A DNA stretch of 64,000 nucleotides from positions 62,001-126,000 of the forward strand of contig JAQXQE010000006.1 in the NCBI GenBank assembly GCA_029101005.1, written 5' to 3'. Below are positions 1 through 64,000 of the stretch, one piece after another. Each line of letters opens with the position of its first letter. Positions within the stretch are counted from its first letter, which is position 1. The notes under the pieces are model-generated. The model was not told the DNA's origin and searched no databases. It was given only the letters and a program-made list of their open reading frames with translations. The translations under genes were made by a program, and so were the position numbers. The stretch is from Bacillota bacterium. GTDB taxonomy: Bacteria > Bacillota > Clostridia > Peptostreptococcales > Anaerovoracaceae.

Positions 1-608
1 CTGTACACATCATCGCAAATTGCGAAGATTGCCTTGCCCTTGATTGCATTGTGAATAGCATCAAGGCTCTCGCGATTGTAGATGCACCCTGTTGGATTGT
101 TAGGTGTGTTGATTACGATGGCCTTAGTCTTATTGCTGATAAGTGAATTGAGTTTGTCAGCGTTAATCTGGAAGCCGTCCTCTGATGTGTCCATAAGAAC
201 AGGCACACCTCTGCAGAGCTTGACCTGCTCCTCATAGAGCATAAATGCAGGAGTTGGAATGATAACCTCATCTCCTGGATTAATCATGCTGAAGAAGGCA
301 ATCCAAAGAGCCTCAGTCGCTCCTGCAGTCACGATAATCTCATCAGCACTGTAATCGAGCCCATTGACCTCTCTCTCGTACTTCGAGATGGCTTCTCTAA
401 GATCAGCAGTACCATTATTCGCAATGTAATGTGTGTCACCTGCATTCATTGATACAGCCGCTGCCTCAATCACCTGTGATGGTGTATCGAAGTCAGGCTC
501 GCCGAGTGTCAGCGCCACACAGCCCGGAGTTGCCTTTGCAAGTGCTGAGAACTGTCTTATTGCGCTTCTCTTACTCTCATATACAGCTGTATTGAGTGAA
601 TTAATCAT
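1..608 (-). CDS. PLP-dependent class I/II aminotransferase, C-terminus cut by window edge (possible N-acetyl-LL-diaminopimelate aminotransferase from context)
   Basis: Reverse-strand reading from ATG at 608: MINSLNTAVYESKRSAIRQFSALAKATPGCVALTLGEPDFDTPSQVIEAAAVSMNAG...TAGATEALWIAFFSMINPGDEVIIPTPAF...NTPNNPTG; start overlaps the upstream lysA stop (TAATG). Confidence 0.88.
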   Translation of the reverse strand, partial: MINSLNTAVYESKRSAIRQFSALAKATPGCVALTLGEPDFDTPSQVIEAAAVSMNAGDTHYIANNGTADLREAISKYEREVNGLDYSADEIIVTAGATEALWIAFFSMINPGDEVIIPTPAFMLYEEQVKLCRGVPVLMDTSEDGFQINADKLNSLISNKTKAIVINTPNNPTGCIYNRESLDAIHNAIKGKAIFAICDDVY

Positions 609-1876
609 TATCTGTTTCTAGCCTCCATGAATTCCGCATCGCAGTCGAGTGTTGCGAAATAATCATTCATTGTCTGTGCTCTTCTGATCATCTTAAGCTC
701 TCCATTCTCACAGAGCATGAACTCTGCTGGTCTGAGCTTAGCATTATAAGTATATCCCATCGAATGTCCGTGAGCACCTGCGTCGTGAATTGCAATGTAG
801 TCACCGAGCTCCACTGCAGGAAGTTCTCTGTCCACTGCGAACTTGTCGTTGTTCTCGCAAAGTGAACCTACCACATCGAAGATGCCAGCTGCAGGCTCGT
901 TCTCCTTGCCGAGAACGGTGATATGATGGTATGAACCGTATATTGCAGGTCTCATAAGACATGAAGCTGTAGCATCTACTCCGATATACTCCTTGTAGAT
1001 ATGCTTCTTTCCGATTACCTCTGTAACGAGATAGCCGTAAGGACCTGTGATATATCTTCCCATCTCTGTGTAGATATCGAGCTCGATGCCGTTAGCCTTG
1101 AGGATTCTGTCATAAGCCTCGTGAACGCCCTCGCCGATTGCAGCGATATCAACTGGCTTCTCCTTAGGTCTGTAAGGAATTCCAACACCACCAGCAAGGT
1201 CGATGAAATCGAGCGTGATGCCGAGTTCATCTCTTATCTTGATTGTCAGTGCAAAAAGTTCCTCTGCAAGCATCGGATAGTAGTCGTTGCTGAGACAGCA
1301 GCTCGCGAGCATAGCGTGTACGCCGAAACGCTTTGCGCCTTTCTCTTTCAGCTGTCTGAGCGCCTCGAAGAGCTGGTCTTCTGGCATACCGAACTTCGAG
1401 TCATAGAGATTGCCTATGAACTCGTTAGTAGTTCCCCACTCACCTGGATTATATCTGCAGCATACTGCCTCTGGAATATAGCCTACAGCCTTCTCAAGCT
1501 GCTCTACCTGAGTCAGGTCATCGATGTTGATGATGGCACCAGCCTCTACTGCAACTCTATACTCATCGAGTGAAGTCTCATTAGATGAGAATACGATATG
1601 GTTTCCCTCGATTCCAGAACAGCCTGCCATAACGATCTCAGGGATAGAAGCGCAGTCAGCGCCACAGCCCAGCGACTTAAGCAGTCTGAGTATAGAAGGA
1701 TTCGGGAAGGCTTTTACCGCGAAATGCTCTCTGAAACCTGGATTCCAGGCGAAAGCCTTCTTAACTCCCTCTACGCAGGCTCTGATACCCGCTTCATCAT
1801 AAACATAGAAAGGCGTAGGATAATCCTCCGCCCATCTCTTCACATCATTTAAATTGAATGGTGTATTCTTCTGCAT
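608..1876 (-). CDS. lysA: diaminopimelate decarboxylase
   Basis: 422 aa; PLP-fold III motifs (FAVKAFPNPSILRLL, CASIPEI, DLAGGVGIPY), in dap operon. Confidence 0.92.
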   Translation of the reverse strand: MQKNTPFNLNDVKRWAEDYPTPFYVYDEAGIRACVEGVKKAFAWNPGFREHFAVKAFPNPSILRLLKSLGCGADCASIPEIVMAGCSGIEGNHIVFSSNETSLDEYRVAVEAGAIINIDDLTQVEQLEKAVGYIPEAVCCRYNPGEWGTTNEFIGNLYDSKFGMPEDQLFEALRQLKEKGAKRFGVHAMLASCCLSNDYYPMLAEELFALTIKIRDELGITLDFIDLAGGVGIPYRPKEKPVDIAAIGEGVHEAYDRILKANGIELDIYTEMGRYITGPYGYLVTEVIGKKHIYKEYIGVDATASCLMRPAIYGSYHHITVLGKENEPAAGIFDVVGSLCENNDKFAVDRELPAVELGDYIAIHDAGAHGHSMGYTYNAKLRPAEFMLCENGELKMIRRAQTMNDYFATLDCDAEFMEARNR

Positions 1877-1885
1877 CTTTGTCTC

Positions 1886-2578
1886 CTAAAGGGTTCTGAG
1901 GTCAGCCTCAAGCGCTGTCTTGAGTGTTGTCTTCTCGTCCTTCATCTTAATCAGCTTTGCAGGGCATCCTGCAACAACACCGTTATCTGGTACATCGCTT
2001 GTTACGATTGCACCTGCAGCTACTACTGCACCCTTACCGATGTGAACTCCCTCGAGTACTACTGCATTAGCGCCGATGAGAACATCGTCCTCAACGATTA
2101 CAGGTGTTGCAGATGCTGGCTCGATTACTCCTGCGAGTACTGCACCTGCTCCTACGTGGCAGTTGTTACCGACTGTAGCTCTTCCACCGAGAACAGCTCC
2201 CATATCGATCATTGAGCCTGATCCGATAACTGCTCCGATGTTGATAACAGCACCCATCATGATTACAGCGTTAGCTCCGATCTCAACCTGCTCTCTGATG
2301 ATTGCGCCCGGCTCGATTCTTGCTGGGATATCCTTAATGTCGAGCATTGGGATTGCGCTGTTACGGCAGTCGTTCTCGATTACGATATCAGCAATCTTGT
2401 CGCTATTAGCCTCAATGATTGGAGCGAGTTCCTTCCAGTCACCGAAGACAATCTTGTCTCCAGCTCCAAAGACCTTAGCACTGCCGTAATCAACAGCCTC
2501 ATTCTCCTTTACATAGAGCTTAACAGGTGTCTTCTTCTCTGCTTCTGCAATATATCTGATAATTTCCTGTGCGTTCAT
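1886..2578 (-). CDS. dapH: 2,3,4,5-tetrahydropyridine-2,6-dicarboxylate N-acetyltransferase
   Basis: 230 aa, left-handed beta-helix hexapeptide repeats, DapH-type N-terminus, dap operon context. Confidence 0.93.
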
Positions 2579-2589
2579 TGATACTCCCC

Positions 2590-3330
2590 TTATCTCATCA
2601 TTTCCTGCATATTATACATTCCTGCAGGCTTGTCAGCAAGAAATCTTGCTGCTGCGATTGCTCCATCAGCGAAGAGCGCTCTGTCGTGAGCCTCATGCTT
2701 GATAGTGATTGTCTCACGGCCTGTTGTAATCATAACCTCGTGGATTCCGACTACATTACCCATTCTGAGTGAGTGTATGCCGATGTCCTGCTTCTGTCTC
2801 TTGCCGGCCTCGTGACGTCCGATTACGAAGTTCGCCTCGTCGCGCGCCTCTTTAACAGAGTTAGCAACCATGAGAGCAGTACCGCTAGGCACATCGAGTT
2901 TTCTATTGTGGTGAGCCTCAACAATCTCGATGTCTGCATCTGGGAATGCAAGAGCCGCCTTCTTAGCAAGCTCGCATGTTACTGCGATTCCGATTGACAT
3001 ATTGCCTGAGAAGAATACAGGAATCTCAGAAGCAGCCTCTGTAATCATTGCTCTTTCTTCTTCAGTCTGACCAGTAGTAGCGATTACTACAGGAAGCTTG
3101 TGCTCCTTGCAGTATGCGAGAAGCTCAGCTGTAGCTGAGTGGTGTGAGAAGTCGATTACCATATCTGCTTCGCCTGTGTACTCAGCAATTGTCTTATATG
3201 TTCCACACGCCTCGCATGCATCATACTCAGGACTTACTCCAGCTACGAGAGTGCATCCTGCAGCCTCCTCGATAGCAGCTACCACCTTCTGTCCCATGAC
3301 ACCTGCTGCGCCGTTAAGAATAATATTCAT
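2590..3330 (-). CDS. dapB: 4-hydroxy-tetrahydrodipicolinate reductase
   Basis: 246 aa; N-terminal GAAGVMG Rossmann motif, [15 protein letters not shown] motif. Confidence 0.95.
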
Positions 3331-3351
3331 AGCTTATCTCTCCTGATGATC

Positions 3352-4239
3352 TTAGATGATTCCGTGTGCTCTCATAATCTCGAGCATCTTCTCCTCGTTC
3401 TGTGGCTCCATTGGTGTGAGTGGGAGTCTGATGTAGTTCTCCATGTATCCCATAGCGGCAACTGCAGCCTTTACAGGAATTGGGTTAACCTCACAGAAGA
3501 GAGCGTTAACGAGTGAGAGGTACTCACACTGCATAGCAGCAGCACCAGCAACATCGCCAGCGAAGTACTTGTCGCACATCTCAACAGTCTGGCGAGGAAT
3601 TACATTTGACAGAACTGAGATAACTCCCATTCCACCCATCGAGAGGATAGGAACAATCTGGTCATCATTACCTGAGTAGATGTCGAGCTGGTCGCCTACG
3701 AGTGAGAATGCCTGAACAATCTTTGAGATATTGCTGTTAGCCTCCTTGATAGCAGCGATCATTGGGTGCTTAGCAAGCTCAACATATGTAGCTGGCTCGA
3801 TATTAACTCCAGTTCTTGAAGGAACGTTGTACACGATGATTGGCTTTGTTGAAGCATCAGCGATTGCATTGTACATTGCAACGAGACCCTTCTGAGTAGC
3901 CTTGTTGTAATAAGGTGTAACTACGAGCATAGCATCGCAGCCGATCTCGCAAGCGTACTTTGTGAGGTCGATAGCATAAGCTGTATCGTTTGAACCAGTA
4001 CCAGCGATGCAAGGAACTCTTCCGCCGATTCTCTCAACAGCGTACTTCAGCACCTCTCTGTGCTCTGCATCAGAAAGTGTTGAACCCTCACCAGTTGTAC
4101 CAGCAATAACGAGAGCGTTGATGCCCTCCTCGATCTGCCAGTCAATCAGCTTACCGAATGCCTCGTAATCTACTCCATCAGCTGTCATAGGTGTAACGAT
4201 TGCTGTAGCAACTCCCTTGAAAATAGTGTTCTGTCTCAT
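3352..4239 (-). CDS. dapA: 4-hydroxy-tetrahydrodipicolinate synthase
   Basis: 295 aa; GTTGEGSTLSDAEH, YNVPSRTGVN motifs. Confidence 0.96.
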   Translation of the reverse strand: MRQNTIFKGVATAIVTPMTADGVDYEAFGKLIDWQIEEGINALVIAGTTGEGSTLSDAEHREVLKYAVERIGGRVPCIAGTGSNDTAYAIDLTKYACEIGCDAMLVVTPYYNKATQKGLVAMYNAIADASTKPIIVYNVPSRTGVNIEPATYVELAKHPMIAAIKEANSNISKIVQAFSLVGDQLDIYSGNDDQIVPILSMGGMGVISVLSNVIPRQTVEMCDKYFAGDVAGAAAMQCEYLSLVNALFCEVNPIPVKAAVAAMGYMENYIRLPLTPMEPQNEEKMLEIMRAHGII

Positions 4240-4296
4240 GTCTTTTCTCCTTCTATAATTGCCTTAGTGTCTACGGTTCTGCTATTGCAATATCAG

Positions 4297-4331
4297 GAAA
4301 AAAACAGCTAATGCAATTGCATTAGCTGTAG
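4297..4331 (-). terminator. intrinsic terminator downstream of the lysine riboswitch aptamer (expression platform)
   Basis: Minus strand ACAGCTAATGCAATTGCATTAGCTGTTTTTTTCC between aptamer and dapA. Confidence 0.8.
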
Positions 4332-4390
4332 TGTCATCGATATATGACCTGCAAGATACGAGACATTACGCCTCGTCGCAAGTTTCAACA

Positions 4391-4560
4391 ATTAAACCTA
4401 GCTCTCCGCAACTGCGACAGTCAGGCGGATCTTATCCTACCTGCCCAGAAGAGATTCGTCAGTTCTCAACTTCGGCGAGCATTCCTTTCTCCCCGGCAAC
4501 GGCTTGACGACCTTATGCACCGGACTTACTGATAATAGCTCGCGCCTCTATCCATTAATT
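4391..4560 (-). promoter_or_regulatory. lysine riboswitch (L-box) aptamer
   Basis: Minus strand GATAGAGGCGCGA...CAGTA...CGCCGAAG...CTGGGCAGG...GACTGTCGCAGTTGCGGAGAGCTA, closed by AATTAA/TTTAATT; all hallmark L-box segments in order, upstream of dapA. Confidence 0.93.
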
Positions 4561-4617
4561 GCAATATTCAGTTGCATTTATTTTAAACGAATATTAGATA
4601 AATGTCAATAATTTCAA

Positions 4618-4649
4618 CAAAAAATCAGCGGTGTTCCGCTGATTTTTTG
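4618..4649. terminator. intrinsic terminator hairpin (bidirectional)
   Basis: AAAAAATCAGCGGTGTTCCGCTGATTTTTT. Confidence 0.8.
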
Positions 4650-4707
4650 TGTGATTAAACAATTTCTAATACTTGCGCTTCATCTTATCTGAGTGGAAGT
4701 CCGAACC

Positions 4708-5469
4708 TCACGTAACAGTCAGTTTGTACTTCTCGGCATAATTCTTAAGAGCCAGCGCCTCCTCAGCAGAAGCTGATGGATGCTCACACTCAATACCGTC
4801 GATTCCATACAGTCTAAAGAGATCAAGCAGCTGAACGAGCCTTGGGAAGAACTCCTCATCAGTCTCGCCCTTGCGCTTCTGCTGTATCGGATGCGCCAGA
4901 ACTGCAGTTCCTCCAGCAGCATGGATTATTTCTATTACCTCATGCGAACGAAGAGTCTTCTTTGTTACACTATTCAGCCTTGGTTCCTTATCGAAGACCT
5001 CATTGAATGCCTCATTGAGATCCTTCACATAACCCTTGTCTATCAAAACGCGCGCAAATGTTGGTTTGCCTATATAGTTACCATCATTCACAGCAATCAG
5101 GTCATCGATGCTTATCTCATATCCCAGATCACTGAGAATCTCGAGCATCTCATCGTTGCGCTGAGCTCTCCATCGCTTAAGCTCGAACAAGGCTGATTGA
5201 AGTCTCGGATTATCAAAGTCAATATGATAACCGAGAATATGTAAGTCTTTGCCAAGATCATCCTCAGAATCGAATTCAATTCCTGGTATCACATTGATAC
5301 TCTTGGTCTCAGCGTATTTGCAGGCAATAATCGAACCCTCAATGCCATCATGATCTGTTATTGCAATCAGTTTATGTCCTGCACTCTCCCAGCGGTCGAC
5401 AATTGTCTCTGGTCTTAAGTCACCGTCAGAGAAGCAGGAATGAATATGCATATCCTTCTTAATATTCAT
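4708..5469 (-). CDS. PHP-domain phosphoesterase family protein
   Basis: 253 aa; MHIHSCFSDGDL, AITDHDGIEG, AVLAHPIQ motifs. Confidence 0.85.
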   Translation of the reverse strand: MNIKKDMHIHSCFSDGDLRPETIVDRWESAGHKLIAITDHDGIEGSIIACKYAETKSINVIPGIEFDSEDDLGKDLHILGYHIDFDNPRLQSALFELKRWRAQRNDEMLEILSDLGYEISIDDLIAVNDGNYIGKPTFARVLIDKGYVKDLNEAFNEVFDKEPRLNSVTKKTLRSHEVIEIIHAAGGTAVLAHPIQQKRKGETDEEFFPRLVQLLDLFRLYGIDGIECEHPSASAEEALALKNYAEKYKLTVT

Positions 5470-5490
5470 TCTTGCCCTCCAATACTCTAA

Positions 5491-6042
5491 TTAAAGTTTC
5501 TCAATATCCTCTGCCTCGAGATAGCTGATGTAAGGAAGATTTCTATACTTCTCATCATAGTCGAGACCATAACCTACAACGAAGAGATCATCTACCTCGA
5601 ATCCAACGTAGTCACCGTGGATATCAGCAACTCTTCTCTCTTCCTTATTGAGCATAGTGCAGATCTTGATGCACTTAGGATGTCTCTCTTCGAGTTTCTT
5701 CACGAGGTAATTGAGTGTATTACCTGTATCGATGATGTCCTCGATGATGATAACATTCTTGTTGTAGAGGTTCTCCTTAGGCTCAATTGAGATCTTAACT
5801 ACTCCTGAGCTTACCGTGGAAGAACCGTAGCTGCTCGCCTTGATGAAGTCGAGCACCAGATCGAGGTCGATGTTCTTGATTACATCTGCAGTCCATGGGA
5901 GTGAACCCTTGAGTGTGCAGAGAGCTACAACGTCCTCGCCCGCGAAATCCTCAGTGATCTGCTTACCAATCTCAGCAGCTCTGTCGCGAATTGCCTTCTC
6001 ATCAAAGAGAATCTTGCCCATTACATTAGAATCCTTGCTCAT
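5491..6042 (-). CDS. hpt: hypoxanthine phosphoribosyltransferase
   Basis: 183 aa; VIIIEDIIDTGNTL PRPP motif. Confidence 0.92.
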   Translation of the reverse strand: MSKDSNVMGKILFDEKAIRDRAAEIGKQITEDFAGEDVVALCTLKGSLPWTADVIKNIDLDLVLDFIKASSYGSSTVSSGVVKISIEPKENLYNKNVIIIEDIIDTGNTLNYLVKKLEERHPKCIKICTMLNKEERRVADIHGDYVGFEVDDLFVVGYGLDYDEKYRNLPYISYLEAEDIEKL

Positions 6043-6056
6043 AATATCCTCCGATT

Positions 6057-6677
6057 CTATTCTTCAGTGATTCCGCCCTCTGCCTCTGCCGCTAAGTTGA
6101 GGAGTTCCTCAATTACATCGAGCAGCTGATCCTGGCCTGTTCTCTTGAGGGACGAAACAGGGATGATGATGTCGCTCTTATCCATATCCAGAGTCTGTCT
6201 GATGAGCTTCATCTGCTTCTGCATCTCATTGCGGGATACCTTGTCAGCCTTTGTAGCAACAACTATGCCGCTGAGTCCGTAGTACTTGAGATAATCATAC
6301 ATCTGCACATCCTGTGCAGATGGCTTGTGTCTGATGTCGACAAGCTGAACAACCTTGAGAAGCTTCTCTCTGTTCTCGAGGTACTGCTCCATCATCTCTC
6401 CCCACTTCTGGCTCTCAGACTTGCTGACCTTAGCATAGCCGTAGCCAGGCAGGTCAACGATTCTGAAGTCGTCGTTGATGAGGTAGAAATTGATAGTTCT
6501 TGTCTTACCAGGGCTTCCTGACACACGAGCAAGGCTCTTTCTGCCTGTGAGCAGATTGAGAAGCGAGCTCTTACCTACATTTGATCTTCCGGCAAAAGCA
6601 ATCTCGTATCTGTCAGGTGCAGGGTACTGTGACGGCTTAACCGCCACAGTCTCTATATCCGATTTCTTAATTTTCAT
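6057..6677 (-). CDS. engB: ribosome biogenesis GTP-binding protein YihA/YsxC/EngB
   Basis: GRSNVGKSSLLN, DLPGYGYAKVSKSE, VATKADK; start set at MKIKKSDIETVAVK rather than the longer ORF start; overlaps lon end. Confidence 0.93.
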   Translation of the reverse strand: MKIKKSDIETVAVKPSQYPAPDRYEIAFAGRSNVGKSSLLNLLTGRKSLARVSGSPGKTRTINFYLINDDFRIVDLPGYGYAKVSKSESQKWGEMMEQYLENREKLLKVVQLVDIRHKPSAQDVQMYDYLKYYGLSGIVVATKADKVSRNEMQKQMKLIRQTLDMDKSDIIIPVSSLKRTGQDQLLDVIEELLNLAAEAEGGITEE

Positions 6678-8985
6678 CGATGATAATCTCCTTGAGGGCA
6701 TCCTCTACTGTATCAAGACAGATGAACTCCATCTTCTTTCTTACGCTTGCAGGAATCTCCTCGAGATCAGGCTCGTTCTCACGTGGGATGAGAATCTTAG
6801 TGATTCCATGTCTGTATGCGGCAAGCGCCTTCTCCTTAAGGCCTCCAATCTTGAGAACCTTACCGCGAAGAGTAACCTCTCCTGTCATAGCGATGTTTCT
6901 GTTAGCCTTCTTGCCAGTCAGCACTGAGAAAAGCGCACAGCTCATTGTAACTCCAGCTGATGGACCATCCTTAGGAGTTGCACCCTCAGGGATGTGTATC
7001 TGAATATCGTAATCCTTGAAGCTCTCCTCTGGAATCTCGTACTTCTCAGCGATTGAGCGGATGTAACCCATAGCAGTCTGAGCAGACTCCTTCATAACAT
7101 CGCCCATCTGACCTGTCAGAATCAGCTTGCCGCTTCCCGGCATCTTGACTGTCTCAATCTCAAGAGTCACTCCGCCTACAGCTGTCCAAGCCATTCCTGT
7201 TGTTGTTCCTACCTCAGGTTCAAGATCCTGAATGTCATCAACATAGATCTTCTTGCCCAGATACTTGTCGAGATTTCTCGAAGTAATCTGGTACTTGCCC
7301 TTCTTCTCAGTTACGATCTTCTTCGCAACCTTTCTGCAGAGGTTAGCCACCTCACGGTCAAGATTTCTTACACCAGCCTCTCTTGTGTAGTAATTTATGA
7401 TATCTCTTACTGCACTCTCTGTGATAGTCAGCTGAGTCTTCTTGATTGCATGCGCCTTCATCTGCTTAGGAATCAAGTAGTTCTGAGCAATCTTCACCTT
7501 CTCCTCTTCGATGTAACTTGATACCTCGATAACCTCCATTCTGTCGAGCAGAGGTGCAGGAATAGTTGAAGTTGTGTTAGCAGTTGTGATGAACATTACC
7601 TTCGAGAGGTCGAATGGAATCTCGAGATAGTGGTCGGTAAAATCTCTGTTCTGCTCTGGGTCGAGCACTTCCAGCAATGCAGAAGCTGGGTCTCCTCGGA
7701 AATCGTTACCGAGTTTGTCCACCTCGTCGAGCAGGAAGAGCGGGTTGTTAGTTCCCGCCTCGATAATAGCATTAATTACTCTACCAGGGATCGAACCAAC
7801 ATAAGTCCTTCTGTGACCTCTGATCTCAGCCTCATCTCTTACACCGCCGAGGGACATTCTCACGAACTCCCTGTTCATCGAGCGAGCGATGGAGCGAGCA
7901 ATCGATGTTTTACCTACTCCTGGAGGGCCAACGAGACAGATGATAGGGCCCTTGATAGCCTTTGTGAGTTGCATTACAGCGATGCTCTCGAGAATTCTCT
8001 CCTTAACCTTCTCAAGACCGTAGTGATCCTCGTCGAGAATCTTCTCAGCCTTCTTAATGTTAATATTTGTCTTGGATGATGTGTTCCATGGAAGTTCGAG
8101 AACAGTCTCGATATAAGTTCTCGATACGTTCGCATCAGGGCTGATTGGGCTCATCTTAGAGAATCTGTCAATCTCCTTGCGGATCTTGGCATCTGTCTTC
8201 TCTTCGAGATTGAGAGCTGCCAGCTTCTCCTTCCAGATTGAAATCTCATCATCCTGATGGTCATCCTCACCGAGCTCCTCCTTGATAACCTGGAGCTGCT
8301 CTCTGAGATAGTACTCCTTCTGACCACGGTTCATATTCTTAACAACTCTTGAGTTGATTCTCTTGCTGAGTGCGAGAATCTGATTCTCTCTGCTGATAAC
8401 ACCGATGAGGTTCTCCATTCTAAGTGGAACCGAGTCAATCTCGAGAATTGTCTGCTTAATGTCGAAGTTGACATCAATCTCACCTGCGATGATATTGCAG
8501 AGGTTAGCTGGATCGTCTACGCCCTCGATGAGAGCTCTTGCAGCGCCCTCTCCTGAGTTGCTGTTCTCCACATACTTGAAGTAAAGGTGCTTGAGTGATC
8601 TTACAAGCGCAACGAGGTTGAGATCGCTTGGATCGTTATCTGTATCTGGTGCGATATCATAATCGCAGGAAAGCATCAGACCACTGTCATAGACGCTGTT
8701 AATTCTTACTCTTCTCTCGACATCTCCGAGTACTCTTACATACTCCTCATGTCTCTTAACAACCTGCTTGAGCTTAACGAGTACACCTGTATGATATACA
8801 TCATTATCGCCCGGGTCGTTAACCGATGTGTCCTTCTGTGTTGCGACAACTACGTATTTATCGCTGTTCATAGCTGCATCGATTGCAGCCAGTGACTTAT
8901 CTCTTCCTATATCAAAGCCTACGATGGTATCAGGGAAAAAAGTCTGGCCTCTAAGGGCAATAAACGGAATTCTGTTCTCTTCCAT
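6667..8985 (-). CDS. lon: ATP-dependent protease La (Lon)
   Basis: GPPGVGKTSIARSIA, DGPSAGVTM catalytic Ser motif; start at MEENRIPFIALRG preceded by AAAGGAG. Confidence 0.96.
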   Translation of the reverse strand: MEENRIPFIALRGQTFFPDTIVGFDIGRDKSLAAIDAAMNSDKYVVVATQKDTSVNDPGDNDVYHTGVLVKLKQVVKRHEEYVRVLGDVERRVRINSVYDSGLMLSCDYDIAPDTDNDPSDLNLVALVRSLKHLYFKYVENSNSGEGAARALIEGVDDPANLCNIIAGEIDVNFDIKQTILEIDSVPLRMENLIGVISRENQILALSKRINSRVVKNMNRGQKEYYLREQLQVIKEELGEDDHQDDEISIWKEKLAALNLEEKTDAKIRKEIDRFSKMSPISPDANVSRTYIETVLELPWNTSSKTNINIKKAEKILDEDHYGLEKVKERILESIAVMQLTKAIKGPIICLVGPPGVGKTSIARSIARSMNREFVRMSLGGVRDEAEIRGHRRTYVGSIPGRVINAIIEAGTNNPLFLLDEVDKLGNDFRGDPASALLEVLDPEQNRDFTDHYLEIPFDLSKVMFITTANTTSTIPAPLLDRMEVIEVSSYIEEEKVKIAQNYLIPKQMKAHAIKKTQLTITESAVRDIINYYTREAGVRNLDREVANLCRKVAKKIVTEKKGKYQITSRNLDKYLGKKIYVDDIQDLEPEVGTTTGMAWTAVGGVTLEIETVKMPGSGKLILTGQMGDVMKESAQTAMGYIRSIAEKYEIPEESFKDYDIQIHIPEGATPKDGPSAGVTMSCALFSVLTGKKANRNIAMTGEVTLRGKVLKIGGLKEKALAAYRHGITKILIPRENEPDLEEIPASVRKKMEFICLDTVEDALKEIIIDEN

Positions 8986-9061
8986 TCGCTCTCCTTTCTT
9001 CTTCTCCAATAATGGCATAAAGGCGGCATACTGTAACCGTCTGCCGCCCTAATACTTGTGA

Positions 9062-10297
9062 TTATTTGCGCTCAAGAACTGGCGCAGCGCCTTCTTCAAC
9101 TACTTCCTTTGTGATGGTGCACTTAACAACATCAGGCTGTGAAGGAAGCTCGTACATAATGTCTGTCATTATGTTCTCGAAGATTCCGCGAAGTCCTCTT
9201 GCTCCTGTTTTGAGTTCAATTGCCTTGGCCGCGATTGCTGTGATTGCCTCATCATCAATCTCAAGGTCAACATCATCCATAGCGAGCAGTGTCTGGTACT
9301 GTCTGATCAGAGAATCCTTAGGCTCTCTGATGATTCTCTCGAGTGCAGCTGTGCTGAGCTCGCTCAGGCTTACGTTCACCGGAAGTCTTCCGATGAGCTC
9401 AGGGATGAGTCCGAACTTGAGGAGATCCTCTGGCTCAACCTTGAGCAGAATGTCTCTCTCATCGTACTCCTCTCCTACTGCCTCTGTGTCGAAACCGATA
9501 ACCTTGTTACCTAGTCTTCTCTTGATGATAGTAGAAAGACCTGTAAAAGCACCACCGCAGATGAAGAGTACATTCTTAGTGTCGAAGTGAATGAACTCCT
9601 GCATTGGGTGCTTACGTCCACCCTGTGGTGGAACATTGGCAATAGTTCCCTCGATAATCTTGAGGAGGGCCTGCTGTACGCCCTCACCGCTTACATCTCT
9701 TGTGATGGAAACGTTCTCGGACTTGCGGGCAATCTTGTCAATCTCGTCGATGTAGATGATACCCTTCTGAGCTCTCTCAAGGTCTCCGTCAGCAGCCTGA
9801 TAGAGTCTGAGGAGAATATTCTCAACGTCCTCTCCAACATAACCTGCCTCAGTGAGTGAAGTAGCATCTACAATAGCGAAAGGTACATCCAGGATTCTCG
9901 CAAGAGTCTGTGCGAGCAGAGTCTTACCGCTTCCTGTAGGTCCGAGCATCAGGATGTTACTCTTCTGAATCTCAACCTGATCTGAGCCTCTGTTATCCTT
10001 CTTCTCGAGATACTTGATTCTCTTATAGTGGTTGTATACCGCAACAGCGAGAGTCTTCTTAGCGCTCTCCTGCTCGATGACATACTGTCCAAGCTCCTCA
10101 ACGATGTCGGCTGGCTTAGGCAGCTTTGTCATTCTCTTGCGTACCGGCTGCTGGTCCTCTGTGATAAGAGATGAGCAGAGGTCGATACACTCGTTGCAGA
10201 TGAATACATCCGGTCCAACAATGATTTTCTTTACCTGTGAGCTAGTCTTCCCGCAGAAAGAGCACACAAGCTCGTTAGTTCTGTTCTCTTTGCTCAA
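9062..10297 (-). CDS. clpX: ATP-dependent Clp protease ATP-binding subunit ClpX
   Basis: N-terminal zinc finger CSFCGK...[20 protein letters not shown]. Confidence 0.97.
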
Positions 10298-10315
10298 TTC
10301 AATCTCCTTAAGTAG

Positions 10316-10894
10316 TTATCTCTCGAGCACCTTGTCGATAAGTCCGTACTCCATAGCCTCCATAGCAGACATGAAGTTGTCTCTGTCAGTATCCTTCTCG
10401 ATTGTCTCGAGATCCTGGCCAGTAGCCTCAGCGAGGATATTGTTCAGCTTGGACTTAGTCTTCATCATCCAGTCAGCCTGAATCTTGATATCTGATGCCT
10501 GACCCTGAGCACCACCGAGTGGCTGGTGAATCATGATCTCGGCATTAGGAAGAGCATATCTCTTGCCCTTTGTTCCTGCTGACAGAAGTACAGCACCCAT
10601 GCTTGCCGCCAGTCCAACGCAAATTGTGCAGATGTCTGGCTTAACGTACTTCATTGTGTCGTATATAGCCATTCCTGCCGTTACCATTCCGCCAGGTGAG
10701 TTGATGTAGATCTTGATGTCTCTCTCTGGATCCTGCGCCTCAAGGAAAAGAAGCTGTGCTACAACAAGGCTTGCTGTTCTGTCGTCAATCTGGTCATCGA
10801 TGAAGATGATTCTGTCGATCAGAAGTCTTGAATAGATGTCGTAACTTCTCTCTCCCTGTCCTGTCTGCTCAATTACATAAGGTACATAATTCAT
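10316..10894 (-). CDS. clpP: ATP-dependent Clp protease proteolytic subunit
   Basis: [27 protein letters not shown]; start set at [10 protein letters not shown] after AAGGAGATATTAAG. Confidence 0.97.
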
Positions 10895-10926
10895 TCTTAA
10901 TATCTCCTTAAGCAAGGGGCTGTGGA

Positions 10927-12228
10927 CTATGCCTCAGCCTCTGCTTCCTTCTTAACTGCCTCAGCGAAGATGAACTCGATAGCCTTCTTTGTCTGTACGT
11001 CTTCCTTGAAGTACTTAACGTTAGGTCCGATCATCTCCTTAACCTGCTCGTTTGTCATTCCGTACTGTGCACCGAATGCTGCAACCTCAGCCTCGAGCTC
11101 CTCATCAGTTACATCGATGTTCTCCATTCTGATGATGTTCTTGAGGAGGATTCTTGTGTTAACTCTTCTGAGAGCCTCATCTCTTGAATCGTTCTTGAGA
11201 TCCTCAACAGTCTTGCCCATCCACTTCATGTAATCCTCAACGCTGATGCCCTGCATTCCGAGCTGCTGGTTCATCTCCTGGATCATTGAGTTAAGCTCGC
11301 TGTCAATCATTACCTCTGGTGTCTCGATTGGGTTAGCATTGAAAAGTGCCTCGAGAGCTCTGTCCTTCATGATTGACTCGTCCATGTTGTCTGCATCGTT
11401 CTGGAGCTTCTTAGCGAGGTCCTCCTTGAACTCAGCGAGTGTCTCGAAATCGCTGATGTCGCTTGCGAGCTCGTCATCGATCTCTGGGAGAATCTCCTGC
11501 TTAACCTCGTGAACTGTTGTCTTAAATACAGCTGGCTTACCAGCGAGGTCCTCTGCGTGGTACTCCTCAGGGAATGTTACAGCTACCTCAACCTCAGTGC
11601 CTGCAGCCTGACCAACGAGCTGATCCTCGAATCCTGGGATGAACTGTCCGCTTCCGAGCTTGAGCTCATAGTTCTCAGCTGTGCCACCCTGGAACTCAAC
11701 ACCGTCAACTGAACCAACGAAGTCGATGATTACTGTGTCGCCGTTCTCTGCAGCTCTCTCAACGGTCTCCATTCTAGCCTGCTTCTTAGCAAGTCTCTCG
11801 AGCTCAGCCTGAACCTCAGCATCTCCGATTACTGTAGCGCTCTTCTCGATCTCAAGACCCTTGTAGTTAGCAATCTCCATCTCAGGGAAAGCGTCAACCT
11901 TAACTGTTACAGTTACGTCCTCACCCTTCTTGATGTCTGATACCTGAAGATCCTTAGGCTGATCGATTGGCTCGATATCGAGCTCAGCGAGAGCCTTTGG
12001 ATATGCCTCGTCGAAGAGGTCGTTAAGTGCGTCTGTGTAGAAGATCTCAGCTCCGTACATTCTCTCGATGATCTTTCTAGGTGCCTTACCCTTTCTGAAT
12101 CCATCAATCTGGAACTGGTTTCTGTTCTTCTTGAATACAGCGTCTACAGCAGCCTCAAACTCCTCAGCTGCGAAAACTACCTCAAACTTAACCTCGTTGC
12201 CTTCCTTAGCAATGATTGTGCTCTTCAT
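10927..12228 (-). CDS. tig: trigger factor
   Basis: 433 aa; [16 protein letters not shown] ribosome-binding motif, FKBP domain, upstream of clpP. Confidence 0.96.
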
Positions 12229-12303
12229 TAAACTAATCCTCCTGTTTGTATTACACTTAATATTTATTATCTATAATGTGTGCATTGTGCGAAAGCCAGC
12301 TGA

Positions 12304-12924
12304 TTATTCAGCAAAAGCTCTCTGAAGCTTTGATTCCTGCTCAGGCTCAAGCTGATACTTCTCTGCAATGCGATGAGCGAGATCCTTGAAATCGTTCTCA
12401 TCTCCGTGATACCACTCAATCTCGAGTTCGAGCACGTCAACAGCACCCTTCTTGTTTCCGATGACACCCTCGTCAAGAGAAAGCGCACTGATTGACTTGC
12501 CTGTATCAACCATCACGAGCTTTCTGCAGAAGTCCATCTCAATAGTCTTGATGAGCTTCTTATCGCCAACAGCTTCATACAGAACCTCATAAGCATCACT
12601 TGACTTGAAAATATCAATATCTGGTGCCTCAGCGAATCTCTCATCATTGATTACAAGGTCGATCTCTTCTCTGACATGAAGACCATCTTCCTCATTCACC
12701 TCAACGTCCCACTTGATAGTAGCAACGATGCGGTCATTCTCATATCTGATTCTATACGCGATACCCGCATTTCTCAGATCCTGATCCTCTGTATCGAAGT
12801 AGACAGCATGCATCTGCACCTCGTCCACCTTATCATTCTTGAGGTGATTCTCGAGAATAGGGTCCTTGATAATCGAATCAAATACGCTTGCATCATTAAT
12901 GCGATACTTGAATTCAGTTTCCAT
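12304..12924 (-). CDS. CYTH domain-containing protein (triphosphate tunnel fold)
   Basis: 206 aa; N-terminal METEFKYRI (ExExK-like), YFDTEDQDLRNAGIAYRIR, ELEIEW. Confidence 0.78.
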   Translation of the reverse strand: METEFKYRINDASVFDSIIKDPILENHLKNDKVDEVQMHAVYFDTEDQDLRNAGIAYRIRYENDRIVATIKWDVEVNEEDGLHVREEIDLVINDERFAEAPDIDIFKSSDAYEVLYEAVGDKKLIKTIEMDFCRKLVMVDTGKSISALSLDEGVIGNKKGAVDVLELEIEWYHGDENDFKDLAHRIAEKYQLEPEQESKLQRAFAE

Positions 12925-13030
12925 AGTTACTCCACTTAGGTAATATTTTGCAAATTAGCCATATGATTCTACTAGATAATAGCCATTATGTCAATCAAAC
13001 AGGCACTTAATGTACAGTTTAAAGCATATA

Positions 13031-13064
13031 AAAAAGAGGTTTTCGCCTTCGAAAACCTCTTTTG
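13031..13064 (-). terminator. intrinsic terminator
   Basis: AAAAGAGGTTTTCGCCTTCGAAAACCTCTTTT. Confidence 0.8.
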
Positions 13065-13100
13065 CTCTTAGTCGATGCGCTTCCGACAAGAAAAGTGGTT

Positions 13101-14729
13101 TTATCTGTCGTACTTATCGCAGATATCATTAATTTCTTCGACAAATTTCGCAAGTTCCTTGTTGCTTCCACCCTGATTGCGCTGAATAACAGCCTGAAGT
13201 CTCTTACCAGCTGCCACAAGCTGCTGATATATTGACTGATTCTTCTTACCGCCTTCAGTTCTAGGCTTATATCCATCCTTCTGAACAGCAGTCTTTCTAA
13301 TAACAGGAACAACAGGAGCCTTATCGATGCACTCGCCACTAGCAAGGTCATAGACCTCACCGCTGAACGGAGCACTTGCAAGCACTCCAAGTCCATTCTG
13401 AACAAGCTCAGCAAAGCTTACAGTAACAGCATCCTCGCCGTGGTTAACAAATACTCTGTCAGGCTCTATCTGCTTAAGCCAATCCATGAGCATTCTCTGA
13501 TCAGCATGGCTGCTGCAGCCGTCAATAGTCGCAATCTCAGCCTGAACAGTAATAGGCTCGCCGAATAGTGTGATGTCCTCAACACCCTCAAGCAGCTTGC
13601 CGCCGAGAGTTCCTGGTGACTGGTATCCTACGAAAACAATCGTATTCTCAGCTCTCCACAGATTGTGCTTGAGATGGTGTCTGATTCTTCCCGCCTCGCA
13701 CATTCCAGATGCCGAGATAATTACCTTAGGTTCATCATTGAAGTTAAGAGCCCTCGACTCCTCAACCTTGACTGCCAGATGAAGGTCCGGAAGCTGTATT
13801 GGATTGATGCCCTTATTGATAAGTGCTTTCGCATCCTCGTCGTAGTATTCCTCAACCTCAGTGCTGTATATATTAGTAGCCTCAACTCCAAGCGGGCTGT
13901 CCACATATACAGGGAAGTCAGGAAGAATTGGCACAAGACCCTTCTCCTTAATCACCCTCAGGTGATAGAGCAGTTCCTGAGTTCTTCCAACCGCGAATGC
14001 TGGAATCACCACAGTTCCTCCCCTCTTGAATGTTCTCTCGAGAATCACAGACAGCTGTCCCACATAATCTGGGTTCTCAGGATGAAGTCTATCTCCGTAC
14101 GTCGACTCGATTACCACGTAGTCAGCATGCGGTGGCTTCTGCGGATCTCTGATTAGAGGCTTGTGCAGATTGCCTATATCTCCAGAGAAGAGAATGCTCT
14201 TCTCCAGTCCATCCTCATTAATCGAGAAAAGTATGTTCGATGAGCCGAGAAGGTGTCCGTCATCAGTAAAGCGTATGCTTATGCCGTCAAAAATCTCCAC
14301 TTCTTTGTCGTAACTGCAGCATCTGAACATAGGCATTGTTCTCTCAACATCTGCAGTCACATAGAGAGGTACATACTCAGGTCTGCCAGCGCGCTTAGCC
14401 TTTCTGTTTCTCCACTCTGCCTCGGCCTCCTGAATGTGAGCGGAGTCACGAAGCATGATGTCGCAAAGCTTTCTCGTAGCATCTGTAGCGTAGATTGGTG
14501 CGTCGAAACCGTGCGCAACGAGCGCCGGAATTTTACCCGAGTGGTCAATATGCGCATGTGTCAGGCAGATTGCATCTATCTGGTCTGGCGCAACTGGAAT
14601 ATCGCAGTTCTCGTAGATGTCTGCGCCCTGCTCCATTCCGCAATCGATGATAATCTTCTTACCGCAGGCCTCAAGAAGAGTACAGGAGCCTGTAACCTCA
14701 TGAGCCGCACCGAGGAAAGTCACTTTCAT
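13101..14729 (-). CDS. MBL-fold (beta-CASP) RNA-processing exonuclease family protein
   Basis: 542 aa; TGSCTLLE...THAHIDHSGKIP, beta-CASP EVTGS/SASGMCEAGRI, CSSHADQ. Confidence 0.88.
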   Translation of the reverse strand: MKVTFLGAAHEVTGSCTLLEACGKKIIIDCGMEQGADIYENCDIPVAPDQIDAICLTHAHIDHSGKIPALVAHGFDAPIYATDATRKLCDIMLRDSAHIQEAEAEWRNRKAKRAGRPEYVPLYVTADVERTMPMFRCCSYDKEVEIFDGISIRFTDDGHLLGSSNILFSINEDGLEKSILFSGDIGNLHKPLIRDPQKPPHADYVVIESTYGDRLHPENPDYVGQLSVILERTFKRGGTVVIPAFAVGRTQELLYHLRVIKEKGLVPILPDFPVYVDSPLGVEATNIYSTEVEEYYDEDAKALINKGINPIQLPDLHLAVKVEESRALNFNDEPKVIISASGMCEAGRIRHHLKHNLWRAENTIVFVGYQSPGTLGGKLLEGVEDITLFGEPITVQAEIATIDGCSSHADQRMLMDWLKQIEPDRVFVNHGEDAVTVSFAELVQNGLGVLASAPFSGEVYDLASGECIDKAPVVPVIRKTAVQKDGYKPRTEGGKKNQSIYQQLVAAGKRLQAVIQRNQGGSNKELAKFVEEINDICDKYDR

Positions 14730-14738
14730 CTCACCCTC

Positions 14739-15539
14739 CTAATCCTCAAACTTTACGAGTTTGATCTTCGAATCTCTGTCCTTGAAAAGCAGATCTGTCA
14801 TAGCTATGAAATTGTCTGAAAGGTCGCTCGCATAATATCTGTCTTGGAACTCATTAGGCTCAGCCAGCATATCGTTCTCCTCAAGATAATCCTTGAGTTC
14901 TCTGACTACCTCTGCAGAGGAATTATACAGATTGAGCTGAGGATACAGCTCGTTGATATGCTTAGCAACCAGAGGGTAATGTGTGCAGCCGAGAATCAGA
15001 TTGTCGAAATCGTTATCCTTCACGAAGTCGTCCAGATAGTAAGCCACCGTCATCTTCATAATCTCTGTATCTGTAAAACCCTCTTCGACAAGCGGTACAA
15101 AGGCCGGACATGCGAGGCTGTAGGTCTCGATCGAAGGATCGAGTTCCTTAATCTTGCGCGAATATACGTCGCTGCTGATTGTAGCCTTGGTCGCAATGAT
15201 TCCAACTTTCTTAACGCCGTCTTTAACAACCTTGCGCACTACAGGTCCGATAACTCCGTAGATAGGCACATCAGGATACTTCTCTCTCAGAGTATCGAGA
15301 GCCATAGCAGTTACCGTATTGCACGCAATAATAATCAGTTTGACATCCTTGGATACCAGATAATCCACTATCTGTCCCGCGAATTCCCTTATTGTATCAG
15401 GCGACTTCGATCCATATGGTGTTCTGGCTGTGTCACCGAAGTATATTACCTTCTCGTCTGGAAGAATCTCATGAAGCTCCATGACGCTTGTGAGACCGCC
15501 GAGTCCCGAATCAAAGAAACCAATAGGTCTGTTATCCAT
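14739..15539 (-). CDS. murI: glutamate racemase
   Basis: 266 aa; GFFDSGLGGLTSV, IACNTVTA, LGCTHYPL. Confidence 0.95.
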   Translation of the reverse strand: MDNRPIGFFDSGLGGLTSVMELHEILPDEKVIYFGDTARTPYGSKSPDTIREFAGQIVDYLVSKDVKLIIIACNTVTAMALDTLREKYPDVPIYGVIGPVVRKVVKDGVKKVGIIATKATISSDVYSRKIKELDPSIETYSLACPAFVPLVEEGFTDTEIMKMTVAYYLDDFVKDNDFDNLILGCTHYPLVAKHINELYPQLNLYNSSAEVVRELKDYLEENDMLAEPNEFQDRYYASDLSDNFIAMTDLLFKDRDSKIKLVKFED

Positions 15540-15554
15540 TCTTATACCTCTATC

Positions 15555-16679
15555 TTAAAGAGTAATCAGCTCGTACTCTCTTGTTCCCATTCCTAACTTC
15601 TCACCGTGCTCAAGTCCAGCTTCCCAATTGGTCTCAGGATGAGCGAGCTTGAAGATATCCTTCTTATCGTGATTGTGCTCACAGCAGTCGTGAGTATGCT
15701 CACCCAACATACTGTTCTCGAAGATAGGCTGTTCATTGCAGGCATCTGCACACGCCTGATCGATTGCAATTGGGTCATAACTTGCGAACATTCCAACATC
15801 TGGAACCAGTGGAACGTCATTGCACGGATCACAATCGCAACTTGGCGATACGTCCTTAACTAAGCTTATGTGGAAAGCCTGCTTGCCGTCGAGTACAGCA
15901 GAAGCGTACTCAGCAATCTTGCGATTGACAATCAGATTAGCCTCATCCCACTTGCAGTTGATTGCTCCTTTAGGGCAGAAACCGAAGCAGTGTCCACAGC
16001 CGAGGCATTTGTCCTCATCGATTATCGCCTTGCCATCGACAATGTTAACGCCATCGTTTGCGCAGTTCTTGAGGCACATACCACAACCGATACAGAGATC
16101 CTCATCGATTGCAGGAGTTCCGTTGGAGTGCATCTCCATCTTGCCTCTCTTCGAACCGCAACCCATTCCAATATTCTTTATACAACCACCGAAACCAGTA
16201 GCAACGTGGCCCTTGAAATGCGAAAGGGAGATAATCACATCGGCCTCGGCAATAGCCGCTCCAATCTTTGCATTCTTAACGTATTCTCCTCCCTTAACAG
16301 GAATCTCCTGCTCATCATTACCTCTGAGTCCATCAGCGATGATCGTGTGGACGCCAGTTGCAAGCGGATTATAACCATTCATATATGCAGCATCGAGGTG
16401 TCCGAGTGCATCGCTTCTGTAACCTGGATACAGTGTATTGCAATCAGTCACGAAAGGCTTACCGCCGAGTTCCTTGACATAATCGCACACAATCTTCGAA
16501 TACTGCTGTCTGAGGAAAGCCATATTGCCCCACTCACCGAAGTGAAGCTTAACTGCTACGAACTTATCCTTCAGATCCATATCTGCGAATCCCGCCTTCT
16601 CGAGCAGCTTTCTTAACTTATCGAGCTGGCTGTCATATTTGCAATGGAAGTCTGTAAAATATACTTTAGAACTCATCAT
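15555..16679 (-). CDS. DUF362 domain-containing 4Fe-4S binding protein
   Basis: 374 aa; DUF362-type N-terminus and two ferredoxin motifs CIGCGMCLKNC, CLGCGHCFGFCP. Confidence 0.88.
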   Translation of the reverse strand: MMSSKVYFTDFHCKYDSQLDKLRKLLEKAGFADMDLKDKFVAVKLHFGEWGNMAFLRQQYSKIVCDYVKELGGKPFVTDCNTLYPGYRSDALGHLDAAYMNGYNPLATGVHTIIADGLRGNDEQEIPVKGGEYVKNAKIGAAIAEADVIISLSHFKGHVATGFGGCIKNIGMGCGSKRGKMEMHSNGTPAIDEDLCIGCGMCLKNCANDGVNIVDGKAIIDEDKCLGCGHCFGFCPKGAINCKWDEANLIVNRKIAEYASAVLDGKQAFHISLVKDVSPSCDCDPCNDVPLVPDVGMFASYDPIAIDQACADACNEQPIFENSMLGEHTHDCCEHNHDKKDIFKLAHPETNWEAGLEHGEKLGMGTREYELITL

Positions 16680-16699
16680 ATCTCCTCTTTATCTCTAAT

Positions 16700-16731
16700 A
16701 AAAGACAGGCGGCTTATTCAGCCGCCGTGTC
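16700..16731 (-). terminator. probable intrinsic terminator
   Basis: Minus strand GACACGGCGGCTGAATAAGCCGCCTGTCTTTT. Confidence 0.6.
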
Positions 16732-16739
16732 AGTCGTAC

Positions 16740-17678
16740 TTAGATTCTGTCGTTGCTTCCGAGCACGTTAACCAGCTTGTGCGTTACCATATCCTTAACA
16801 GCCTGTCTAGCTGGCTTCAGATACTGGCGTGGGTCAAAGTGATCTGGATGCTCTGCAAGATACTCTCTTACACTAGCAGTGATAGCAAGTCTGATATCTG
16901 AATCGATATTAATCTTGCATACAGCTGACTGTGCAGCCTGTCTGAGCTGATCTTCTGGTACTCCGATTGCTCCAGACATTGCTCCACCGAACTGGTTGAT
17001 CTTCTCAACGAACTCCTGTGGAACCGATGATGCACCGTGAAGGACGATTGGGAATCCAGGAAGTCTTCTTGATACCTCCTCGAGTACATCGAATCTCAGC
17101 TGTGGGTTTGTGCCAGGCTTGAACTTGTAAGCTCCGTGTGATGTTCCGATTGCAATCGCAAGTGAATCACAGCCTGTTCTTGTAACAAACTCCTCAACCT
17201 CTTCTGGCTTTGTGTATGAAGCATCTCCTGCCTCAACTACTACATCATCCTCGATGCCGGCAAGTGTTCCAAGCTCAGCCTCTACCACTACGCCGTGAGC
17301 ATGTGCATACTCTACAACCTTTCTTGAGAGCTCGATATTCTCCTCGAACGGGAGTGATGATCCATCTATCATTACTGATGTGAATCCTCCATCGATGCAC
17401 GCCTTGCATGTCTCGAAGTCCGGACCGTGGTCAAGGTGTAGTGCAATTGGAAGATCAGGATAATTAACTGTTGCTGCCTCAACCAGCTTCATCAGATATG
17501 TGTGGTTGGCATAAGCTCTTGCGCCCTTTGATACCTGCAGAATTACAGGTGAATTATTCTCAGCACACGCATCAGTGATACCCTGAATAATCTCCATGTT
17601 ATTAACATTGAAAGCTCCGATAGCGTATCCGCCCTCATAAGCCTTCTTGAACATTTCTGTTGTTGTAACTAAAGGCAT
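16740..17678 (-). CDS. fba: class II fructose-bisphosphate aldolase
   Basis: 312 aa; AFNVNNMEIIQ, HLDHGPDFE, VVVEAELGTLAG, VLHGASSVP. Confidence 0.94.
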   Translation of the reverse strand: MPLVTTTEMFKKAYEGGYAIGAFNVNNMEIIQGITDACAENNSPVILQVSKGARAYANHTYLMKLVEAATVNYPDLPIALHLDHGPDFETCKACIDGGFTSVMIDGSSLPFEENIELSRKVVEYAHAHGVVVEAELGTLAGIEDDVVVEAGDASYTKPEEVEEFVTRTGCDSLAIAIGTSHGAYKFKPGTNPQLRFDVLEEVSRRLPGFPIVLHGASSVPQEFVEKINQFGGAMSGAIGVPEDQLRQAAQSAVCKINIDSDIRLAITASVREYLAEHPDHFDPRQYLKPARQAVKDMVTHKLVNVLGSNDRI

Positions 17679-17759
17679 ATATACCCTCCTTAATTAATAT
17701 CTCGTATTAATATAACACAAAATCACCCTTGATAACAATTGAGGCATTAATGAATATAC

Positions 17760-18473
17760 CTATCTACAGCTGAGAATCTTTGCGATTCTGTTAGCACGCT
17801 TAACGTGCTTGATCATATTATCAATCTTCTTGAGGTAGATATCATCTCTAAAGTCATCCTCGAGTCTCTCCATCAGTGAATCAGGACGTGTCTGTGTGAT
17901 TGTTGCGAAGACCTTGTCACCGTGGATTGTCTTAGCCTCATCATCGAAGAGCTTCTCCATCTTCTCAATCAGAGCAGGAAGCTCTGCGGCGGAATATGTT
18001 CCGCCGAGCTCGAAGCCTCTTCTGAAGAAGATACTCTTTCTGTTAGGAACCTTGGTGATAGTCTTGAACTCATTCATCTTATATCTGATATTCTTCGCAT
18101 ATGGATGATCAGTCTCGATTGTCAGGAAGAAATCATATCTCCACCACACCTCATCGAACTTATCCTGCGTGAGCTGACCATATCCTTTGAGAGCGTTCTC
18201 GCCTTTCTCCTCTGACCATGTCTCCTGAATCTCAAGAGTGACTCCTAATACCTGATCATAGGATACGATATATGGATTTTTATCTCTGAACTGCTCCTCT
18301 GGTCCTCTCTCTACGACAAAGTTTCTATTCTCCTCATCGTATATGAACTGCCATGCAGTAGGAATCTTCTTGATTCCAAGAGCCTTTGTTACCTTGAAAT
18401 TCTCAAGGGCCTTTCTGTTCTCTTCCTGGAACTGCAGTTCCTCCTCGCTTATCTTCTTACTAAAGATACCCAT
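17760..18473 (-). CDS. conserved hypothetical protein (single-domain, cytosolic)
   Basis: 237 aa ORF with good start/RBS context; family assignment not secure from sequence alone. Confidence 0.7.
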   Translation of the reverse strand: MGIFSKKISEEELQFQEENRKALENFKVTKALGIKKIPTAWQFIYDEENRNFVVERGPEEQFRDKNPYIVSYDQVLGVTLEIQETWSEEKGENALKGYGQLTQDKFDEVWWRYDFFLTIETDHPYAKNIRYKMNEFKTITKVPNRKSIFFRRGFELGGTYSAAELPALIEKMEKLFDDEAKTIHGDKVFATITQTRPDSLMERLEDDFRDDIYLKKIDNMIKHVKRANRIAKILSCR

Positions 18474-18579
18474 TGTCTACCTCCATCTATCTTACTTCTT
18501 AATAAATGCCTTAACAACATCGATTGAAGTATCATATCGTTCTTAGGCTGATTATATCACAGAGCACGCTTCACGCATA

Positions 18580-18614
18580 TCAAAAAAGACCTGTCCGAAG
18601 GCAGGTCTCTTTAT
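18580..18614 (-). terminator. intrinsic terminator
   Basis: AAAAAAGACCTGTCCGAAGGCAGGTCTCTTT. Confidence 0.75.
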
Positions 18615-18630
18615 AGATACTATTCAGTTA

Positions 18631-19992
18631 TTATCCGATGTAGCTCTTGAAGATTGCGATGAATACTACGATCATGAGGAGCGGGCATACTACCTTGAAG
18701 AGGATTCCCATCCAGTTTGCTACGTAGATCTTTGAATCTCCAGCTCCGATGTTAGCCTCTGACTGGAACTTCTTGAAGCCCCACTTGAAAGCAACGAAGA
18801 AGATCATCATGAGTGCTCCGAGGTTCAGGATGAGACCTGAAGCAATGAAGTCTACGAATGTGAAGATGTCATATCCGATGAGTCTTACGTTGTTGAGGAT
18901 TCCTGTACCCTGTGAGAGTGTGATAGGAATATCGAATACGAAGAGTGCTACGAGTACGATTACAAGAGCCTTCTTTCTTTCGAACTTGAACATGTCGATA
19001 GCTGTTGATGTGAGAGCCTCAACCTGTCCAACCATTGTTGTGAATCCAGCAAGTGCAACGCAGAGGAAGAAGATTGCTCCGAATACTCTACCACCTGGCA
19101 TCATGTTGAAGAGGTTAGGCAGTGTAACGAAGATCAGTGATGGACCTGCAGTTGGCTCGATGTTGAATGTGAATAGCGCTGGGATGATGATGAATCCTGA
19201 GATAAGCGCTACGATTGTATCGAGTACTGCTGCGATTGTTACGTTGCTGAAGAGGTTCTCCTGCTTGCTCAGGTAGCTTCCGTATACGAATGATACAGCC
19301 ATGCCTACTCCGATTGAGAGGAATACCTGTGAAGCTGCTGCTGAGATTACTGATGGTGAGATAGCTGAGAAATCAGGTGTGAGATACCACTTGATTCCAG
19401 GAGCCGCTCCATCCATTGTGCTTGAGAATACAGCGAGTCCAACGAGTGTTACGAAGAGGAGTGGCATGAGGATCTTACAGATCTTCTCAACACCCTCCTT
19501 GATTCCACGCTTGATTACGAAGTAAAGAAGTACGCAGAGAAGAATCTCCCAGATGAATACTGTTGGGCTTCCTGCGAAGTTGCCGAACTCTACTCCGATA
19601 GCCTCTGCATCAAGACCTGTGAGTGATCCTGAGAGAATCTTACCGAAGTATCCGAGGCACCATCCACCTACTACCATCACACAGTATGATGTAAGAAGGA
19701 AGAGAGCGATTACTCCGCACCAACCGATGAGAACCCATCCGCTGCCCTTCTTTGTGAGATTTCTCATACCTGCGATTGATGAAGCTTGGCTACTACGACC
19801 GAGTGTTGCCTCGATTGCAAATGCAGGGATACCGAGCAGAAGTACGAGAAGAAGATATACTATAAGGAATGCTCCACCACCGTTGTTACCAACCATGTAA
19901 GGGAACTTCCAGAGGTTTCCTACTCCAATGCAGAATCCTGCCATTGTGAGGATGAAACCAAGTCTGCTTCCGAAACCTTGTCTTTCGTTCAT
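18631..19992 (-). CDS. neurotransmitter:sodium symporter (SNF/NSS) family transporter
   Basis: GFGSRLGFILTMAGFCIGVGNLWKFPYMVGNNGGGAFL TM1 motif; start set at MNERQGFGS (preceded by RBS), not the longer ORF start. Confidence 0.93.
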   Translation of the reverse strand: MNERQGFGSRLGFILTMAGFCIGVGNLWKFPYMVGNNGGGAFLIVYLLLVLLLGIPAFAIEATLGRSSQASSIAGMRNLTKKGSGWVLIGWCGVIALFLLTSYCVMVVGGWCLGYFGKILSGSLTGLDAEAIGVEFGNFAGSPTVFIWEILLCVLLYFVIKRGIKEGVEKICKILMPLLFVTLVGLAVFSSTMDGAAPGIKWYLTPDFSAISPSVISAAASQVFLSIGVGMAVSFVYGSYLSKQENLFSNVTIAAVLDTIVALISGFIIIPALFTFNIEPTAGPSLIFVTLPNLFNMMPGGRVFGAIFFLCVALAGFTTMVGQVEALTSTAIDMFKFERKKALVIVLVALFVFDIPITLSQGTGILNNVRLIGYDIFTFVDFIASGLILNLGALMMIFFVAFKWGFKKFQSEANIGAGDSKIYVANWMGILFKVVCPLLMIVVFIAIFKSYIG

Positions 19993-20262
19993 TCTTAATT
20001 GTCCTCCAGTTATTATTTTTGACATAAAAATACAGGACAAAGGCCTGCCTCTTGACAACACCTTTATATTATAAAGGAAACACCGTTCCAAATCTACGCT
20101 TTTGTTTTTCCGTATGCACATAAATACACTTCTCCGTTTGAAAGATTGTCAAAAGAATATCTATAGATTTTTTGAATACTACAGCAGAAAAACAATACCA
20201 TTCACCTAACGTTTACTATACAATCATAATATAAGGGACTCACTTACGAAGGGAGGATATAT

Positions 20263-22530
20263 ATGAATAGAGCAATCAGATCTGTATTTGCTGTATTCCT
20301 CGCTGCTATCATGATGGTAGCATTCATTCCATATATCTCCGCTAATGGCACAGCTAATGCCGATGAAGAGAAGATAAATGTATGGGTTGGCGGAATACAA
20401 GTAACAGCAGAGAACGCAAGCGATATCGACGGCACAGGCAGTGCTTCATATGATATCGAAACTAATACGCTTACACTCGACGATTACCACTATAGCGGAC
20501 CAGGTATCAAGGTCGTATCTCCATATGAAACAGAGATCAGAGCAGCCATCGTATCATTCGGCCAGCTCAATATCGTGACAAAGGGTACTGCTGTAATAAA
20601 CCTGACAAACCCATCTGGTCTCGAAAGTGCTAATCTTGTTGCAGGAATCGCTGCACTTGACCATCATAGCGGAGTTGGAGAACTCTATTTCACTGGTGGT
20701 AAAGTAACAGCAAAGGCATCAAGCCCAGACTCGGACAGCACTGTGTGTGGAGTTTACGCCGAGACAAGAATGGGAACAGCGAGTATGACCCTCACAGCTA
20801 AGGCTGCGAACAAGGATGCCGTTGCAGATAGTATTGGAATCGTCATTGGATGCGGAAGCAAGAATGTAGATGGAGAATATGGTCTCACCACTCTCAAGTC
20901 AACAATTAATGCAAGTGGTGGCTTAGCCAGAGATGATAATGCCAACTACGAGAGTATTGGTATCCTCGCTTTTGACGATCTCTGCATAGACAACAACACC
21001 ACACTCAATGTTAATAACAGTTCCGGCGGTTCAACTATCGGAATCGAATGTGATGGTGCCGGTATTGAAATTGGTGTAGCAAGAGTCAGTGTTAACGGTG
21101 GACAGGCAACAGGCGAGTACGGAGTATCGGTAGGCATCTCTTCACAGTACATTGATATCACTGAAGATTACGCATATCTCAAGGTAGTAGGTGGTCACGC
21201 ATTTATGGGTGCTTGCCCAGAATTCACTGGCTCAGGCAATATCAATGCTCTAATCTCAGACAATTTAGATGGATCTGAAGGTGGCGATCTGTATTTCAAG
21301 GGCAACTATGCCCCTTCTTCAGCGATGTATGAATCAATCATTAACAACGCACGCTATTTCGAGATGAAGCACGGTTCTTTCGATGGATGGGATAGTGTAG
21401 ATATCCAGATAGTTGACAATGTGCGCGAATATCCATATGTAGGCAAGCCTGTATGTCCAGAAGTAATCGTGAAGATTGGCGACAAAGTACTCGTTGAAGG
21501 CGAAGACTACAGAGTGGAGTATACTAATAACAATGCACCTGGCACTGGTACTATCAGAGTCATTTCCCTCAAGTCAAGCGATAGTACCCATGTGACTTTC
21601 ACCATCTATGCATCATCAGGCCTTCCTGAGAGAATTGCCGGTGCAACTAGATACGATACAGGCCTCGAGGCTGCAAACAAGCTCCTCGAGCTCAAGGAGA
21701 CCGATGAGTTCGATAACATCATAATCGCTTACGGTGGCAACTTCCCTGATGCTCTCACAGGAAGCTACCTGGCAAAGGTTAAGAACGCTCCAATCATCCT
21801 TGTAGATAAGGCAAGAGAGAGCATGGTTGCTGAATATGCTAAGTCACACCTCAAGTATGGCGGTAAGGTATACATCCTCGGTGATACTGCAGTTGTATCA
21901 TCAAACTTCGAGAAGAGTCTCAAGGATGACGGTGTAGCTGTTAAGAGACTTGCTGGTGCTACAAGATACCAGACTAATATCAAGATTCTGAAGGCAGCTG
22001 GAGTGACTAATCAGGAACTCCTGATCTGCACAGGTAACGGATATGCAGACAGCCTCTCAGCTTCAGCTACAGGAAGACCTATCCTTCTCGTTAACAAGAC
22101 TCTCACAGCTGAGCAGAAGGCATTCCTCGCTGACCTCGATACAGACAAGTTCTATGTACTCGGAGGTTCAGACGTAGTATCAGATTCTGTAATGAATCAG
22201 GTTGCTAAGGCGCTTCCAGATGCTAGCAAGGAGAGAATCGCTGGTGCTACAAGATACCAGACATCAACTCTGATTGCCAAGAAGTTCTTCAGTAATCCAA
22301 GCAGTGTAGTTCTCGCATACGGCAAGAACTTCCCTGACGGTCTCTCAGGTGGCCCATTAGCACTCCAGCTCAATGCTCCACTCATCCTCGTTGCTAACAG
22401 CAACTTCAAGGATGCTAAGACATTATGTCAGAAAAACAAGACATCAAGAGTACTGGTACTCGGTGATAACACACTCATCAGCGACCCAGTAGCAGCTTCA
22501 ATGTTCAGAACAGATATGCCAACAGTCTAG
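20263..22530 (+). CDS. secreted/surface protein with N-terminal beta-rich region and C-terminal CWB2 (cell wall binding repeat 2) region
   Basis: 755 aa; signal peptide MNRAIRSVFAVFLAAIMMVAFIPYISANGTANA; three CWB2 starts RIAGATRYDTG, RLAGATRYQTN, RIAGATRYQTS. Confidence 0.88.
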   Translation: MNRAIRSVFAVFLAAIMMVAFIPYISANGTANADEEKINVWVGGIQVTAENASDIDGTGSASYDIETNTLTLDDYHYSGPGIKVVSPYETEIRAAIVSFGQLNIVTKGTAVINLTNPSGLESANLVAGIAALDHHSGVGELYFTGGKVTAKASSPDSDSTVCGVYAETRMGTASMTLTAKAANKDAVADSIGIVIGCGSKNVDGEYGLTTLKSTINASGGLARDDNANYESIGILAFDDLCIDNNTTLNVNNSSGGSTIGIECDGAGIEIGVARVSVNGGQATGEYGVSVGISSQYIDITEDYAYLKVVGGHAFMGACPEFTGSGNINALISDNLDGSEGGDLYFKGNYAPSSAMYESIINNARYFEMKHGSFDGWDSVDIQIVDNVREYPYVGKPVCPEVIVKIGDKVLVEGEDYRVEYTNNNAPGTGTIRVISLKSSDSTHVTFTIYASSGLPERIAGATRYDTGLEAANKLLELKETDEFDNIIIAYGGNFPDALTGSYLAKVKNAPIILVDKARESMVAEYAKSHLKYGGKVYILGDTAVVSSNFEKSLKDDGVAVKRLAGATRYQTNIKILKAAGVTNQELLICTGNGYADSLSASATGRPILLVNKTLTAEQKAFLADLDTDKFYVLGGSDVVSDSVMNQVAKALPDASKERIAGATRYQTSTLIAKKFFSNPSSVVLAYGKNFPDGLSGGPLALQLNAPLILVANSNFKDAKTLCQKNKTSRVLVLGDNTLISDPVAASMFRTDMPTV

Positions 22531-22563
22531 ACTGACGCATAGCTGCAGAACGATGAAATAAAG

Positions 22564-22598
22564 TAAAACCCATCGACACATAAGTCGATGGGTTTTCT
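22564..22598 (+). terminator. intrinsic terminator
   Basis: AAAACCCATCGACACATAAGTCGATGGGTTTTCTCTT between convergent genes. Confidence 0.8.
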
Positions 22599-22615
22599 CT
22601 TATCCCTATCTGTAA

Positions 22616-22879
22616 TTATACGAAGAGCTCGATCATGTAAGTCGCGTCTTCAATCTCCTCGAGTTCAGGATACTTCTCGATGAGCATTCTCATACCCTCG
22701 GTAAAAGCAAATTCCTCTACTCCCTCGTATACGCTCTCTACGTAGTACAGCGGTGTACCCGGCTCGAGCGCTTCGAGCTCACGAAGCTCGTAATCTGTAA
22801 CGCCTGCTGTGATCTCGAACTCAGCACTCTTCTCGGCTGTGACACATGAGATGACTGCGCGTATTACAAAGTCTGTCAT
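22616..22879 (-). CDS. small acidic hypothetical protein (87 aa)
   Basis: ORF with AGGAGGAAG RBS directly downstream of the histidine kinase gene. Confidence 0.65.
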   Translation of the reverse strand: MTDFVIRAVISCVTAEKSAEFEITAGVTDYELRELEALEPGTPLYYVESVYEGVEEFAFTEGMRMLIEKYPELEEIEDATYMIELFV

Positions 22880-22898
22880 TCTACTTCCTCCTTATGCG

Positions 22899-24641
22899 TT
22901 ATGCGCGCTTAAGGATAACTCTCGCCTTGAACATATCTCCATCGATATCGATCTCGAAGCGTCCGCCCATCATTCTTGTGAGGTCCTTCGCGATTGCGAG
23001 TCCGAGACCTGAACCCTCTGTAGTTCTAGATTCCTCACCTCTTGTGAATCTCTCCATCAGTTCATCTGTTGAGATGTTCAGCTGATCACGTGAGATATTC
23101 TTCGCCTCGAGCGCTACCTCATCCTCTGAATAGTCCCTAATATCGATGTAGAAGCGGCTGCCCTCAAGTGCATACTTGGAGGCATTGCCGAAGATGTTCT
23201 CGATAACTCTTGCGAGTAGTTTTCCATCCGCAACTACCATTGTATTCTCAGTACGCACATTGTCAATAACTGTGAGATTATTCTTCTTGAAACTGTCCTC
23301 CATCTCGACGAGTTCCTGGCCGAGCAGAGTTGCGAGATCTATACTTGTCAGCTCACATGGCACATTGCCGCTCGATGCCTTAGCTGCCTCGAAGAGATTA
23401 TCTGTGAGATCCTTGAGTCTTCTTGTCTTCTCCTCGATGATGTCCAGATACTCAGGAGCCTTCTCGCTGTCGAGGCCTTCCTTCTTGAGTATGTCTACAT
23501 ATGAGATCATCGATGTCAGCGGTGTTCTGAGGTCATGTGACACGTTGCTGATGAGGTCAACTTTCATGCGCTGACTCTTGAGCTCATTCTTAACTGCTGC
23601 ATCAACTGCATTTGAGATTGTGTTCACATCTGCAGCCAGCTTATCGATCTCAGTCTTAGGACCCTTCTCATCCATCTCAACAGGAATTCTGTACTTGAGA
23701 TTGCCTGACTTAACCTCTACTACACCCTTCTGAACCTCGAGGAACTTACGCGCCTTGCTTGGCACAACGATTGCGAGGATTACGATATCTGCAATAATAC
23801 CAACGAATGGAACTGCAGCTGCGAAGATTACCATAGCAATCAGAACCGCTAGGTAGAAAATCGTAAGCTTTCTGCATGCTTTCTCATCTTCATCGTGAGG
23901 TACGCTGAGTTCGCGGCTCACATTGCTTGCTCCTCTCATAATTGCTCTTACAGACTTGCCGAGAAGAGCTGTCTCAAGGAAGCGACCTGCCTTGATCTTC
24001 TTAATGAGACTTACGAAGCAGAGTACTGCAAGCTCTATGCCTACCAGAACTCCAGCGCAGCAGAGAATCAATGTAGCCACATTTGATATCCCATATACAT
24101 ATGCGTCTGGATGTATTGGTCTGAAGAAGGAGAAGATATCCATTCTTCCCATCATCTCAACGATTGGAAATACGCTGCACACTGCCATTGTTGCAGAGCA
24201 GATTCCAAGAACGAATGTAAGCTCTGTCCACATTCTGTCGAAGAAGTTGAGTTCTGGTCTTCCCAATTCGTTCTTCTTAAATGATCCGCTGAGAATACAG
24301 AGTACGATTAAGCTTATGAAGAATATCATTGCACCAAGAATCGCATATATTCCCATTCTTGTGACGAAATCGTTCTGTGCATACTCACTGCTGAACTGCA
24401 CCATATCCCACTTTGGCATTCCATTGAGGAAATGCTCCTCACTGTCGAATCCGTAGTGCTTGAAATACTTGATGTCGCACAGTGTTGATGCTCCAGCCAT
24501 AAATGCCATCGAAATACCTGTTACCAGTCCGGATAGCGGAGCGAGAATTGCAGCTATCGCATAGATGAACCTCTTCGCTGCGCTGCTGATCTTTCGCTGA
24601 TCGAGATTGTCTACTACCTGAATATTGTCTTCCATTGCCAA
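22899..24641 (-). CDS. membrane sensor histidine kinase
   Basis: 580 aa; multiple TM segments, HAMP-like region, LISNVSHDLRTPLTSMISY, HATPase GSGLGLAIAKDL. Confidence 0.93.
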   Translation of the reverse strand: MAMEDNIQVVDNLDQRKISSAAKRFIYAIAAILAPLSGLVTGISMAFMAGASTLCDIKYFKHYGFDSEEHFLNGMPKWDMVQFSSEYAQNDFVTRMGIYAILGAMIFFISLIVLCILSGSFKKNELGRPELNFFDRMWTELTFVLGICSATMAVCSVFPIVEMMGRMDIFSFFRPIHPDAYVYGISNVATLILCCAGVLVGIELAVLCFVSLIKKIKAGRFLETALLGKSVRAIMRGASNVSRELSVPHDEDEKACRKLTIFYLAVLIAMVIFAAAVPFVGIIADIVILAIVVPSKARKFLEVQKGVVEVKSGNLKYRIPVEMDEKGPKTEIDKLAADVNTISNAVDAAVKNELKSQRMKVDLISNVSHDLRTPLTSMISYVDILKKEGLDSEKAPEYLDIIEEKTRRLKDLTDNLFEAAKASSGNVPCELTSIDLATLLGQELVEMEDSFKKNNLTVIDNVRTENTMVVADGKLLARVIENIFGNASKYALEGSRFYIDIRDYSEDEVALEAKNISRDQLNISTDELMERFTRGEESRTTEGSGLGLAIAKDLTRMMGGRFEIDIDGDMFKARVILKRA

Positions 24642-24645
24642 ATCC

Positions 24646-25356
24646 CTATCTTTTCTCTACTTTGTATCCTACACCCCATACGAGCTTGAGGTAGCGAGGA
24701 TTCTTAGGGTCTATCTCTATCTTCTCCCTGATTCGTCTGATGTGAACCGCAACTGTGTTATCCGAATTAATCGGCGGCTCGTTCCACACATGCTCGTATA
24801 TCTGCTCCATGCTGAAGACTCTTCCCGCATTCTTTGTGAGAAGCAGGAGAATTCCATACTCTGTAGGTGTGAGTGAAACAGGCTCTCCATCAATCATCAC
24901 GCTTTTCGCGCTGTCGTTGATCACCAGTCCACCGCTGCTGTAGACTCTGTCCTCAGAAGACTTAGCAGCTCCACCCAGATTGTTGTAGCGTCTGAGCTGA
25001 GACTTGACCCTTGCAATAAGTTCAAGAGGATTGAAAGGTTTGGTGACGTAATCATCTGCACCGACATTCAGTCCAGTAATCTTGTCGTAATCCTCCGACT
25101 TGGCACTAAGCATGATTACGGGAATGTTGAGTTCCTCCCTCAGCTTCATAGTTGCCTGGATTCCATCGAGATTAGGCATCATCACATCCATGATAATCAG
25201 ACTGATGTCGTTGTGACGGGCAGCCTCGAGAGCTTCGAATCCGTCAAACGCTTTAATTACGCAAAACCCTTCATTGCGGAGATATATTTCTACTGCACCG
25301 GCTATCTCCTTATCATCGTCTGCCACAAGTATTGTGTAATCACTGTTCTGTGCCAT
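24646..25356 (-). CDS. OmpR/PhoB-family response regulator
   Basis: 236 aa; receiver VADDDKEI, LIIMDVMMP, winged-helix VAVHIRRIREKIE. Confidence 0.95.
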   Translation of the reverse strand: MAQNSDYTILVADDDKEIAGAVEIYLRNEGFCVIKAFDGFEALEAARHNDISLIIMDVMMPNLDGIQATMKLREELNIPVIMLSAKSEDYDKITGLNVGADDYVTKPFNPLELIARVKSQLRRYNNLGGAAKSSEDRVYSSGGLVINDSAKSVMIDGEPVSLTPTEYGILLLLTKNAGRVFSMEQIYEHVWNEPPINSDNTVAVHIRRIREKIEIDPKNPRYLKLVWGVGYKVEKR

Positions 25357-25448
25357 TTGTCTCTCCCTTCCAATCCTGTGAGCTCATATTACGCTCAGCA
25401 TATTACAGAATTGCAATCATATTTCTTACGAAATTCTTAACAAATCCT

Positions 25449-25477
25449 CAAAAAGGACGACCGCCTGGCCGTCCCCT
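25449..25477 (-). terminator. intrinsic terminator
   Basis: Minus strand GGGGACGGCCAGGCGGTCGTCCTTTTT. Confidence 0.7.
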
Positions 25478-25481
25478 ATCT

Positions 25482-26129
25482 CTAGAATAAATCCACCTGA
25501 TCTTCCTTCAGTCTCTTGTAATAGAAGTCCGCCTGATACAGTGCCGCTGCAGGATTGTGCGCGAGCACTCTGTCCTTCGCCACCAGTGTAGTCACAGGCG
25601 CATCAGCATGCTTGAAGAAGAGGCTGTCGTGTCCTACGCAGAGTCCCATCACAATGTTAAAATCAGTCTTCTCTTCGTTGAGAAGTTTCGCCTGAAGAAC
25701 TGGATTACATATGTTAACTCCAAGTTCGTTGCAGTTCTCGTTGCATCCCATATCGTCCTTGGTCTGTGTACCGCACTTGCATGCCACACCGTATACCTCA
25801 AAGTCGTGCGCTCTCAGAATCTGTGCCAGCTTGCGAGACTCATTAAGAAGTCCAACACAAGTAGCAATTCCGAGCTTCTTATATCCCATTCTTCTCGCGA
25901 ATACGATAATCTCCTCTACCCTGCACCATTTCATATATCCATCGTGCTCAACGGATGCTGATACCTGCGACATCTTTCTATCATCGCTTCCCTCAGCATA
26001 GCAGGCCATAGCCTCTGCAAGCACCTTCTCATTCATATTTGTTGTTAGGCAGAAGTCAGGATACTTGCCGTCCATCTTATTACAATTGCCAACTGCGCAA
26101 TCAATGCATGACATCTTCTTATCGCTCAT
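25482..26129 (-). CDS. DUF1847 domain-containing cysteine-rich protein
   Basis: 215 aa; CIDCAVGNC, GIATCVGLLNESR, MGLCVGHDSLFFKHADAPVTTLVAKDRVLAHNP. Confidence 0.82.
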   Translation of the reverse strand: MSDKKMSCIDCAVGNCNKMDGKYPDFCLTTNMNEKVLAEAMACYAEGSDDRKMSQVSASVEHDGYMKWCRVEEIIVFARRMGYKKLGIATCVGLLNESRKLAQILRAHDFEVYGVACKCGTQTKDDMGCNENCNELGVNICNPVLQAKLLNEEKTDFNIVMGLCVGHDSLFFKHADAPVTTLVAKDRVLAHNPAAALYQADFYYKRLKEDQVDLF

Positions 26130-26286
26130 ATCGATTCTCCTTCGATTAATAGTTTTCGTACATTATACCACGCTTTGGCCGCGGCAGAAATAACAGGAGC
26201 GTAGCTCGAAGCTGCTCTAATAACAACAAAAGAACAAGACCCGTAACTCATATGAGCTAGGGGTCTTGTTGTAGCTGACGTAAATC

Positions 26287-26502
26287 TTATTTGTAGAAGT
26301 CGGACTCGATCATGAGCTTGTCTCCGCTCTCGATGAGTGCATCTACTGATGACTTGAAGTCATCTGGCTCAACTTCCTTTACAGAAACTGAAAGTGCTGA
26401 AGCTGGACAGTTCTCTGCAAGTGCTGCCTGAACCTTCTCGGCCATCTCCTTGAGTGTCTCCTCATCGCGTCCCTTGTAAAGTGTAATGCTGATATGTGGC
26501 AT
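26287..26502 (-). CDS. 4-oxalocrotonate tautomerase-superfamily small protein
   Basis: 71 aa starting MPHISITLYKGRDEETLKEMAEKV (Pro-1 after Met removal). Confidence 0.8.
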   Translation of the reverse strand: MPHISITLYKGRDEETLKEMAEKVQAALAENCPASALSVSVKEVEPDDFKSSVDALIESGDKLMIESDFYK

Positions 26503-26568
26503 AACGAACCCTCCTTTAATAGTTACGGTAATTGATGCGTTGATTATACCACATCTGGCGATTTTTGT

Positions 26569-26715
26569 TTATGCAGACTTTACTTTCTTCCACGCTGCCG
26601 CATACATATCGATGACTTCCTGTGGCATATCTCTAAGTGCCTCACATCTTGCAAGTACTGCCTCGTCTGTAAAGATTGCTGGATCGTGTTTAGTAAAGTT
26701 TAACACGAGGTTAAG
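26569..26715 (-). pseudogene. C-terminal remnant resembling a polyamine-type ABC transporter substrate-binding protein (PotD-like)
   Basis: Reverse frame: LVLNFTKHDPAIFTDEAVLARCEALRDMPQEVIDMYAAAWKKVKSA*, no upstream N-terminus (in-frame stop just upstream). Confidence 0.4.
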
Positions 26716-26791
26716 TTCTAAACTTATTATTTAGTATTATTAAACAGCCTGTTCATTGCAACTTGTTTGCCTATCACTGTCAAGTTGTGCC

Positions 26792-26846
26792 ATCAAAAAA
26801 ACTCCCTCCGAGAGTCGCAACTATGTCGCAAGTCTCAGAGGGAGAT
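26792..26846 (-). terminator. intrinsic terminator
   Basis: Minus strand CTCCCTCTGAGACTTGCGACATAGTTGCGACTCTCGGAGGGAGTTTTTTTG. Confidence 0.8.
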
Positions 26847-26860
26847 TCTTCTTTGATATT

Positions 26861-27028
26861 CTAGATGAATGTATCCTTCTCAAGGTGGTCATACCACTTG
26901 AGCATTAATGGCTCCATTGCGGCTGTCAGCTTCATGTCGAGGTTGAAGAAGTATACTGTAAAAGTCACGCCTACGAAACCTGCGGCAGCTGCGGCTGAAC
27001 CGATCAGAATTTTCTTGCACTTGCCCAT
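26861..27028 (-). CDS. small single-TM membrane protein (55 aa)
   Basis: MGKCKKILIGSAAAAAGFVGVTFTVYFFNLDMKLTAAMEPLMLKWYDHLEKDTFI; RBS AAGGAGGAAGACA; overlaps the end of the upstream dehydratase gene RBS region. Confidence 0.65.
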   Translation of the reverse strand: MGKCKKILIGSAAAAAGFVGVTFTVYFFNLDMKLTAAMEPLMLKWYDHLEKDTFI

Positions 27029-27039
27029 TGTCTTCCTCC

Positions 27040-28599
27040 TTACCATGAATTACCGTCAGGGAGCACCTCGAGTGTAGGATCGAGTGGCTCCTCATTGAAA
27101 ACTGTTCTCATATATGAGTTGATCTGGTCACGAACACCCTGTCTCGATACAACTCTTGGATCAAAGAGGTCGTGGCAGACCCATACGAGGTGAACGCCCT
27201 TCTCTCTTGCGCGGTCCTCAAAGAGTCCGTGCATTCCGTCGAGAGCCTTACAGCTTGTGTGCTCCCAGAGAATAACCATATCTGCGTTGAACTGATCCAC
27301 GAACTCCCAGAGTTCATCGAGCAGAACCTTGTATCCACCGTGTGTACGGTTACGCATAATCATATTCTCAGTCAGCCATGCCATATCGTAGTATGCCTGC
27401 TCTCTGTTCTGAGGTGTGTCCTCCTCAGCAATCATCTTAGTCGATACCATTGAGAGCATATCTGTAAGTGGCACGATTCCCCAGCAGTTCAGCAGCCAGA
27501 GCAAGAAGTCGAAATAGAAGTGCGACTGCACGCCCCATACGATAGCTCTATGTCTGTACTCAGGCACTGCCATTCTCTTCGCCTCGAATGCCTGCTCAGC
27601 AAGCTTTGTCAACTTGCGGTCAGCCTTCTCGAACGCCTCAATCTTACCGCAGATAGCCATATAGTTGGTCTCTGTATAAAGTGCGAGGTTCGAACCGAAA
27701 ACCTGTGGGTAGTCAGTACGGTTCATATCAAGCCACTCCTGGCGGCACTTTGTAGCGTAGTTAACTCTTCTTGCGCACTCGAAGTAGGTCTTCCAGTCCC
27801 ACTTCTCGCCTGTGTGCTCCTCGATAAAAGCAATTGCATTGCGTATCTCCTGCGCAGCGTATTCCTGCACGTCCTCTTCTCTGTGTCTCAGCGGAGCTGC
27901 GAGCTGGAATGTTGGAATGCCCTCTGCCTCGAGTCTCTTACCGATGATTCCATTACTCAGAAGCGAACCATCGCAGGTTGTGTTGCACTGAATTGCACAC
28001 GCACCCACGATAGGAGCATCGCCATCAACTGATACTCCAGCCTCTGCTGCAGGCATTGGACAAACGTCAGGTGCCATTCCGAACTCCTCAATCTTGTCGA
28101 TGTAGTACTCCATCGAATGCTGATTAAGAAGCACCGGTACATATGTTGAAGGTGTCTCTCTGCTGAGGCACTTCAGTGTTGGGAATCCCATCATAACGGC
28201 TGTCATCTCGTTCTCATCCACGAGTACTACCTTCTTTGAGAACTCCTCATCATTGCCCAGTCTCTTATCTCCTCTGAAGAGATTGTCTAGAAGCTTGGCA
28301 ACGTCCTGTATGATAAGATCCTGCTCGACGTGGCACATGCGGAGGTACTCATCTCTGAGTCCCTGTGTATGTCTGTCTACCATCATTGGAACTGCCAGAT
28401 AGTTTGACATCCATCTGTAGCGGAACATTCCCTTAATATTTCTTGGTTTAACTATGAACTTGCCGAGAGTGAACATGATTCCAAGCCATCTCGTATAGTC
28501 ATATGCTGTATCCTTGAAACCTCTCCATTCACGGCGGTTTCTTACTTTGCCCTCGGTGTAGAAGCGACCAAGGTTATCTGCTCCGATCTTCTTAGTCAT
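27040..28599 (-). CDS. 2-hydroxyacyl-CoA dehydratase D-component (HgdB/BcrC-like) family protein
   Basis: 519 aa; GACAIQCNTTCDGSLLSNGI, AYYDMAWLTENMIMRNRTHGG, LWEHTSCKALDG. Confidence 0.85.
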   Translation of the reverse strand: MTKKIGADNLGRFYTEGKVRNRREWRGFKDTAYDYTRWLGIMFTLGKFIVKPRNIKGMFRYRWMSNYLAVPMMVDRHTQGLRDEYLRMCHVEQDLIIQDVAKLLDNLFRGDKRLGNDEEFSKKVVLVDENEMTAVMMGFPTLKCLSRETPSTYVPVLLNQHSMEYYIDKIEEFGMAPDVCPMPAAEAGVSVDGDAPIVGACAIQCNTTCDGSLLSNGIIGKRLEAEGIPTFQLAAPLRHREEDVQEYAAQEIRNAIAFIEEHTGEKWDWKTYFECARRVNYATKCRQEWLDMNRTDYPQVFGSNLALYTETNYMAICGKIEAFEKADRKLTKLAEQAFEAKRMAVPEYRHRAIVWGVQSHFYFDFLLWLLNCWGIVPLTDMLSMVSTKMIAEEDTPQNREQAYYDMAWLTENMIMRNRTHGGYKVLLDELWEFVDQFNADMVILWEHTSCKALDGMHGLFEDRAREKGVHLVWVCHDLFDPRVVSRQGVRDQINSYMRTVFNEEPLDPTLEVLPDGNSW

Positions 28600-29807
28600 T
28601 ACTTGTCACCTCTCTGAATCTTCTTAATCTCGATGCTCTCTACAAATGCCTGTACTCTTGTACGCATCTGTCCCGCACCAGAACTGATAGCGTATGGACG
28701 ATCAACTGTAAGTACCGGATAGCCGTAACCCTCCATCGACACACCGCCCATCATTTTCTCGTATGCCCAAGGATCACAGAACTTAATCTGCTCGTAGATG
28801 ATGCCGTCCGCATTATACTCTTCTGCGAGTTTCTTGACGTATCTCTTACGCTCCTTAATCTTGTCTGTATTCATATAACGTGGGCACTGGCCGTAGTTCA
28901 TATAGTGACGGCAGATCTGTGTGAGTGCATCCTCATCATCGTTCATCTCGATTGGCTCTCTACCAGGATATGAACCAAGGCAGAATCTGTCTGCACACAC
29001 GTATGCACCGCACTCCTCGATGAGCTTGACATAGTCCATATCATCAACCTCTGAACCAACGAGTACAACTCTTGCTCTCCAGTTATTCTCCTTATCAGGC
29101 TTACGTGTCTGAAGTTCCTTGAGTGTCGCCTCAAGCTTATCGATAATCAGATATGCCGGACACACATATGTCGCCAGTGTCAGAATGTGGAACTCATATC
29201 CTGTGATTCTTGGATTCTCTTCCTTTCGGAACTCTCCAATTGCTCTAATGAGCTCGCACATACGGTTGTGCTCTGCAACAGCTTGTCTTAGTGCAGTATC
29301 CGAAATATCAACTCCATAGTTCTTAGCCAATGGCTCAAGGATGTGATTCTTACACTGAAGCACATAGAGATTAAGTCCATTATCATCGGCCTTCATTGGA
29401 ATCTCCATATACTCATAGAAGAACTTATCCTTGCCCTGATTCATAGTATTGAGAAGATCCATATTCTCAATGCAACGATTCATCATTGTACATCCGTCTG
29501 GTGTAATCACGCAGTCTGCGAAATTAAAACCACCCTCCAGCGCACGCTCGAGCAATGCACGTGAATACTCGCACAGGAGGCTTGTCATATAGTAAGTGCT
29601 CATCTCCATTGATCCGGAGCGTGGAGCGCGAAGTCTTACTGAGAAACAACCCCCAAGATTCAGCAGTGGCTCAGGCACATTCTCACATGTGTATGCAACG
29701 CAGATGTTGCCGTCTTTCTTTGCCTTTGTAATCAGCTCATTGTTCGCGTCAAGGAGCAGATTCTCAAAATAAAGCAAATGCTTAAGATCCTTCATTGTCT
29801 CCTCCAA
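28599..29807 (-). CDS. 2-hydroxyacyl-CoA dehydratase D-component family protein (second subunit)
   Basis: 402 aa; ICVAYTCENVPEPLLNLGG, VITPDGCTMMNRCIENMD, IKFCDPWAYEKMMG; start codon overlaps downstream partner (1-bp overlap). Confidence 0.85.
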   Translation of the reverse strand: MEETMKDLKHLLYFENLLLDANNELITKAKKDGNICVAYTCENVPEPLLNLGGCFSVRLRAPRSGSMEMSTYYMTSLLCEYSRALLERALEGGFNFADCVITPDGCTMMNRCIENMDLLNTMNQGKDKFFYEYMEIPMKADDNGLNLYVLQCKNHILEPLAKNYGVDISDTALRQAVAEHNRMCELIRAIGEFRKEENPRITGYEFHILTLATYVCPAYLIIDKLEATLKELQTRKPDKENNWRARVVLVGSEVDDMDYVKLIEECGAYVCADRFCLGSYPGREPIEMNDDEDALTQICRHYMNYGQCPRYMNTDKIKERKRYVKKLAEEYNADGIIYEQIKFCDPWAYEKMMGGVSMEGYGYPVLTVDRPYAISSGAGQMRTRVQAFVESIEIKKIQRGDK

Positions 29808-29989
29808 TTGTTCTGATAATCACCCATCCATCCTGCAGATAGGCAACACTAGATTGTTATTTGTTTATCATTATACCATATCCCCCCTAGAGAATACTTA
29901 TGGAATATTAAATACGACAACTGTTAATTATCGAAAGTTGTGGTTAACAGACAACCCGCGCAAATGCCACATCAATCCCAATACAAAAA

Positions 29990-30011
29990 TAAAGGAGCTA
30001 CGCTCCTTTCT
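29990..30011 (-). terminator. intrinsic terminator
   Basis: Minus strand AAAGGAGCGTAGCTCCTTTATTTTT. Confidence 0.65.
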
Positions 30012-30014
30012 TCA

Positions 30015-30165
30015 CTACTTACTAACCTTCTTGATGATATCCTCGATGATAGATTGCTCCGACAACCCTGATTACAAAGAGTTCGCCGATTCCCGCCGAG
30101 AAAATCACTTCGGGAATCTCCCTCGAATCCGAGCATGCGAGAATAATCGCATAAGGATTCTGCAT
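30015..30165 (-). pseudogene. fragment of beta-class carbonic anhydrase fused to unrelated short C-terminus
   Basis: Reverse frame MQNPYAIILACSDSREIPEVIFSAGIGELFVIRVVG... carries the beta-CA Cys-x-Asp-x-Arg region (CSDSR) and then shifts/ends; lacks the H-x-x-C region. Confidence 0.7.
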
Positions 30166-30530
30166 TACAATCTATTTCCGTCTTTGTCGAAAGTCTGCTT
30201 CATAGCCTTCTGAACCACATAGATTGAAGCGAAGATTACTACAATCTGAATGCCCTCGAGAACGAGTGTCATAATCACAAAAGCGTCCTCACTTGCATAT
30301 CTGAAGAAAAGTTGCACAAGCAGACTCAAAGCAAATAGCGGTCCGCCCCAGCAAAGCCAGACTCTTCCACACATTTTGTTCGCGAAATTCCAGGTGTCCT
30401 GGTTCTTCATCGAAAGATCAGTTCTGTAGCCATATATTGAATTGATTGTCTTAGGCGTGCGGTAATACAGCAGCCATCCGCCAATCAGGAGAATTGCTGG
30501 AATCAGCAGGTTACACAGCCAAATGAACAT
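30165..30530 (-). CDS. SdpI-family-like membrane protein
   Basis: 121 aa; INSIYGYRTDLSMKNQDTWNFANK motif with TM segments. Confidence 0.75.
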   Translation of the reverse strand: MFIWLCNLLIPAILLIGGWLLYYRTPKTINSIYGYRTDLSMKNQDTWNFANKMCGRVWLCWGGPLFALSLLVQLFFRYASEDAFVIMTLVLEGIQIVVIFASIYVVQKAMKQTFDKDGNRL

Positions 30531-30533
30531 ATA

Positions 30534-31673
30534 CTACTCCTCTCCGAGGACAACATCTACTCCGTTAACTGTCATTGAGCCGACAGGAATCATCAGGTAG
30601 TTGCGACCATCGATTACCTGAGTCTTGAGCGAGTGAACGTGCTCTGGATCAATTGTGATCTTAGCCTCAGGAGTCTCAATTACGAACTTCTTAGTCTCAA
30701 CGAGATTCGCTGGATTAATTATATCACTATCATCAAACTGCTTCACGCAATTATCCTTGAATGCCTGCGCCTTCTCGACAGATACACCATTCTGCTCAAG
30801 AATATTGCGCACATCACTCACATACAGCTCCGGCGCTTCAAGGTCGTTGCTCTCCTTGTGGACGAGTACCGCCTCACGGAGGTTGCTGTAGACAACTTTT
30901 ACCACGTCGAGACTGCACTCCTCTTCGAGAGAGTCTGCGAGCACTGTGCTAAAAGCATTCATCTGCAGGTCGGCAGCCATCGGCTTATGCGGTGCTTTGA
31001 ATACATTCTCGATGAATTTGTCCTGCTGCTTACCGAGCGCCCTTGTGTAGTAGAGAGCATTGTAGATATTAGTTGCGCCCTCGTCGTATGCAGGGAACAT
31101 GAAGCCGAGCTGGGGATTTGCGAGCAGACTTCCAGTTGAGATGCCTCTGAAGCTGTGCTGCTGAGAATTGTACTGAAGGGCCGCCTTTGAATCCTTGACC
31201 GGGCAGATTGCGCAGAGGAAGTAGTCAAACTGTTCGCCCGACTCATCGAACTGCTTGTGACCGTCCTCGCCCTTGTATGGAATATCATAGGTATCAGCTG
31301 CGAGCAGGATTACATAGCTTGTGTCCTCGAACTCAACCGACTCGATGATTCTATCGTAGAGAAGCTTACGCATATCCTCGTTGCCGCAGTGGCTCATGCG
31401 GAGCATCTGCAGGAGCTTGTGCTCATCTGAATTGCCGACATCATCAGTTGCGAACTCGATATTCACGAGATTTCTGCCCAGAGTGCCCGACAGCAGCTTA
31501 CGAAAAACCCCACAGTACATCTCGCGCTCTTCCTGATCCATCTCGAGCACATTAATGTCAATATACGAAACTACCTCTCGCGCAGCGTTGACATAGCAGC
31601 CGTATACTTTTCTGTAGTTCTCGAGTTCCTTGTCTATGCGTTTCTTAATTTCTCTGATATCCTTGCGATTCAT
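30534..31673 (-). CDS. DUF4317 family protein
   Basis: 379 aa; MNRKDIREIKKRI...; residues typical of DUF4317 family by recall. Confidence 0.75.
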   Translation of the reverse strand: MNRKDIREIKKRIDKELENYRKVYGCYVNAAREVVSYIDINVLEMDQEEREMYCGVFRKLLSGTLGRNLVNIEFATDDVGNSDEHKLLQMLRMSHCGNEDMRKLLYDRIIESVEFEDTSYVILLAADTYDIPYKGEDGHKQFDESGEQFDYFLCAICPVKDSKAALQYNSQQHSFRGISTGSLLANPQLGFMFPAYDEGATNIYNALYYTRALGKQQDKFIENVFKAPHKPMAADLQMNAFSTVLADSLEEECSLDVVKVVYSNLREAVLVHKESNDLEAPELYVSDVRNILEQNGVSVEKAQAFKDNCVKQFDDSDIINPANLVETKKFVIETPEAKITIDPEHVHSLKTQVIDGRNYLMIPVGSMTVNGVDVVLGEE

Positions 31674-31712
31674 TCTATTAACCTTTCGTGTATATAGTTC
31701 TCAGTCTTGTAG

Positions 31713-31750
31713 CTAAAAGAACGGCTTTCATACGAAAGCCGTTCTGTCTT
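31713..31750 (-). terminator. intrinsic terminator
   Basis: AAAAGAACGGCTTTCATACGAAAGCCGTTCTGTCTT. Confidence 0.75.
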
Positions 31751-31775
31751 AGTATCGATAAGCGTGCTTGCTATC

Positions 31776-32858
31776 TTACTTGTTTGCCTCGTAGTTCTTG
31801 AGGAACTCAACGAGAGCGTCAACACCCTCCTGTGGCATTGCATTGTAGATTGAAGCTCTGAGTCCGCCAACGCTTCTGTGACCCTTGAGGTTATCGAAGC
31901 CGCACTCCTTTGAAGCAGCAACTACAGCCTTGTCCTCTTCCTCATCACCTGTTGTGAATGTGCAGTTCATGAGTGAACGATCTGCTGGCTCAACGTTACC
32001 CTTGAAGAGCTCGCTGCTGTCGAGGAAGTCGTAGAATGTCTTAGCCTTAGCCTCGTTTCTTCTCTGAACCTCCTCAAGTCCTCCGATTGAAAGGAGATAC
32101 TTGAATACCTTACCGCAGCAGTAGATTGCCCATGTGTTAGGTGTGTTGTACATTGAATCCTTGTCAGCGTGGATCTTGTAGCTCATATATGTTGGGCAGA
32201 ACTCAGGAACATCTCCGATGAGATCCTCTCTGATGATTACTACTGACATACCAGCAGGTCCAACGTTCTTCTGAACTCCAGCCCAGATCATGCCATAGTC
32301 CTCAACATTGCATGGCTTTGAGAGGAACATTGATGACTGATCTGAAACAAGAACCTTACCCTTTGCGTCAGGGAGCTTGTTGAATGTTGTTCCGTTGATT
32401 GTTTCGTTCTCACAGATGTATACATAGTCTGCATTCTCTGGGATATCGAGATCGCTGCAATCTGGAATATATGAGAAGTTCTTATCAGCCGATGAAGCAA
32501 CGATCTTAACCTCGCCGTACTTCTTAGCCTCTGCGATAGCCTTCTTTGACCATGTACCTGTCTCTACGTAGCAAGCAACTCCGTCCTTGAGAAGGTTGAG
32601 TGGAACCATAGCGAACTGTGTTGTACCACCACCCTGAACGAAGAGAACCTTGTAGTTATCAGGAATGTTCATGAGCTTGCGAAGGTCTGCAACTGCCTCC
32701 TCGTAGATCTGGATGAAAGCCTTTGATCTGTGACTCATCTCCATTACTGACATACCAGTTCCTCTGTAGTTGAGAACCTCAGCTGCGATCTCCTCGAGAA
32801 CTGGTTCTGGCATCATAGCAGGGCCTGCTGAAAAGTTAAATACTCTCTCGTATTTCAT
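31776..32858 (-). CDS. serC: phosphoserine aminotransferase
   Basis: 360 aa; VFNFSAGPAMMPEPVLEE, VSDQSSMFLSKP PLP lysine-region variant, GHRSVGGLRASIYNAM. Confidence 0.95.
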   Translation of the reverse strand: MKYERVFNFSAGPAMMPEPVLEEIAAEVLNYRGTGMSVMEMSHRSKAFIQIYEEAVADLRKLMNIPDNYKVLFVQGGGTTQFAMVPLNLLKDGVACYVETGTWSKKAIAEAKKYGEVKIVASSADKNFSYIPDCSDLDIPENADYVYICENETINGTTFNKLPDAKGKVLVSDQSSMFLSKPCNVEDYGMIWAGVQKNVGPAGMSVVIIREDLIGDVPEFCPTYMSYKIHADKDSMYNTPNTWAIYCCGKVFKYLLSIGGLEEVQRRNEAKAKTFYDFLDSSELFKGNVEPADRSLMNCTFTTGDEEEDKAVVAASKECGFDNLKGHRSVGGLRASIYNAMPQEGVDALVEFLKNYEANK

Positions 32859-33137
32859 TTTAATCCTCCAATAATTAAATGCACTGAATGTTATGTTTAA
32901 TACATCGTTTCTACTTTATCACAGATTGCATCAAAAGTCGAACACATATCCAATTCATACAAGGCAAAACATAGCCTTACGCTGAAGGCTCCCCTTCTCC
33001 TATCTGAACCATACTGAAGCCTTCTCCATGCACCTCATACGACTCCAGACCAATCACTCTCCTTATCGTAAAAAATAAATGCAAGTTTCAAAGTATCAAT
33101 TTGATACCTGTTACTTACACTTCTATGGTACAAAAAA

Positions 33138-33183
33138 AGAGCGGAAGCATATCATAACAATATGATACGCTTTCGCTCTTTTC
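33138..33183. terminator. intrinsic terminator-like hairpin at end of MerR gene region
   Basis: AAAAAAAGAGCGGAAGCATATCATAACAATATGATACGCTTTCGCTCTTTT, T-tracts in both orientations. Confidence 0.7.
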
Positions 33184-33281
33184 ATCTCTGAAAGTAAATA
33201 CCAATTTTGATACGGACTGCACACCCTACCGACCTTTCGTGTAAAGGTTCAGAGGGGTGTGCATCTTTTAATGATATGTTT

Positions 33282-33722
33282 TTATTCCTGGTGTGCATTT
33301 TCATATGCTCTTTGTATATCCTCCGGCAATCCGTTCGGAATCATGCTCTGCACTTGATCTTCACCGCCATCCCGCATTGCCTGCTCATAGTACCAGCACT
33401 TGAATTTCAGCATATCCAACACTTTATTCATGTGGACAAGTTCTGCCTCAAGTCTCTCTCTTTGCTTTTCAATGAGTGCTTTTCTCTGCGGATAGGTGGA
33501 TGCACCTTCTACGCACCAATCCATGAATTGTTTAATATCCTTGATTTCCAGACCGGATTTCTTCAAGCATTCGATGACCCGCAGGGCTTCCAATTCGTTA
33601 TCGCTGAATTTACGGATGCCCGATATTCTTTCCATATTCGGAAAAAGTCCCTGTTTATCATAGTAACGCAAGGTGGAAATGGGCAATCCAAACATTTCTG
33701 AAACTTGTCCAATCGTATACAT
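33282..33722 (-). CDS. MerR-family transcriptional regulator
   Basis: 146 aa; MYTIGQVSEMFGLPISTLRYYDKQGLFP, coiled-coil C-terminus; divergent from the reductase gene. Confidence 0.92.
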   Translation of the reverse strand: MYTIGQVSEMFGLPISTLRYYDKQGLFPNMERISGIRKFSDNELEALRVIECLKKSGLEIKDIKQFMDWCVEGASTYPQRKALIEKQRERLEAELVHMNKVLDMLKFKCWYYEQAMRDGGEDQVQSMIPNGLPEDIQRAYENAHQE

Positions 33723-33764
33723 AAATCTCCTAAATAAATTTACAAATAAATATTACGAAAACCC

Positions 33765-33795
33765 TTGACCTAAAGTTAGGTTTAGGTACTATCGT
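33765..33795 (+). promoter_or_regulatory. MerR-type promoter with operator in a 19-bp spacer
   Basis: TTGACC -35 (33765-33770), perfect dyad ACCTAAA-GTTAGG-TTTAGGT (33768-33787), candidate -10 TATCGT (33790-33795), 19-bp spacing. Confidence 0.75.
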
Positions 33796-33846
33796 TAGTG
33801 TAGCATAAATGTCTAACAAATACAATACATAGAGGAGATTTTTATC

Positions 33847-34386
33847 ATGCGTAAAAATGTTTTGATTCTATCTTCCAGCCCTCGCAAGGGCGGCAATTCC
33901 GAGGCACTGGCGGCGGCTTTTGCCAAGGGCGCACAGGAAACGGGCAATCGGGTAGAGACTGTGTATCTGCGGGAAAAGCAGTACGGCTTCTGCAAGGGCT
34001 GTCTTGCCTGTCAGAAGCTGGGGCACTGTGTTATCAAGGATGACGCAGTGGAGATCGCGGCCAAGATGCACGATGCCGATGTGCTGGTGTTTGCAACGCC
34101 GGTCTACTATTACAGCGTCAGCGGTCAGCTCAAGACCATGCTGGATCGTGCCAATCCGCTGTTCGGTACAGACTATGCCTTCACGAAGGTTTACATGCTG
34201 GCGACGGCGGCGGAGGACGGGCCGGAAACCGTGGTGGGCAGCGAAAAGGCCGTGCAGGGCTGGGTGGACTGCTTTGACCGCAGTGAATTGGCGGGAACCG
34301 TATTTGCCGGCGGTGTAACCGATGTGGGCGAAATTGCCGGGCACCCTGCATTGGAAAAAGCGCACCAGATGGGAAAGGAGATTTGA
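33847..34386 (+). CDS. flavodoxin-fold NAD(P)H-dependent FMN reductase family protein
   Basis: 179 aa; ILSSSPRKGGNSEALAAAFAKGA, GCLACQKLGHCVIKDD, ATPVYYYSVSGQLKTMLDR. Confidence 0.9.
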   Translation: MRKNVLILSSSPRKGGNSEALAAAFAKGAQETGNRVETVYLREKQYGFCKGCLACQKLGHCVIKDDAVEIAAKMHDADVLVFATPVYYYSVSGQLKTMLDRANPLFGTDYAFTKVYMLATAAEDGPETVVGSEKAVQGWVDCFDRSELAGTVFAGGVTDVGEIAGHPALEKAHQMGKEI

Positions 34387-34389
34387 ATT

Positions 34390-35361
34390 ATGGAGAAGCT
34401 GAATTTGACACAGGAATGGGACAAGGTGTTTCCCAAAAGCGAAAAGGTCTATCATCGAAAAGTGACCTTTCATAACCGCTACGGCATTACGCTGGCAGCG
34501 GATCTGTACACGCCGAAAGGCGCAGAGGGTAAGCTGCCCGCCATCGCCGTCAGCGGCCCCTTCGGCGCGGTGAAAGAGCAGTCCTCCGGCCTGTATGCAC
34601 AGAAAATGGCAGAGTTGGGCTTTCTGACACTGGCCTTTGACCCGTCCTACACCGGCGAGAGCGGCGGCACGCCTCGGTATGTGGCGTCGCCGGACATCAA
34701 CACCGAGGATTTCTGCGCGGCGGTGGATTTCCTCTCCGTGCAGGAGAATGTGGACCCCGAGCGGATCGGTATCATCGGTATCTGCGGCTGGGGCGGCATG
34801 GCGATCAATGCCGCCGCCATGGACACCCGTATCAAGGCAACCGCCGCCATGACCATGTACGACATGACCCGTGTGAACGCCAATGGATATTTTGACAGCG
34901 AAAATACCGCCGATGCCCGTTACGCAAAGAAACAGGCCATGAATGCCCAGCGCACCGCCGACTACAAAAACGGCACCTATGCCCTGGCGGGCGGTGTAGT
35001 CGATCCGTTGCCGGAGGATGCCCCGCAGTTTGTGAAGGACTACTACGGTTATTATAAAACCCGTCGTGGCTACCATCCCCGCTCTCTCAATTCTAATGGA
35101 GGCTGGAATTTGACTTCCTCTCTGTCCTTTATGAATATGCCGATTTTGCAGTATGCCGGTGAGATTCGCTCTGCTGTTCTGCTGGTGCATGGGGAAAAGG
35201 CGCATTCCCGCTATTTCAGTGAGGGTGCTTACGAAAAGCTGACCGGAGATAACAAGGAATTGATGATCATTCCGGGGGCAAACCATGTTGACCTCTATGA
35301 CAACCTGGAGGCAATCCCCTTTGAAAAACTGAGAGGTTTCTTTGAGGAATACTTGAAATAA
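34390..35361 (+). CDS. alpha/beta hydrolase
   Basis: 323 aa; oxyanion/GDS-like region SYTGESGG, GICGWGGMAINAA nucleophile-elbow-like region, GANHVDLYD. Confidence 0.85.
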   Translation: MEKLNLTQEWDKVFPKSEKVYHRKVTFHNRYGITLAADLYTPKGAEGKLPAIAVSGPFGAVKEQSSGLYAQKMAELGFLTLAFDPSYTGESGGTPRYVASPDINTEDFCAAVDFLSVQENVDPERIGIIGICGWGGMAINAAAMDTRIKATAAMTMYDMTRVNANGYFDSENTADARYAKKQAMNAQRTADYKNGTYALAGGVVDPLPEDAPQFVKDYYGYYKTRRGYHPRSLNSNGGWNLTSSLSFMNMPILQYAGEIRSAVLLVHGEKAHSRYFSEGAYEKLTGDNKELMIIPGANHVDLYDNLEAIPFEKLRGFFEEYLK

Positions 35362-35382
35362 ATAATTCATACGCAAAAACAC

Positions 35383-35430
35383 AAACAGGCTCCACGGTGA
35401 CCATTTCAGAACTACCGTAGAGCCTGTTAT
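35383..35430 (+). terminator. intrinsic terminator-like inverted repeat
   Basis: AACAGGCTCCACGGT...ACCGTAGAGCCTGTTA. Confidence 0.6.
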
Positions 35431-35531
35431 CGTTAAAGGGTATATTAAAACCCTTGTAAACAGCGGCTTTTGCAAAAAAAAAACGAGACGCCTGCTTCGA
35501 TACGTATTATATCAAAACTGGTGTCCGGTTA

Positions 35532-35616
35532 TGGTGCGGATGAAAGGACTCGAACCTTCACGATGTTACTCACACGGACCTGAACCGTGCGCGTCTGCCA
35601 ATTCCGCCACATCCGC
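35532..35616 (-). tRNA. tRNA-Leu (anticodon CAG)
   Basis: Minus strand GCGGATGTGGCGGAATTGGCAGACGCGCACGGTTCAGGTCCGTGTGAGTAACATCGTGAAGGTTCGAGTCCTTTCATCCGCACCA: paired acceptor stem, anticodon loop TTCAGGT, class II variable arm, T-loop GGTTCGAGTCC, encoded CCA. Confidence 0.95.
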
Positions 35617-35619
35617 ATA

Positions 35620-35654
35620 TTATGAGCGTGTCTTACGACACGCTCATTATTATA
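35620..35654 (-). terminator. intrinsic terminator
   Basis: ATGAGCGTGTCTTACGACACGCTCAT hairpin between DUF1292 gene and tRNA. Confidence 0.65.
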
Positions 35655-35704
35655 CAATACCTGAACCAGTTTGTCTAATATAATTGAGAAATTTCTGAAA
35701 AAAA

Positions 35705-35986
35705 TTACTCAGCATCCTCCATGATCTCGTCAAATACTGCAGCTGCAGCATCGAACTCCTCATCATCGATAATGTCGATCAGCTCGAACTCCTCATCGCC
35801 GATTTCCTTGTAACCGTAGATGTAAACATCCTCAGTGTCGTCCATTGGCTGAAGTGCGATGTACTCCTTGTCATTAGCCTCGAATGTTCCCATAATTGTG
35901 CAATCTACAGCTGTATCATCATCAAACTCAAGAGTAATGATATCCTCTTCCTCTTCAATTCCTACGTTCTTAATCTCGTCTGACAT
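35705..35986 (-). CDS. DUF1292 domain-containing acidic protein
   Basis: 93 aa; IITLEFDDDTAVDCTIMGTFEANDKEYIALQPMD...VYIYGYKE. Confidence 0.85.
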   Translation of the reverse strand: MSDEIKNVGIEEEEDIITLEFDDDTAVDCTIMGTFEANDKEYIALQPMDDTEDVYIYGYKEIGDEEFELIDIIDDEEFDAAAAVFDEIMEDAE

Positions 35987-36062
35987 AGTTTATCTCCTTT
36001 TCAAAATACATTAAATAATGTCTTGTTAATATATCACGAAGTGCTCAATCTTGCAAGCAAAT

Positions 36063-37985
36063 CTAGTTCGACTCGCCCCTCTTGCTGAAGAATTCGATTA
36101 CACTCTCCGCAACCTTCGCATTCATACCCTCGACCTGCATCAGGTCCTCATAGTTTGCATTTCGAATTGCCTCAATGCCACCGAAATGAGCCAGAAGCTC
36201 GCCCCTTCTCTTCGGACCAACCCCAGGAATATCCTCGAGCACCGAATGGATCATCTTCTTGCCCTTAGTTCCGCGCATGAATGTAATCGCAAATCGGTGA
36301 ACTTCTTCCTGAATATTACCCGCATAACTGAAGAGCATCTTGTCGTTCTTCAGCTCAATCTCGCTACCGTCATTGAAGACAATCGCCCTAGTTCTATGTG
36401 CATCATCCTTCGCAAGTCCGACAACAGGAATCGGCATCCTGAACGCATCAACAATCTGCTGAACCGCATGAACCTGTCCCAGACCTCCATCGATGAAAAG
36501 AATATCCGGATACTTGTTAAAGCCCTCATCGCCCGCCTTCAGTCGCTTCAGTCTTCTGTATATTACCTCCTGCAGGCTACCGTAGTCGTCGCCTCCTGCC
36601 GCATTCTTAATCTTGAACTTACGATAGTCATTGCGCACCGGGTTCCTGCCTTCGTACACAACCATTGCCGCAACGTTGTCCAGACCATTCATATTCGAGA
36701 TATCGTAAGCCTCGACTCTATATTCTCTGTCATCACCATCTTCAATCAGGCAGGGCTCGGTTCCGCTAATCTCAGCACAGCGTCTGATAAGGCCAGCGAT
36801 ACTATCCCTCAGAGCCTGCTTTCTCTCCTTCTCTCGCTCTGCCCTCTCATCAAGCGACTTCGAGAGCTGAATCGAGTCGTCCAGCGCCATCTTGAGAAGC
36901 GCCTTCTTGTCACCTCTTTCTGGCACAATCAGCCTCGTCTTATGCATCACATCGCTTCGCGCCTCGGCATTGTCTGCATTAATCTTGTCGAGGAATTCCA
37001 TAAGCAGTTCCTCGTCCTCGATGTGTCTGTCGAGTATGATCTCTCGCGGCAACTGTGTGCTCATCGAGTAGTATTGCTTGATAAAAGCTCCCAGGAGCTC
37101 GCTTCTTTCTTCGCCACTCAGCATCACGTCGTCACGCATGTATATGACCTCACGGCCGACAAGCTTGCCCTCTCGCACTTTGTACTGAAGCACGATTTCG
37201 TTGAGCGAGGTAACGACAGGGATGAGGATGTCAACATCCCCTCCTTTTACCATCGTAGCACGCTGCGTCTCACCAAGCTGTCTCAGCGACGCGATATAGT
37301 CGCGATACTTGGCCGCCTCCTCGAAGTTGAGATTGTCCGAAGCTTCGAACATCTTCGCCTCAAGGCGCTTGATGATGGCTGCATCCTTGCCGCTTAGAAT
37401 ATCCACTATCTCGTCCGTCATCTCGCGATACTCAGCGCGGTTGACGAGCCCGGTGCATATGCCCTTGCACTTTCCGATGTGGTAGTTGAGGCAAGGACGA
37501 ACATTGTCGCGGAACTTCTGAGTTGCGCATTTCTTAAGCGGATACATCTCGTCGATGAGGGTGAGCATACTTCTCACTGCTCCAGTATCTGTGTAAGGAC
37601 CGAAGTAGCGATTGCCATCTCTTGCAATGCGGCGAGTTCTTATCACGCGCGGATAGTCCTCTGCCAGAGTGACCTCGATGTATGGGTAGGTCTTGTCATC
37701 CTTGAGGAGGATGTTGTACTTCGGCATATGCTTCTTGATAAGATTGCATTCCAAAATGAGAGCCTCCATTTCGGTCGCACATTGAATGTACTCAAATTCT
37801 GCGATATTCGAAACCATAGCTCTCACCTTGGCATCAGCCTGTGAAGTCAGTCTGAAATAAGAGCGGACTCTGTTTCTCAGATTGATGGCCTTGCCCACGT
37901 AGATTATCTCGCCGAGTCTGTCACGGTGCATATAGACACCGGGGCAGGTCGGGAGTTTCTTTAATTCTTCCTCAATATTGAACAC
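36063..37985 (-). CDS. uvrC: excinuclease ABC subunit C
   Basis: 640 aa; GIY-YIG N-terminus PTCPGVYMHRDRLGEIIYVGKAINLRNRVRSYF, UvrBC region, HhH C-terminus. Confidence 0.97.
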   Translation of the reverse strand: MFNIEEELKKLPTCPGVYMHRDRLGEIIYVGKAINLRNRVRSYFRLTSQADAKVRAMVSNIAEFEYIQCATEMEALILECNLIKKHMPKYNILLKDDKTYPYIEVTLAEDYPRVIRTRRIARDGNRYFGPYTDTGAVRSMLTLIDEMYPLKKCATQKFRDNVRPCLNYHIGKCKGICTGLVNRAEYREMTDEIVDILSGKDAAIIKRLEAKMFEASDNLNFEEAAKYRDYIASLRQLGETQRATMVKGGDVDILIPVVTSLNEIVLQYKVREGKLVGREVIYMRDDVMLSGEERSELLGAFIKQYYSMSTQLPREIILDRHIEDEELLMEFLDKINADNAEARSDVMHKTRLIVPERGDKKALLKMALDDSIQLSKSLDERAEREKERKQALRDSIAGLIRRCAEISGTEPCLIEDGDDREYRVEAYDISNMNGLDNVAAMVVYEGRNPVRNDYRKFKIKNAAGGDDYGSLQEVIYRRLKRLKAGDEGFNKYPDILFIDGGLGQVHAVQQIVDAFRMPIPVVGLAKDDAHRTRAIVFNDGSEIELKNDKMLFSYAGNIQEEVHRFAITFMRGTKGKKMIHSVLEDIPGVGPKRRGELLAHFGGIEAIRNANYEDLMQVEGMNAKVAESVIEFFSKRGESN

Positions 37986-38024
37986 GTCGATTCATACCTC
38001 CGTGTGCGCTTCTTGCGCATTTGA

Positions 38025-39362
38025 CTAGTTATGATAAGTCCAGCCGCGACGCTTTCTGTCCTCTTCTATCTCGAGCTGACGGCGCGCAGCTTCGCGAATC
38101 TTCTGCTGTCTCTTGAGTTCCTTCATTCTTCTGCGTTTTCTCTTATATGCTCCGATTCTCAGGATTATGTAGAGAATCAGGAGAACTCCGAGCACGCAGA
38201 GAACTGTTGCAAGATTTGATATATACAGGTATGAAGGTGGCCAGCCTTTGCCGACATCCTTCTTGATAACTAGATCAACTGTACCCTTGAGTTCGTCAGC
38301 CACGTAGATTCTATATTCTCCGACCTTGCTGCCTACTTCAAGTGGTGCAACTAGATCATCGTACATTACAACCTGTGTCTGAACGAGAGTCTCACTTCCT
38401 TCTGGTGGAATATATGCATAGCCTTTGCCAGCAGTGTATGCAGGAACCATGGTTCTGGCTCCGTGTCTCACCTTTGCCTTGCCGACCTTCTTATCAGCTT
38501 GGACGATGGTGTTCATTGTAACTTTCTTATATCCGTAGTTCAGCAGACTCTTGGCCTCTTTCTGACGAGTCTTGCCATCAGCGTCGAGCATCACTACAAC
38601 GAGCTGCATATCCTTCTCGCTAGCAAATCCCATGTACTGCAGAGATGATGGATTCTCTACCATTCCCTGCATAGAGCCCTCAAGACTACCATACTCGATA
38701 TCGTTCTTAGCTGTCATCAGAATCTTCTTGATTGGCTCGTATCTAAGAGCGTATTGCACGATTACAGCGCAGTCATACGCTGATGAGTACTGTCTTGTGC
38801 TGTACGCTCCAGTCGCATTTGCGAACTGGGTGTCCATAAGTCCGATTGAGCTCGCCTTCGCATTCATCTGGTTGACGAAGGTCTCAAGGCTGGATGTAGA
38901 GTAGCTCACGAGAAGATCTGTCGCAGCGTCGGAACCTCCGACGAGCATCATCTCGAGAAGCTTCGAGAGTTTTACCGTCTCGCCTGCTGCAGGAAGCTTC
39001 TTGTCCTTGGATGCAGCTGCTGAAGTAACCTCGATCTTCGCGTTGAACTCCTTCTTGCTATGCATATTGTCGATGACAATCATCGCTGTCATGATCTTTG
39101 TCAGATCGCCAGGAGTTACTTTTCTGTCCTCGTGGTAGGCGTATACGAGCTGGCTGGTCGAAGCTGAATATACGACAGCTGAGCCTGCTTGAATCTTAGG
39201 CTCTGTTATAGTAATCTTCGTCTTCGCATTGGCCTTGTCTGCAGCATATACGGCATCAAAACTGAAGGTGGTCATCAGCGCAGTTGCAAGAAGCACAGCG
39301 ATAACAGCCACCAATGTTTGCCTGATTGTATTAATAAGATTTGAATTATTCTCTGTTCTCAT
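38025..39362 (-). CDS. D-alanyl-D-alanine carboxypeptidase (penicillin-binding protein 5/6 family)
   Basis: 445 aa; signal peptide, SxxK-like region DRKVTPGDLTKIMTAM, SYN-like STSS region, C-terminal TM. Confidence 0.78.
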   Translation of the reverse strand: MRTENNSNLINTIRQTLVAVIAVLLATALMTTFSFDAVYAADKANAKTKITITEPKIQAGSAVVYSASTSQLVYAYHEDRKVTPGDLTKIMTAMIVIDNMHSKKEFNAKIEVTSAAASKDKKLPAAGETVKLSKLLEMMLVGGSDAATDLLVSYSTSSLETFVNQMNAKASSIGLMDTQFANATGAYSTRQYSSAYDCAVIVQYALRYEPIKKILMTAKNDIEYGSLEGSMQGMVENPSSLQYMGFASEKDMQLVVVMLDADGKTRQKEAKSLLNYGYKKVTMNTIVQADKKVGKAKVRHGARTMVPAYTAGKGYAYIPPEGSETLVQTQVVMYDDLVAPLEVGSKVGEYRIYVADELKGTVDLVIKKDVGKGWPPSYLYISNLATVLCVLGVLLILYIILRIGAYKRKRRRMKELKRQQKIREAARRQLEIEEDRKRRGWTYHN

Positions 39363-39524
39363 CTTTATTCCGTTTGTCTCGTTAGATTTAACTACTTAAA
39401 TTATACTGATTCGCCTTTCTCTTGTAAATAACACGCCTCTTCGAATATTGAATTGATTCTGTCTCTAATGTATACTTGGAATAGCGACTTTATATCCCAA
39501 TGGGTTTTATAGGAGGAAAAAAAA

Positions 39525-40664
39525 ATGGAAAAGTATTATATCGGTACGCTCAACAACATTTCACAGGTTGGTCTTTCAAAACTGACAGACAAGTATGAGC
39601 TTACCGACGACATCGATAAAGCGAACGGAATCGTTGTAAGAAGCTTCAAGATGCACGAAATGGAGCTCTCAGACAACCTTCTTGCTATCGGTAGAGCTGG
39701 TGCTGGAGTTAACAATATTCCACTTGAGAAGTGTGCTGACAAGGGAATCGTTGTTTTCAACGCTCCAGGAGCTAACTCAAACGCTGTTAAGGAGCTCGCT
39801 ATCGCTGGAATGATTATGGGTGCTAGAAACATGTACGAGGGAATCTCATGGGGACAGACACTCGAGGGCGATGTAGCTGCTGACGTTGAGAAAGGCAAGA
39901 AGCAGTTCGCAGGAACAGAGATCATGGGCAAGACAGTTGGTATCATCGGTCTTGGTGCTATCGGAGCTAAGATTGCTAACGCTGCAGAGGCTCTCGGCAT
40001 GAAGGTTGTTGGATACGAGGCATTCAAGCCACATCCATGCATGACAGCTGACGTTAAGCTCTACGATACAGTAGACGAGATGGTTCCAGAGTGTGACTTC
40101 ATCTCAATCCACGTTCCATCACTCCCAACAACAAAGGGAATGATCAACAAGGAGCTCATCGCTAAGATGAAGGACGGAGTTATCTTCATGAACTACGCTA
40201 GACCTGATCTCATCGTTATTGATGACGTTCTCGAGGCTCTCGAGTCAGGTAAGATGAGAAAGTACATGACAGACCTTCTCGAGCCAGAGTACATCGGCAA
40301 GGCTGGCATCGTTGCTACACCACACCTCGGAGCTTCAACAGCTGAGGCTGAGGAGAACTGTGCAGTAATGGCAGTTGAGGAGCTCATGGACTACATCGGA
40401 TGCGGTAACATCGTCAACTCAGTTAACTTCCCAAGAGTAACACTTGCTTGCAAGGAAGGAACAAAGAAGCACTGCATCGCATTCAAGTGCGAGAAGGCTA
40501 TCGAGGATGTAGAGGCTAAGGTTAGAGAGTTCTACGGCGACTGCCTGGTAGACTTCGCTGGCGGCAAGAGAGGCGACTACGGTTACTTCATCGCTCAGGT
40601 TAAGGAAGACTGCGACAAGGTATTCAGCTGTGACTGCGTAACAAAGGCTAGAGTGCTCGGCTAA
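39525..40664 (+). CDS. serA: D-3-phosphoglycerate dehydrogenase
   Basis: 379 aa; GKTVGIIGLGAIGAKIANAAEALGMKVVGYE, HVPSLPTTKGMINKELI, TPHLGASTAEAE; RBS AGGAGG. Confidence 0.92.
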   Translation: MEKYYIGTLNNISQVGLSKLTDKYELTDDIDKANGIVVRSFKMHEMELSDNLLAIGRAGAGVNNIPLEKCADKGIVVFNAPGANSNAVKELAIAGMIMGARNMYEGISWGQTLEGDVAADVEKGKKQFAGTEIMGKTVGIIGLGAIGAKIANAAEALGMKVVGYEAFKPHPCMTADVKLYDTVDEMVPECDFISIHVPSLPTTKGMINKELIAKMKDGVIFMNYARPDLIVIDDVLEALESGKMRKYMTDLLEPEYIGKAGIVATPHLGASTAEAEENCAVMAVEELMDYIGCGNIVNSVNFPRVTLACKEGTKKHCIAFKCEKAIEDVEAKVREFYGDCLVDFAGGKRGDYGYFIAQVKEDCDKVFSCDCVTKARVLG

Positions 40665-40685
40665 TCACAAACTTACGACAAAATC

Positions 40686-40719
40686 AAATCACTACCCTGT
40701 ATAGGGTAGTGATTTTTTA
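40686..40719. terminator. bidirectional intrinsic terminator
   Basis: AAATCACTACCCTGTATAGGGTAGTGATTTTTT between convergent serA and MBL-fold gene. Confidence 0.85.
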
Positions 40720-40729
40720 ATCTTTCTTA

Positions 40730-41377
40730 TTATTTCTGCTTAATTGACTTCTCTGCTCTGAGCATAATCACTCTAGTAAGCTGGTTCTCTTCAGTCTCGA
40801 TTGAGTAGCTGTACTTCTTCAGCACCTCACCACAAGACTCTACGAAGTAATCATCAGTTGTGAGCACATCGAAACCGAACTGATAATAATCACTTCTAAA
40901 GTGCATTGGAATAGCAATACGCGGATTGAGCTGCTTGATGAGATCAATTGCCTGCGGTGTATCAATTGTAAATGTTCCACCAACAGGGATGAGAATAGCA
41001 TCGAGGTCTGTGAGTGCTGCAATATCCGCCTCAGACATATCCTCATTGATATTGCATCCGAGATCTCCGAGGTGAGCCACCTTATTCACTCCGTCATCGA
41101 GGATATGAATAGTGTTCATTCCCCTCTCTGCACCGTGACAGTCATCATGGTAGGTCTCAATTCTCGTAATCTCGAAAGGACACTCCGCACCAGTTCTGAG
41201 TGTTACAACTGACTCTGCATTGTGATCACCGTGCTGGTGGCTACAGAGAACAAGGTCAGCCTCTTCTCTCAAAGGTCCGAAACCTGGAACGTAGCCATCC
41301 TCATATGGATCGAGAATTACCTTGTATCCGTTCTTCTCAATTGCGAAACACGCATGTCCAATATATGTAATCTTCAT
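40730..41377 (-). CDS. MBL-fold metal-dependent hydrolase (UlaG-like)
   Basis: 215 aa; MKITYIGHACFAIEKNGYKVILDPY, CSHQHGDHN, IAIPMHFRSD. Confidence 0.88.
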   Translation of the reverse strand: MKITYIGHACFAIEKNGYKVILDPYEDGYVPGFGPLREEADLVLCSHQHGDHNAESVVTLRTGAECPFEITRIETYHDDCHGAERGMNTIHILDDGVNKVAHLGDLGCNINEDMSEADIAALTDLDAILIPVGGTFTIDTPQAIDLIKQLNPRIAIPMHFRSDYYQFGFDVLTTDDYFVESCGEVLKKYSYSIETEENQLTRVIMLRAEKSIKQK

Positions 41378-41775
41378 TAGTTCTTCTCCTTAAGCAGATC
41401 TCTGATCTCCTTGAGAAGTGCCACATCTGCAGGATCCTCAGCAGGCTCCTCTTCAGCCTCCTCCGCTGGCTTCTTAACTGCATCGCGCATCTTGTTGATC
41501 GCCTTGATCATACAGAAAACGCAGAATGCAACAATCAGGAAGTTCACGATATTCTGAATGAACAGTCCGTAATTGATAGCTGCATCGCCCACTGTGATGC
41601 TCAGTCCACTGAAGTCAAGACCTCCAGTGATAACACCGATAAGCGGCATGATGATGTCGTTAACCAGTGAGTTGACGATGGATGTGAATGCAGCACCCAC
41701 GATGATGCCGACTGCCATATCCATCACACTTCCTCTTGAGATAAATTCCTTAAACTCCTTAATGAATCCCTTCAT
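41377..41775 (-). CDS. mscL: large-conductance mechanosensitive channel
   Basis: 132 aa; FKEFISRGSVMDMAVGIIVGAAFTSIVNSLVNDIIMPLIG. Confidence 0.96.
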   Translation of the reverse strand: MKGFIKEFKEFISRGSVMDMAVGIIVGAAFTSIVNSLVNDIIMPLIGVITGGLDFSGLSITVGDAAINYGLFIQNIVNFLIVAFCVFCMIKAINKMRDAVKKPAEEAEEEPAEDPADVALLKEIRDLLKEKN

Positions 41776-41787
41776 TATTAACTTTCC

Positions 41788-42687
41788 TTATACTATTAGA
41801 TTGACAGCACTTCTCACTGTCTTGATATCACAAATTGCCGCACCCGGCTCGTACTCTCCGTCGAGAGTCCAAGGTGTGCCCTCGTCGACCTCAACTCGAA
41901 CGTTCTTCGCACTGAAGAACTCAATCTCATCAGTCTCCAGAGTTCCATCCATCATGTGGATGATAATCTCATTGAACGCAACGATACTCTTAGGCGTCTT
42001 TACGAGTAGAACCTCCATAAGTCCGTCGTTCATATCTACATCGAATCTGTCGAGCTTGAGAATTCCCGCAACCGAAGTCGAATTGCAAACTGCTCCGAAG
42101 AGATAATCTCCCTCGCAAATCTGCTCATTAGGTGTGCCCTCATCCGCGATGAACTTCGCATGAATTGGTTTGATGCTCATCAGATCCTTGGCGCCATGCA
42201 GAATATATGCTGTGTGTCCTAGAATGTTCTTGATGTTCTGCGGTACGCTGTACGATGTGCTAGTGAACGCACCGAAAGATGCGATGTAGGTAAAAGTTCT
42301 TCCGTTGAAGTCTCCTACATCGATAGTACGCGGCGATCCCTCAATAACTCTCTCGGTCGCAGCGATTACTCCCTTAGGAAGTCCCATGCTCGCAGCGAAA
42401 TCGTTCGTGCTTCCAGACGGAATATAACCAACTGTGCACTTGCCCCCTACTCTCATCAGGCCATCAATGACCTCGTTAAGAGTTCCGTCTCCACCTGATA
42501 CCACGATAGTATCGACGTCCTCGTGATTCTCTATTGCAAACTGTCTTGCATCGCCAGACTTCTGAGTCATAAGGACAGAAGTCAGATATCCCGCATCAGA
42601 GAATGCCTGCAGGATATCAGCCATAAGTTTAGCCGCCTGCATAGTTCCGGATTTCGGATTGATGATAAAAAGAAGTTTCTTTCTCAT
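41788..42687 (-). CDS. YegS/DagK-type lipid kinase
   Basis: 299 aa; LFIINPKSG, VVSGGDGTLNEV, GYIPSGSTNDFA. Confidence 0.92.
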   Translation of the reverse strand: MRKKLLFIINPKSGTMQAAKLMADILQAFSDAGYLTSVLMTQKSGDARQFAIENHEDVDTIVVSGGDGTLNEVIDGLMRVGGKCTVGYIPSGSTNDFAASMGLPKGVIAATERVIEGSPRTIDVGDFNGRTFTYIASFGAFTSTSYSVPQNIKNILGHTAYILHGAKDLMSIKPIHAKFIADEGTPNEQICEGDYLFGAVCNSTSVAGILKLDRFDVDMNDGLMEVLLVKTPKSIVAFNEIIIHMMDGTLETDEIEFFSAKNVRVEVDEGTPWTLDGEYEPGAAICDIKTVRSAVNLIV

Positions 42688-43799
42688 TAGCTGTTCCTCT
42701 CTCTGTCCGGTGCATTATCGTAGATATCCGGGCAGTAGTCTCTAGCTTCTGCGTATCCAGGCACATACTTCCTGCTCAGTCTGTTCGCCAGAGTGTCAGT
42801 TCTTCTGTCAAAGCGTCCTGGATTCGAAGTGTAGTACATATTGAAGTTCTTCTTATAACCGCGTTGCTCCATGAGAATCTCCTTGATCTTCTTAGGGGAC
42901 AGTCTGCCCCTTGCCATGTAGATATCCCAGCTTCGGTTGAATACCATTCCTATGCTGAGAACCCAGGCAATCAGGAAGAACCAGAGAAGCAGAGCCACGA
43001 TATTCGCAAATGATCCATAGAGAATGTCATATGACATTGTTCTTCCAACATATGTCGAGAAGATGAATGTCACGATTACCATTCCAATAGTTGCAACGAT
43101 TGCGCCTGGAACAAGCGCCCTGTATGGAACTCTTACTCTTGGCAGAATGGTGTAGATAAGACTAACCATCACGAAGAATATTGCAAAGAGCAGTGGTCCC
43201 TTGAGTATGTATACCACCTTGAGTATTGCTACCTTATCGACTATCTGAATCAGAGCCCACCAGCCGTATACATATACGATGAGCGAACCTGCCACAATGC
43301 TGATAATAACGATTGCGTAAGGTACCGATCTAAGTCTCTCGGTGAAGAATGTGTATCTGTATCTTCCATCAGTTAAGATGTGAGTGGCGAGTCTTGAAAG
43401 CGAGAATTCGAGACCAGATGCAGCCCAGATTGTCAGAATAAGCATGAAGATATTCGACATAGCAACCGACTCAGACTGAGTGAATATACCCATAACAAAG
43501 TTACTCATATGAGCATCCATATGGCTCTGAACCCATTCGAGCAGGAAGTCCACAGACACGTCAAATACTCCGAGCACCTGAATCAGTACAATCAGAGCCG
43601 GAATACTTGCCATGAAGAAGTAGTACGCAATCTGACAGCCAATGCCCGCAAACCACGGGTCATCGAAGGTTCTAAAGACGTGGAAAATCATCCTGAGCAT
43701 TCTCTCCCAGGTGAGTGTGAGCTTCTCTTCTGGCTGCTCTTCAGCTACAATCACTTCCGCTTCCTTATTCTCTTGTGTAGTAAGCTTATCGTCGGTCAA
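42687..43799 (-). CDS. YihY/BrkB-family membrane protein
   Basis: Multi-TM; ISIPALIVLIQVLG, VAVLLLWFFLIAWVLSIG-type C-terminus; proposed TTG start at 43799 after GGGGAGGTAAGT (LTDDKLTTQENKEAEV), avoiding overlap with rdgB. Confidence 0.82.
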   Translation of the reverse strand: MTDDKLTTQENKEAEVIVAEEQPEEKLTLTWERMLRMIFHVFRTFDDPWFAGIGCQIAYYFFMASIPALIVLIQVLGVFDVSVDFLLEWVQSHMDAHMSNFVMGIFTQSESVAMSNIFMLILTIWAASGLEFSLSRLATHILTDGRYRYTFFTERLRSVPYAIVIISIVAGSLIVYVYGWWALIQIVDKVAILKVVYILKGPLLFAIFFVMVSLIYTILPRVRVPYRALVPGAIVATIGMVIVTFIFSTYVGRTMSYDILYGSFANIVALLLWFFLIAWVLSIGMVFNRSWDIYMARGRLSPKKIKEILMEQRGYKKNFNMYYTSNPGRFDRRTDTLANRLSRKYVPGYAEARDYCPDIYDNAPDRERNS

Positions 43800-43818
43800 A
43801 CTTACCTCCCCGTATGAG

Positions 43819-44412
43819 CTAAAGCTCCATGAGCATTTCTTCAAGCTTATTAAGAGATGCCGCACGATGGCTCATGCGATTCTTCTCTTCAGGGTCCATC
43901 TCACCGAAGGTGCACTCATATCCATCCGGCACGAAGAGCGGATCGTAGCCGAAGCCGTGCTCTCCTCTCATCTCGTGGATGAGCTTACCGCATACCTCTC
44001 CCCTTGCTACCAGCTGTCTGCCGTCAGGGAAAAGCATTGTGATTACTGATACGAACTTAGCACCTCTCTCCTCATCAGGTACATCCTTCAGAAGATCGAG
44101 CATCTTGATATTGTTGTCAAGCGGAGTACAGTCCTCACCAGCGAAACGAGCTGAGTACACTCCCGGCTCTCCGTTGAGCGCATCTACCATAATGCCGCTG
44201 TCATCTGCAATTGTTGGAACTCCAGCAATATCGAGGATGGCTTTAGCTTTGATATATGAATTCTCCTCGAATGTGCTTCCAGTCTCTTCAACCTCGAAAG
44301 TGTCGATTCCGGCGTCATCTCTTGAGACAACCTCCATACCGCACTTTGCGAGAATTGCACCAATCTCACGAATTTTGCCCTTATTTCTTGAAGCAAGAAT
44401 TACTTTCTGCAT
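43819..44412 (-). CDS. rdgB: XTP/dITP diphosphatase
   Basis: MQKVILASRNKGKIREI, TIADDSGIMVDALNGEPGVYSARFAG, GFGYDPLF. Confidence 0.94.
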   Translation of the reverse strand: MQKVILASRNKGKIREIGAILAKCGMEVVSRDDAGIDTFEVEETGSTFEENSYIKAKAILDIAGVPTIADDSGIMVDALNGEPGVYSARFAGEDCTPLDNNIKMLDLLKDVPDEERGAKFVSVITMLFPDGRQLVARGEVCGKLIHEMRGEHGFGYDPLFVPDGYECTFGEMDPEEKNRMSHRAASLNKLEEMLMEL

Positions 44413-44466
44413 CACCGCCTCCAATACACTTTATATCTGAATATTATATCACTCTGCAAATATAAA

Positions 44467-45831
44467 CTACATATCTTCTTCAGCTACCTTGAGCATGATT
44501 GCACACTCAATACGCTTCTTATGAAGCTCGCAACCGAACTCGTACACCTTGTCGATATCTCCATTAGAATGGAAGTTATTTGCAGCACAACCGCCAGCGC
44601 AGTAGAGCTTAGCCCAGCAGTCCTTACACTTATCTCTTGTGTACATATTGTTACCCTTGCGGAAGTAGTCAAGCACATGCTGCTCAGTGATTCCGTCGTA
44701 GATAGTTCCGACCTTCATGTCATCATCTCCTACGAACTGGTGGCAAGGATAGAGATCACCTGTTGGAGTAACAGCGAGATACTCTGTTCCAACTCCGCAG
44801 CCAGATACTCTCTTATAGATGCATGGACCACCTGTAAGATCTACATTATAGTGGTAGAAATTGAAGCCCTCGCCCTTCTTTCGTCTGTCATACATCTCCA
44901 TAGCGAGCTTCTCATACTGGTCGCAGAGGAATGGAATATCCTCCTCCTTGAGTGCGTATGGCATACTTGGATCGCACACTACAGGCTCGATACTTGTCTC
45001 CTTGAAGCCAAGGTCAGCCATGTGACATACGTCTGTTGCGAAGTCCTTGTTATACGCTGTATATGTTCCTCTCATGTAATATTCCTTCGTTCCTCTCGCA
45101 TCCACGAGTCTCTTGAAGTTGTCCATGATATTGTCGTAAGTTCCATTACCAGTCTTGGACTTTCTCATTCTGTCATGAGTCTCACGTCTTCCGTCCATAC
45201 TGAGAACTACGTTGCCCATCTCCTTGTTGCTGAACTCGATTACGTCATCGTCGATGAGAACACCGTTAGTTGTGAGTGTGAAGTTGAAAATCTTATTGTG
45301 CTCCTTCTCAAGCTCTCTTCCGTATGCTACGAGCTCCTTGCATACGTCCCAGTTGAGGAGTGGCTCTCCACCGAAGAAATCAACCTCGAGATGCTTACGA
45401 GTACCGGACTCCCTTACGAGATAGTCGAGAGCGGCCTTGCCGACCTCGAGCGGCATAATGCCGCTTTTACCGCTGTACTCGCCCTTACCAGCGAAGCAGT
45501 ACTCGCAGTCCATATTGCAGCCGTGTGCAACGTGCAAGCAGATAGCCTTGAGTACAGACTGCTTCTGCTTGAGGTCGCCAGCAATCTCTTCGTATGGGTC
45601 GATTGAGAAAAGAAGACCCAGCTTCTTGAGCTCTTCAATATCCGCGAGAGTCTCCTCCACATCGGCAGCTGTCACGTCATACTTCGCTATGATTGCAGCA
45701 GTAATTGCCTCCGCGTCAGAATTCTCGTACATTTCGATGATGTCATAAGCAACATCATCTACTGTGTGAACGGCACCGCTGTTTGCATCCATTACGATGT
45801 TATAACCATTTAGTTTGTACTGATGAATCAT
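44467..45831 (-). CDS. scfB: thioether cross-link-forming SCIFF peptide maturase (radical SAM/SPASM)
   Basis: 454 aa; N-terminal RRE-like region, CNMDCEYCFAGKG radical SAM motif, DFFGGEPLLNWD, SPASM CGVGTEYLAVTPTGDLYPCHQFVG..CKDCWAKLYCAGGC; adjacent to SCIFF peptide. Confidence 0.92.
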   Translation of the reverse strand: MIHQYKLNGYNIVMDANSGAVHTVDDVAYDIIEMYENSDAEAITAAIIAKYDVTAADVEETLADIEELKKLGLLFSIDPYEEIAGDLKQKQSVLKAICLHVAHGCNMDCEYCFAGKGEYSGKSGIMPLEVGKAALDYLVRESGTRKHLEVDFFGGEPLLNWDVCKELVAYGRELEKEHNKIFNFTLTTNGVLIDDDVIEFSNKEMGNVVLSMDGRRETHDRMRKSKTGNGTYDNIMDNFKRLVDARGTKEYYMRGTYTAYNKDFATDVCHMADLGFKETSIEPVVCDPSMPYALKEEDIPFLCDQYEKLAMEMYDRRKKGEGFNFYHYNVDLTGGPCIYKRVSGCGVGTEYLAVTPTGDLYPCHQFVGDDDMKVGTIYDGITEQHVLDYFRKGNNMYTRDKCKDCWAKLYCAGGCAANNFHSNGDIDKVYEFGCELHKKRIECAIMLKVAEEDM

Positions 45832-45873
45832 ATTACCTTTATCTTTCTAATGTTAATTTGAATTTGTTAATAA

Positions 45874-45906
45874 TAAAAAAAGCGCCGCTCCCAAGAGCAG
45901 CGCTCC
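45874..45906 (-). terminator. intrinsic terminator between SCIFF peptide and its maturase
   Basis: Minus strand GGAGCGCTGCTCTTGGGAGCGGCGCTTTTTTTATT. Confidence 0.8.
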
Positions 45907-45912
45907 AGATAG

Positions 45913-46062
45913 CTATTTCTCCTTGCTCTGCTCGCAGTGCTGATTAGCTACGCTGCAAGAAGTCTTGCTAGCTGACTGGCATGATGTCTGGCACTCGCCG
46001 CATCCGCCTGTTACTGTTGACTTTGCAAGATTTCTTGTTGAAACTGTCTTAATTCTTGTCAT
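45913..46062 (-). CDS. scfA: SCIFF-type ranthipeptide precursor (49 aa, five-Cys variant)
   Basis: Not in the ORF track. Minus strand ATG at 46062: MTRIKTVSTRNLAKSTVTGGCGECQTSCQSASKTSCSVANQHCEQSKEK*; preceded by GGAGGC RBS. Confidence 0.93.
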   Translation of the reverse strand: MTRIKTVSTRNLAKSTVTGGCGECQTSCQSASKTSCSVANQHCEQSKEK

Positions 46063-46126
46063 AATAATAGCCTCCGTTCTCCTTTATCACATAAAGCATA
46101 ACAATCGAAATGCCTTGTGTCAAATA

Positions 46127-46909
46127 TTATTCTGCGTCTGTATTCGCTGCAGTAATTCTATAGTTGAATACAGCCTCTGTCTTAGTATTTCTATTGACAA
46201 TTCTGATTCTGTCAGCCTTGCCCTCAACACTGTTAGCTCTTATGAGAATGTCTACCGACTCTCCTGCGAGAATATCCTGAACCTCTACATCATCGAGAAC
46301 AGGTGGCAGATCCCAATCTCTTGTAACCGGATTGAATGATCTGTGAATGAATCTAATCTTACCGCGCTTAACATCAAAGTGATAGATGCAGTCTGATGAA
46401 ACGCTCGGAATGATGCACTCGCTCTGCTTGAAGCTGAACTGACCTCTTAGATTAACAAGAGCCTCAGCCTTTCTATATACAAGTCCACGGTATTCTCTCT
46501 CAACAGCCTCAGTCTCAGTTGCAATCATTACATTGCACTCAGCGTGCGAGATAACATACTCAGCAGTCTTGCCGACAACATTCTTGTTCTCATCCTTCGC
46601 TGACTTTGTCATAACAATGAGGTTCGCGCCGAACTCTCTGGCACACTTAACAATTCGCTGTCCTGCCTTGCCCATATCAGCCTTCTTGATTACATAGTAG
46701 CCCTCAAGAGTTGCCTCAACGAGATCGAGCTTCTTCTCGAGAAGATCCATAGCCTGCTCTGCAGCCTCTCTGCTTGCAGTGTAGTCCACTGACTCATCAA
46801 TCATGAGCAGAACAATCTCAACCTCATCTGGAGCAAAAAGCTTCTTGACCTGTGTAAGCGCCGTAAGACTTCTTGTTGTTTCTTCAACCGGCAGAAGTAT
46901 TCTCTTCAT
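46127..46909 (-). CDS. universal stress protein (UspA)-domain protein with C-terminal extension
   Basis: 260 aa; MKRILLPVEETTRSLTALTQVKKL...GANLIVMTKSAKDENKNVVGKTAEYVISHAECNVMIA, then about 110 aa not Usp-like. Confidence 0.78.
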   Translation of the reverse strand: MKRILLPVEETTRSLTALTQVKKLFAPDEVEIVLLMIDESVDYTASREAAEQAMDLLEKKLDLVEATLEGYYVIKKADMGKAGQRIVKCAREFGANLIVMTKSAKDENKNVVGKTAEYVISHAECNVMIATETEAVEREYRGLVYRKAEALVNLRGQFSFKQSECIIPSVSSDCIYHFDVKRGKIRFIHRSFNPVTRDWDLPPVLDDVEVQDILAGESVDILIRANSVEGKADRIRIVNRNTKTEAVFNYRITAANTDAE

Positions 46910-46972
46910 TAGATATCCTCCTTATTGCATCGGTTAATTATACCCCAAAAGCGTTCTGATATCTACTTTTTG

Positions 46973-48046
46973 TTATCTGAGCCACTCGGCCGCACTTACA
47001 ACGAAGAGCTCAAAGAGTGTGTAGAGCACCAGATAATCATCATCGAAGCTGCAGATTACATTATTCTGCATTACTCCGCCGTGTCCATCGAACACAATGT
47101 TAGGCGAACCGAATACTACAGCCTTACGCTCTCCATCCTTGGTGATGATGTAGTTGGACGCAACATTAGCCTTTCTTACAGCCATGAATGAATCCACTCT
47201 GAACTCACCGTTAACTGTATCAATCAGATATGAATTCTTACCAGTACCCTTGAGGTGCTTGATAGTTCCGAACTTCTCACCGTCTGAGTAGATGTCGTGA
47301 TCAATATCAGTAGCATCCTTGTATTCGGCAACTGTCGCCTCTGTTCTAGCGAACTCCTCTCCCTCGCTGTCATAGAGTGTTACAGAGAGAGGTGGCTTTC
47401 TGATAAAAGTCTTGAGAATCTCGTTGTCGTTGATATCCACGAGATTGTTGTCCTTTGTGTTATGGCGGTAGAACTCATACATATCAAGCTGCGCTGGAGC
47501 GTTTGTTCTTGTTCCATCCACGAAACCAGCTGTCAGCTCAGCAAGATCACCAGTCATTACCGCACTCATAACCTTGAGCGCAGCAAAAACAGAATAGTTC
47601 TTCTGAGTTACCGGCATATCCGAAGTATCCTCGATATTGTCGAGTCTCCAGGCATTAGCCTCGCCGAAGTCAATATTATTAGTTATATTGATGTTTCTGA
47701 AGCAGAAGTTCTTGCCGTCATCAGTGATTACAATAATATCGGTAAAAGCCGATGGGCCGTAGATAATCGCAGGTGCATCCTTGTATATGCCAGCCCAGCA
47801 CTTTCCGAGAGGTGTCTCCATATTCTCAAAGAAGTAGAAGAGCTCATCTAAGCTTCTGCCCTGCTTTGCAATCTTCTTATCATAGAGATTCTTGTCATTA
47901 TATCCACCCTTCTTGCTGTTCGAGAAGATTCCGAATGCGAGCAGAATCATAAGAAAAGAAAGGATGAACTTACCAACAAGTAATGATAGAACAGCCAGGA
48001 AGACCGCAAGCCCTCCGACTATTTTGAATCCTTTATCTTCATTCAT
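46973..48046 (-). CDS. hypothetical membrane-anchored protein
   Basis: 357 aa; two N-terminal hydrophobic segments, RBS GGAGGGTAAATT. Confidence 0.7.
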   Translation of the reverse strand: MNEDKGFKIVGGLAVFLAVLSLLVGKFILSFLMILLAFGIFSNSKKGGYNDKNLYDKKIAKQGRSLDELFYFFENMETPLGKCWAGIYKDAPAIIYGPSAFTDIIVITDDGKNFCFRNINITNNIDFGEANAWRLDNIEDTSDMPVTQKNYSVFAALKVMSAVMTGDLAELTAGFVDGTRTNAPAQLDMYEFYRHNTKDNNLVDINDNEILKTFIRKPPLSVTLYDSEGEEFARTEATVAEYKDATDIDHDIYSDGEKFGTIKHLKGTGKNSYLIDTVNGEFRVDSFMAVRKANVASNYIITKDGERKAVVFGSPNIVFDGHGGVMQNNVICSFDDDYLVLYTLFELFVVSAAEWLR

Positions 48047-48339
48047 TATAATTTACCCTCCGTATCGCGAAATATACTAGCGAGTATTCTATCATATTTA
48101 ATACAAATATCGAAGATACTGTGAATTAATCATCTGTGTACATTTTGAACTTTTGTATACTTTGTTAATATTTTGATAAATATAGTGTTATTAGATTGAC
48201 TTATAACCCCATTATGAAGTATTATATTTGTAGATGAAATCTGTAGTTTTTTTACAAACTACACAACATGTTGCCCTTGCTGAATCTCCCAATTCTTCTG
48301 CAAGGTATGAAAATTATATAGATTGGAGCGTTAATTATT

Positions 48340-49704
48340 ATGTCTAAGAAGGACAACTCAAGCGCTAGCTTCTCAAGATTCGGCTACATCATGGTAGCTG
48401 CCGGCGCTGCTATCGGACTCGGTAATATTTGGAAGTTCCCGTATGTCGCATACGGCGATGGAGGCGGAACATTCCTGCTCGTATACTGTGTATTCGCAGT
48501 ACTGCTCGGACAGCCTGGAGTAATGATTGAGACAGCTATCGGTCGTCACTCAAGAGCTAACGCAGTAGATGCTTACGGCAAGATTAACAAGAAATGGTCA
48601 TTCATCGGAGTTATCAACACAGTTTGTACAGCTATGATCGACTTCTACTACATGATCGTCAGCGGTTACGTAGTAAAGTACGCAATTGCATACCTTACAG
48701 GTGCACGCTTCGGTGCTGATAAGGCTGCATACTACAATGCATTTATCTCAGATCCAATCGAGCCACTGATCTACGGATTTGCAGTAATCGCAATTACTTC
48801 AATAATCCTCGGCTTCGGTATCACAGATAAGGTAGAGAAGATTTGCAAGGTTATCCTCCCTGCACTTCTGATTCTCCTCATCATCTGCGGAATCTGGGCT
48901 CTCGTTATCTCACCAAATGCTATGGAAGGTCTCAAGTGGTACCTCTTACCTGACTTCTCAAAGCTCAATACAACAACTCTTGCTGATGCATGTATGCAGG
49001 TACTCTTCTCAGTAGGTATCGGCTGGGCTATCTTCATAACACTCGGTGCAAGTATCTCTGATGATAAGAACCTCAGATCTGACTCAACATGGGTAGTAAT
49101 CTGTGACTCAGCAATCGCTATTCTCGCAGGATTCGTAATCATCCCATCAGTAGTTGGTTCAGGAGCAGAGATGGCTTCAGGTCCTTCACTGGTATTCCTG
49201 GCTATGACATCAATCTTCGAGCAGTTCCCAGGTGGTAACATTATCGGACTCTTCTTCTTCATGTCACTGGTATTCGCTGTATTCTCAACAGCGTTCACAA
49301 TCCTCGAGATTCCTATCATGGTAGTAAGAGAGAAGTTCAACACAGGCTCATGGGCTGCAGTAATCATCACATCATCAATCATCTTCATCGGCGGAGTATT
49401 CGCATCACTCTCACAGGGAAGCGGACTGCTGAGTGGAGTAATGATTCCTTGGATAGACTTCGGAGGAATTCACCACTACAACATCTACGACTGGATTGAT
49501 TGCTTCACAGGATATGTTCTCCTCCCAGGTGGAACACTGCTGACATCATTCTTCGTATCATATGTATGGGGTTTCGACAACCTGAGCAAGGAGCTCGAGA
49601 AAGGTGGCGGAAGACCTGTCAGCAAGTGGGACAGATTCACAATTCAGATCTGCATTCCTATCCTCACTCTCGTAGTAATCCTCCACGCATTCGGACTATT
49701 CTAG
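48340..49704 (+). CDS. neurotransmitter:sodium symporter (SNF/NSS) family transporter
   Basis: 454 aa; FSRFGYIMVAAGAAIGLGNIWKFPYVAYGDGGGTFLLVY. Confidence 0.94.
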   Translation: MSKKDNSSASFSRFGYIMVAAGAAIGLGNIWKFPYVAYGDGGGTFLLVYCVFAVLLGQPGVMIETAIGRHSRANAVDAYGKINKKWSFIGVINTVCTAMIDFYYMIVSGYVVKYAIAYLTGARFGADKAAYYNAFISDPIEPLIYGFAVIAITSIILGFGITDKVEKICKVILPALLILLIICGIWALVISPNAMEGLKWYLLPDFSKLNTTTLADACMQVLFSVGIGWAIFITLGASISDDKNLRSDSTWVVICDSAIAILAGFVIIPSVVGSGAEMASGPSLVFLAMTSIFEQFPGGNIIGLFFFMSLVFAVFSTAFTILEIPIMVVREKFNTGSWAAVIITSSIIFIGGVFASLSQGSGLLSGVMIPWIDFGGIHHYNIYDWIDCFTGYVLLPGGTLLTSFFVSYVWGFDNLSKELEKGGGRPVSKWDRFTIQICIPILTLVVILHAFGLF

Positions 49705-49723
49705 ACGAGACACATACGACATA

Positions 49724-49754
49724 CAAAGCCGGCTGCAAGCAGCCGGCTTTTAGC
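49724..49754 (+). terminator. intrinsic terminator
   Basis: AAAGCCGGCTGCAAGCAGCCGGCTTTT. Confidence 0.85.
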
Positions 49755-49969
49755 ATGCCTGAAAAAAACAATCTCTAATTCTGATATATAATTAACGATT
49801 TATTTGTGATAAATGCACAAAAAAACAAAACACGTACTTGCTTTAATGCAAGATTTTGAGTAAACTAAACAAGTCGTGCTTTATATGATGTTAAGTAATA
49901 CTTATCACCATTTGCACTCAATAGCTATGTAATGATAACAAGATAAGAAAGAAAGTTGGTTAGTAGATA

Positions 49970-51358
49970 ATGATAGAAAGAATAGCTGATATTAACACTG
50001 TAGTTAACGATTTCGTCTGGGGCGTTCCTGCAATGGTCTGCATTGTAGGTGTAGGTCTCTACCTCAGCTTCAGAACAGGATTCATTCAGTTCCGCAAGTT
50101 CGGTTATTCACTCAAGTCAACCTTAGGTAAGATCTTCAGCAAGGCAGATGCTAAGGATGGCGCAATCACACCTTTCCAGGCCGTATGCACAGCACTCGCC
50201 GCAACTGTAGGAACAGGTAACATCGCCGGCGTTGCTGGTGCCATCGCTATCGGAGGCCCAGGTGCTGTATTCTGGATGTGGATGTCTGCCCTTCTCGGTA
50301 TGTGTACAAAGTTCTCGGAAGTAACACTCGCTGTACACTTCAGAGAGGTTAACGCTGAGGGAGACTATGTCGGCGGACCAATGTACTACATCAAGAACGG
50401 TCTCGGCAAGAACTGGATGTGGCTCGCTTACCTCTTCGCAATCTTCGGTACACTGACAGTATTCGGAACTGGTAATGCTACACAGGTTAATACAATCACA
50501 TCAGCTATCAACGCTGCACTGATCAATTATAATGTTTTAGATGCTAACAACCTCGGAACAAGCAACCTCATCATCGGAGTTGTAATCTGCGTACTCGTTG
50601 CAGTTATCCTCCTCGGTGGAGTTAAGAGAATCGGTAAGGTAACAGAGACTCTCGTTCCTATCATGGCAGTTCTCTACATCGTGCTTGGACTTGGTGTAGT
50701 TTTTCTCAACTTCCAGTATGTTCCAGCAGTATTCAAGTCAATCTTCGAGGGAGCATTCAATCCAAGTGCTGTTACAGGTGGAGTTGTAGGAAGCCTCTTC
50801 CTCTGTATGCGTAAGGGAGTATCAAGAGGAATCTTCTCTAACGAGGCAGGCCTTGGTACAGGTTCAATCGCACACGCAACAGCTGATACAGATCACCCAG
50901 TTAAGCAGGGACTCTTCGGAATCTTCGAGGTTTTCGCAGACACAATCGTAATCTGCACACTCACAGCCCTCGTAATTCTCTGCAGTGGCGTATCAATCCA
51001 GTACGGTGAGGCAGCAGGAGCTGAGCTCACAATCGCAGGTTTCACTAACGTATACGGTAACTGGGTATCAATCTTCACAGCTATCGCAATGTGCTGCTTC
51101 GCGTTCTCAACAATCCTCGGATGGGGACTCTACGGAACACGTTGCTGCGAGTTCATCTTCGGAACAAAGAGCATCAAGGTATTCATGGTACTCTACTCAC
51201 TCGTAGCTATCATCGGAGCAACAATCGACCTCGGTCTCATCTGGAATATCGCAGACACATTCAACGGTCTTATGGCTATTCCAAACCTTATCGCAGTATT
51301 CATGCTCGCACCAGTAGTAGTTAAGCTCGTTAAGGATTATTTCGACAAAGCAAACTAA
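49970..51358 (+). CDS. alanine/glycine:cation symporter (AGCS) family transporter
   Basis: 462 aa; FQAVCTALAATVGTGNIAGVAGAIAIGGPGAVFWMW, FSNEAGLGTGSIAHATA. Confidence 0.95.
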   Translation: MIERIADINTVVNDFVWGVPAMVCIVGVGLYLSFRTGFIQFRKFGYSLKSTLGKIFSKADAKDGAITPFQAVCTALAATVGTGNIAGVAGAIAIGGPGAVFWMWMSALLGMCTKFSEVTLAVHFREVNAEGDYVGGPMYYIKNGLGKNWMWLAYLFAIFGTLTVFGTGNATQVNTITSAINAALINYNVLDANNLGTSNLIIGVVICVLVAVILLGGVKRIGKVTETLVPIMAVLYIVLGLGVVFLNFQYVPAVFKSIFEGAFNPSAVTGGVVGSLFLCMRKGVSRGIFSNEAGLGTGSIAHATADTDHPVKQGLFGIFEVFADTIVICTLTALVILCSGVSIQYGEAAGAELTIAGFTNVYGNWVSIFTAIAMCCFAFSTILGWGLYGTRCCEFIFGTKSIKVFMVLYSLVAIIGATIDLGLIWNIADTFNGLMAIPNLIAVFMLAPVVVKLVKDYFDKAN

Positions 51359-51385
51359 TCATTTGTACAAATACAGGTTATAGTA

Positions 51386-51418
51386 AAACAGCCAGTGCGA
51401 AAAGCACTGGCTATTTTA
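51386..51418. terminator. bidirectional intrinsic terminator
   Basis: AAAACAGCCAGTGCGAAAAGCACTGGCTATTTT between convergent genes. Confidence 0.8.
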
Positions 51419-51447
51419 CTATATTCGTTATATTTCCTGCTATGCGT

Positions 51448-52320
51448 CTAGTATTCGCTAACGCCCTTCTCAACTATGAAGTTGACCAGCGTCTGAAGTG
51501 GCTTTCCCATTCTTCTAGCACTATAGAACAGCTGAAGCTTATCAACGAACACATCTCCTAAAGGCACTGCCTTCAGGTTCGGTTCATCTCTCATCTCAGA
51601 CAGCGGAATAACTGCAAAACCCTGCGAGATCGCTACCATTGCATTCTGCACATCAGTTGACTGAACTTGCTTAACACCTCTGAAATTTTCACCGAACATC
51701 TTATACAGATTCTCTCTGCAGAATTCATAATATGCCTTATCTAGCGACTTGGTGATGAAAGGAAGTTCGGCAATAGCCCCACCAATAGATCCATATCTCT
51801 CGATGCTGTCAGCCGATATGAGAAGATGCTCCGGAGCACGCACAATATCCACGGTCTCAACATGATTTGACTGTGCAAACTTAGTGCCAAGGTTATAAGG
51901 CATTACTATTGCGTCGAGTTTCCTCTGCTGAAGCGCCATAGCAAGTTCACTCTCATTACCTATAGTCATATTGAGTTTGATATCAGGGTGAGCATCGGTG
52001 AACTCCTTGAATACCGGAAGGAAGAAGTGCGAGCCATCAAAGCCGAGATTGAGCTCGTTATCCCTATCACCCTTAAGCCTCATAAGCAATTCATTGTACC
52101 CTCTTAATATCTCCAACACTCCATCGCAGAATATATGTCCGTCAGATGTTAGCACGCAACCTTTATTATTCCTCTCGAAGAGTGCAACTCCAAGCTCATC
52201 CTCTAGTTGCGCGATGTACTTGCTCATCGTCGTCTGCGCTATACCACACTTATCTGCAGCTTCGGTGAAATTACCCGTCTCTGCTGCAGCAAGGAAGTAA
52301 TCCAGTTTTCCTATATTCAT
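51448..52320 (-). CDS. LysR-family transcriptional regulator
   Basis: 290 aa; LDYFLAAAETGNFTEAADKCGIAQTTMSKYIAQLEDELGVALFER; divergent from brnQ. Confidence 0.95.
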   Translation of the reverse strand: MNIGKLDYFLAAAETGNFTEAADKCGIAQTTMSKYIAQLEDELGVALFERNNKGCVLTSDGHIFCDGVLEILRGYNELLMRLKGDRDNELNLGFDGSHFFLPVFKEFTDAHPDIKLNMTIGNESELAMALQQRKLDAIVMPYNLGTKFAQSNHVETVDIVRAPEHLLISADSIERYGSIGGAIAELPFITKSLDKAYYEFCRENLYKMFGENFRGVKQVQSTDVQNAMVAISQGFAVIPLSEMRDEPNLKAVPLGDVFVDKLQLFYSARRMGKPLQTLVNFIVEKGVSEY

Positions 52321-52510
52321 ATCTTATTCCTTCTCTTATCCATTATCTGCCATATATTATAACCTTTTCCATTGCCAACTTGAAGCCAGATATGAAAAAA
52401 AGTGCTGACAAGATGAATATTATTCGTTTTATTTTTGCTCGCAAGCCATATATAAGTGAAACTGTATTAAGAAAGAAATATATGAATTATCGAAAGGTTA
52501 GGTACAAGCA

Positions 52511-53881
52511 ATGAATACTAATAGAAGACATATGATCTCATCAACAGTCTGTATGGGTCTTGCACTCTTTGCAACGCAGTTCGGTGCAGGTAATCTCATC
52601 TTCCCTCCATTCCTCGGACGTGGAACTGGCTCAGACTGGATGGTAGGTTTCCTCGGCTTCCTGATTATGGATGTTGGTCTCGCAGCAGCTGCAGTATATT
52701 CAGTAGTTGCAAACAGAGCAGGAACAGTTGACGGAGTTGTCGGCAAGATGGGACCTAAGGCAGGTAAGGTCCTCCTTACAACTATCATTCTCTGCCTCGG
52801 ACCATGCGTATGCATCCCACGCACAGCATGCACTAGCTACGAACTAGGCCTTCAGACAATGCTCCCAGGTGTTCCACTTCCTATCTACGGAGCTGTATTC
52901 TTTGCAGTAACACTTTTTCTTGTAATAAGACCTAGCAAGGTTGTAGACATCATCGGTAAGTATCTCACACCTGCACTCCTTGCAGTTATGGTGCTTCTCA
53001 TCATCCTCGGTATTGCTGATCCAATCGGCAAGGCCGTTCCAATCGAGGATGTTGTTGCTTTCGCATCAGGTGTTCAGAACGGTTACCAGACACTCGACGG
53101 AATCGGCGGAGTACTTATGACAATGATGCTCATGAATGCGGCTATCGGCTACGGCTTCCGCGACAAGAAGGACATCAAGCACATGGTAGCAGGTGCTGAC
53201 ATCATCTCAGCAGTTCTCCTCGCACTCGTATACGGCGGACTCTCATACCTCGGATCAACAGTATCCGGCATCGAAGCATTCGCTGGACTCGAGCAGGCTC
53301 CTCTTATGGTAGCAATCACATATGCACTTATGGGCAAAGCAGGAGTATATGCTCTCGCAACAATAGTTATTCTCGCATGTCTCACAACAGCACTCGGACT
53401 CAGTGCAGTTGTCGGTGATTACTTCGAGGAGCTGACTAACGGCAAGCTCAAGTATAAGACAGTAGTAGTAACAGTTATCCTGCTCAGCTACGCAATGTCA
53501 AACTTTGGACTGTCAACAATCATCTCAATTGCTGGCCCAATCCTTGAGATCCTCTATCCACCACTCATCGTGCTTGTACTCGGCGCGTTCTTCGAGAGAA
53601 TCTCAAGCAATCACCACATTATCAAATTCGCTACATACTTCGCTCTCATCAGCAGCATCATATGTACATTCAATAACATGTTCGGCTTTGGAATGGACTT
53701 CCTTAATATGCTTCCATTCACATCACTTGGACTCGGCTGGGTATGCCCTGCCCTCATCGGTGGAGTAATCGGTTCATTCTTCAAGGATGAGCTCCACATC
53801 ACAGAGACAGTGCTCGACGCAGCTGCAGAAGAGCTCCACGAACTCGAGGAGTCAATGCACCAGCACACAGCACTTAACTAA
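52511..53881 (+). CDS. brnQ: branched-chain amino acid transport system II carrier protein (LIVCS)
   Basis: 456 aa; CMGLALFATQFGAGNLIFPPFLGRGTG... Confidence 0.9.
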   Translation: MNTNRRHMISSTVCMGLALFATQFGAGNLIFPPFLGRGTGSDWMVGFLGFLIMDVGLAAAAVYSVVANRAGTVDGVVGKMGPKAGKVLLTTIILCLGPCVCIPRTACTSYELGLQTMLPGVPLPIYGAVFFAVTLFLVIRPSKVVDIIGKYLTPALLAVMVLLIILGIADPIGKAVPIEDVVAFASGVQNGYQTLDGIGGVLMTMMLMNAAIGYGFRDKKDIKHMVAGADIISAVLLALVYGGLSYLGSTVSGIEAFAGLEQAPLMVAITYALMGKAGVYALATIVILACLTTALGLSAVVGDYFEELTNGKLKYKTVVVTVILLSYAMSNFGLSTIISIAGPILEILYPPLIVLVLGAFFERISSNHHIIKFATYFALISSIICTFNNMFGFGMDFLNMLPFTSLGLGWVCPALIGGVIGSFFKDELHITETVLDAAAEELHELEESMHQHTALN

Positions 53882-53927
53882 CGCTTACATGTAATTATCC
53901 ATAATACATACAACATACCCCTAACGA

Positions 53928-53959
53928 TAAAAACAGCACGCTTCCGCGTGCTGTTTTCT
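53928..53959. terminator. bidirectional intrinsic terminator
   Basis: AAAAACAGCACGCTTCCGCGTGCTGTTTTCT. Confidence 0.85.
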
Positions 53960-53965
53960 CGTATT

Positions 53966-54095
53966 CAATAGCTCCGAAGTGGAACACTTGCGATAGCCGG
54001 TTCACGGTGACTGGCAAGCGCCAGCGCAGACAAAGCCCTTGAACCGCTGCGTCATCGCAATAGGCGCGAGCCGAGTTCCACGCAGCGAGCTATTG
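53966..54095 (-). repeat. 130-nt nested palindromic element (copy A, complete) overlapping the stop codon of the DMT transporter gene
   Basis: Outer arms CAATAGCTC/GAGCTATTG and TGGAAC/GTTCCA, inner arms TTGCGAT/ATCGCAA and CGGTTCA/TGAACCG, central CTGGC-AAGC-GCCAG hairpin. Confidence 0.8.
54029..54080 (-). repeat. 52-bp dispersed repeat, copy A
   Basis: gacaaagcccttgaaccgctgcgtcatcgcaataggcgcgagccgagttcca, 49/52 identical to 58721-58772. Confidence 0.9.
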
Positions 54096-54953
54096 TTTAA
54101 GTTCGGAGACGAGAGTTGCCCCCAGAATCATAGCCGCACCAACTACAATCATCGCGGTAAGCGGCTCGTGAAGCAGGAACGCTGAGAGCAATACTGCCTC
54201 AACTGGATCAATATAACTTATGATAGCTACAGTCTGTGCTTCTAGCTCCTTTACTGCGCCGAAGTAGATTACATACGCAATACCAGTGTGTACTACTCCC
54301 ACAATGAGGAGGCAGATCAGTCCTCTTAGCGAAAGCTGAATAGTGCCTATGTCCTCAGTCATCAGTACATATGGCAGCACCATCACTGCTGCAAACGCCA
54401 GCTGAGCCATAGTCAGGTCGAAAGTGGATATATCTTTGAGGCTCTTATTGATGATTACGATTACTGCGTAAGTGATTGCTCCTGCAACAGCAAAAACAAT
54501 TCCCTTGAGTGTGTTCGCATCAACCCCGGTTCCAGTTACTCCTGATACGAGAATCATTCCACCGAAGGCAATACAGATGCAGACCACACTTCTAGCAGTA
54601 AGCTTCTCCTTGAACACCAGCGCCGCACCGATGAGGAAGAAGATTGGCTGAGTGTAGTAACATACAGTAGATATCGCAATACTTGTATATCGAAAGGCCT
54701 CAAACTGGCAAACCCAGTTGGTCGCCATCAGTGCACCAAGCAGAATGATTTGCTTGAGGTTTCTTTTGATAGCTGGCATATCGACTCTCTGCTTAGTAAG
54801 TACGAAATACGCCAAGATAGTCAGTACCGCCAGCACCGCTCTACAGAAGCACATCGCACCCGAAGGAAGCTCTATGAATCTTCTGAAAGTACCAATGGTA
54901 CCAAAGATCATACATATAATTATCAGTTTGAATTTCGCATTATTCAGTCCCAT
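54090..54953 (-). CDS. EamA/DMT-superfamily transporter
   Basis: 287 aa, about 10 TM; IGTFRRFIELPSGAMCFCRAVLA, VGVVHTGIAYVIYF, YIDPVEAVLLS. Confidence 0.9.
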   Translation of the reverse strand: MGLNNAKFKLIIICMIFGTIGTFRRFIELPSGAMCFCRAVLAVLTILAYFVLTKQRVDMPAIKRNLKQIILLGALMATNWVCQFEAFRYTSIAISTVCYYTQPIFFLIGAALVFKEKLTARSVVCICIAFGGMILVSGVTGTGVDANTLKGIVFAVAGAITYAVIVIINKSLKDISTFDLTMAQLAFAAVMVLPYVLMTEDIGTIQLSLRGLICLLIVGVVHTGIAYVIYFGAVKELEAQTVAIISYIDPVEAVLLSAFLLHEPLTAMIVVGAAMILGATLVSELKQ

Positions 54954-54965
54954 GAATCTTATCCC

Positions 54966-57005
54966 CTAATGCTTCTGTACGAGTGTTCCTCCGCAACTTG
55001 AACCCGCACCAGCTGTACATCCATAGCAGTGACAGTCGAACTTAATATCTCTTTCGAGGGACTCCACTCTTCCCTCAGCAAAATCAAATATAGTCAGTTC
55101 GCCACAAGGGCCATCACACACCATATCCATAACCTGGTTGAAGTCGCAGTCGTAGATTCTACCATCATATCCAACGCTAATCTGGTTTCTGCACATCATA
55201 TTCTCACATGCCTCAGGGTTAAATGCGTTGATAAGCATATTCATATAAGCCTCATATGTTCCGCATGCAAGGAGATGACGACCGTATCTTCCAATTGGAT
55301 TATTTGTTACTGCAAAGAGCTTGTTGAAGCATACATTGTATCTTGCAAGTTCCCTCTTATACAGTTTCTCAAGTTCATCCTGATCTGGTGGCAGAGTCTC
55401 TCTCTGTGGATTGAACACAAGGTCGAGTTCCTTATCATCATCCATTCCATATCCAGCATCGTTCAGTTTTCTAAGAACTTCAATACTGCCAGCAAAAGTT
55501 CCATCTCCACGCTGTCCATCAGCTGGAGCTTCACTGAAGTTTGGAAGACTCGCGATGACATTAACCCCAAGACGTGCATATTCATCAATAAGATGAGTAT
55601 ATCCCTCCTCGAGGAGAATTGTAAGATTTGTACGCACGATTACCTTGAGGCCTCTCTTTGAAGCTTCGTTAATGAACCACTCAAAGTCAGGGGCCATCTC
55701 CGGTGCTCCTCCTGTAACATCTACAGTTGTGAAGCCATATCTATCTGCAGCATCAAGTACTGCCTGAAGAGTATCTCTTTCAATTACCTCAGTTCTGTTT
55801 GGACCAGCCTGCACATGGCAGTGAGCACATGCGAGATTACATCTCTTACCCACATTAACCTGAATTGTCGTAAGCTTATCTCTAGTCTTGAGCTGCTCCG
55901 ACTTTGGCACCATATCCTCAAAATACATAACTCTTGCCATTGCATCGAGAAGATCCTGATGAGATGCCTGACGCTTCGGCTTATATGCCTCTTTATGCCA
56001 AGCTGGCATAATCTCGAAACCACCAAGGATTGCATCATCAATGTACGAATCTGGTCCATTGATTATTCTATTTCTATAAGACACCTCTGCCGGACTATTG
56101 CGAGGCCATAACTTGTCAAACCACTCCAGATACGCATTATGGTCATACCTCACTGGAACGGCCTCAATATACACGCCTTTGTACTCTGCTCTGTATATTG
56201 CATCATCGCAAGGCAGTATCGATATTCTTGTTAACACACCGAAATTCTGACCCTTGAACGTCGGAAGACCTGCTGAGCCGTTATTAATCACAAATCCCGC
56301 AGCAAGCCTCATAGCAACTGCAGAACAAGTATGTGTTGTTGCCATAATGTCAATTGAATTAGCATCCATAAAGTCTGAGAGCTCCGCCTGACGCATTACA
56401 TCCTCAAGCTGCTCTATCGCACAATCCCATCCACCAAGCAGTTTCTCGTCACCGTGAGTGATTCCTATCTTCAGTCCACCTACAGATGCAATCATATGGG
56501 ATGGTCTATTAACAAGCTTCGCAACAAGCTCAGGAGATGTCTGTATCTCCTTCTTCATAATATTGTGAATCCTGTTTGATCTCGACACGCTTGCATCATC
56601 AGTACAGTCTGGGTATGCGCAACCACATCCAACACCTACATCCTGAAGTCTTCTCACCTCAGCTTCAACGTTGCCGAGAAGCGGAATAAAGTTCTCTATA
56701 TAATTCTCAATTCGCGCCCAGTTCTCGATATCTCTATCGAACCAGTGAATATCTCCGTTAAGAACTACACCTGCACGCCCTTTCTCTCCAAGTCTCTTAC
56801 ATTCATTATCGTACATTCTTGTAAGCTCCTCGGCTGCAAATGGATTGCCGTACAGTCCGCCCGCAATTAGCAGAGTATCAAAAATGTGATCATCAGAAAC
56901 TTCTGATGACCACACCTTCTGATCCAATAGATAATCAATCGGGCAGGCACGACCTGCATCCTTGAAGTTATGGCGAATGTAACTTGGTGTTCTACAACTT
57001 GCCAT
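54966..57005 (-). CDS. fusion protein: N-terminal metallophosphoesterase-like domain + C-terminal ArsS-like radical SAM/Cys-rich domain
   Basis: 679 aa; N-part GGLYGNP, LNGDIHWFDRD, LLGNVEAE, GITHGDEKLLGGWD, TTHTCSA; C-part CNLACAHCHVQAGPNR, VTGGAPEMAPDF, C-terminal CHCYGCTAGAGSSCGG. Confidence 0.85.
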   Translation of the reverse strand: MASCRTPSYIRHNFKDAGRACPIDYLLDQKVWSSEVSDDHIFDTLLIAGGLYGNPFAAEELTRMYDNECKRLGEKGRAGVVLNGDIHWFDRDIENWARIENYIENFIPLLGNVEAEVRRLQDVGVGCGCAYPDCTDDASVSRSNRIHNIMKKEIQTSPELVAKLVNRPSHMIASVGGLKIGITHGDEKLLGGWDCAIEQLEDVMRQAELSDFMDANSIDIMATTHTCSAVAMRLAAGFVINNGSAGLPTFKGQNFGVLTRISILPCDDAIYRAEYKGVYIEAVPVRYDHNAYLEWFDKLWPRNSPAEVSYRNRIINGPDSYIDDAILGGFEIMPAWHKEAYKPKRQASHQDLLDAMARVMYFEDMVPKSEQLKTRDKLTTIQVNVGKRCNLACAHCHVQAGPNRTEVIERDTLQAVLDAADRYGFTTVDVTGGAPEMAPDFEWFINEASKRGLKVIVRTNLTILLEEGYTHLIDEYARLGVNVIASLPNFSEAPADGQRGDGTFAGSIEVLRKLNDAGYGMDDDKELDLVFNPQRETLPPDQDELEKLYKRELARYNVCFNKLFAVTNNPIGRYGRHLLACGTYEAYMNMLINAFNPEACENMMCRNQISVGYDGRIYDCDFNQVMDMVCDGPCGELTIFDFAEGRVESLERDIKFDCHCYGCTAGAGSSCGGTLVQKH

Positions 57006-57030
57006 CTATCTATTATCCTTTCTTATCTTG

Positions 57031-58530
57031 TTATGCTTCAATTCCCTCGGGATCAATCTCTTCCCACTCAGGTCGTGAATGCTCAGCATCAAGAGCAGCA
57101 ATCTCTTCGTCTGTTCTGCCCTTCCATGCTGGACGACCCTCTGTCTTGTCCATCATGTTGGCAATTATACCACAAATGATGTATGAACCCCAACAGAGAA
57201 CTGCACCCCAGAGGTTAACTCCGAGGAAGTTTGCATAAGCTCCTGTTCCAATGTTCATGAATGAAAGAGCATCAGCATTAACAGTATCAACGATACCGAG
57301 AATCATTCCAATCCAGAATGAAAGGTGGAATCCAAGCTTTGTTGGCTTTATAGGACCAGCTCCGTGAATCAGGAAGATTGGTCCAAGACCCATAATCATT
57401 GTTCCACTGATTGTTGTAGCAGCGAGGATATCTGTTCCAACAATCATTGGAAGGTTTCCGATGAATGCAAATGCAACCATGAATCCGATACCAATCCATC
57501 TAGCCTTCTCGTGTGGATCCTTACCGAGAATTGCTGGAAGGTCTCTTGCAGTCAGCTTAGCAAGTGAGCTGAATGTTGAGTCAAGAGTTGAACCACCACA
57601 CATGATCATCATGATGGCCATAAGGAAGAATGCTGCAATTCCCATACCCTGAGCAACAGTCTGAGCAGCATCTGTTACCTCCTCGAGGCCTGACAGCATT
57701 GCGTCAACTCCGATGAGTGAGAACAGTGTGATAGCAACAAAACCGAGAAGACCAGCTACAGTGAAGCACTTGAGCATCTTCTTCTCTTCACAGATGAATC
57801 CTCTGTCTGTAAGTACAGCATCGTGGAATCCGTATGAGAGGCACTGAAGACCTGCTCCAAGCACGAAATCAAGACCAGCATCCATTGTCCATGAACCACT
57901 TGTAATGTAAGCTGATGCTGGATGCGCTGGAAGAATCCAGAAGATTGTGAATACGAGAAGAACTGCGAACAGTGCTGCCTGAAGTACGTCTGTGATAAGT
58001 GATGATCTAAGTCCACCCCAGCAGCTGTACGCAAGAGTGATGAAAGTGAACAGAAGCGCAGCAACGATGAATGGCTTGCTTCCTGACTCACCATAGTATC
58101 CACCAATTACAGAAGTATTTGACCATACCTCGTTGAACAGTCTGATAAGGATAGCTGCACTGAAGCAGAACGCTGCAGCAACACCATAGTTGCTTGTCAG
58201 GAACTGAGTCATAGATGTAGCACCAAATCTTCTTCTAAGTCTGTAGATAGCATATCCTGTGAGTGGAATGCAGAGCCAATATACAGCATATCCGATACCA
58301 CCTACGATACCGAACTTATAGCCCATATTTGCGCAGTTATAAACTGACTTAGCAAAAATCCAAGCAATAAATACTGAAGAAGTAATCATAAGCGAACTTG
58401 CCGCCTTACCCTTCTTATCTGTACCCTTGAAGAAGCCTCCAATAGTAACAGCCTTTGGTGAGATTACAAACATAATCACACCATATACAACCAGAAAACC
58501 CCAGAACAGAAGTCCTGTACCCATCTGCAT
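57031..58530 (-). CDS. sodium:solute symporter (SSS) family transporter
   Basis: About 13 TM; GGFFKGTDKKGKAASSLMITSSVFIAWIFAKSVY, GGLRSSLITDVLQA; start placed at MQMGTGLLFWGF after GAAGGGAG. Confidence 0.88.
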   Translation of the reverse strand: MQMGTGLLFWGFLVVYGVIMFVISPKAVTIGGFFKGTDKKGKAASSLMITSSVFIAWIFAKSVYNCANMGYKFGIVGGIGYAVYWLCIPLTGYAIYRLRRRFGATSMTQFLTSNYGVAAAFCFSAAILIRLFNEVWSNTSVIGGYYGESGSKPFIVAALLFTFITLAYSCWGGLRSSLITDVLQAALFAVLLVFTIFWILPAHPASAYITSGSWTMDAGLDFVLGAGLQCLSYGFHDAVLTDRGFICEEKKMLKCFTVAGLLGFVAITLFSLIGVDAMLSGLEEVTDAAQTVAQGMGIAAFFLMAIMMIMCGGSTLDSTFSSLAKLTARDLPAILGKDPHEKARWIGIGFMVAFAFIGNLPMIVGTDILAATTISGTMIMGLGPIFLIHGAGPIKPTKLGFHLSFWIGMILGIVDTVNADALSFMNIGTGAYANFLGVNLWGAVLCWGSYIICGIIANMMDKTEGRPAWKGRTDEEIAALDAEHSRPEWEEIDPEGIEA

Positions 58531-58676
58531 AGTTAAATATCTCCCTTCATACAATAAACTGTGAATTATTAGATATAGTCTAGCCAAACATCGCAGATTC
58601 TACCATAACTCAAATCCCTCATCAAATAGAAGATATCTATAGCATTAGACTAAGTCTAAATACTAACGAACACTAG

Positions 58677-58706
58677 AAAAGGCTCCGCTACGCGAAGCCT
58701 TTTTCA
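58677..58706. terminator. intrinsic terminator
   Basis: AAAAGGCTCCGCTACGCGAAGCCTTTTT. Confidence 0.8.
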
Positions 58707-58720
58707 AACATATTAGAGCT

Positions 58721-58772
58721 GACAGAGCCCTTGAATCGCTGCGTCATCGCAATAGGCGCGAGCCGAGCTCCA
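58721..58772 (-). repeat. 52-bp dispersed repeat, copy B (half element)
   Basis: gacagagcccttgaatcgctgcgtcatcgcaataggcgcgagccgagctcca, 49/52 identical to 54029-54080. Confidence 0.9.
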
Positions 58773-58779
58773 AGAGGAG

Positions 58780-59976
58780 CTAGTTGCTTGTGTAATTGTC
58801 GAAGTAGCCCTGTACAAGTACTACTGGTGTTCCCTTATCTCCCGATCCTGATGTCAGGTCGCAGAGTGAACCGATGAGGTCTGTCAGACGACGTGGTGTT
58901 GTTCCCTCTGACTCCATCTGTCCGAAGAGGTCAGCGTCCTTATCCTTGATTCTCTGAGCGATAGCAGCCTTGAGCTCATCTCCGCTGAGATCAGCGAAAT
59001 CGTTATCAGCAAGGTACTTGAGCTTGAGCTCATTTGGTGTTCCCTCGAGTCCTGGTGTGTAAGCTGGTGAAACAACAGGGTCTGCGAGCTCCCAGATCTT
59101 TCCTACTGGATCCTTGAAAGCTCCGTCTCCGTATACCATAACCTCAACCTTCTTGCCAGTTCTCTCGTATACCTTAGCCTGGATATCCATTACGAGGTCT
59201 GTGCACTCACGTGGGAAGAGCTTGATTGAATCTTCAGTAGCCTTGTTTGAACCGAGGAGACCGTACTTCTCGTTGTAGCCGCTACCGTTAACAGGAGCAG
59301 TGAGGATTTCATCCATTCCTACTACTGTAGCGCCCTTAGCCTTGAGAATTCTCTTTGTTCTTGCTCTTGTGTGGATATCACATGTGAGAACCTTATCTGT
59401 GTATTCGAGAATGTCCTCAGCGTGGTTAGCGAAGATGATCTCGCACTCAGCGCCAGCCTCCTCGATGAGCTTACCGTAGTAGTCTACGTAGTCAACACCT
59501 GTGAACTGGTGCTTGTTCTCTCCGAAGAGCTCTCTGTACTTAGCGAGAGTAAGAACATCGCTGTATGGGTTGATTCCTGCATTGTCAACCTGATCCATTG
59601 TCAGAAGAGCATTACCAACCTCATCGCTTGGATAGCTCAGCATGAGAACAACCTTCTTAGCTCCCATTGCGATACCTCTGAGGCAGATAGCAAATCTGTT
59701 TCTTGAGAGAATTGGCCATACAACACCAATTGTCTCGCCACCGAGCTTAGCCTTAACATCCTCAGCTACAGCCTGAATGCTAGCGTAGTTACCCTGTGAT
59801 CTGGCAACGATTGACTCTGTAATTGAAATAACATCTCTGTCGTTCAGAGCAAAACCCTCAACTTCAGCAGCCTCGATTACGCTGTCAGCAACGATAGCTG
59901 CGAGGTCATCGCCCTCTCTGATGATTGGGCATCTGATACCTCTTGAAATGGTTCCAACTCTTCTTTCTTCGCTCAT
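58780..59976 (-). CDS. coenzyme F420-0:L-glutamate ligase (CofE)-like family protein
   Basis: GTISRGIRCPIIREGDDLAAIVADSV...NDRDVISITESIVARSQGNY; start at MSEERRVG after AGGGAGG. Confidence 0.75.
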   Translation of the reverse strand: MSEERRVGTISRGIRCPIIREGDDLAAIVADSVIEAAEVEGFALNDRDVISITESIVARSQGNYASIQAVAEDVKAKLGGETIGVVWPILSRNRFAICLRGIAMGAKKVVLMLSYPSDEVGNALLTMDQVDNAGINPYSDVLTLAKYRELFGENKHQFTGVDYVDYYGKLIEEAGAECEIIFANHAEDILEYTDKVLTCDIHTRARTKRILKAKGATVVGMDEILTAPVNGSGYNEKYGLLGSNKATEDSIKLFPRECTDLVMDIQAKVYERTGKKVEVMVYGDGAFKDPVGKIWELADPVVSPAYTPGLEGTPNELKLKYLADNDFADLSGDELKAAIAQRIKDKDADLFGQMESEGTTPRRLTDLIGSLCDLTSGSGDKGTPVVLVQGYFDNYTSN

Positions 59977-60087
59977 AATTATCCTCCCTATGTGCTTAAA
60001 CGCTGCCATAATTTGACAGCCGGAAATACATATTTCTAAAGCCGATTAATTATATATCATAGCTATGGTCAATACAAACAAAACTTG

Positions 60088-61776
60088 CTATTCGAGTGCA
60101 TTTTTTGTAGCCGTCATTACCTTTTCTGCCTTGATTCTGGCCTTATCGGCTGTAGAATCCGAACTTTTGACGTATATCTTTACAATTGGTTCGGTTCCAG
60201 AAGGTCTGATTAGAACTTCACAGTCCTCTGTCAGATAGAAATTGAGCATATCTGTCGCAGGGAAGCCATCTACACCCTTGCTAAAATCTCTTACTTTCTC
60301 TACAGGGTATCCCAGTTCAGTCGGAAGATTGTTTCTCAAGGCGAGCATAGATGCCGATATACGTGAAGCCGCCTCGTATCCATCATAACGCACAGAGCTA
60401 TTGAATTCCTCGCAATATCCGTACTTATCATAGAGTGCAAGCAGACCCTCATATACAGACTCACCCTTTGATCTGAAGTAGCATGCCATCTCAGCGAGCA
60501 GCATTGCCGCAAGCACCGCATCCTTGTCTCTTGTGTATGTTCCCGCAAGATATCCAATGCTCTCCTCAAAGCCGAAGATGAAGCTGTGTTCACCTGATGC
60601 TTCGTATTCTTTAATCTTCTCACCAATGAACTTGAAGCCCGTGAGTGTCTCCACGCAACATACTCCGTATGCGTCGCAAATTCTCTCGCAGAGTGAAGTT
60701 GACACTACACTTTTGATAACTGCTGCATTAGCTGGAAGAGTTCCGAGCTCTGTCCTTCTTGTTAGAATGTAATCGAGAAGAAGCATTCCTATCTGATTAC
60801 CAGTCAGTGCCTTGTAACCCTCTGGAGTCTTCATAACAGCACCACAGCGGTCACTGTCAGGATCAGTTCCTATGATGAGATCTGCATTGTTTGCCTCTGC
60901 ATACTCGATTGGCAAATCATAGTTGGCAAGATACTCTGGATTCGGATTCTCCACACTTGGGAAATCTCCATCAGGAATGAGTTGCTCAACAACTGGAATT
61001 ACATTTCTGATGCCTACACGCTCGAGCACCTTCTGAACTGGCTTGGCACCAGCACCGTGGAAGGCAGCATATACTATGCGCACATCGTCTGCATACTCAC
61101 TTACGTAATCACCTGCAAGAGACTGCTCGAGAACTGCATTGAGATAACGCTCATCAACTTCCGCGCCGATAATCTCGATATGTCCAGCTCCGACAGCATC
61201 TTCGAACGACATTGTTCTTACATCCTCGAAAATTCTGATCTCATCGAGAAGTTCTGCGAGTTCATTCGCCTTCTCAAGTCCAATCTGAGATGCGTCATCC
61301 CAGTAGACTTTATATCCATTGTACTCCTTTGGATTATGGCTAGCGGTGATGTTTACACCGGCAACTGCGTGAAGGTCACGCACAGCAAAAGAAAGCTCGG
61401 GTGTAGGGCGAAGTGCGTCGAAGAAGAAGACTTTTACCCCATTTGCTGCGAGAACAGCCGCGGTCTCCTCAGCGAAGAGCTCGCTGTTATGTCGTGAATC
61501 ATGCGAGACAACAACACCATCGCTCGCTCTGCCCTCGGAAATTACGCTCTGCGCAAGAGCCTGAGAAGCGCAGCGAACTGTGTAGATGTTCATACCGTTG
61601 TAGCCGGCTCTCATCAGACCACGGATGCCGGAAGTGCCGAAGCTTGGCACTGTTCCGAAGCGATCCTTGAGTTCTTCTTCATTATTTGAGATCGCAGCAA
61701 GCTCAGCCCTGCTCGCCTCATCGAGCACAGGAGAATTTATCCATTTATTGAATTGTTCTCTGTAGTCGCCCTTCAA
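60088..61776 (-). CDS. phosphoglucomutase/phosphomannomutase family protein
   Basis: 562 aa; FGTSGIRGLMRAGYNGMN, ITASHNPKEYNGYKVYW, GTDPDSDRCG, RPSGTEPIVKIY. Confidence 0.95.
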   Translation of the reverse strand: MKGDYREQFNKWINSPVLDEASRAELAAISNNEEELKDRFGTVPSFGTSGIRGLMRAGYNGMNIYTVRCASQALAQSVISEGRASDGVVVSHDSRHNSELFAEETAAVLAANGVKVFFFDALRPTPELSFAVRDLHAVAGVNITASHNPKEYNGYKVYWDDASQIGLEKANELAELLDEIRIFEDVRTMSFEDAVGAGHIEIIGAEVDERYLNAVLEQSLAGDYVSEYADDVRIVYAAFHGAGAKPVQKVLERVGIRNVIPVVEQLIPDGDFPSVENPNPEYLANYDLPIEYAEANNADLIIGTDPDSDRCGAVMKTPEGYKALTGNQIGMLLLDYILTRRTELGTLPANAAVIKSVVSTSLCERICDAYGVCCVETLTGFKFIGEKIKEYEASGEHSFIFGFEESIGYLAGTYTRDKDAVLAAMLLAEMACYFRSKGESVYEGLLALYDKYGYCEEFNSSVRYDGYEAASRISASMLALRNNLPTELGYPVEKVRDFSKGVDGFPATDMLNFYLTEDCEVLIRPSGTEPIVKIYVKSSDSTADKARIKAEKVMTATKNALE

Positions 61777-63633
61777 TTAGCAAACCTCCTCAAACTGTGA
61801 GTTGTAAAGTTCTGCATAGAAGCCTCCCTTTGCAAGGAGCTCCTCGTGTGTACCCTGCTCGACGATATCACCGTGATTCATTACGAGAATGAGATCAGCG
61901 TTCTTGATTGTCGAAAGTCTGTGAGCGATGATGAAGCTTGTTCTTCCCTCTGTGAGGTGATCCATAGCCTTCTGGATTCGCTCCTCTGTTCTTGTATCTA
62001 CTGAAGATGTAGCCTCATCGAGGATGAGAACCTCCTTGTCAGCAAGAATTGCTCTTGCGATTGTGAGTAGCTGTCTCTGTCCCTCGGAAACATTGGTTGC
62101 ATCTTCATTGAGTACCATATTGTAGCCGCCTGGCAATGTCTTGATGAAGTGATGTGCTCTTGCCGCCTTAGCTGCTGCGATTACCTCTTCATCTGTTGCA
62201 TCAAGCTTACCATATCTGATGTTCTCCATGATAGTACCTGAGAAAAGCCAGGTATCCTGAAGTACCATCGAGAAATTATCTCTTAAGCCCTCACGTGTGT
62301 AGTCTCTGATATCCACACCGTCGAGCTTGATTGAGCCTGAGTTGACATCGTAGAAGCGCATGAGAAGCTTGACCATAGTAGTCTTGCCAGCTCCTGTTGG
62401 ACCTACGATGGCGATTTTCTGTCCGTCCTTAACCTTTGCAGAGAAGTCGTTGATGATAGGCTGCTCTGGATCGTATCCAAAGTGAACATGCTCGAACTCG
62501 ACCTCACCTTTGACTTTGCTTGCATCTGCAGGCTTATCAGTATCAGCAATCTCCTCTTCCTCAGCGAGGAACTCGAAGACTCTCTCTGCAGCGGCAGCCA
62601 TTGACTGCACCTGATTCATTACCTGTGCAATTGACTGAAGCGGACGGGTAAGATTCTTTACATACTGTACGAAGGCCTGAATATCACCGATTCCGATTAC
62701 TCCTCTGATTGCGAGCATTCCACCTGAGATGGCAACACCAGCATATCCGAGATTGCCGACAAAGACCATAGTTGGCATCATAAGTCCAGCGATGAACTGT
62801 GACTTCCACGCTGATTCGTAGAGTATTCCATTCGCCTTATCGAACTCTTCTGTAACATCCTTCTCCTTATTGAAGGCTTTGATTACGAGCTGACCTGCGA
62901 AGTTCTCCTCAACCTGTCCGTTGATAATTCCGAGGTACTCCTGTTGTGTGCGGAAGTACTTCTGAGAGATTTTGATGATGAATGCGAGCAGAATTCCAGA
63001 GAGCGGAATTGTGATAATCGCAATACCTGTCATCAGCGGTGAGATGGTGAGCATCATCACAATTACTCCAATCATCGTCGCAAGTGCAGTGATGATATTT
63101 GTGATGCTCTGGTTCATTCCATTACCGAGCGTATCTACATCGTTAGTGATTCTCGAAAGAACCTCACCGTAAGGAACACCCTCGAAATACTTGAGAGGCG
63201 TTCTGTTGATCTTCTCAGAGATCTCCCTTCTCATTCTGAAGATGAGATTCTGAGTGATATGTGTCATAACCCAGCCCTGAATGAAAGCGCATATCGAGCT
63301 GATTACATATAATGCGAGTGTCAGTAGCAGTATGTGTTTAACCGCATCGAAGTCGATACCTCCAACTCCGTTGATCTTGCGCATGAGACCCTCAGCAATC
63401 TCTGTAGTTGCATGTCCCATTACCTTAGGTCCGATAACCTCAAAGACTGTAGCTGCCGCAGCGAAGATCATTACTACGATAACCGCATACTTATATGCAC
63501 CAATATACTTCAGAAGGTCTCTGATAGCACCCTTGAAATTCTTCGGCTTCTCGCCTGGGGCAATTCCGTGGCCGCCGCCTCTTCCTCTTCTTCTTGGGGC
63601 CTGTCTGTATCTTGTCTGATTGTTCTCAGCCAT
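61777..63633 (-). CDS. ABC exporter, fused permease/ATPase (consensus Walker B half)
   Basis: 618 aa; GPTGAGKTTMVKLL, VSEGQRQLLTIARA, VLILDEATSSVD. Confidence 0.95.
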   Translation of the reverse strand: MAENNQTRYRQAPRRRGRGGGHGIAPGEKPKNFKGAIRDLLKYIGAYKYAVIVVMIFAAAATVFEVIGPKVMGHATTEIAEGLMRKINGVGGIDFDAVKHILLLTLALYVISSICAFIQGWVMTHITQNLIFRMRREISEKINRTPLKYFEGVPYGEVLSRITNDVDTLGNGMNQSITNIITALATMIGVIVMMLTISPLMTGIAIITIPLSGILLAFIIKISQKYFRTQQEYLGIINGQVEENFAGQLVIKAFNKEKDVTEEFDKANGILYESAWKSQFIAGLMMPTMVFVGNLGYAGVAISGGMLAIRGVIGIGDIQAFVQYVKNLTRPLQSIAQVMNQVQSMAAAAERVFEFLAEEEEIADTDKPADASKVKGEVEFEHVHFGYDPEQPIINDFSAKVKDGQKIAIVGPTGAGKTTMVKLLMRFYDVNSGSIKLDGVDIRDYTREGLRDNFSMVLQDTWLFSGTIMENIRYGKLDATDEEVIAAAKAARAHHFIKTLPGGYNMVLNEDATNVSEGQRQLLTIARAILADKEVLILDEATSSVDTRTEERIQKAMDHLTEGRTSFIIAHRLSTIKNADLILVMNHGDIVEQGTHEELLAKGGFYAELYNSQFEEVC

Positions 63634-63634
63634 A

Positions 63635-64000
63635 CTACTTCACCCCCTTCAGTTCTTTCTCAGAAAGCTGTGATTCAGCAATCTGTCTGTATACATCACA
63701 GGACTCAAGCAGTTCCTCGTGAGTGCCCTTGCCGACAACCTCGCCGTCGTCAAGAACGATAATCTGCTCAGCGTGGAGAATTGTTCCAACTCTCTGAGCA
63801 ACAATAATCTTAGTAGCATCCTTCTGTTTCTCCGCAAGTTCCTTACGGAGCTCAGCATCAGTCTTCATATCGAGAGCCGAGAAGCTATCGTCAAAGATCA
63901 GAATTGCAGGCTTCTTCGCAAGAGCTCTTGCAATCGAAAGTCTCTGCTTCTGTCCACCAGATACATTAGTTCCGCCCTGCGAAATGAAGCTCTCGTACTT
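63635..64000 (-). CDS. ABC exporter, fused permease/ATPase, C-terminal part only (continues past window)
   Basis: Open reading to window edge: KYESFISQGGTNVSGGQKQRLSIARALAKKPAILIFDDSFSALDMKTDAELRKELAEKQKDATKIIVAQRVGTI... Confidence 0.93.
   Translation of the reverse strand, partial: KYESFISQGGTNVSGGQKQRLSIARALAKKPAILIFDDSFSALDMKTDAELRKELAEKQKDATKIIVAQRVGTILHAEQIIVLDDGEVVGKGTHEELLESCDVYRQIAESQLSEKELKGVK

Follow-up and report, generated by a model that had tools for sequence, protein, structure and literature searches.

A SCIFF precursor form with serine at residues 32 and 37 in Anaerovoracaceae-type gut clostridia

What becomes of a SCIFF peptide when the cysteine that donates its thioether is replaced? 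Cys32 is the donor in both studied SCIFFs, Tte1186a and CteA (PMC8326336, PMC8172795). The acceptor was reported as Thr37 in two in vitro studies and as Thr34, at C-gamma, by E. coli co-expression (PMC8172795, PMC8326336). The locus described here encodes serine at both 32 and 37. It lies in a 64,000-nucleotide stretch of contig JAQXQE010000006.1 from a Bacillota bacterium of the Anaerovoracaceae, which is referred to as the window.

Results

The SCIFF locus of the window

The following features were identified:

44467..45831, minus strand: scfB, radical SAM/SPASM SCIFF maturase, 454 aa (TIGR03974, 700.6 bits against a cut-off of 425, E=8.7e-211; CteB, 5wgg, E=1.7e-167 across residues 1-451)
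45879..45906, minus strand: terminator-like hairpin between scfA and scfB, 12-bp stem and T-run (sequence)
45913..46062, minus strand: scfA, SCIFF precursor, 49 aa, five Cys, Ser32 and Ser37 (TIGR03973 profile search, 74.8 bits against a cut-off of 50, E=3.6e-21; Pfam SCIFF PF13165, 73.3 bits against a cut-off of 27)
46071..46075, minus strand: ribosome-binding site GGAGG, 8 bases before the scfA ATG (sequence)
46095..46123, minus strand: promoter-like TTGACA-17-TATGCT upstream of scfA (consensus match only)

By homology, the pair is a SCIFF precursor and its maturase. The original prediction had claimed a 49-aa minus-strand SCIFF ORF upstream of the maturase gene, with AGC serine codons at 32 and 37 and five cysteines, and the ORF was found exactly as quoted. 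Its product is MTRIKTVSTRNLAKSTVTGGCGECQTSCQSASKTSCSVANQHCEQSKEK, numbered C21 C24 C28 S32 T34 C36 S37 C43, and both codons are AGC. Since the product has five Cys rather than six and no Cys32 to donate a thioether, classing it as a six-cysteine, Cys32-linked SCIFF would be wrong. One finding that would have undercut the prediction, a canonical second SCIFF, was absent from the window's genome (1.6 Mb, 99.6% complete; search at E<=10).

The gap between scfA and scfB is 81 bases. Hairpins of a similar kind occur between the two genes in 192 of 235 related loci, a recurrence that would fit an abundant short message for the precursor, with part of the transcription continuing into scfB. Two genes upstream of scfA, a 357-aa ORF (46973-48046, minus strand) gave no Pfam match at 1e-4.

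The window ScfB has all three radical SAM cysteines (Cys105/109/112) and complete SPASM clusters, with AuxI at Cys345/363/415 and AuxII at Cys402/405/411/434. The clusters were assigned by matching the Cys spacing to that given for PapB (PMC10470005). These ten cysteines were kept wherever aligned among 120 representative maturases of both S32 and C32 types. Two related families could be set aside: ScfB scored 547 bits against the 855-bit cut-off of the orphan maturase family NF040492 and has an adjacent SCIFF, and it fell under the PapB family cut-off (274.5 vs 340 bits). In close pairs of S32 maturases, pN (~0.08-0.12) is far below pS (~0.7-0.9), which indicates that the S32-type maturase is under purifying selection.

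Distribution of the S32 form

The state is not peculiar to this genome, as might have been supposed from one locus. SCIFF was detected in 43 of 47 genomes of the window's genus, and all 30 precursors extracted from the genus search were S32, one with A37 replacing S37. The S32 type also occurs in Baileyella intestinalis, a species cultured from the pig gut. A core match was found in 110 of 150 genomes of the family sample, where S32/S37 made up 31 of 113 matches, corresponding to 30 genomes as read from the listing. In the order sample (249 genomes), every match outside the window's own family, among the matches listed, was C32. The class sample contained the SCIFF core in 297 of 392 genomes. 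A non-TNN codon at 32 was present in four of the 392, two from the window's family and two from a second family, f74, in a search run at zero mismatches that misses TCN serine codons at 32. Since the S32 maturases of f74 are placed among those of the window's family while other f74 genomes carry C32/T37, the scfA-scfB pair was probably moved to f74 as a unit by horizontal transfer.

Thirty-six genomes of the family gave no SCIFF pattern match, and 34 of these also had no maturase; therefore, the peptide and its enzyme are retained or lost as a pair. Of the remaining two, one contained an ordinary C32/G37 precursor cut by a contig edge and the other a partial maturase. This search of the 36 genomes, made for SCIFFs in a more decayed state, yielded none.

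Several loci depart from the one-precursor arrangement. One genome has two SCIFF loci (L211, L212), of which one is S32/S37 and the other is C32/T37 on a 2.1-kb contig, where contamination is possible. Another has two S32 loci (L219, L220), each with its own maturase. In L090, L129, L192, and L245, from several families, two SCIFF cores of the C32/G37 type are fused in a single ORF. A C32/G37 precursor and an annotated maturase are also found on a Bacillus mycoides plasmid (NZ_CP136375.1, 2501-4133), and precursor matches occur on 18 other Bacillus plasmid records (B. cereus-group plasmids), suggesting transfer from clostridia. Of the plasmid records with a SCIFF match, 13 of 20 were predicted to be conjugative.

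States of residues 32 and 37

Across 209 distinct precursor genes, only three combinations of residues 32 and 37 were found: S/S or S/A (73 genes, one with A37), C/G (62), and C/T (74). No other pairing was seen, so the alignment check proposed in the original prediction, whether 37 varies with 32, returned joint change in every case. The same prediction had treated Thr37 as nearly invariant, which does not hold, given 62 Gly37 genes vs 74 with Thr37.

Ser32 is fixed in 73 of 73 distinct S32-type genes, always as AGC or AGT, and every S37 gene uses AGY at codon 37. A single base change would therefore turn either codon into TGY (Cys), ACY (Thr), or GGY (Gly). Thr34 is invariant in all 209 genes. 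Apart from 32, residues 28-35 show no variation in this set while their codons vary freely, and within the 73 S32-type genes codons 21-35 vary synonymously with the amino acids held constant. Cys21, Cys24, and Cys28 are likewise invariant (209/209), as is Cys43 wherever the gene is complete.

Cys36 was lost in two S32 lineages (L214; L091 and L215), both with full-length maturases, and in no C32 gene. The precursors of these three loci have Ser at 32, 36, and 37, leaving the core Cys21/24/28/43 plus a leader Cys. As evidence on donors, this loss is weak (2/31 S32 vs 0/82 C32 family matches, p ~0.07).

Evolution of the S32 form

The 120-maturase tree has the C32/T37 types on one side and C32/G37 as one clade, with S32 branching basally in the wider clade that includes C32/G37. 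A tree of 74 maturases places C32/G37 within an S32 grade. S32 was recovered as a single clade in 0 of 200 bootstrap trees of the 74 maturases, while the AU test leaves a single S32 clade unrejected (p=0.37). On these trees, C32/G37 looks nested inside S32. If S32 is a grade, this would mean the order C32/T37, then S32/S37, then C32/G37.

Under either topology, the changes at 32 and 37 fall within shared intervals of the tree. The original prediction had preferred covariation to random decay. The joint change and the lack of decay agree with it, but the tree has room for no more than one or two joint switches, and for this reason the phylogeny-corrected test is not significant (two independent pairs, sign test p=0.5). 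Covariation of 32 and 37 is thus suggestive.

Search for an S32-specific maturase residue

Co-divergence of the maturase was one option raised in the original prediction. Among ~450 maturase columns, only position 347, two residues past AuxI Cys345, divided the S32 from the C32 types: Val was present at all 109 S32 loci and at none of the 129 C32 loci (238 loci). A class-wide search for the Val347 pattern, set as a test, matched the four S32 genomes of that sample and five others. The five extra maturases belong with ordinary C32/T37 precursors, in three families and in lineages far from S32. This rules out Val347 as an S32-specific substrate switch; at best it would be permissive. Across the 238 loci and ~450 columns, followed by the class-wide test, no residue of the maturase proved specific to S32, which leaves co-divergence with no specific support.

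A separate position, residue 437 of the maturase in window numbering, lies three past AuxII Cys434 and differs among the types in the aligned sample. It is Phe in 37 of 37 aligned G37-type maturases and Glu in most T37 types, and nearly all S37 types have His or Gln.

Discussion

Judged from the sequences, S32/S37 is an old, lineage-wide, selected form of SCIFF in Anaerovoracaceae-type gut clostridia, inherited along with an intact maturase. Loss of the published Cys32 thioether in S32 SCIFFs is near certain, because with no sulfur at 32 it cannot form. Retention of function in these SCIFFs is very probable. The original prediction spoke of a change at both ends of the bond. This is right for the donor, where 32 is Ser, but the acceptor is disputed between Thr37 and Thr34, and Thr34 is unchanged here.

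Across the surveyed genes residue 37 can be Thr, Gly, Ser, or Ala, but Thr34 never varies, which favours Thr34 as the general acceptor. In about a third of the sampled genes residue 37 is Gly, which lacks any side-chain carbon to which a C-beta or C-gamma link could be made. With residue 37 so variable, a side-chain link of the kind in the Thr37 result cannot apply to the whole family.

The reading to which we incline, though only slightly, is that of a selected S32 form without the Cys32 thioether, in which the maturase either relocates the link, most likely to Cys28, or performs other radical chemistry. As the conserved clusters and the sequence suggest, the S32-type maturase would still act on ScfA. 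It would then move the link to another invariant Cys or make a different radical modification. With relocation, the donor would be Cys28 and the acceptor would lie within 32-37, Thr34 being the first candidate. Cys28 is favoured because it is invariant, sits one Cys-X3 register upstream of 32, and is kept in the S32 lineages that lack Cys36. The sequences do not single it out from Cys21, Cys24, or Cys43, and this exact donor and acceptor assignment is a doubtful one. A broader proposal is tentative and a little short of an even prospect: S32-type maturases may differ chemically from CteB, forming a thioether from another Cys (Cys28 favoured) or a thioether-free modification, with a switch that accompanied 32 and 37 and possibly reverted in C32/G37.

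The main rival to a relocated link is that S32 SCIFFs carry no thioether and that the maturase makes another radical modification, for example at Ser32 or Ser37, or carries out a partial reaction. SPASM relatives oxidise Ser or Cys side chains, and anaerobic sulfatase maturases, which are such relatives, match ScfB at E=4e-13. Ser is fixed at both 32 and 37, and Cys36 is dispensable in S32 lineages only, as would fit this explanation. However, every AuxI and AuxII cysteine is as in the thioether-forming CteB and PapB, and overall we rate it as rather unlikely. In PapB, the AuxI (AC1) cluster binds the substrate thiol (PMC10470005). The PapB substrate-scope paper mentions no Ser donors.

It is less probable still that the essential function of SCIFF is independent of the cross-link, with Cys21/24/28/43 binding a metal, for example, and that the S32 lineage dropped the link. 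The persistence of these four residues, even in the lineages left with four core cysteines, would be expected under such a function. The maturase, however, has been retained without decay in S32 lineages, and the paired absence of enzyme and peptide from SCIFF-less genomes also stands against it. Sequencing error, decay, or a pseudogene in this single genome, conceivable when codon AGC is one base from TGC, is refuted by the 73 distinct S32-type genes from many independent assemblies, and the original view that this is not decay is upheld.

We take S32/S37 to be a variant that has gone undescribed. It is not described in the open-access literature searched; the primary SCIFF papers were outside that scope, and an earlier mention is possible. 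A paper on the curated family states that clear homologs of ScfA all seem to be equivalent in function (PMC5300114). The accessible part of a pig-isolate study describing Baileyella gives the SCIFF motif in all precursors and leaves the Ser32 form unremarked (PMC7738495). Because the S32 lineage replaced Cys32 and yet keeps peptide and enzyme under selection, it offers a natural test of whether this widespread peptide exists for the sake of its Cys32 link. Automatic labels such as 'six-cysteine' and 'thioether cross-link-forming' over-state what is known of the S32 pair, and the invariance of Thr34 bears on the published conflict between Thr37 and Thr34.

Comparison with known systems

The closest characterised systems are CteA/CteB (thermocellin, Clostridium thermocellum; PDB 5wgg/5why) and Tte1186a/Tte1186, which share with the window the precursor family, the core, an adjacent maturase, and the cluster cysteines. 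They differ in that Cys32 is the donor and Thr37 (in vitro) or Thr34 (co-expression) the acceptor, whereas the window has Ser32 and Ser37 and retains Thr34 alone. The C32/G37 SCIFFs of gut clostridia and B. cereus-group plasmids have the maturases nearest by tree and a core that is alike except at 32 and 37, but they keep Cys32 and have Gly37. PapA/PapB (freyrasin) is a ranthipeptide with a SPASM enzyme, in which the precursor differs from SCIFF by its Cys-X3-Asp links.

Follow-up and report, generated by a model that had tools for sequence, protein, structure and literature searches.

ArsS is known for the formation of carbon-arsenic bonds, and the calcineurin-like phosphoesterase fold, a well-known hydrolase fold, also occurs in VPS29, which is a scaffold in the retromer. 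Many genomes carry ArsS without the methyltransferase that would be expected to feed it. Adenosylation of arsenic by ArsS is described in PMC12159101, which cites Cheng et al. 2021. In the open-access literature searched, including that on the host genera, we found no description of the partner set, the altered site or the fusion reported here, so these three are apparently new, whereas ArsS and the phosphoesterase fold were already known; there is a smaller chance that the chemistry is new as well.

The window (the whole stretch of 64,000 nucleotides analyzed here) comes from a gut-type anaerobe with a genome of 1.6 Mb that is 99.6% complete and, by its group codes, belongs to the same family as Mogibacterium kristiansenii. 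On its minus strand, 54966..57005 encodes a protein of 679 residues in which a phosphoesterase-fold domain (N-domain, residues 1-336, 55998..57005) is joined by a linker (residues 337-370, 55896..55997) to an ArsS radical SAM domain (residues 371-679, 54969..55895). An earlier note, made from the DNA letters alone, had described an uninterrupted 679-residue ORF at this place, and this was borne out by the window sequence: the frame read from 57005 to 54966 contained zero stop codons and all the motifs quoted in that note. A likely ribosome-binding site, AAAGGA, lies at 57016..57021, a Na+/solute-symporter-like transporter gene (57031..58587, minus strand) ends 25 bp upstream of the fusion, and an EamA/DMT-family transporter gene (54090..54953, minus strand) follows 12 bp downstream, probably in the same transcript. 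Elsewhere in the window, a LysR regulator gene lies within a run of amino-acid transporter genes at 48340-53881 (AgcS, a branched-chain carrier and, by eye, a neurotransmitter-symporter-like one), and a lysine riboswitch (66 bits) was found at 4391-4558 on the minus strand.

The C-half was matched by the ArsS model TIGR04167 with 393.7 bits (cut-off 300) over residues 374-675, and also by Pfam DUF3641 (159.7 bits) and Radical_SAM (44.1 bits), which confirmed its earlier assignment to the radical SAM/Cys-rich proteins of ArsS type. The radical SAM 4Fe-4S motif CNLACAHC (Cys389, Cys393 and Cys396; 55818..55841) is invariant in 49 ArsS domains, the C-terminal Cys motif CYGCTAGAGSSC (Cys660, Cys663 and Cys671) is located at 54993..55028, and together with Cys605 and Cys620 all eight cysteines of the ArsS family are kept in the fusion. 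Fused and stand-alone ArsS domains differed at one diagnostic position, where Tyr574 replaces Phe. Given the canonical cysteines, this single difference and the known ArsS reaction, it is likely that the C-half would perform radical adenosyl transfer, that is, transfer of a 5'-deoxyadenosyl group.

By sequence, the N-half of this protein matches the metallophosphoesterase families weakly (Metallophos_2, 13.8-15 bits, cut-off 27), but a stand-alone homologue passed PF00149 (30.1 bits vs 21.5). The AlphaFold model of the N-domain, made with 44 homologues, had a mean pLDDT of 94.5 and a pTM of 0.92, and its top match in a Foldseek comparison with the PDB was SapH (3qfn; E 1.5e-11, TM 0.75 by target), with other metallophosphoesterases and VPS29 as further matches; the calcineurin-like fold was thus borne out by the modeling that had been proposed as a check. 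The model of the full-length fusion (pLDDT 90.4, pTM 0.88) agrees with a defined arrangement in which the domains pack together. A canonical metallophosphoesterase family in the same order (loci L022-L030), with a conserved CGCxYPDP motif, is apparently the sister of the N-domain. Alignment of the two by hhalign (probability 98.6%, E 6e-16) fixed the register, in which ADVHSN corresponds to AGGLYGN and GHTH to THTC, with GD, GN and HG kept, and alignment with VPS29 gave the same register at the last motif, THTC for GHTH.

This register places all the ligand changes at metal 1; the assignment of positions to metal 1 or metal 2 follows established knowledge of the phosphoesterase family. GGLYGN (residues 49-54, 56844..56861) replaces motif I, DxHxN, with Gly50 and Tyr52 standing for the metal-1 Asp and His, and THTC (residues 224-227, 56325..56336) replaces GHTH, so that His225 is kept and Cys227 stands for the second His. 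These metal-1-only ligands were replaced in 44 of 44 homologues (DxH by GGxYGN, the second His of GHTH by Cys227), while the bridging and metal-2 ligands, namely the bridging Asp85 of the fold (in NGD, 56751..56753), Asn112, His184 and His225, were invariant in the same 44 sequences. Four cysteines were likewise invariant (44/44): Cys21 (56943..56945), which lies in an N-terminal extension missing from the canonical sister family, Cys127 and Cys129 of the CGC motif (56619..56627), and Cys227. Cys21 and Cys227 have no counterpart in the sister family, but CGC does occur there, so this motif was rejected as a hallmark of the N-domain. The four cysteines and the retained metal position may form one putative site.

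Since none of the 44 homologues keeps the metal-1 ligands, an ordinary two-metal phosphatase is improbable, and a one-metal hydrolase is possible; we are fairly confident that the N-domain binds substrate or does chemistry, beyond mere scaffolding. Of the phosphoesterase-type N-half proposed before, the fold therefore stands, but a working phosphoesterase on a phosphorylated substrate is not supported. Such an enzyme, with one or two metals, would remove phosphate from the ArsS substrate or product or cleave a phosphodiester in it (an arsenosugar or nucleoside phosphate, for example), and the symporter would transport either the precursor with its phosphate or the product without it. We regard this as rather unlikely, although SapH, the best fold match, is an Ap4A hydrolase/phosphodiesterase, the bridging Asp, the Asn and the two His of the metal-2 site are invariant, and several N-domain clusters contain kinase-like (APH) and nucleotidyl/glycosyl-transferase-like genes. 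The replacements at motif I and at the second GHTH His abolish the metal-1 site in the form found in this family, and the host genome has neither APH nor glycosyltransferase genes near the fusion, TIGR04283 being absent genome-wide.

To see how the N-domain is distributed, one genome per species was scanned, which gave 47 loci; the following locus counts refer to 49 distinct loci, the window included. Homologues occurred in Peptostreptococcus, Parvimonas, Gemella, Brachyspira, Eggerthellaceae, Campylobacter concisus, Pseudomonadaceae, Nitrincola and others. This survey of fusion and adjacency, which the earlier note had suggested, showed that N-domain and ArsS form one ORF in 19/49 loci (Mogibacterium relatives and Eggerthellaceae), and that ArsS is either fused or elsewhere in the N-domain locus in 31/49. 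ArsS scored over the cut-off in 33 of 34 N-domain genomes, compared with 13/399 genomes of the phylum, and the single exception was a Desulfovibrio MAG with a divergent homologue. Within the order, ArsS was present in 6/6 N-domain genomes vs 18/297 genomes overall (Fisher p 2e-8, uncorrected for kinship). Conversely, the N-domain was absent from 27 of 28 further ArsS-positive genomes (three of these had the canonical sister family only), which means that ArsS does not need it.

A homologue of the symporter-like gene was located within 2.5 kb of the N-domain in 45/49 loci. The gene at 57031-58587, which had been missed in the earlier note, is the most informative neighbor of the fusion; it scored 24.8 bits against TIGR00813 (cut-off 184), and a homologue at L018 was over PF00474 (26.4 vs 22.8). 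In Peptostreptococcus faecalis (G254; L037, L068), the unfused genes stand in a row as CMD, ArsS, symporter and N-domain. The N-domain is a new partner of ArsS, and N-domain plus symporter is a widespread partner set. We consider it very likely that N-domain, symporter and ArsS serve one shared pathway. The former proposal that the two domains act on one small-molecule substrate is upheld as to the shared pathway, since unfused homologues share operons, but its phosphatase step on a phosphorylated substrate is not. Other N-domain loci carry TIGR04282/TIGR04283 'arsenosugar biosynthesis' genes, VTT-domain proteins, Fe-S proteins and APH-type kinases, and several clusters also have nucleotidyl/glycosyl-transferase-like genes. 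The CofE-like ligase and phosphoglucomutase genes upstream of the fusion and the EamA gene downstream were rejected as conserved neighbors because they are not kept elsewhere. The CofE-like protein (58780-60009) belongs to the F420_ligase family (PF01996, 198.8 bits), far below the CofE equivalog cut-offs; it is longer than CofE and is encoded in a Bacillota genome.

A tree built from 49 ArsS domains placed the 18 that are fused to the N-domain in one group (SH-aLRT 99) of Mogibacterium relatives and Eggerthellaceae, so as far as the tree shows, the N-domain-ArsS fusion would have a single origin. A second group (SH-aLRT 99) held the ArsS domains whose fusion partner is an ArsM-like methyltransferase. 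These ArsM-ArsS fusions (L120:8549-10579, L122:9548-11536, L123:8448-10361 and L136:5007-7037, from M. kristiansenii, Eggerthellaceae and genome G669) share their genomes with the N-domain fusion in M. kristiansenii and Eggerthellaceae. Their genes are usually downstream of a CobW-type GTPase, and at L123 and L136 genes for an amidohydrolase and an ABC importer lie nearby. Within about 23 kb, G669 encodes an ArsM-ArsS fusion, a separate ArsS and the N-domain, along with an arsenosugar-type ArsM (524.6 bits against a cut-off of 400), a truncated symporter, an aquaglyceroporin, an ABC importer and an amidohydrolase of the deoxyadenosine/MTA deaminase type. The arsenic-type cluster of G669 also encodes several paralogous small radical SAM proteins with weak PF04055 matches (L136:8416-14811, L137:5471-6460), and the one tested had no NCBIfam match.

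No ArsM gene was seen beside the N-domain in most N-domain genomes, so the arsenic reading rests on ArsS homology and on a few clusters. The absence of arsM noted before for the window holds for the whole host genome, where the best NF008823 match was 26 bits and NF038099 gave none; acr3 and TIGR04283 glycosyltransferase genes were also not found there. Among genomes, curated-level ArsM by NF008823 was rarer with the N-domain (0/34 vs 7/27 ArsS genomes without it), while by NF038099 the N-domain genome G669 passed. Under loose scoring, ArsM-like genes were present in 15/34 N-domain genomes vs 11/27 ArsS genomes without the N-domain, so a general anticorrelation of N-domain and ArsM was not supported, and the statistics do not show that the N-domain replaces ArsM.

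On balance we lean towards arsenic as the acceptor of the adenosyl group. The alternative is that the ArsS-type half adenosylates some other soft center (S, Se, Sb or P, for example) of an imported compound, which we think unlikely. It would agree with a host genome that has no arsM, acr3 or TIGR04283 and with the separate clade of the fused ArsS domains. The host also has a second ArsS (L013:8302-9307, contig C21), in which an in-frame TGA stands at the last Cys of GSSCGG, the position of Cys671; SelB is encoded in the genome, and this ArsS is a probable selenoprotein. It is adjoined by a CMD gene (9309-9641) of the type that accompanies other ArsS genes, and an inosine-uridine nucleoside hydrolase/PadR fusion (9806-11044) is close by. 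With this separate, probably selenocysteine-containing ArsS in the genome, the fusion might serve another function. Against this, the fused ArsS domains differ from the others in only one diagnostic residue and keep the eight cysteines, and N-domain homologues are found in arsenosugar-annotated clusters and, in G669, beside ArsM. The suggestion of a role possibly outside arsenic chemistry is accordingly not favored, the ArsS half being canonical and N-domain homologues clustering with ArsM-ArsS, arsenosugar-type ArsM and TIGR04282/TIGR04283 genes.

It is quite improbable that the N-domain is a non-catalytic scaffold which, like VPS29 in the retromer, tethers ArsS to the symporter or the membrane. 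VPS29 is among its sequence and fold matches, the metal-1 ligands are lost and the symporter gene is almost always adjacent, but conservation is highest at the former active site and the four cysteines, not on a surface, and N-domain and symporter stay paired where ArsS sits elsewhere in the genome.

The full-length fusion was also found in the congener G034 (76% identity, 50% in the linker, which is below either domain), in M. kristiansenii (G095; L086; 70% identity) and, as a single ORF, in about 15 loci of Eggerthellaceae. Comparison with the G034 and G095 homologues gave pS of 0.75-0.87 vs pN of 0.17-0.21 in both halves, which indicates strong purifying selection on the N-half as well as the C-half, with synonymous sites near saturation. 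An assembly or sequencing error (a missed stop or frameshift) has next to no chance of explaining the fusion, since separately assembled genomes of Mogibacterium relatives and Eggerthellaceae carry the same single ORF and purifying selection runs through both halves, even though a comparable artifact does exist at L074, where a run of N merges the symporter and fusion ORFs. The apparent triple fusion of symporter, N-domain and ArsS at L074 was rejected because its ORF crosses this stretch of N.

Taken together, we propose a bifunctional ArsS in an import-fed, ArsM-independent system, in which the substrate is prepared or passed on by the N-domain and the C-half adenosylates a putative arsenical; we give this reading a probability of roughly 45%. 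The symporter-like protein would import a small substrate, and the N-domain would bind and prepare it through one metal position (Asp85, Asn112, His184 and His225) and through thiols in or around the lost metal-1 site, with Cys227 probably joined by Cys127, Cys129 and Cys21. The substrate would then be handed over to the ArsS domain, which would cleave S-adenosylmethionine and attach the 5'-deoxyadenosyl group to it, a trivalent methylated arsenical being the most likely acceptor. The N-domain module would thereby take the role of ArsM as the substrate source of ArsS, much as the paralogous ArsM-ArsS fusions make their own substrate. A narrower version, in which the replacement of metal-1 ligands by thiols created a one-metal/Cys site that passes an imported organoarsenical directly to ArsS, is tentative and on the unlikely side.

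If the import-fed thiol-site reading is true, gut anaerobes have an ArsM-independent, import-driven route to adenosyl-arsenicals. An arsenic substrate would bear on how gut bacteria handle dietary organoarsenicals, and a different substrate would mean a second chemistry for ArsS-type enzymes. The two-gene partner set spans Bacillota, Coriobacteriia, spirochaetes, Campylobacter and Pseudomonadota, which makes the missing ArsS substrate testable in cultured relatives. The N-domain in itself clearly exemplifies how a familiar hydrolase fold can be altered in its catalytic metal.

Compared with known systems, the fusion agrees with ArsS (TIGR04167; DUF3641) in a C-half over the cut-off, in CNLxCxHC, in the C-terminal CYxCTAGxGSSC and in the eight cysteines; it differs in its 336-residue phosphoesterase-fold N-terminal domain, in an ArsS domain that groups with the other fused ones in a clade apart, and in a genome without ArsM. 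SapH-type metallophosphoesterases (3qfn) have the same fold, motif order and metal-2 ligands, and one canonical sister family of them also shares the CGCxYP motif, but the N-domain has other residues at motif I DxH and at the second His of GHTH, an extension with the invariant Cys21, and a link to ArsS and the symporter. VPS29 shares the phosphoesterase fold and a sequence-profile match, whereas it is a retromer scaffold and conservation in the N-domain peaks at the site residues. The ArsM-ArsS fusions (L120, L122, L123 and L136) have the same layout, with a domain of about 340 residues ahead of ArsS, but their N-half is an ArsM-like methyltransferase with no phosphoesterase fold, and their ArsS domains form a separate clade. 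Since ArsM has the same N-terminal position in these paralogues, the phosphoesterase-fold domain occupies the place of the substrate-making enzyme.
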